The notes below the pieces were generated by a model. It was not told the DNA's origin. It searched no databases and was given only the letters and a program-made list of their open reading frames with translations. This document shows positions 1 to 36,306 of a stretch of DNA of 36,306 nucleotides, one piece after another (the stretch's first letter is position 1; every line of letters begins with the position of its first letter). Source of the DNA: Desulfobacterales bacterium (GTDB lineage: Bacteria; Desulfobacterota; Desulfobacteria; Desulfobacterales; UBA2156); the NCBI GenBank assembly GCA_027025555.1, contig JALVQN010000109.1:1-36306 (forward strand). Direction: 5' to 3'. The translations under genes and the position numbers were made by a program.

Positions 1-357
1 GTTCAGATGAAAGAAGGGATCCTTGCCGCCTTCAAAGGGGACAATGCCTCGGCGGTGACCCATTTCAAAAAAGCCGTCCAAATCGAACCGGACAATGGAG
101 ACGCCCATTTCCAGCTCGGGGTGGCGTTGGGCGAGATGGGCCGATACGCCGAGGCCCTCAAGGCCATGGATCGGGCCCTTTCCCTCGATCCGGAACGGGG
201 CACCTTCTACTACGCCCGGGGCCGGATCCATCTTTTGGCCGGCGCCAGGGAAAAGGCCCTGCGCGATTTCAGGCGTGCCGCCGCCCTGGGGGACGCCGAT
301 GCCAAAGCCTACCTTGAACACGGCGCAAGGGAGGGGGCAGAGGCTTCCAGGCCCTAG
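1..357 (+). CDS. TPR-repeat protein, C-terminal part (probably begins upstream of window)
   Basis: Frame is open to the window edge; translation has TPR-like repeats (AVTHFKKAVQIEPDNGDAHFQLGVALGEMGRYAEALKAMDRALSLDPERGTFYYARGRIHLLAG). Confidence 0.8.
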   Translation, partial: VQMKEGILAAFKGDNASAVTHFKKAVQIEPDNGDAHFQLGVALGEMGRYAEALKAMDRALSLDPERGTFYYARGRIHLLAGAREKALRDFRRAAALGDADAKAYLEHGAREGAEASRP

Positions 358-1181
358 GGGAGGACACCGGAGGCCTCCAGGAAGGCCTCCACGTCCCTAA
401 AGAAGGCGTCCCAGTCGGGAGGACAGTCGTTGTGCCCGGCCTCGTAGGAAATCATCTTCGCGTTTTTGGCGTTTTTAAAAAGCGTCACGCCGTGACGGTA
501 AGGGATGGTTTCATCCCGCGTCCCGTGAATGATGAGCACCGGCTGGGAATAGGCCCGGACCACGGACAGGTTGTCGAAGGGGTCTCGAACCAGTACGGCG
601 GGCATCAGGAACCGGGACGCAAGAGACCGGACGCTGGTAAACGTGGACATTAAGATCAGGGCCCTTGCGGGCCGGTGCGCGGCCAGGGCGCATACGGCGC
701 CGCCTCCCAGGGAACGCCCCATCAGGACGATGCGCTCGGCATCCACCTCCTTTCGGGACAGCAAAACGTCGTAGGCCGCAAGAAAAACTTCGGTCACCGT
801 CTTTTGGGAGGGAGACCCGGCACTCTTTCCATACCCCGGATATTCCACCAGGAACACGCCCGCGCCCATGTCCAGAAAGGGAGACAGGGTCTCGGGCCAC
901 ATATCGATCCGTTCGCCGTTGCCGTGGGCAAACAACACCACGGGCACCGGTCTTGCGGGTGCGGCCTTGTCCGGAAGCATCCAATAGGCCTCCACCGGAC
1001 CGAAAGAGGTCTGAAGCCACACCTCTTCCACATATCCGGGAAGCGTCAATCCTTCCGGCGCCGCCCCCACCATGAAACCGGGAAAGAGGATCCGGCGCTG
1101 GAAAAAGAAAAGAAGGCCTCCGTAGAGTGCGTAAAGGCCCATAACACCCAGAAAGACCTTTGAAAACCCCGGCAGCTTCAT
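354..1181 (-). CDS. alpha/beta hydrolase (BAAT/BEM46-like serine hydrolase)
   Basis: 275 aa with N-terminal hydrophobic segment, VVLFAHGNGE motif, nucleophile elbow MGRSLGGG, and D/H motifs (IIHGTRDETIP, GHNDCP). Confidence 0.85.
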   Translation of the reverse strand: MKLPGFSKVFLGVMGLYALYGGLLFFFQRRILFPGFMVGAAPEGLTLPGYVEEVWLQTSFGPVEAYWMLPDKAAPARPVPVVLFAHGNGERIDMWPETLSPFLDMGAGVFLVEYPGYGKSAGSPSQKTVTEVFLAAYDVLLSRKEVDAERIVLMGRSLGGGAVCALAAHRPARALILMSTFTSVRSLASRFLMPAVLVRDPFDNLSVVRAYSQPVLIIHGTRDETIPYRHGVTLFKNAKNAKMISYEAGHNDCPPDWDAFFRDVEAFLEASGVLP

Positions 1182-1197
1182 GAATCAGCCCCCTTCC

Positions 1198-2109
1198 TCA
1201 AGGATTCACCAACGCCCGGAGCCGGTCCAGATTGACGCGGTCATACTCTAGGGCCCCTTTGAATTTGGGGGTCTCGATGATCTTGGGGATGGCTTCGAAC
1301 CGGGGCTCCTGCATGATGAACCGGAAGGCATCCATGCCGATGTACCCTTCTCCCACATGCTCGTGCCGGTCCACCCGGGAGCCGAGCTTTCGCTTGGAAT
1401 CATTGAGGTGGATCAGTTCCAGCCGATCAAGCCCGATAATGTCGTCGAAGGCGGCCAGGGTCTTCTCATAGGCCTCTCGAGTGCGGATGTCATATCCGGC
1501 GGCAAAGATATGGCTCGTATCCAGGCAGACCGCCACCCGGTCCGGATCAAAAATCCCGTCAAGAATGGATCGGAGGTGTTCGAACCGCCCCCCCAGGCTG
1601 GACCCCTGGCCGGCCGTGGTCTCCAGCAGAAGCCGCGTCCCCGGGGCCCGGCAGGCATCAAAGACCCCGTTGATGGCGGCAATAATCTTTTGGATTCCCT
1701 CCCCCTCACCGGCGCCCATGTGGTTGCCGGGATGCAAAACGACATGGGCGATGCCCAGGGCCGAGGAACGCTCAAGTTCCTGGCGCAGGGCGTCCAGGGA
1801 CATGCGGTGTTTCCCGGGTTCCGGAGACGCCAGGTTGAGCAGATACGCCGCATGGGCGGCCACATGGGTGATGCCGGTGGCCCTTTGTGCCGCCTTGAAG
1901 GCGTCGATCTCTTCGGGCAAAAGGGTGCGTTCCTTCCAGGTGCTGGCGTTTTTGGTGAAAATCTGCAGCGCGGTGCATCCGTGAGCGGCGGCCGTCCGCA
2001 CGGCCCGGTCCAGGCCGCGGGCGATGGAAAAATGGGCTCCCAAGAGGGGCTGCCTGCCCCTTGACTTTTCAGGCGTTGTGCAGGTTGACGGATGAAAAGG
2101 CGTTGCCAT
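1198..2109 (-). CDS. nfo: Endonuclease IV (AP endonuclease, TIM-barrel)
   Basis: GAHFSIARGLDRAV, LLLETTAGQGSSLGGRFEHL, VAVCLDTSHIFAAGYD, HLNDSK and RHEHVGEGYIG are Nfo signature motifs. Exact start codon uncertain. Confidence 0.92.
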   Translation of the reverse strand: MATPFHPSTCTTPEKSRGRQPLLGAHFSIARGLDRAVRTAAAHGCTALQIFTKNASTWKERTLLPEEIDAFKAAQRATGITHVAAHAAYLLNLASPEPGKHRMSLDALRQELERSSALGIAHVVLHPGNHMGAGEGEGIQKIIAAINGVFDACRAPGTRLLLETTAGQGSSLGGRFEHLRSILDGIFDPDRVAVCLDTSHIFAAGYDIRTREAYEKTLAAFDDIIGLDRLELIHLNDSKRKLGSRVDRHEHVGEGYIGMDAFRFIMQEPRFEAIPKIIETPKFKGALEYDRVNLDRLRALVNP

Positions 2110-2214
2110 TTTCTACATTTTTGTATTATTTTTCAGCCATCGTTTCAAAGACCCGCCCGGGGCCGGGAAACGGCCCCGGGCACCGATCCCAACCCGGATG
2201 CAAGGAGCTGCTCC

Positions 2215-3738
2215 ATGGAGCGCATCGAAGAGATTACCCTGCTTTATGAAATCAGCAAGGCCCTCCATGAACACCTGGACCTGCGCAGGTCTTTATACAG
2301 GGTTTTGGAAATCCTGTCCAATTCCATGAACATGACCCGGGGCACCATATCCATCCTGGACCCGGTCAAAGACGAAATCCACATCGAGGTGGCCCACGGT
2401 CTTTCCAGATCCGCCATCGCCCGGGGCAGATACAAGGTGGGCGAAGGCATCACGGGGCGCGTCATCGAGGGCGGAAAGCCCATCATCATTCCCAGGATCA
2501 GCCAGGAACCCCAGTTTTTGGACCGTACCGCCTCCCGGCGATCCAAGACCGACGAGGAGCTTTCCTTCATCTGCGTCCCCATCAAAAAAGGAAGGCGGGT
2601 CATCGGCGCCCTGAGTGCCGATCGCCCCTTTGACCCAGACTATCTGCTGGAGGAGGGGCTTCAATTGCTCTCGGTGGTGGCCGCCATGGTGGCCCAGCAT
2701 GTCATCAACCTGGAGACCATCCGCCTGGAAAAGGAACAGCTCAAAGAAGAGAACCGCCGCCTTAAAAACGCCCTTACAAACCGGTATCGCTTCACCAATA
2801 TCGTGGGAAACAGCAACAAGATGCGCGAGGTGTTCCAGATGATCGCCCAGGTTTCCAAGAGCAACGCCACGGTGTTGATCCGGGGGGAAAGCGGCACCGG
2901 CAAGGAACTCGTGGCAAGCTCCATCCATTACAACAGCCCCCGGGCCGGCGCTCCCCTGGTCAAGGTCAACTGCGCGGCCCTGCCCGCCCCGCTCATCGAA
3001 AGCGAACTCTTCGGGCATGAAAGGGGCGCCTTCACCGGAGCGATCCGGAAAAAGATCGGGAAATTCGAGCTGGCGGACAAAGGCACCATCTTCCTCGATG
3101 AAATCGGGTCCCTCCAGGTGGACCTCCAGGTCAAGCTGCTCCGGGTGCTCCAGGAAAAGGCCTTCGAAAGGGTAGGGGGGCACCGGACCCTGAACGTCGA
3201 CGTGCGCATCATCGCGGCCACCAACAAAGACCTCGAAAAGGCGGTGGAAGAAGAAACCTTTCGGGGCGATCTTTACTACCGCCTCAATGTCTTTCCCATC
3301 TACATGCCCCCCTTGAGGGAAAGGAAGACCGACATTTTGCTTCTGGCCGATTTCTTCCTGGAAAAGTACGCCCGCAAAAACCGAAAGAGGATCCGCCGCT
3401 TTTCCACCCCGGCCATCGACATGCTCATGCAGTACCACTGGCCCGGGAATGTGCGGGAGCTGGAAAACTGCATCGAACGGGCGGTGCTATTGTGCGAGGA
3501 AGGGGTCATCCACAGCTACCACCTGCCCCCCACCCTCATGACCGGCACCGAATCCGACACGCTCCCGGCCCGTTCCCTGGAGGAAGCCGTGGAAAACCTG
3601 GAGCGGGAGATGATCATCGATGCCTTGAAAAACACCCGCGGAAACAGCACCCGGGCCGCCGCCCTCCTCAAGACCACCCTGCGCAAGTTCGCTTACAAGG
3701 CCAAGCGATACGGCATCGACTACCGGCGGTACCGCTGA
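2215..3738 (+). CDS. nifA: NifA-like sigma54-dependent transcriptional activator (GAF - AAA+ - HTH)
   Basis: Start at 2215 preferred (AAGGAG upstream). N-terminal GAF domain of NifA type (RGRYKVGEGITGRVIEGGKPIIIPRISQEPQFLDRT), Walker A GESGTGKE, GAFTGA loop, Walker B FLDEIG, C-terminal Fis-type HTH. Symbol denotes similarity; the regulon is unknown. Confidence 0.8.
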   Translation: MERIEEITLLYEISKALHEHLDLRRSLYRVLEILSNSMNMTRGTISILDPVKDEIHIEVAHGLSRSAIARGRYKVGEGITGRVIEGGKPIIIPRISQEPQFLDRTASRRSKTDEELSFICVPIKKGRRVIGALSADRPFDPDYLLEEGLQLLSVVAAMVAQHVINLETIRLEKEQLKEENRRLKNALTNRYRFTNIVGNSNKMREVFQMIAQVSKSNATVLIRGESGTGKELVASSIHYNSPRAGAPLVKVNCAALPAPLIESELFGHERGAFTGAIRKKIGKFELADKGTIFLDEIGSLQVDLQVKLLRVLQEKAFERVGGHRTLNVDVRIIAATNKDLEKAVEEETFRGDLYYRLNVFPIYMPPLRERKTDILLLADFFLEKYARKNRKRIRRFSTPAIDMLMQYHWPGNVRELENCIERAVLLCEEGVIHSYHLPPTLMTGTESDTLPARSLEEAVENLEREMIIDALKNTRGNSTRAAALLKTTLRKFAYKAKRYGIDYRRYR

Positions 3739-3788
3739 AGCCGTCCCGGCGGATGCCGCTTTCAGGAAGCGCGCCTTGCTTTTCGCGG

Positions 3789-3811
3789 GATCGGCCCGGG
3801 ACGGCCCGATC
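3789..3811. terminator. Possible stem-loop between convergent nifA-like and glnA genes
   Basis: GATCGG-N11-CCGATC inverted repeat in the ~100 bp convergent intergenic space; no clear U-tract. Confidence 0.3.
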
Positions 3812-3838
3812 AAGGGACCGCCCCGGGGAAGGAAGGGA

Positions 3839-5254
<1,416 letters not shown>

Positions 5255-5354
5255 GAGCATGCCTCCTTTGATGTAAAGATTGGATTGGAATTGAAACAAG
5301 CTTCAGTGAAGCCTCTTTTTGGGCCATCAAAATCCATAAGGGGCCTTTTTTTCA

Positions 5355-7066
<1,712 letters not shown>

Positions 7067-7085
7067 GACAATCTCCTTTCTCCAT

Positions 7086-9788
7086 TTATCTGAAGGGTTC
7101 TTGTCCTTTTTTCTGCTCCGGGACCTTTCCGGGAGGGACCGGCGGGATCCCCCCCTTTCCGGTCAAGGGATCTTTCAAGGCCGCTTCCAGGGCGGAGCGG
7201 ATCCGGGCTTCCTGGGCGGGGGTGTCCGCTTTCTGGCCTTCCAGATCCCGGACGTAAAAGACATCCACCACCTGATCCACCTTGGTGGCGATCTTGGCCA
7301 CCCGGATGTCGAGGCCGCACCGGAAGATGGCGTCGCTGACCCCGTAAAGGAGCCCGGGAAAATCGTCGGCCACCACTTCAATGAGGGTGAAAAAACTGGA
7401 ACCGGCATTGTCCACGGACACCCGGAAAGGCCGCCTGGTCCCGCGGATACGGGGCACGCCGCCTGTCGAAAATTTGTCCTTGAGGGCCCGGGAGAGGTCC
7501 AGGCTCCCGGCAAGGACCGCATCCAGGTGCATTTTGGCCCGAATCCAGCGCTCTTTTTCGAACAACCGATCCGGCGGGGGTTTCACCGTGAAAAGATCCA
7601 GGGCGGTCTGGTTTTTCCATGTAAAGGCCTGGGCATCCAGGATGTCGATGCCGTTGAGGGTGAAGACGCCGGCGATCATCGAAAAAAGGCCGGGCCGGTC
7701 CTTGGCGCACACTGTGATCTCCCGGAGGGAGGGATCCTTCCCTTGGACCACCTGCCAGACGGCCCCCTGACCCTTCAATTGCCGGTACAAGGCGATGTGG
7801 TTTAAGATGGCCCTTTGGGGGACGGCGATGAGATAGCGGGGGGACATGGCCTCCAGCAGCGCCGCCACCGCCGCCCTTTCTTCGGGCGTTTCCACCGCCT
7901 CCACCAGGGCCCGCCGCTTCCGGTGCACGGCCTCCATGGCTTCCCGGCTCGCCAGCTCTCCCCTTTCCAAGATCCTCAAGGTCTTGAGGAACAGGTCCTT
8001 CAAGAGGGCCGCGGTCCAGCTGTTCCAGGCCTTGGGGCCGGTGGCCGCGGCGTCGGCCGCGGTGAGGAGGTAGAGCATCTTCAGCCGTTCCGGGTCCTTG
8101 ACCCGCCGGGCGCAGTAAATGGCCGTCTCTTCGTCTTGAAGGTCCCGCCGCGTGGCGGTCTTCATGAGGAAGAGGTGCTCTTTCACCAAGAAAGCGACGG
8201 CTTTTGCATCGGCCGGGCTGTAGCCCTTGGCCGTCATCACGGCCTGGGCCGTGACGGCACCCTTTTGCGCATGATCCCCCCTGGAGGTGCCCTTCCCGAT
8301 GTCATGGAGCAAGGCCGCCCAAAGGAGCCGTTTCCGGTTTTTGATCTCAAAAAAGAGTCTCGTCAACAAGGGGTCCGGAGAAGTGGCTTCCTCACGGAAA
8401 CCGTGGAGGGCCTCCACCGTGTGCAGAAGATGCAGGTCCACGGGAAAAAGATGATAGGCGTCGTACTGGATGCGGTGGAGCACCCCTTTGAACTCGGGGA
8501 TGAAGGCCGACAAAAACCCGGAATCCAGCATCTCCCTGAGTACCCGGTGGGCTTGACGGCCCAAAAGGATCCGCTCGAAAGAACGGCGGACGACGGGGGA
8601 GGACCCCTCGACGAGGGGGGAAAGCTCCTGGATCAATCGCTTGGCCTCTCCGCTTAAGGGGATCTTCAAGCGAAGGCTTTGTTCAAAAATCTGAACCAAA
8701 AGGGCGGGGGCTTTCACGACCTGCTCGGGCGCCTCGAAGTAAAGCATGTCGTCTTCCACGAAAAGACCCGGGATGCCGGCCTTTGGTCGGGCCCTTTTCT
8801 TCCTTCCCGAGGGCCTGTCCAGGCCCTGTTCATACAGGAAGCGCAGGTGCTGGGATTTGATGAAATCCATGTGACCGTGCAGGATGCTGAGGAAGACTTC
8901 CACGGGCTCCTGACCGTCGGTCTTCTTGAAACCCATGGCATCGGCGAGGGCGATCTGGTTTTCAAAAAGGAGCCGATCCCACTTCCTGCCCGAAAGAAGA
9001 TGAAGGCGGTTCCGGACCTCCCAGATGAAGGCCAGGGCCCGTTGCAGGCGCTCGAATTCCCTGTGGGAGAGGCACCCCCCATACTCCAGTTCCCGGGGCG
9101 TCCTCAGGTCAAAGAGGATCCGGGCAATCCACAGCATGGTGTGATAATCCCTCAGGCCGCCTTGACCCTCCTTGAGATGCGGTTCCAAGAGACTGCTGGA
9201 ATCGCCGAACTGGAAATGGCGATTGCGGTTGGCCCGGACCAGCCGCTTGACGACCGTCTTGCCATGCTTTTTCAGGAGGGTCTCCCGGAGGGCTTCGGCC
9301 AGCCGGACGGCCACATTCGAAATGCCGCAAATGAACCGGGCATCCAACAGGGGCGTGAGGGATTCGAAATCCTTTTTGCCCAGCGCCAGGCTCTCCTTCA
9401 CGGTCCGCACCGCATACCCGACCTCCATGCCCATGTCCCACAGGGGATAGACCAGCTCCCGAATCAAGGCTTCGGCCTTTCGAGGCACCTTCTTTTCAAA
9501 CAAGAACAAGAGATCCACGTCTGAATGGACACATTGCTCCTTCCGTCCATACCCCCCCAGGGCGACGATGGCGTAGGGATTGGCGTTGATCTTCAACAGG
9601 GGGCCGATTCTTGACGATGCAAAGGCCGTGTGGAAATAAGCGTCGAAGATCTTGGCATGCTCCTGGAGAAAATCCGGGGCGCAAAGGGAGGCTTGGGCCT
9701 TGAAAAGCCGCTGACGTTGCCTTCTCAAGGCCGCGGCGGCATCATGACTTTTGGCGTCTGCCGCCGGGGTTTCTTCCATCAATGCCAC
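7086..9788 (-). CDS. glnD: Bifunctional [PII] uridylyltransferase / uridylyl-removing enzyme
   Basis: NT motif GGYGRKEQCVHSDVDLLFLF, HD motif LLHDIGKG, two C-terminal ACT domains. GTG at 9788 preferred (AAGGAGGAG 7 nt upstream) over the ORF-track ATG at 9839. Confidence 0.92.
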   Translation of the reverse strand: MALMEETPAADAKSHDAAAALRRQRQRLFKAQASLCAPDFLQEHAKIFDAYFHTAFASSRIGPLLKINANPYAIVALGGYGRKEQCVHSDVDLLFLFEKKVPRKAEALIRELVYPLWDMGMEVGYAVRTVKESLALGKKDFESLTPLLDARFICGISNVAVRLAEALRETLLKKHGKTVVKRLVRANRNRHFQFGDSSSLLEPHLKEGQGGLRDYHTMLWIARILFDLRTPRELEYGGCLSHREFERLQRALAFIWEVRNRLHLLSGRKWDRLLFENQIALADAMGFKKTDGQEPVEVFLSILHGHMDFIKSQHLRFLYEQGLDRPSGRKKRARPKAGIPGLFVEDDMLYFEAPEQVVKAPALLVQIFEQSLRLKIPLSGEAKRLIQELSPLVEGSSPVVRRSFERILLGRQAHRVLREMLDSGFLSAFIPEFKGVLHRIQYDAYHLFPVDLHLLHTVEALHGFREEATSPDPLLTRLFFEIKNRKRLLWAALLHDIGKGTSRGDHAQKGAVTAQAVMTAKGYSPADAKAVAFLVKEHLFLMKTATRRDLQDEETAIYCARRVKDPERLKMLYLLTAADAAATGPKAWNSWTAALLKDLFLKTLRILERGELASREAMEAVHRKRRALVEAVETPEERAAVAALLEAMSPRYLIAVPQRAILNHIALYRQLKGQGAVWQVVQGKDPSLREITVCAKDRPGLFSMIAGVFTLNGIDILDAQAFTWKNQTALDLFTVKPPPDRLFEKERWIRAKMHLDAVLAGSLDLSRALKDKFSTGGVPRIRGTRRPFRVSVDNAGSSFFTLIEVVADDFPGLLYGVSDAIFRCGLDIRVAKIATKVDQVVDVFYVRDLEGQKADTPAQEARIRSALEAALKDPLTGKGGIPPVPPGKVPEQKKGQEPFR

Positions 9789-9856
9789 GGCGTTTCTCCT
9801 CCTTAACCCTTTCCCCAGGTCTTTCGATGACCCGGCCACAGAACCTTTCCATCAGA

Positions 9857-9871
9857 GCAAGGCTTGTGCCA
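9857..9871 (-). promoter_or_regulatory. Sigma54 (-24/-12) promoter upstream of glnD
   Basis: Minus strand reads TGGCAC-AAGCC-TTGC, a full match to TGGCAC-N5-TTGC; it lies ~70 nt upstream of the proposed GTG start at 9788. Confidence 0.75.
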
Positions 9872-9952
9872 AGGCGGTTGATATATCTTTTGTTTCAATG
9901 ATTTCAATTAATTATATGATTTTGGGAAAACGACTCATTAAAAATAAAATTA

Positions 9953-10000
9953 ACAATTATGTAATAAATAGCTCATAAATTACAATTATGTAAATAAATT
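9953..10000. repeat. Two AT-rich dyad direct repeats (possible activator-binding sites)
   Basis: acaattatgtaataaat (from 9953) and acaattatgtaaataaat (from 9982), 29-bp period; each centred on T(T/A)ACA-ATTA-TGTAA. Confidence 0.55.
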
Positions 10001-10006
10001 CAGCCG

Positions 10007-12907
10007 TTATCCCCAAAGGAGGGTGTCCCAGGTTCTTTGGACCCCTTTCCGGAAGGTGAGGAAGCGATCGGCGGGCACCCGGGCGGGTTTTTCCTGAAGA
10101 TTGAGGCGATGGATGCTGGCGCGGTAGACCAAAAAGGCTTTTCTCAAAAGATACGCCCTGTCTTCAGGGAGGCCCCCGGCGTTCATGACAGACTGAAGGA
10201 GGCGCACGTTGTCCGTCCAGTCCAGGATTTCGGGATGCCGGTGGGCGTGACGCAACACCAGAAACTGAACGATAAATTCCACGTCCACCATGCCGCCCCG
10301 GTCTTCTTTGAGGTCGAACACGCCGGGTTCCGGCTTGAGGTGCGCCCTGCGCATGCGCTCGCGCATCTTTCGAACGGCCGATTTCAAGGGCCCTGCCTCC
10401 CGGGGACGGCCCAGCACCTCTTTCCGGACCGCTTCAAACCGGCGCACCAGGGCCGGGTCTCCGCCCACGGCCCGGGCCCGCACCAAGGCCTGGTGCTCCC
10501 AGGTCCAGGCGTGATTCAATTGGTACGCCCTGAAGGCCTCCAGGGAGCTGACCAGCACCCCTGAATGCCCGCTGGGCCGCAGCCGCATATCGATGTCGTA
10601 GAGCACGCCGGCGCGGGTGACCGCCGTCAGGATGTGGACGACCCGCTGGCCGAGACGGGTGAAGAACTGAGTGTTGTCCACGGGCCGTTTCCCGTCGGTT
10701 TGCCCCGGGATCGCGGCATGGAGGAAGACCAGATCCAGGTCCGATCGATACCCCAGCTCGATCCCCCCCAGCTTCCCATAGGCGATCACGGCGAACCCCC
10801 GGTCGCATGCCTCCTTGCCGACGGCGCTTTGAGGCCGGCCGTGCTTCGCCGTCAGGTGGCGCCATGCCAATTCCAGCACCTGTTCCAGGATCACCTCGGC
10901 AATCTCGGTGAGGTGGTCGCTCACCCGCATCAAGGGCAACACACCGGTGATATCGGAGGCCGCCACCCGCAGCACATTGACCTGCTTGAAAATGCAAAGG
11001 GTTTCAATCTGATACTCCAGTTCCTCGGGATCCACCCGGGCCAGGCGCTCCTCCAGTTCCTCTTTCAAAGCCGCCTTCCGGGGGGGCGCATAGAGAACAC
11101 GGGGATCCAAAAGCTCGTCCAACAGGACCGGATGCTGCTTCAAGAAGACCCCGATCCAGGGGCTGGCATTGATGAGGTTCATGAGATGCGTCAGTGCCGG
11201 CGGGTTTTCCAGCAGCAAGGCAAGGTAACTGGTACGGCGCTGAACAGTCCGGATGAGGTCGCATGCCCGGCCCAGCGCCACCAGGGGCGTTTCCCCGCCC
11301 GCCGCCGCCTGGAGGATCCGGGGCATGAGACGGTCCAGACGCCGCCGCCCTTCGGTGCTGAGGGCCCGGGTGGCAGCGTCGTTTCTCAAGTGCTCCAAAA
11401 GACGAAGCGCCCGGCCGGGATCCGAAAAGCCCAGTTCCGCCAAGCGGGCGCCGGCCTGTTCGGGCGTGGCCATGCCCCGCCAGATGTCCCCCAGAAACGA
11501 GAGTTCTTCATCCCCCGAAGGGGCGGGCGACCAGGTCTCCTCGGCCTGGAGCAGTTCTTGAAAATGGGCATGGACGCGCCTCCTGTGCATGTCCAACCGT
11601 TCGATAAAGGCGTCCCACCGGTCAAACCCCATGGACACGGCGAGCCTCAACCGGTCCGCGGCGTCCCGGGGGAGTCCGTGGACCTGCTGGTCGGAAAACT
11701 CCTGGAGCCGGTTTTCCGTGATCCGCAAAAAGACATACGCCTTGATAAGGTCCCGGGAGGTCCTTTCGGAAAGGATCGCCCTCTCGGAGAGCACCTGCAA
11801 GACCTCCAGGATCCCCCGCGCCTGAAGCGCCGGAATCACGCCGCCCCGGATGAGCTGAAACACCTGGCCGAAAAATTCGATTTCCCGGATGCCCCCGGGT
11901 CCGATCTTGATATCGTCTTCCAGTTTTTTTCGCCTGACCTCCATGGCGATGTTGCGCTTCATGTCCCTGAGGGCCTCGAACATGCCGTAATCCAGGTACC
12001 GCCGGTAAACAAAAGGGCGCAGGCGGCGGATGAGGGAGCGGCCGGCATCCACATCGCCGGCCACGGGGCGGGCCTTGATCCATGCGTAGCGTTCCCATTC
12101 CCGGCCGTGCGTTTGGTAGTACTGCTCCATATTGTCGAAGCTCATGACAAGGGGGCCGTTCTCGCCGTCCGGGCGGAGGCGGGTGTCCACGCGGAAGACG
12201 AAGCCGTCCGCCGAGGGACTGCCCAAAACCCGGATCAACTTCTGGCACAGACGGCTGAAAAACAGGTCGTTTCCCAGGCTGCCCCGGGCCCCTTTCGTGG
12301 CGCCGGCCTCGGGGAAGGCAAAGATCAGGTCCACATCCGAAGAAAAATTCAACTCTTTGCCCCCCAGCTTCCCCATGCCGATGACGACAAGCAGCTGGGG
12401 TCTCCCCCGGTCATCGACCGGTGTTTGGTACCGGGCGCACTGCCATCGGTGAAGATGGCGAAGGGCTCCATCGATCACGGCCTCCGCCAGCCGCGTCAGG
12501 TCCGCCATGGTCTCATGGAGGTCGGCCGCCCCCAAAAGATCGCGCCACGCAATGCGCACCATCTCCCGGCACCGGATCCGTCTCAGGGCCGACGCCAGGT
12601 GGGCTTCATCCGCGATCCCCGACAGGGCGGACCTCAAGGCGGCCGCGTATTCTTTTTCGGCATAGGACCGCTTCAAGTCCCCCGATCGGACCAGGTCCAT
12701 GAAGATGCCGGGATCCCGAATCAGGCTTGTGGCCACAAATGCGCTGACGGCAAAGACCCGGGAGACCGCTTCGGCCATCGGGGGAGGGATGGAAAAAGAG
12801 GGATCCCGGCGGCGGACGGCGGAAAGAAGCGCCTCCCGTTTCTCCATGCCCTTGGAAAGCAACGGCTCGGGAAGCCTTTCCAGGATTTTCAGGCTTTGTG
12901 CGTTCAT
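10007..12907 (-). CDS. glnE: Bifunctional glutamine synthetase adenylyltransferase / adenylyl-removing enzyme
   Basis: Two nucleotidyltransferase domains (VIGMGKLGGKELNFSSDVDLIFAF and VIAYGKLGGIELGYRSDLDLVFLH). Start at 12907 preferred (MNAQSLKILERL) over the track start at 13051. Confidence 0.92.
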   Translation of the reverse strand: MNAQSLKILERLPEPLLSKGMEKREALLSAVRRRDPSFSIPPPMAEAVSRVFAVSAFVATSLIRDPGIFMDLVRSGDLKRSYAEKEYAAALRSALSGIADEAHLASALRRIRCREMVRIAWRDLLGAADLHETMADLTRLAEAVIDGALRHLHRWQCARYQTPVDDRGRPQLLVVIGMGKLGGKELNFSSDVDLIFAFPEAGATKGARGSLGNDLFFSRLCQKLIRVLGSPSADGFVFRVDTRLRPDGENGPLVMSFDNMEQYYQTHGREWERYAWIKARPVAGDVDAGRSLIRRLRPFVYRRYLDYGMFEALRDMKRNIAMEVRRKKLEDDIKIGPGGIREIEFFGQVFQLIRGGVIPALQARGILEVLQVLSERAILSERTSRDLIKAYVFLRITENRLQEFSDQQVHGLPRDAADRLRLAVSMGFDRWDAFIERLDMHRRRVHAHFQELLQAEETWSPAPSGDEELSFLGDIWRGMATPEQAGARLAELGFSDPGRALRLLEHLRNDAATRALSTEGRRRLDRLMPRILQAAAGGETPLVALGRACDLIRTVQRRTSYLALLLENPPALTHLMNLINASPWIGVFLKQHPVLLDELLDPRVLYAPPRKAALKEELEERLARVDPEELEYQIETLCIFKQVNVLRVAASDITGVLPLMRVSDHLTEIAEVILEQVLELAWRHLTAKHGRPQSAVGKEACDRGFAVIAYGKLGGIELGYRSDLDLVFLHAAIPGQTDGKRPVDNTQFFTRLGQRVVHILTAVTRAGVLYDIDMRLRPSGHSGVLVSSLEAFRAYQLNHAWTWEHQALVRARAVGGDPALVRRFEAVRKEVLGRPREAGPLKSAVRKMRERMRRAHLKPEPGVFDLKEDRGGMVDVEFIVQFLVLRHAHRHPEILDWTDNVRLLQSVMNAGGLPEDRAYLLRKAFLVYRASIHRLNLQEKPARVPADRFLTFRKGVQRTWDTLLWG

Positions 12908-13016
12908 CCCCTCCCCGGGGTGTTTCTCTTGATTTCCGATTGAAAACCGATTCCCGATATTTTTGTATTGACAGGTTAGGGAATCGGGCGTAAGAAAGCA
13001 AGTTCCAACGATGCAC

Positions 13017-13032
13017 AACGGTGTGCACCGTT
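13017..13032. promoter_or_regulatory. Inverted repeat in glnE/mvhD divergent region
   Basis: AACGGTG-TG-CACCGTT, perfect 7-bp arms. Confidence 0.4.
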
Positions 13033-13036
13033 TCTC

Positions 13037-13049
13037 GGCCGATACGGCC
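13037..13049. promoter_or_regulatory. Second inverted repeat in glnE/mvhD divergent region
   Basis: GGCCG-ATA-CGGCC, perfect 5-bp arms. Confidence 0.3.
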
Positions 13050-13085
13050 ACAAAGACAGGGACGTCTACTGCTCAAAGGAGAGGT

Positions 13086-13101
13086 AGGCGTTTTTTTTGC
13101 T
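13086..13101 (+). promoter_or_regulatory. Candidate sigma54 promoter upstream of the mvhD-metV-metF-glt cluster
   Basis: aGGCgtttttttTTGCt retains GG-N10-GC plus -12 TTGCT; ~47 nt upstream of the ATG at 13148. Weaker match than the glnD site. Confidence 0.4.
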
Positions 13102-13147
13102 CAAACCGGGCCCTTCAAACATGATGCTTTAAAACTGAAAACAGATC

Positions 13148-13627
13148 ATGGAAAAACCTTATCGGCTCTCGGTCTTTTTTTGTACCCGTATTGTGGAAAA
13201 CGAGGCCCCATTGCTTTCCCAGGCCCCGGAATCCGTTGAAATCCGCCCCGTCCCCATGGCCTGTTCCAGCATGGTCAAGGACCTCTTTTTGCTCAAGGCC
13301 CTCGAGGCGGGCGCTGACGCAGTGAGCGTATGGGTCTGTCCCGAAGGGGCCTGCCGGCACGTTCAAGGCAATCTGCGTGCGAAAAAGCGGGTGCAGCGGG
13401 TCCAAAGCCTTCTGGAGGACATCGGCCTGGATGGCCGGCGGCTGACCTTTTTCAACCTCGCCCCCCAAGACCGGGTCTCGATTTCAAGCCGCCTTGAAGA
13501 AATCGCCGCCCTGCTTGCCGGGATCGGGAAGAACCCGGCCGGCCCGCCCCGGTCCCGGGACGCCGAACCCGGGCCGGCAACGCCAGCCGGGCTGGAACCC
13601 AAGGCCCCTGACACCCATCCCGGATAA
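13148..13627 (+). CDS. MvhD/FrhD-like (delta-subunit) iron-sulfur protein
   Basis: Core resembles MvhD: MACSSMVKDLFLLKALEAGADAVSVWVCPEGACRHVQGNLRAKKRVQRVQSLLEDIGLDGRRLTF. The N-terminal CxxC pair is reduced to one Cys (FFCTRI). Confidence 0.75.
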   Translation: MEKPYRLSVFFCTRIVENEAPLLSQAPESVEIRPVPMACSSMVKDLFLLKALEAGADAVSVWVCPEGACRHVQGNLRAKKRVQRVQSLLEDIGLDGRRLTFFNLAPQDRVSISSRLEEIAALLAGIGKNPAGPPRSRDAEPGPATPAGLEPKAPDTHPG

Positions 13628-13641
13628 AGGAGAACCGATTC

Positions 13642-14310
13642 ATGATTGTCGGCGAACAGAAACCCGTCCAAGAGATCCTCCAAATGGTGGCCCCCCATCG
13701 GAAATTCCTCATCCTGGGATGCGGCACGTGCGTCAAGACATGCTTTGCCGGGGGAGAAGACGAAGTGGCGCTGCTGGCATCCGCCTTGAGGCTGGCGTCC
13801 AGGAAAGACGGCCGTCCGGTTGAAATCGAAGAATTGACCGTGGAGCGACAGTGTGAGGACGCGTTCATCGCTGAAGCCGCCGAGGCCGTCTCCCGCAACG
13901 AGGCGGTGCTTTCCCTGGCCTGCGGCGCCGGGGTGCAGGCGGTGGCCCGGCGTTTCCCCCGGTCCCCGGTTTTGCCCGGTGTCAACACCACCTTCCTGGG
14001 GGTGCTGGAACACCAGGGGCTCTTCACCGAGGAATGCGCCGGATGCGGGGATTGTCAGCTGGCCGTTTTCGGCGGGGTGTGCCCCTTTTCCCGCTGCGCC
14101 AAGAAGTTGCTCAACGGCCCCTGCGGCGGCTCCCAGGAGGGCAAGTGCGAGGTGGATCCCGACACGGAGTGCGCATGGCATCTCATCATCGAGCGGCTCA
14201 GCGCCCTGGGGCGACTGGATCAGCTCAGGGCCTACGTGCCGCCCAAGAACTGGCAGACCAGCCTGTCCGGGGGTCCGCGAAAATTAATCCGGAAGGACCA
14301 CGTGATATGA
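13642..14310 (+). CDS. metV: Methylenetetrahydrofolate reductase small/accessory subunit, MetV-type (C-terminal-domain protein)
   Basis: Cys-rich ECAGCGDCQLAVFGGVCPFSRCAKKLLNGPCGGSQEGKCEVDPDTECAWHLIIERL; immediately precedes and overlaps metF. Confidence 0.82.
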   Translation: MIVGEQKPVQEILQMVAPHRKFLILGCGTCVKTCFAGGEDEVALLASALRLASRKDGRPVEIEELTVERQCEDAFIAEAAEAVSRNEAVLSLACGAGVQAVARRFPRSPVLPGVNTTFLGVLEHQGLFTEECAGCGDCQLAVFGGVCPFSRCAKKLLNGPCGGSQEGKCEVDPDTECAWHLIIERLSALGRLDQLRAYVPPKNWQTSLSGGPRKLIRKDHVI

Positions 14311-15230
14311 ATACCGAACCGATCAGCAACCTGCACCGGGTGCTCTCCCGGGGACACTTCGCCGTCACCGCGGAATGCGGTCCGCCCCGGGGCGCCAACG
14401 GCGAGGCGGTCCGGGAAAAGGGCGCGCTCCTCAAAGGCGTGGTGGACGCGGTGAACGTCACGGACAACCAAACCGCCATCGTGCGCATGTCCAGCATCAG
14501 CGCCTGCAAACACCTTATGGACCTGGGCCTGGAGCCGGTGATGCAGATGGTCACCCGGGACCGGAACCGCATCGCCCTCCAGTCGGACATCCTGGGCGCC
14601 TATTCCCTGGGCATCAAAAACATCCTTTGCCTTTCCGGAGATCACCAGCGCTTCGGCAGTCATCCGGAGGCCCTGAACGTCTTCGACATCGACTCCATGA
14701 ACCTCCTCAGCACCGTGCGCACCATGAGAGAACAAGGCAAAGACCTGAGCGGGCACGCCCTCGACGGTGCGCCGAAGATGTTCATCGGGGCCGCGGCCAA
14801 TCCCTTCGCGGATCCCTTCGAGTACCGCGTCATCCGGTTGGCCAAGAAGATCGATGCCGGGGCGGACTTCATCCAGACCCAGTGCATCTACAACCTGGAC
14901 CGGTTCAAGGCCTGGATGGACATGGCCGCCGGGGAAGGCCTCACGGAAAAGGTCCACATCCTGGCAGGCGTGACGCCTTTGAAATCCGCGCCCATGGCGC
15001 GTTACATGGCCCAGAACGTGGCCGGCATGGATATCCCGGAACCCCTCCTCCGCCGCATGGCCGGCGTCCCCAAGAAAAAGGCGGCCCAGGAGGGCATCGC
15101 CATCTGCCTGGAGACCCTCCAGGCGCTCCGGGAAATACCGGGGGTCCACGGCGTGCACATCATGGCCATCGAATGGGAAAACCAGGTCAAAACCATCGTG
15201 GAAAGGGCGGGGCTTCTCCCGAGGCCCTGA
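14307..15230 (+). CDS. metF: 5,10-methylenetetrahydrofolate reductase
   Basis: VTAECGPPRG, VNVTDNQTAIVRMSS, QMVTRDRNRIALQSDILGA, LCLSGDHQRFG, GADFIQTQCIYNLDRF, HILAGVTPLKS. ATG at 14307 overlaps the metV TGA. Confidence 0.92.
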   Translation: MNTEPISNLHRVLSRGHFAVTAECGPPRGANGEAVREKGALLKGVVDAVNVTDNQTAIVRMSSISACKHLMDLGLEPVMQMVTRDRNRIALQSDILGAYSLGIKNILCLSGDHQRFGSHPEALNVFDIDSMNLLSTVRTMREQGKDLSGHALDGAPKMFIGAAANPFADPFEYRVIRLAKKIDAGADFIQTQCIYNLDRFKAWMDMAAGEGLTEKVHILAGVTPLKSAPMARYMAQNVAGMDIPEPLLRRMAGVPKKKAAQEGIAICLETLQALREIPGVHGVHIMAIEWENQVKTIVERAGLLPRP

Positions 15231-15241
15231 AGGGATCGACC

Positions 15242-16654
15242 ATGCCGAAGAAATACCATGTCGCCGTGAAGACGGCACCGCCCCGTTTCCCCGCCATCGG
15301 CAAGTATACCACCGTGGAGTTCAAGGAAGACTGCGCGGGAAGCTGCCGGGCCTGCGTCAAGAAAAAATGCGTCTACGGCGTCTTCAAGGAGACCCACGAA
15401 TACGCCCTCAGGCGAATCGATCCGGAATATCTTTACATCTGTCAGAGTTGCTTTCGGTGCGTCCAGGAATGCACCAAGGGAATCTTTTCCCGGGTGATCA
15501 ATCCGGCATACAAGAACCTGGGAACCGCCTACTGGCGCAGAGACATCCTCCATCGCCTCTGGTACCAGGCCCACTACGGAAAGATCCCCGTGTCCGGCGC
15601 CGGGTACCGCGGCCCCTTCACCGGGAAGGGGTTCGACGCCATGTGGACCGACATGTCGGAAATCGTCAGGCCCACCCGGGACGGCATCCACGGCCGGGAG
15701 TACATCAACACGAGCATCGAGCTCTCCCGCCGCCTCCCCTTCCTGACGTTCGCCCCGGACGGCGGTCCGGACTGCCGCGTGCCCGCGATTCTGGAAATCT
15801 CGATCCCCGTGCTTCTGCAGTGGCCCGAACACCTTGTCAAAACGGAATCCGCCCTCCTTTGCGCCGCCGGGGCGGCCGCCCGGCTCGGCACCCTCATGCT
15901 TCTGGATCCCGAGGATGTCACCGAGGCGCTTCTGCCCTATGCCGGCAGCATCGTCTGCCGGATCAAAGGGGACGCCTTCCAAGAATCGGCGCCCCTTATG
16001 GAAAAAATCCCCATGGTGGAAGTGGCCGACGGGCCGGACCGCACCCACATCCTCGCGCAACTGAAAAAAGTGCGACCGAACCTTCCCGTGGCCGCGGGGC
16101 TGCCCCTGACCCCGGACGCCCCGGAACAAGCCGTGGCCCTGACCGAGGCGGGGGTGGACGCCATCCACTTTTACGCCACACAAGACGGCCATGAGAAGAA
16201 TACGCCGTCGCCGCGATTCCTCAAAGACAGTATCCGCTCCGTTCACCTGGAGCTTGTGGCCCGCGGCCTCCGGCAACGGGTGAACCTCCTCTTCTCGGGC
16301 GGCATCGCCATGGCCGAACACATGGCCAAAGCCATCATTTGCGGTGCGGACGGTGTGGTGGCGGATACCGTATTGCCGGTGGCCCTGGAGTGCCGCCTCT
16401 GCTTCCGATGCCGGGAGGGCCTCTCCTGCCCCGTGGCCCTCGACCGTCCCGTCAACCGGCAATGGGGACGGCAACGGATCGTCAACCTCCTGGGCGCCTG
16501 GCACAACCAGCTCATCGAGGTGATGGGGGCCATGGGGATCCGGGAAGCCCGGCGGCTGAGAGGTGAAATCGGCCGGTCCATGCAATTTGAAGACCTGGAA
16601 CAAGAGATTTTCGCCCCGATTTTCGGGGGAAAAAAAGCCGTGGAGTCTGCCTGA
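15242..16654 (+). CDS. Fe-S / FMN glutamate synthase-related protein (GltB domain 2-like paralog)
   Basis: N-terminal Cys clusters (CAGSCRACVKKKC, CQSCFRCVQEC), FMN-barrel-like MSEIVRPTRDGIHGREYINTSIEL and LLFSGGIAMAEHMAKAIICGADGVVADT, C-terminal CRLCFRCREGLSC. Confidence 0.75.
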   Translation: MPKKYHVAVKTAPPRFPAIGKYTTVEFKEDCAGSCRACVKKKCVYGVFKETHEYALRRIDPEYLYICQSCFRCVQECTKGIFSRVINPAYKNLGTAYWRRDILHRLWYQAHYGKIPVSGAGYRGPFTGKGFDAMWTDMSEIVRPTRDGIHGREYINTSIELSRRLPFLTFAPDGGPDCRVPAILEISIPVLLQWPEHLVKTESALLCAAGAAARLGTLMLLDPEDVTEALLPYAGSIVCRIKGDAFQESAPLMEKIPMVEVADGPDRTHILAQLKKVRPNLPVAAGLPLTPDAPEQAVALTEAGVDAIHFYATQDGHEKNTPSPRFLKDSIRSVHLELVARGLRQRVNLLFSGGIAMAEHMAKAIICGADGVVADTVLPVALECRLCFRCREGLSCPVALDRPVNRQWGRQRIVNLLGAWHNQLIEVMGAMGIREARRLRGEIGRSMQFEDLEQEIFAPIFGGKKAVESA

Positions 16655-16657
16655 AAA

Positions 16658-18211
16658 ATGAAAATTCAAGAAAGCCCGAAGGCGGCGCTGCCCCAAACCG
16701 CGGAGACGCCGTCCCGGTTTCGCAACCCCATCGGAAAATACGTCCTGGTCAGAAACGCACGGTGTGTCGGCTGCGGACTCTGTGCGACGCTGTGTCCTTA
16801 CGGGGTCCATCCCCGATACGACGTCTATTCCCGGGCCCTCAAACCCAAAAGCCATCGATGCATCGGGTTCGCCTGCCGGCAAAACGACTTTTATTGTATC
16901 GACCGCTGCCCTGAAAAGGCGCTTACTCTCAGGCAAAATCCCATCCTGGAGACGTTGGGCGACTTCCGTTGGCCGGCCGAGATGCTCATCGGGCATTGGG
17001 AGATGGCGGAAACCGGCCGCCTGCCCGTGGTGGACCTGGAAACCGACCTGGGATGCTCCGGCGGGGGCTTCGATAAAATCCGGTTTCGCCACCCGGACCC
17101 CGACCAGTATCTGGACGTTCCGGACGAGGCCGTGGACACCGGGATCGACCTCAACAAGCGGGGAGACGGCCGGCCCAAAAAACGGCTTTCCCTCCCCTGT
17201 TACGGCGGCGGCATGTCCTTCGGCTCCACGGCCCTGTCGGTGATGGTGGGAAGGGCCCGGGCCGCCCGGCGCTTGAACACCTTAACGTGTACAGGCGAAG
17301 GCGGATATCCCCCGGAATTGATGCCGTATGCCGACCACGTCATCACCCAGATCGCCACGGGCCTTTTCGGGGTCCGGGAAGAAACCATCCTCCTGGCGCC
17401 CGTGGTGGAATTCAAGTACGCCCAGGGGGCCAAGCCCGGGCTGGGCGGACATCTTCTGGGGGACAAGGTCACGCCGGAAGTGGCGGCCATGCGGGAGACG
17501 GTGCCGGGAAACGCCCTCTTTTCACCGTTTCCCTTCCACAGCGTCTATTCGGTGGAAGACCACAAGAAACACGTGGACTGGGTGAAGGAGATCAATCCCG
17601 ACGTCCTGGTTTCGGTCAAGGTCTCCACCCCCACGGACGTGGATATGGTGGCGGTGGGAAGTTACTATGCCGGTGCTCACATCATCCACCTGGACGGGAG
17701 TTACGGCGGCACGGGCGCCGCCCCGGACATCGCCAAGAAGAACATCGCCATGCCCATCGAGTACGCCATCCCCAAGGTGCACCGCTTCATGATCGAAGAG
17801 GGCGTCCGGGACGAAATCTGCCTGATTGCCAGCGGCGGCATCCGGAACGCCATGGATGTGGCCAAGGCCATCGCCCTGGGCGCCGACGGGGTGGTCATCG
17901 GCACCGCCGAACTGGTGGCCCTGGAGTGCGTGCGCTGCGGAAACTGCGAAAGCGGACGGGGCTGCGCCCGGGGCATCGCCACCACGGATACGGAGCTGGG
18001 GTGCATGATCAGCACGCAATGGGCCGAACAGCGCCTGGTCAACATGTATGCGGCATGGCGGAAAACCTGGTGCGCCCTGTTGAGACAATACGGCCTCCGG
18101 AGCCTGAACGAACTGACAGGCCGCACCGACCTTCTGGTCCATCTCGATTACCTGGAGCCGTCGGAGCGGGCCACCTATCGCCCGGCACCCGAAGAAGCCA
18201 TCATCCTGTAA
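16658..18211 (+). CDS. Ferredoxin-domain FMN-binding glutamate synthase (GltB domain 2)
   Basis: 4Fe-4S motif CVGCGLCATLCPYGVHP; LPCYGGGMSFGSTALSVMVGRARAA, TGEGGYPPEL, VEFKYAQGAKPGLGGHLLGDKVTPEVA, HLDGSYGGTGAAPDIAKKN, GNCESGRGCARGIATT. Confidence 0.88.
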   Translation: MKIQESPKAALPQTAETPSRFRNPIGKYVLVRNARCVGCGLCATLCPYGVHPRYDVYSRALKPKSHRCIGFACRQNDFYCIDRCPEKALTLRQNPILETLGDFRWPAEMLIGHWEMAETGRLPVVDLETDLGCSGGGFDKIRFRHPDPDQYLDVPDEAVDTGIDLNKRGDGRPKKRLSLPCYGGGMSFGSTALSVMVGRARAARRLNTLTCTGEGGYPPELMPYADHVITQIATGLFGVREETILLAPVVEFKYAQGAKPGLGGHLLGDKVTPEVAAMRETVPGNALFSPFPFHSVYSVEDHKKHVDWVKEINPDVLVSVKVSTPTDVDMVAVGSYYAGAHIIHLDGSYGGTGAAPDIAKKNIAMPIEYAIPKVHRFMIEEGVRDEICLIASGGIRNAMDVAKAIALGADGVVIGTAELVALECVRCGNCESGRGCARGIATTDTELGCMISTQWAEQRLVNMYAAWRKTWCALLRQYGLRSLNELTGRTDLLVHLDYLEPSERATYRPAPEEAIIL

Positions 18212-18277
18212 AGCCGAGAGCCGGGACCGGGCCGAAGCGCCGGCCTGTCGAGATAAACCCCAACGCTTAGGAGAACC

Positions 18278-20986
18278 ATGCAAAAAAAGGCATCCATGAT
18301 CCAAAAGCTTTTGTCGAGCCGGAAGCCCCTGCCCCGGCCCCCGGAAAGACCCGAGGAGATCGCCCAGGAAGGCGGTTGCGGGGTTACGGGGTTCATCGCC
18401 TCCGTGCCGGTTTCCGGCCGCCACATCTATGAACCCTCGGTGCAGATGCACAACCGGGGCAACGGCAAAGGCGGCGGCATCGCCGCCGTGGGGCTTTCCG
18501 CCGAAAGCCTGAAGGTTCCCCAGGATGTCCTGGACTCCCATTACCTGCTCCAGGTGGCCCTGCTGGATCCTGAGGCCCGGAAAGCGGTGGAAGCCCAGTA
18601 TATCGAGGGGCCCCTGGAGGTTTACAAGGCGGAAAAGGTGCCCTCCGTGGACGATTACCGCCAGGTGGCGGGCCTTGAAGTCCGGCCGCCGGACGTGTGG
18701 CGCTACTTCGTGCGCGTGAAAGCGTCCCGTCTGGACCGGTTCATCGAGGAAAACGGCCTCAGGGACATGGATCCCCGCCGGGCCGAAGACGAGTTCATCT
18801 ATCAGAATTCTTTTCGCCTCAACCAGGCGTTTTACGCCTCCCTGGGAAAACAGCGCGCCTTCGTCCTTTCCCACGGCAGGAACATCATGATTCTCAAGAT
18901 CGTGGGATACGCCGAACAGGTGGCCCAGTACTACCTTCTGGAAGATTTCAAGGCCCACGGCTGGATCGCCCACCAGCGCTATCCCACCAAAGGCCGGGTC
19001 TGGCATCCCGGCGGCGCCCACCCTTTCACCGGCATGGACGAGGCCCTGGTCCACAACGGCGATTTCGCCAACTACCACGCCGTGTGCGAATACCTGAAAC
19101 AGCATCACATCTATCCCCAGTTCCTGACGGACACGGAAGTCTCCATCCTCCTTTTCGACCTTTTGAACCGGACCTTCGGATACCCCCTGGAGTACATCAT
19201 CGAGGCCATGGCGCCCACCACGGAGTACGACTTCGACCTCCTGCCGGCTGAAAAACAGCGGATCTACCGCCACATCCAATCCTGCCACCTGGCATCATCG
19301 CCGGACGGCCCCTGGTTCTTCATCATCGCCAGGAACGCCGTGTACCAAAAGACCCTTCAGCTCATCGGCATCACCGACACGGCCATGCTCCGGCCCCAGG
19401 TCTTCGCTCTCCAGGAAGGGGACGTGCAGATCGGGTTGATCTGCTCGGAAAAGCAGGCCATCGATGCCACGCTCCAGAGCCTGGCCTCCGAGGATCCCCG
19501 TTTCGAACCCATCGCCGACAAGTACTGGAACGCCCGGGGCGGCAGCGCCACGGACGGCGGCGCCTTCATCTTTTCCGTCACAAGCGACGACGGCGAATCC
19601 GGGAAACGCCTGACCTGCACCAACAAATTCGGAGAACCGGTCCGGGTGGAGGCGCCCCGAGCGTCCGCCGACGGGCCCATACGCCTGGAAAGCCCCTCTT
19701 ACCATGCGATCCTGGATCGCGCCGCCGGGCCACCGGCGCCGGGGGCCATGGCGTCCCTGCTGGAAGCCTGCCGAGACTTCATGGGGGCGTGCGATGAAAC
19801 CCGGGTCCGCGCCTTCTGTGCCGACCTGGAGGCGCTGGCCCGAAGAGGCGACGCCCAAAAGGAATGCTGCATCGCCATCTTGACCCATCTCATGGACCGT
19901 CGCTACCCCCTGGGCCCGAAGAGGCGGCGGACGGTGCTGTGGATTTTCCGGGAAAGCCTCTCCGCCATTTTCAGGGCCTCGCCAACGCTCACGGAATCCG
20001 CTTCCGGCATGTACCGATACATCGACTGGGAACTGCGCCGCAGCCTCCGAAAGCCCCGGGAGGGGGAAACCACCCTGGTCCTGAATGCCCGGGATTTCCC
20101 GCCGGAAGGCGACGACTGCGACGCCGTCCTGATCCGGCTCGCCTACCGGATGGGATGGAAGCGCTTCATCTGTTTCGGATACCGGGGGCAGCGTTTCTGC
20201 GGATGCGGCCTTTCCAAAGGTTCCCACGGGGTCCGGATCGACGTCTACGACAGCCCCGGGGACTACCTGGCCTCAGGGATCGATGGCCTGGAGATGGTGG
20301 TGCACGCCAACGGGCAGGATCAGATCGGCCAGATCATGAAACAGGGGAAACTCGTCGTTTACGGGGATGTGGGCCAGACCTTCATGTACGGCGCCAAGGG
20401 CGGGGAGGTCTACGTCATGGGAAATGCCGCCGGCCGTCCCCTCATCAATGCCGTGGGGTCCCCCAAGGTGGTCATCAACGGCACCTGCCTCGACTACCTG
20501 GCCGAGTCCTTCATGGCCGGCGATCCCTTCAAGGGCGGCGGGTTTGTCATTTTAAACGGGGTCCGGTTCGACGGCGACGGAAACGTGGTGGACCAAGAGA
20601 CGCCCTATCCCGGCTCCAACCTCTTCTCCCTGGCTTCCGGAGGAGCGATCTTTGTGCGGGATCCCTTTAAAAAGGTGGTCTCCGACCAGCTCAACGGCGG
20701 GGAACTGGTGGATGTCTCCCTAAAGGATTGGGATTTGATCCTGCCCTATCTCAAGGAAAACGAAAGGCTTTTCGGCATCTCGGTGGAAAAGGACCTGCTT
20801 CGCGTCAACGGAAAGGCACGGCCTTTCCATGAGGTCTACCGAAAGGTCCAGGCGGTCCCCTTGAAAGTGCTCGCCGGTGCACCCGTCACCCTCGAGGAGT
20901 GGGGCGAGGACTGGGAAGAAGAACTCGAGGCGGATTCTTTTCCGGTTGATTTGAATCCAAGTTGTGCTAAAAAGGGGCTGCCCTGA
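18278..20986 (+). CDS. Glutamate synthase domain 1 (class II glutamine amidotransferase) fused to domain 3 (GXGXG)
   Basis: N-terminal GGCGVTGFIA, HQRYPTKGRVWHPGGAHPFTGMDEALVHNGDFANY (GATase II); C-terminal MKQGKLVVYGDVGQTFMYGAKGGEVYVMGNAAGRPLINAVGSPKVVINGTCLDYLAESF (GXGXG helix). No FMN domain between them. Confidence 0.85.
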   Translation: MQKKASMIQKLLSSRKPLPRPPERPEEIAQEGGCGVTGFIASVPVSGRHIYEPSVQMHNRGNGKGGGIAAVGLSAESLKVPQDVLDSHYLLQVALLDPEARKAVEAQYIEGPLEVYKAEKVPSVDDYRQVAGLEVRPPDVWRYFVRVKASRLDRFIEENGLRDMDPRRAEDEFIYQNSFRLNQAFYASLGKQRAFVLSHGRNIMILKIVGYAEQVAQYYLLEDFKAHGWIAHQRYPTKGRVWHPGGAHPFTGMDEALVHNGDFANYHAVCEYLKQHHIYPQFLTDTEVSILLFDLLNRTFGYPLEYIIEAMAPTTEYDFDLLPAEKQRIYRHIQSCHLASSPDGPWFFIIARNAVYQKTLQLIGITDTAMLRPQVFALQEGDVQIGLICSEKQAIDATLQSLASEDPRFEPIADKYWNARGGSATDGGAFIFSVTSDDGESGKRLTCTNKFGEPVRVEAPRASADGPIRLESPSYHAILDRAAGPPAPGAMASLLEACRDFMGACDETRVRAFCADLEALARRGDAQKECCIAILTHLMDRRYPLGPKRRRTVLWIFRESLSAIFRASPTLTESASGMYRYIDWELRRSLRKPREGETTLVLNARDFPPEGDDCDAVLIRLAYRMGWKRFICFGYRGQRFCGCGLSKGSHGVRIDVYDSPGDYLASGIDGLEMVVHANGQDQIGQIMKQGKLVVYGDVGQTFMYGAKGGEVYVMGNAAGRPLINAVGSPKVVINGTCLDYLAESFMAGDPFKGGGFVILNGVRFDGDGNVVDQETPYPGSNLFSLASGGAIFVRDPFKKVVSDQLNGGELVDVSLKDWDLILPYLKENERLFGISVEKDLLRVNGKARPFHEVYRKVQAVPLKVLAGAPVTLEEWGEDWEEELEADSFPVDLNPSCAKKGLP

Positions 20987-21059
20987 GGGACCGCTGTTCC
21001 TTTCAAGACCCACGGTTTAACATTTAAAAAAAGACTCTGAAGGCGCATCGAATTTTCTG

Positions 21060-22202
21060 ATGAACGGACTCCTCGCCCTGGAAGACGGCCGGACCTTTCC
21101 CTGCCGCTCCTTTACCGGACCGGGTGAATGTGCGGGCGAAATCGTCTTCAACACCAGCATGACCGGATACCAGGAAATCCTCACCGATCCGTCCTACCGG
21201 GGACAGATGGTGGCCATGACCTACCCCCTCATCGGCAATTACGGGGTCAATGCCGAGGATGTGGAGTCGGATCGCATCCAGGTCCGGGGCTTTTTGGTCC
21301 GGGAATACCAGGCCCACCCCAGCAATTTCAGGGCCACGGGCACCCTGGGGGACTATCTGGCCGGCCAGGGGGTCCTCGGCGTGGAAGGCCTCGACACCCG
21401 GGCCCTCACCCTGCACATCCGGAGCCGGGGCGCCATGCGGGCCGTCATCTCCACCCTCGATCCCGACCCGGATTCCCTGGTGAAAAAGGCCCGGGCCGTT
21501 GACTCCATGGCCGGGGCCGATTTCGTGGCGGAAGTCACGGTCCGAAAACCCTATTTCTGGCACAAGGGCCGTTGCGTCCCCCTCGAGCAGGGGGAAGAAG
21601 ACCGCCTGGATCCCTCCGTCTGGGACTCCCGGAGCGCCCCCTTGAGGGTCGTGGCTTTTGATTTCGGAATCAAATACAATATTTTGCGGTGCCTGGGGCG
21701 GGTGGGATGCCAGGTCCTGGTGGTGCCGGCGTCCACGCCCGCGTCCACCGTGAAAGCCCTGGAACCCGACGGCGTCTTCCTTTCCAACGGTCCCGGGGAC
21801 CCGGAACCGGTCACCTATGCCATCGAGACCGTCCGGGACCTTCTGGGGTACCGCCCCCTCTTCGGAATCTGCCTGGGGCATCAGATCCTGGGCCTGGCCC
21901 TGGGCGGCCGCACCTTTAAGCTGAAGTTCGGCCACCGGGGGGCCAACCAGCCCGTGAAGAACCTTTTGACGGGCCGCGTGGAGATCACCTCGCAGAATCA
22001 CGGCTTTGCCGTGGAAACAAAAAGCCTTGAAGGCGAGGCCGTGGAAATCACCCACATCAACCTCAACGACGGCACCCTGGAAGGCTTCCGCCACCGGAAA
22101 CTCCCGGTGCTCGCCGTGCAATACCACCCGGAGGCCTCCCCGGGACCCCATGACGCCGATTACCTCTTTGACGTGTTTAAGGAAATGATGACGCGAAATT
22201 AA
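21060..22202 (+). CDS. carA: Carbamoyl-phosphate synthase small subunit (glutamine amidotransferase)
   Basis: [80 protein letters not shown]. Confidence 0.95.
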
Positions 22203-22252
22203 CCGACGCCGGCACGCCCGTCTTTTTCAAGGAAGCCGCCCGGAAATCTTCC

Positions 22253-25551
<3,299 letters not shown>

Positions 25552-25555
<4 letters not shown>

Positions 25556-27000
25556 AAAGCGACGACTCCAGGATCCACCAGGCTTTCTCCCGGGACCTTT
25601 CCAGGCCCCGGGAAGCCTGCGGGCTCTTCGGTATTTACGGCCATCCGGAAGCCTCCAAGATGACCTACTTCGGCCTGTACGCCCTGCAACACCGGGGGCA
25701 GGAAAGTGCGGGGATCTCCGTGGTCCAGGACCAGGGCATCGTGACCCACAAGGGGATGGGGCTTGTGCCCGATGTCTTCGACATGCCCCTTCTGGAACAC
25801 TTGAAAGGGGAAAGCGCCATCGGCCACGTGCGGTATTCCACCACCGGAAGCTCCATCCTCATCAACGCCCAGCCCTTCATGGTCCGGCACCGCAACCGCT
25901 CTTACGCGGTGGGCCACAACGGCAACCTGGTCAACGCCCACCGGTTGAAGCGGGAACTGGAGGAAAGCGGATCCATCTTCCAGACCACCATGGACAGCGA
26001 AATCTTCCTCCACCTCTTTGTCAAGAACCTCGAACACGGCTTCGAGGGGGCCCTCATCGAGTCCCTGAAGCGCCTGGAAGGGGCCTTTTCCTTCGTGGTG
26101 TTAACCAGCAACGGCGAGGTGATCGGCATCAAGGATCCCAACGGGTTCAGGCCCCTATGCCTGGGCAAGACCGACGGCGCCTACGTGCTGGCCTCCGAGT
26201 CGTGTGCCCTGGACCTGGTGCACGCCGACTACATCCGGGAACTGGACCCCGGCGAGATCGTGATCATCGGAAAGGAGGGGGTCAAGAGCATCCAGACCCA
26301 GACAACCGAGACGCGCTCTTTTTGTATCTTCGAATTCATCTACTTCGCCCGTCCCGACAGCAACATCTGCGGGAAAAACGTCTACCAGGTCCGCAAGGCC
26401 CACGGCGCCCGCCTGGCCCATGAAGCGCCGGTGGACGCCGACCTGGTGATGCCTTTTCCCGACTCCGGCACCTATGCCGCCATCGGGTTCGCGGAGACCT
26501 CGGGGCTCCCTTTCGAACTGGGCATGATCCGCAACCACTACGTGGGGCGCACCTTCATCCAGCCCACCCAGACCATGCGGGATTTCGGAGTCCGGGTGAA
26601 ATTGAACCCCATCAAGAACCTCTTGGCCGGCAAGGAAATCGTCATCATCGAGGACTCCATCATCCGGGGAACCACCACCAAGACCCGGGTGAAGGCCCTC
26701 CGGGAACTGGGCGTCAAGAAAATCCACATGCGGGTGGCCGGCCCGCCGCACCGCTTCCCGTGCCACTACGGCATCGACTTTTCCACGAAAGGGGAACTCA
26801 TCGCCGCGTCCAAGTCCGTGGAGGATCTGAAACGGTTTTTGGGTCTTGATTCCCTCTATTATCTCAGCCTGGAAGGGCTCCTGGAGGCCACGGGCGTGGA
26901 AGCGCCCGAAAAGCGCTTCTGCAAGGCCTGCTTCGACGGGTGCTATCCGGTGTCCTTCGACGACGACATCTCCAAGTACTGCCTCGAAAAGGGCTCCTGA
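25552..27000 (+). CDS. purF: Amidophosphoribosyltransferase
   Basis: ACGLFGIYG catalytic Cys context, [17 protein letters not shown] motif [17 protein letters not shown] start overlaps the carB stop (GTGA). Confidence 0.95.
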
Positions 27001-27017
27001 ACGTTTTACCGCAGGCC

Positions 27018-28016
27018 ATGAAAAAAACGGTCTCCTTTTCCAAACACGCCTCCAACGTCTTCTTCCACATCCTGACCCGCTGCAACCTGAAATGCCGGCA
27101 CTGTTACATCAATTTCAAGCAGCACGGGAAAAAGACCCTTCCCCTTGAAACCGTGCGCACCTGGCTTTTTGAACTGGCCCGGCACACCCGAAACGCCAAC
27201 CTGATCTTCCTGGGCGGCGAACCCACCCTTCACCCTCACCTTCCCGACGCCGTAAAAGCGGCCAAAGAGGCGGGATATGCCTCCGTCACCATCGATACCA
27301 ACGGATACCTCTTTCACGACATCCTTCAAAAGGTCACTCCCGACGCGGTGGACACCTTCAGTTTCAGCCTCGACGGCGCCCGGGCCGCCACCAACGACGC
27401 CCTGCGGGGAAAGGGATCTTTCAGGGCCTGCATGGAGGGGATCCGGGAAGCGACCGCACGGGGATTTCAAACCAGCCTGATCTACACGGTGAGCCGGGCC
27501 AACCTGCACGAGCTCCCCCGCATGCCCGCACTCTTGGCGGATCTCGGGATCCGGCGGTTTTTCATCCAGGTCATCGGCCTTCGGGGAAAGGCCGCTGAAA
27601 AAGAGGCCCTCTGCGCGCCGGTTTCAAAAGAAGCCTGGCTTACCGTCATTCCCGAAGTGGCCCGCACTGTGGCGGCATCGGGGATTTGCGCCGTTTATCC
27701 CAAGGTCTATCTCGAGCCCGAAGAGCCCTTTGCCTGCGCCGGCCTTGTGGCGGACAATTACTTCGTCTTTCCCAACGGCCGCGTCTACCGCTGCCCCCTA
27801 TGCGAAGACTTCCCCCTCCACAGCCTGAGGTTCAAAAAGGACAAACTGGTTCCGGCCCCGAGGATCAACGAGGCCGACCTGTTTCCCCTGGCCATCCCCG
27901 AAGGCTGCGTCATGAACAAGCTCGTCCAGGGCGAAACCCTGGACTACGGAGAGGACGGCTCCCCTTCCTTTCGCATCGCCTGCTGTCTGCTCAAAGAGGA
28001 AGTCCTGCCGGAATGA
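27018..28016 (+). CDS. Radical SAM protein
   Basis: CNLKCRHC radical SAM motif, LIFLGGEPTLHPHL, SFSLDGARAATNDALRGKGSF, C-terminal CPLCEDF and CVMN. Start at 27018 preferred over the track ORF start, which overlaps purF. Confidence 0.85.
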   Translation: MKKTVSFSKHASNVFFHILTRCNLKCRHCYINFKQHGKKTLPLETVRTWLFELARHTRNANLIFLGGEPTLHPHLPDAVKAAKEAGYASVTIDTNGYLFHDILQKVTPDAVDTFSFSLDGARAATNDALRGKGSFRACMEGIREATARGFQTSLIYTVSRANLHELPRMPALLADLGIRRFFIQVIGLRGKAAEKEALCAPVSKEAWLTVIPEVARTVAASGICAVYPKVYLEPEEPFACAGLVADNYFVFPNGRVYRCPLCEDFPLHSLRFKKDKLVPAPRINEADLFPLAIPEGCVMNKLVQGETLDYGEDGSPSFRIACCLLKEEVLPE

Positions 28017-28030
28017 GGATTTAAGGGGAG

Positions 28031-28885
28031 TCACGCCGGCTTGCGGCCGGAAATCAGGAGGGCTTCCCCGATTTCATCGGCGCGGGCGGCGGCGCGTTTC
28101 ATTTCTTTGTGGATGGAGCCGTCTTCAATGGCCACACAGATGCGGGCATGGGCCCGGTCCCGTTCTTCTTCGGACAAGAAGCAGTAAACCGAATCTCCCT
28201 TTTGGAACTCGGGCTCCAGGGCGATGCGCGGGTCACGGTAGTAGCGCTCATGGAAAATCTTCCCCGATGAAAGGGCAACGTGAATGTCCGTAAAACGGCA
28301 TCGGGCCATCCGCGCCATCAGGGCCTCCACGGGAATGTAGCGGCTTTTGAGGGCATGGGCCGCGGTTTCAATGTATTTGAAATTCCAGAACACACCGGAA
28401 TGGGGATCGAGTTGCTCATGGGAACACGTGTGGATGGTCAATACGCCCCCCGGCTTCAGGACCCGCATGCTTTCCTTGAGGAAAAGGTCCAGGTTCGGGT
28501 AATCCGGCTCGGTGTCCAGGTGATGCAGGACCTGGTTCACCATATAGGCATGAAAGGTCTCTGCCGCAAAAGGCAGGTGTAAGATGTTTCCGATCTGTAA
28601 GCGGACGTTGGGGGCTTGTCCCATCTTCTGCAAGGCTTTCTTGAGCCCTTCCTCGGAGCCTTCCACTCCGTGGATTTCCCGGACATGGTGCCGCATATGA
28701 TCCATATAGGCGCCGGTGCCGAACCCCCCTTCCAAGACCACCATCTCTTTTAAGGGGATGCCGGTCTGCTCGAATCCTTCCAAAATCTCCTGCAGTCCCA
28801 CGGGCTGGCGCAGGCGATCATAGGCGGTAAAGACCTCATTGTAATCGCAGTAACAGGAACAATTGCTTCTTTCGGTTGTTTCCAC
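28031..28885 (-). CDS. Class I SAM-dependent methyltransferase with Cys-rich N-terminus
   Basis: VVLEGGFGTGAYMDHMRHHV (motif I), LPFAAETFHAYMVNQVLHHLDT, SMRVLKPGGVLTIHT. GTG at 28885 with AAAGGAGG upstream preferred; N-terminus METTERSNCSCYCDYNEVF. Confidence 0.82.
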   Translation of the reverse strand: METTERSNCSCYCDYNEVFTAYDRLRQPVGLQEILEGFEQTGIPLKEMVVLEGGFGTGAYMDHMRHHVREIHGVEGSEEGLKKALQKMGQAPNVRLQIGNILHLPFAAETFHAYMVNQVLHHLDTEPDYPNLDLFLKESMRVLKPGGVLTIHTCSHEQLDPHSGVFWNFKYIETAAHALKSRYIPVEALMARMARCRFTDIHVALSSGKIFHERYYRDPRIALEPEFQKGDSVYCFLSEEERDRAHARICVAIEDGSIHKEMKRAAARADEIGEALLISGRKPA

Positions 28886-28958
28886 ACATCCTCCTTTTGA
28901 AATTTCTTTTTGAAAACCCGCCGGCGCCCCTCTTTCCAGGCGCCCGGCATGGAGCGGG

Positions 28959-29606
28959 TCACCCCTTGTTTCCGGCCGTGACCGTTTCTTCCACGGTTTT
29001 TGCATCCATGAGGTGAACGCCGATGTTTCGCATCTCCTGTTTTCCCTTTTCGTAGAGCCCGGAGACACCGTCTTTAACCAAAACGATCCTGAAATCCCGC
29101 TCGCTGGCTTCATAAATGGACGTTCTCGGGCAATTGGGGAAATTGCAGCCTGCAAAGACAAGGGTGTCCACGCCGAGGTGTATCAGGTGAGACTCCAGGG
29201 GCGTCTTGTAAAAGGCCCCCCACCGGGGCTTGTACATGACGACCTCATGATCGCTTATTTGTTGAATCTTTCCGGACAAAAGCCCTTGAAAATCCAGCTC
29301 CACCGGATCTTGGAACATGGCCGGCGCCGGTTGACAGCCCGGGGTGCCTTCCAGCAGCATCGCCGCACCCTCTTCCACGGCCTGTCTCCTGCACATATCC
29401 ACGTTGCTGCCGTCTTTTTTATAAATTCTGACGATATGAACAATGGGCTTTTTTCCTTGACGGTAGGCATCGAGGACCCTTCGGATGTTGGGCAACACCG
29501 CCGAGGTCCCTGCAATTTCCATGGGCTGTCCATCCAGGGTGTCGCACTGGGTGTCGATGGTAATCACCGCAGATGTGTTGAAATGGGGCGCGGTATAGTC
29601 TTCCAC
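28959..29606 (-). CDS. Isochorismatase-like cysteine hydrolase
   Basis: AVITIDTQCDTLDG, RRVLDAYRQGKKPIVHIVRIYKKDGSNVD, HLIHLGVDTLVFAGCNFPNCPRTSIYEASERDFRIVLVKDGVSG. Confidence 0.85.
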   Translation of the reverse strand: MEDYTAPHFNTSAVITIDTQCDTLDGQPMEIAGTSAVLPNIRRVLDAYRQGKKPIVHIVRIYKKDGSNVDMCRRQAVEEGAAMLLEGTPGCQPAPAMFQDPVELDFQGLLSGKIQQISDHEVVMYKPRWGAFYKTPLESHLIHLGVDTLVFAGCNFPNCPRTSIYEASERDFRIVLVKDGVSGLYEKGKQEMRNIGVHLMDAKTVEETVTAGNKG

Positions 29607-29935
29607 GGGCCTTTTCCGTCTCGTTTTCTTTTGCTCTTCTGGGACTTTTAATCGATTTTCTTACCATGCAACAGATGAATATACAACATCCGTGTTCGGA
29701 CCAGGGGTGGAATACGCCATATCGGAAACGGCGTTGATTCGGATTTCCGGCCGCTCCGGGCTGAGCCGGATGTCGTAAGCTGTGTCGTGAGCGTGTCGCA
29801 AGTTATCGCAAGTTGGGCCCCTATTCTTTGAGGTCGTGGCAGGCAGGCGGTACGACCCTGATTCGTCTCCAGAGGCGGAAGCTCATCCTGACTGACACCT
29901 ATGCTAGCCTATCGGGACCCCATGTTCATTCACTC

Positions 29936-32900
29936 CTATAAAACAAACCTCGCCTCGCTTCCGCGTTTGCCGGGCACCACCTCCAAGCGAACATCCACAC
30001 GTTCCTTCAGCTCTGGCACGTGTGAGATAATGCCCACAAGACGCCCTTCTTTTTGTAGATCAACTAGAGCACGTAAAGCGAGATCGAGCGACTCAGGGTC
30101 AAGACTCCCGAATCCTTCGTCGATGAATATGGTATCCAGCTTTATGCCTCCGGCATACGACTGAACTACATCTGCAAGCCCCAAAGCCAATGAAAGAGAA
30201 GCAAGATAACCTTCTCCGCCCGAGAGAGTATTTACTGGTCGCGTCGTTCCCGTGTACGCATCATAGACCACGAGCTCTAATCCTCCTGCCCTTCGCCTAT
30301 CTTCGACCCCGGCCAGACGCTGCAGATCAAATCGCCCGTTGCTCATCATCCGTAGGCGCGTAGACGCTGCGGCGAGAACGTCGTCAAGGAGGGTCGCCAG
30401 AACTAATCGCTCGAAGGTGATATTGTACGGATTCTTCCCTGACGCCACCTCGGCCAACCGTCCTATAATCCCATAGTAAACCTCTTTTTCACCTATTTTC
30501 TTGTCGACCTTGCCCACATCACGCACCGCTGAACCAAGTTGCTCGATGTGTTTTTTCACCTCTCCAGAACGGCGCAACACCTTCTCAAGCTTCTTCTTGA
30601 TTTCATCGCATTTCTCCTCGATTGGCTCGAGGTCCGGCTTCTCGAGTCCCTCAGCCTCCTTCTCAGCCCGACGCACTCGCTCATCTGCCTCCCGGAGTTT
30701 CCCGTTGAACTCCTGAATCTCCGTGTCGAGCCGTTCGATGGCTTCCTCCTCCATCCGAGAAGCCTCGTAATCCTCTGCGCTTGCGAAGCCGGCTTCCTCG
30801 ATGCGTCTTAAAAAGTGCATCCTTGCTTTATCCGCCAAATCGCAAGCTTTGATTTCGGTCTCTTTCGCATTCTTGAGGGTGGCTTCAGCGTGTGCCAGTG
30901 CAACGCGGGCATTGTTCTGTTGCTCCTGCGCTTTTCGAAAGGCGGTTTCAAGCTCCTGGTATTTGTTACGAGCTTGCCTAATTGCTTCTTCCAATCTCTC
31001 CTTGATGCGAAGCTCTTCAGGTAATTTGCCCTCTGACTGCTCCACAGAACTCTTCGCTACGGCGAAATCCGTGGTGGCCTTTTGTAGTTCGTTCTTCGCT
31101 AGTTCGGCTTCTTTCTCGGCTTGACGCTTTGCTTCTTCCAGTTCCTTTATCTGTGCCTCCAGGCCCGAAAGTCGCCCCTTTGCCTTCTCGGCCTCATCGA
31201 GAAGGGACTTGACCTCCTCGACCCGGCATTTCATGGTTGAGATATCCTCCTTCTTCTGCACTTCCAGTTCCGCTTCCAAGGTCCTAATCTGAGCTTCTAA
31301 CTCAACGACGCAGTCACGGCTGGAGGAGGCCTTTTCCTGGAGTTCTTTGATCCGGTTATCTATTTCCCTGAGCCGCTCCCGGGCGAGTTCAAAATCCGAT
31401 TCCGCAGGCAATTCACCTCCATCCTTCGCTGGCTGGGGATGTTCGGTCGAGCCACATACCGGGCAGGGAGTGCCGGCTTTGAGCTGGCGGGCAAGAACAG
31501 CCGCCTGGCCTTTCCTCCATCTTTCTTCCAGGAGTTCCAGCTCTTTTGTGGCCGCGGAGCGATCTTCGTTCGCTTGCTTCAATTTGCATTGTATTTTGGC
31601 AAATTCTGCGTCCGCTTTCTTGTGATCCCTGTAAAGTTTCTCCAGCTGCTTCCGCCGTTCGTATGCCCGCTGGAGGTTATCGTACTCGAGCTTTCGGGCA
31701 TCAACCTGCGCGGCGAGCGTCATTGCCGCTTCTTTTTCCCTTTGAGCCTCCTGGAGTGCCTGCTCGCATTCTTCCAGGTGAGCTTTCTTTTCGTCACAAA
31801 TGCGGGCAAGGGCCTGCATTTTCCCTTCGAGTTCGATCAGTTTGTGGCGAGCACCGGCAAGCTCCTCAACCTGCGTGCGAAGGGACTCCAGCTTATCTAC
31901 CTCTCTTCTGGCACTATCGCGCTCTTCCTGGCGAGACCGTTCCTTGTCGAATTCTTCGTCTGCTCTCGACTTTTCTTTCTTAGCGCTCTCAAGGGCACCA
32001 TGCGCCGTCTTGAGGTTTTTCTGCGCTTCGGTAAGCTCTTGTTCCCGGTTGCGCAGTTCACTCTCTATATCCTTTAGCCTGATCGCTTGTCTCGCCCTTG
32101 CAAGTCTCTCGTATTTCTCTTTGAACTCCCCCTTTCTGGCCTCCAGGTTGTGCAAAGCCGTTTTGGCTTTCTCGTACTCCTTGAGCTTCCTGAGTATCTC
32201 CCTGGCGTTTTCGAGCTCCTTTTCGGTTGATGTCTCTTCTTGCCTCAGCGTCTTGATTGCGTTCTCAATGGCATCTTTCTCTTTCGTAGCGTCCGCCAGC
32301 TTGTCCTCGAGTTCGGCTAATGTCTCCGCTCCCAACCGCTCCAAAATCTCCTTTTTCTTTTCTCGGAGCCTCTCCACCTCGGTTTTCGTTTGGTCGGCGG
32401 CATCTTTCAGCGTTTCTTCCACTTGGCGATAGATGCCGGTTTGGAAAAGGACCTCAAGAATTTGTTGACGCTCTGACGAGCCAGCGGAGAGAAGCCTTCG
32501 AAACTGTCCTTGAGGCAGCACGACAACCTGACGGAACTGGTCGCTTCGGAATCCCAGGAGTCGTTCGATCTCCTCGTTAACCCTGCTCCACCTCTCGGCA
32601 ATGACAACCCCTTCGTCTTCGTCTCCTTTCACACCGGTCCGTCTCCAGAGCGTGGCCTTAGCAGGCTCCTTGGTCATGCCGCTACCGCGTTTCTTGGGAC
32701 GATCCTGCTCGGGTCTGCGGAAAACGCGGTAGGTCTCTGCTCCCAACGCGAAATCGAAAATAACCTCCGCGAGCACGCCGGGGTCAGCATGGTCGCTACG
32801 CATGTGCCGTATCTGCCGCTCGCCCCCTGACGTCTCGCCGTAGAGCGCGAAGCATATGGCATCGAGTATGGAGGTCTTACCAGCACCGGTGGGGCCATGG

Positions 32901-32998
32901 ATGAGAAAGAAGGAACGTTCTTCCAAAACGCCAAAGTCGAGCACCTGCTCCTGGGCGTATGGCCCGAAAGCTCGCATGACAAGCTTCAAAGGCCGCAT
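29936..32998 (-). CDS. sbcC: Nuclease SbcCD subunit C (SMC-like ATPase)
   Basis: Walker A IHGPTGAGKTSILDAICFALYGETSGG, zinc hook CPVC, signature LSGGEGYLASLSLALGLAD, Walker B FIDEGFGSLDPESLDLAL, long coiled coil. Confidence 0.95.
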   Translation of the reverse strand: MRPLKLVMRAFGPYAQEQVLDFGVLEERSFFLIHGPTGAGKTSILDAICFALYGETSGGERQIRHMRSDHADPGVLAEVIFDFALGAETYRVFRRPEQDRPKKRGSGMTKEPAKATLWRRTGVKGDEDEGVVIAERWSRVNEEIERLLGFRSDQFRQVVVLPQGQFRRLLSAGSSERQQILEVLFQTGIYRQVEETLKDAADQTKTEVERLREKKKEILERLGAETLAELEDKLADATKEKDAIENAIKTLRQEETSTEKELENAREILRKLKEYEKAKTALHNLEARKGEFKEKYERLARARQAIRLKDIESELRNREQELTEAQKNLKTAHGALESAKKEKSRADEEFDKERSRQEERDSARREVDKLESLRTQVEELAGARHKLIELEGKMQALARICDEKKAHLEECEQALQEAQREKEAAMTLAAQVDARKLEYDNLQRAYERRKQLEKLYRDHKKADAEFAKIQCKLKQANEDRSAATKELELLEERWRKGQAAVLARQLKAGTPCPVCGSTEHPQPAKDGGELPAESDFELARERLREIDNRIKELQEKASSSRDCVVELEAQIRTLEAELEVQKKEDISTMKCRVEEVKSLLDEAEKAKGRLSGLEAQIKELEEAKRQAEKEAELAKNELQKATTDFAVAKSSVEQSEGKLPEELRIKERLEEAIRQARNKYQELETAFRKAQEQQNNARVALAHAEATLKNAKETEIKACDLADKARMHFLRRIEEAGFASAEDYEASRMEEEAIERLDTEIQEFNGKLREADERVRRAEKEAEGLEKPDLEPIEEKCDEIKKKLEKVLRRSGEVKKHIEQLGSAVRDVGKVDKKIGEKEVYYGIIGRLAEVASGKNPYNITFERLVLATLLDDVLAAASTRLRMMSNGRFDLQRLAGVEDRRRAGGLELVVYDAYTGTTRPVNTLSGGEGYLASLSLALGLADVVQSYAGGIKLDTIFIDEGFGSLDPESLDLALRALVDLQKEGRLVGIISHVPELKERVDVRLEVVPGKRGSEARFVL

Positions 32999-34149
32999 CA
33001 GGTGGCCTCCCGTTCGCGACGGCGAAGGGCTTCTATGATGTCAGCAAACGCTCGTGCCTCCGGTTCCGTCATCTCTTCGCCCGTGACCTGAGAAAAGAAA
33101 GAGGAAAACATTTCCGCTTCGGATAGCCGCAGGTGATCTGCAGGTGCTTGCGCATGCATGGTAGACGCCGCAACCAAAGGACGTTCGATATGAAGCGTAT
33201 TGGGATACACCTCCCGTAGTCTGCCCATCGCATTCAGTACTGGCTGCCGGTCGAGGAGGGTCACCATGATGTAGTCGTCCTGGTTCTCATCAGATCGTGC
33301 TTTTTCTAGAATATCTTCTAGCGTCCCCTCGATCCGGCGGACGTCGCGACGCGGCGAAAGGGCGATTCGTTCAATGGCGCATTTGCCGGTTGCGTCCATC
33401 TCGACGATAGTTACTGACTTCTCGTGGGAAGCTTCAGAAAAAGAGTACTTCAGGATGGAACCGGAGTACTGGATGTGATCTTCGCCCGAAAATTGCGGCT
33501 GGTGTAAGTGGCCCAGGGCGACATAGTCGAAACCTTCGAATATGGCTGGCTCCACCGTTTCTGAGCCTCCAATCGAAAGGGGGCGCTCCGAATCGCTTGT
33601 TTTGCCTCCTACAACAGCGGCATGAGCCACAAGGATCGAACGCCTGTCTGCGGGTTGTCTTGCCGTGATGTGCTGCAGAATCTGACGTAAGGCTGAGTCA
33701 TGATCTCGGATATCGTCTCCACCGATCTTCTCCCGCACCACGGGAGGCTCCGCAAAAGGTATCGCGTAGATATTTACTGGACCAAAGTCATCTTCTATAA
33801 CAACTGGGCAACACTCCGGCAGCAAGGACCCAAACACATGCAGATTACTGTTTGCCAATAACCGGGCGCCGAAGCTTAGCCTCTCAGGGCTATCGTGGTT
33901 CCCGGCAATCAGCACTACCGGCACGCCCACCTTGGCAACGAGCCGTGATAAAACGTCGTCCAAAAGCGATACCGCGTCTTGTGGTGGTACCGCTCGGTCA
34001 TATATGTCGCCGGCGACAATCACAACATCAGGGCGAGCGTCCCGAACGATTTCTGTTAATTCGTCCAACACATACGCCTGGTCCTCGGTGAGATGCACAC
34101 CATGAAAGATCCGACCTAAGTGCCAGTCTGCTGTGTGGACAAATCGCAT
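32998..34149 (-). CDS. sbcD: Nuclease SbcCD subunit D (Mre11-like phosphoesterase)
   Basis: MRFVHTADWHLGRIFHG, VVIVAGDIYDRAVPP, LIAGNHDSPERL, ALGHLHQPQ; stop overlaps the sbcC start by 1 nt (TGATG). Confidence 0.95.
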   Translation of the reverse strand: MRFVHTADWHLGRIFHGVHLTEDQAYVLDELTEIVRDARPDVVIVAGDIYDRAVPPQDAVSLLDDVLSRLVAKVGVPVVLIAGNHDSPERLSFGARLLANSNLHVFGSLLPECCPVVIEDDFGPVNIYAIPFAEPPVVREKIGGDDIRDHDSALRQILQHITARQPADRRSILVAHAAVVGGKTSDSERPLSIGGSETVEPAIFEGFDYVALGHLHQPQFSGEDHIQYSGSILKYSFSEASHEKSVTIVEMDATGKCAIERIALSPRRDVRRIEGTLEDILEKARSDENQDDYIMVTLLDRQPVLNAMGRLREVYPNTLHIERPLVAASTMHAQAPADHLRLSEAEMFSSFFSQVTGEEMTEPEARAFADIIEALRRREREAT

Positions 34150-34260
34150 TGCAATATCACCCTTCGCTGTGGGTCAAGCACCCCTTTCCCGACAGACACA
34201 CGTATGTTCCCAATGCCTTCCTGGATGACCCAGTCTGGTGAATGCTCTTGCACACGGCTC

Positions 34261-36205
34261 CTATCCTATTAGCTGATGCTTTTTGGCGATCTGCAGAAGC
34301 CGCTGAATGTGAGGTTCGATCTGTTGTAGTGTCGGGACCTGCCAGTCTGCTTGTGTATGATGCGCAGGATCCGAGAACGACACCGTGTCGCGTATACCCT
34401 GGTGTTCCGCTGGCGTCGTACCCTCGATGCTCATAAAAACCGGCAGAAGGTCTTTGGCCGTCGCCTTGTTGTATTGCGCAGGAAGTGGGCACCCATTGAC
34501 CTTGAGATATAGTTCCCTGATCACCACTTCTACAAGTACTCGAATACGGTCTACCGCTAATTTGCGGTTTGCCTCGTTGCCTTTTGCCAAGGTCCGAACT
34601 TGATGGATCTCGCGCTGTATCCGCACATAAGGCACAACACTTGGACCATTTCTGTTGTACTCTTCCAGATGATACTGAAGCGGATTGCGATCAACATTTA
34701 GGTCTCGGATACGGTCTGCAATGTGTTTTATGTGAGTCAGGATGATTACCTGCTTATGAAATTCGTCTATGAGTTTCGGCACAACGTTAATGATGAAGCT
34801 CTCACAATGGTCATCGTCCATTGATTGGACCGGATCATCGAAAACTACGAACCCAAAAGGAGATTCAGGAGTCGTTGCTCGCATCAAGTACACGCTGAGG
34901 CCAAGACAATTAAGCTGGCTTTCGCTCAGACATGCCGGGGCGCTCATCTTTTTTCCAAAACTCTCCGCATGTAATTTCAGAGAATCAGTTGCTGGTTCCA
35001 TTTCGATAAACCGAACGTCAGCGCCTGGATTCATGAGGTCATACCATTCGCGAACCTCTTGACCACGTGTCGCAAGCAAATCCTTCTGTTTCCCTTGCAA
35101 AAACGATTCGACCGCCCGCACCTCACTGTTAAGGGACTCGAGCACATTGTTATACGTATGTATCGTTTCGATATGTTCGTGCACCTCCAAACCAGCAAGG
35201 ATCGCGTCGATTTCTCGGACGGCCGCATCTGTTGCTATCCGTTCTCCAATTGCCTCTTCGAGGGTTTCAAACTTTTCGATATACGCCTCCGCTATTGATA
35301 TGGATTTCCGCACCGCATCTTCAATGTCTTGTGGTAGAGTCTTCACAAAATGCCGCGAATCGGCGATGCGGGCAGGATCATCCAACGCCCTGGGCAGCTG
35401 ACCTAGCTCTGTGTCATGGTTTGTAAAGCGAATATCGACATCCTTCAGTGTCGTTCTGAATTTGTCATGCGTCTCTAGGAACTTGGTGGCTTGTCCTGGG
35501 GTATCACTCAACAAGCTTTCTAAAGTGGACCGTTTGGAGTCGTCAAGATAATGCGGCTGGAAACTTCCAAGATGCTGCCTTAATGTTGTCAGCTGATTTT
35601 TCAGTTTTGCGACGGCAGTTGAGAGAGCTTTGTGAGCTTCTGTGCGTGCCTTGTTCCCACGGATTCTATCTTCAAGAATCGTGCGCTTGTCCTTGGGCAA
35701 AGTCGGTTCTTCGCACATGGGGCAAAGATTAGAGTCTTCCGACTCTGACAAACGCAAACCAAGTTCCCAAAAGGACAAGAGTTCCGCACCATATACAGAA
35801 GCAGTTGCCGCAACGAAATCATCCACCACATTTGTTAGGGCTCGGATAGCATCATGGACAAGTGTTTCTTGTTTTTTCGCCGAATGAATGCGCTGAGCTA
35901 AGTCTGTAGCAGGGCGAAGCCCACTCAGATCAAATACCCGAGCACCGAGTTCCTCGCGCCTCTTCTTGAGATGTGATAGCAGTTGATTTGGATTGGATAT
36001 CGATACTTGAAGAGTTGTCTGCGCAGCTCTTATCAGCGTGTTCCAGTCGGAGGTAAGATCTACATTGCGCGGATCGGATTCCCATTTCTGAGCAAGAACC
36101 ATGGTATGCGTATTCCACTTTAGCTTTTGACACGCGGCAAGGAGCTTGGTTCTCGCCCGCTCGACATCCTCCGGAGGAGTACTCTGGAAGGATCTGCGGG
36201 CCCTA
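34261..36205 (-). pseudogene. SMC-like/RloC-like zinc-hook ATPase, N-terminal part missing (truncated at ~36206)
   Basis: Open frame continues upstream of the ATG at 36102 (SFQSTPPEDVERARTKLLAACQKLKWNTHT-MVLAQKW...) to a TGA overlapping ~36208. Contains zinc-hook-like CPMC, signature-like LSESQLNCLGLSVYLM, Walker B FVVFDDPVQSMDDDH and ILTHIKH, but no Walker A. Confidence 0.7.
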
Positions 36206-36306
36206 TGTCACTGGGAATGCAAAAATGTACCAAAAAAGGGAATGAAAAGTGTACCACCTCCTAACCGGTAACATGGTAAATCTCTCCTGGGAAGGAGGGA
36301 GAGGCC
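36206..36306 (+). mobile_element. Probable left end of an IS21-like insertion sequence (continues beyond window)
   Basis: Begins TGTCACTGGG where the ATPase frame breaks; two TGTACCA repeats (36226-36232 and 36250-36256, 24 bp apart) and an SD-like ggaaggaggga at the window edge suggesting a transposase ORF follows. Confidence 0.5.

Follow-up and report, generated by a model that had tools for sequence, protein, structure and literature searches.

Paired TTACA-W4-TGTAA dyads upstream of glnD as probable σ54 enhancer sites of a NifA-like nitrogen regulator in Desulfobacterales

The gap between glnE and glnD in a Desulfobacterales genome contains two palindromic dyads that are very probably σ54 upstream activating sequences bound by the NifA-like enhancer-binding protein encoded at 2215-3738, which would act as a general nitrogen regulator limiting its own synthesis. 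The sites keep a fixed spacing, are conserved within the order, precede nitrogen genes and recur at the gene of the regulator itself. The analysed stretch (referred to as the window) comprised 36,306 nucleotides of contig JALVQN010000109.1, and the features of the locus were as follows.

10007-13051, minus strand: glnE (glutamine synthetase adenylyltransferase)
9980-9993, no strand assigned: distal enhancer dyad TTACAATTATGTAA, a perfect motif match; conserved position relative to the -24 box, about -122
9951-9964, no strand assigned: proximal enhancer dyad TAACAATTATGTAA, one mismatch; conserved position relative to the -24 box, about -91
9902-9914, plus strand: putative IHF-like site TTTCAATTAATTA, located between the -24 box and the dyads, with 8 of 9 positions matching the consensus
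9871-9856, minus strand: σ54 -24/-12 element TGGCACAAGCCTTGCT, a perfect box of the TGGCAC-N5-TTGCW type
7086-9788, minus strand: glnD, PII uridylyltransferase (TIGR01693, 613.6 bits)
5765-7066, minus strand: amtB, ammonium transporter (TIGR00836)
5355-5693, minus strand: PII protein (glnK/glnB)
3839-5299, minus strand: glnA, glutamine synthetase (TIGR00653)
2215-3738, plus strand: NifA-like enhancer-binding protein with GAF, AAA+ and Fis-type HTH domains, the candidate for binding the dyads

The minus strand carries, in this order, glnE, the gap with the dyads and the σ54 box, glnD, amtB, the PII gene and glnA, with the box heading glnD-amtB-PII-glnA. The glnE stop codon lies 13 bp past the distal dyad. 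The longest glnD ORF begins at 9839, and the actual start is probably the GTG at 9788, which follows the Shine-Dalgarno sequence AAGGAGG at 9804-9798. The preliminary description of this DNA had reported two near-identical palindromic units with a 29-bp period at 9953-10000. Both units were found, one perfect and the other with a single mismatch, and the 29-bp period was reproduced from their exact coordinates; the span itself was a few bases off, as the dyads occupy 9951-9964 and 9980-9993. The proximal dyad reads TTACATAATTGTTA on the strand of the transcribed genes. The distance originally given, 110-155 bp upstream of the promoter, is roughly right when counted from the predicted start site (approximately 9845; 106-148 bp), but counted from the -24 box it is only about 80-122 bp. 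The local AT-richness, described as striking, was borne out by a GC content of 19% at 9945-10006 versus 60% for the whole window, and the 60-mers with the least GC in the window begin at about 9937. Genome-wide scans of the source genome were pattern searches only; with at most one mismatch to TTACAWWWWTGTAA, the whole 2.68-Mb genome yielded three matches, comprising both glnD dyads and one in a mutL-like coding sequence. The good match within the mutL-like coding sequence (C137) was discounted, as was a further match lying within an ORF (C188), and the credible sites in this genome were only the glnD pair and a site at the regulator gene, all within 8 kb.

Between 14375 and 25555, the plus strand of the window also holds genes resembling those of glutamate synthase (14375-18211) and genes for carbamoyl-phosphate synthase (21060-25555), which together with glnE-glnD-amtB-PII-glnA form a nitrogen-metabolism island. 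No TTACA-W4-TGTAA pair was found ahead of the glutamate synthase-like or carbamoyl-phosphate synthase genes in this window. The region adjoining glnE (13148-14310) encodes two proteins, the first HdrA/MvhD-like and the second a methylene-tetrahydrofolate-reductase C-terminal (DUF5981) protein.

The preliminary description had named a lack of conservation upstream of glnD orthologues as grounds for rejecting the dyads. The motif proved to be conserved there, with its distance from the -24/-12 element fixed, which supports the proposal that the dyads are enhancer-binding-protein sites of the σ54 promoter. Of the 58 order genomes, which nearly all represent different families, 55 yielded a GlnD relative; the loci were oriented, their upstream sequences were lined up with the σ54 box as anchor, and the 41 promoters with a strong box were analysed. 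A site was counted when at least 8 of 10 positions matched in narrow intervals at about -122 and -91. The 41 promoters contained 50 such sites, with both dyads present in 20 of them, whereas 200 dinucleotide shuffles of the same promoters gave means of 1.3 sites and 0.01 pairs (maxima 5 and 1), the boxes having been picked by score, the shuffles anchored on the same boxes, and the sites being not fully independent owing to the relatedness of the genomes, sampled at nearly one per family. Relative to the -24 box, the dyads of the Desulfobacterales lie at approximately -122 and -91, with a spacing of 31 bp in 16 of 26 cases and of 29-33 bp in most; the 29 bp of the window is not the modal value. 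The consensus is TTACA-W4-TGTAA, with an invariant core C and G and a central N4 that is approximately 97% A/T. In comparisons between families, alignment is limited to the dyads with their spacing and the promoter elements, and the DNA from dyads to promoter could not be aligned by eye, except for an IHF-like match at -44 to -40. Such matches, which like the σ70 elements described below are consensus matches only, cluster at these positions in 25 of 60 promoters, against 0-9 for the other 5-nt intervals on that strand. With a -24/-12 box downstream and a conserved distance and spacing, the dyads show two attributes of σ54 upstream activating sequences. In two genomes of the same family (G003 and G004; loci L101 and L100), the regulator gene lies beside glnD, and neither a σ54 box nor dyads precede glnD, an apparent local loss or rewiring.

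The search for the motif upstream of -24/-12 boxes suggested by the preliminary description was carried out at two levels. One dyad combined with a σ54 box at the right distance gave 26 matches versus 2 in the reversed control among the 58 genomes of the order, and the dyad plus σ54 pattern gave 33 versus 0 among 297 genomes of the phylum; the pair-only pattern produced no control matches. The downstream genes were almost all nitrogen genes, namely glnD, amtB, PII-amtB, glnA, glutamine synthetase (GS) type III, a glutamate-synthase-like (gltB-type) amidotransferase, nifH, nifE and a nifV-like gene, the amidotransferase being assigned by reading its sequence, which matched no Pfam or NCBIfam model. 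Among the nifH promoters inspected within the order, about five had tandem dyads. A perfect dyad pair was also located upstream of carA at locus L150 (G024:C424:7730), where no σ54 box was found, which suggests possible action of the regulator on a non-σ54 promoter as well. Tandem dyads precede genes for small Gcw_chp/TorF-like, probable outer-membrane proteins at L142 (G023:C165) and L152 (G008:C42), and a similar-looking gene precedes amtB in several other genomes. Off-pathway matches in the phylum (a GGDEF protein, L274; a methyl-accepting chemotaxis protein, L281; and L294) were treated as chance or unexplained, and the tandem matches in G016 were set aside as a simple repeat.

The protein encoded at 2215-3738 exceeds the NCBIfam NifA model TIGR01817 narrowly (535.5 versus a cut-off of 528.85). 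A regulator with 68-86% identity occurs in approximately 45 of the 58 genomes of the order, often close to glnD, and its HTH is strongly conserved. Relatives at E<=1e-140 were present in 166 of the 297 phylum genomes, and those with names belong to the Desulfobacterales, among them Desulfonema magnum, Desulfosarcina alkanivorans and Desulfatitalea alkaliphila. Two elements were assigned upstream of the regulator gene.

2113-2126, no strand assigned: CTACATTTTTGTAT, one copy of the motif, ahead of the regulator gene 2215-3738
2103-2129, plus strand: putative σ70-like promoter, TTGCCA (2103-2108) and TATTAT (2124-2129) with a 15-bp spacer

This σ70-like promoter encloses most of the single site. 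Of 78 named loci, 55 have an ACA-W4-TGT core in the 300 bp preceding the regulator gene (against a mean of 0.98 and a maximum of 4 in shuffles), and no σ54 box was detected upstream of the regulator gene at the motif-bearing named loci. In the window and in many relatives, the core is flanked by TTGCCA-like and TATTAT/TATAGT-like hexamers, and because it sits between these -35-like and -10-like elements, its placement suggests self-repression. Outside the order, the motif was present at the regulator gene in 4 of 19 loci, and in most of the eight neighbourhoods inspected by hand the core lay close upstream of the regulator. The motif copies at its own gene support a link between the 2215-3738 protein and the dyads, of which it is the likely reader. 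Dyads at glnD were found in 31 of 44 genomes with the regulator and in 2 of 7 without it, which is a trend only (Fisher p=0.08). The 13 regulator-bearing genomes without qualifying dyads at glnD include G003 and G004, and five of the seven regulator-less genomes had neither the σ54 box nor the dyads there.

At enterobacterial glnA-type σ54 promoters, NtrC sites are paired palindromes about three helical turns apart, approximately 100-140 bp upstream of the start. The arrangement described here is similar, as paired palindromes about three turns apart would govern glnA, amtB and PII genes via σ54, and these same genes, which belong to the core NtrC regulon as compiled for groups including deltaproteobacteria (PMC5343134), were among the targets of the motif. 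In contrast, the NtrC box is GC-rich and was found in none of the 41 glnD promoters, and the candidate regulator, unlike NtrC, lacks a receiver domain and contains a GAF domain. It is nevertheless conceivable, if unlikely, that the dyads are a σ54 nitrogen enhancer read by another enhancer-binding protein, such as an NtrC-type response regulator. Many other such proteins are encoded per genome in this group (first-look candidate counts of approximately 5-107), the response regulator DVU3220 of Desulfovibrio vulgaris has also been assigned to the DVU1231-1233 nitrogen operon (PMC4641369), and two genomes in which no NifA-like orthologue was found, G024 and G043, both fragmented assemblies, keep the dyads. 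The missing NtrC-type box and the finding that the NifA-like gene, often a neighbour of the operon, itself bears the motif in the majority of named loci argue against this reading and favour the 2215-3738 protein.

With NifA, the candidate shares a TIGR01817 match, the GAF-AAA-HTH order and σ54 targets. Unlike for NifA, its main predicted targets are assimilation genes, and the source genome and most of its relatives lack nifH, which was present in 12 of the 58 order genomes; the best nifH match in the source genome fell far below the cut-off. The preliminary description had rightly noted that the sequence is not the classical NifA site, as TGT-N10-ACA occurred in 0 of 41 glnD promoters and 0 of 11 nifH promoters examined, versus 38 of 41 glnD promoters for ACA-N4-TGT. 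Binding of a CRP/FNR-type or other repressor or activator independently of σ54 appears very improbable. A 14-bp palindrome with a 4-bp centre does resemble FNR-type sites, and the motif occurs with no σ54 box at one carA gene (L150) and at the regulator gene, but the fixed distance to the -24 box, the tandem three-turn spacing, the phylum-wide linkage to σ54 boxes with zero control matches, and the count of 0 of 41 glnD promoters for the FNR-like TTGAY-N4-RTCAA (TTGAT-N4-ATCAA-like) pattern all speak for σ54-dependent enhancer sites. Chance palindromes in AT-rich intergenic DNA, or a DNA-bending or terminator region after glnE, would fit the most AT-rich stretch of the window, but this explanation is practically negligible, being contradicted by shuffles of the same promoters that almost never give sites and by the alignment of only dyads, spacing and promoter elements between families.

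The simplest reading is that the regulator is a general nitrogen regulator, NtrC-like in action and NifA-like in build, with its own DNA code. In related genomes, the same cis-code would operate at amtB, glnA, GS III, gltB-type and, where present, nif genes, and this breadth points to a general nitrogen regulator despite the NifA-like sequence. Two dimers of the activator would bind the dyads on nearly the same DNA face, and the AT-rich, IHF-bent DNA between would let the activator touch the σ54 polymerase at 9871-9856, spending ATP to drive glnD-amtB-PII-glnA transcription under nitrogen shortage. The same activator would occupy the single copy inside its own σ70-type promoter and limit its own synthesis. 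In this scheme, the role of IHF is presumptive, sensing may proceed through the GAF domain and/or PII, and the self-control is presumed to be negative.

Kazakov et al. (2015, PMC4641369) predicted from comparative genomics that DVU1949, a one-component σ54 enhancer-binding protein of D. vulgaris, is an autoregulated nitrogen regulator that controls nitrogen metabolism and transport operons, and reported that a nitrogen-metabolism regulon is conserved in most Desulfovibrionales. As a one-component enhancer-binding protein with nitrogen targets and predicted autoregulation, DVU1949 resembles the 2215-3738 protein, a likeness drawn from its description, its motif being given only in a figure. DVU1949 is probably a relative, and the present regulator may represent the DVU1949 family in another order. 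In the papers searched, no match to the literal motif text was returned.

On balance, we lean towards the broader view that general nitrogen control in Desulfobacterales and much of the phylum is exerted by a NifA-family one-component GAF activator, and not by NtrBC, through a TTACA-W4-TGTAA code in which tandem sites with σ54 activate, a single site in its own σ70 promoter represses, and nif is an optional target. Where a protein of Desulfobacterota has been automatically named NifA, it is probably a general nitrogen regulator, and the name should not be taken as a sign of nitrogen fixation. The dyads offer a concrete cis-code for nitrogen control in these major anaerobes, whose nitrogen regulator is poorly characterised, and predictions of nitrogen-controlled genes can be made by scanning any of their genomes for the motif.
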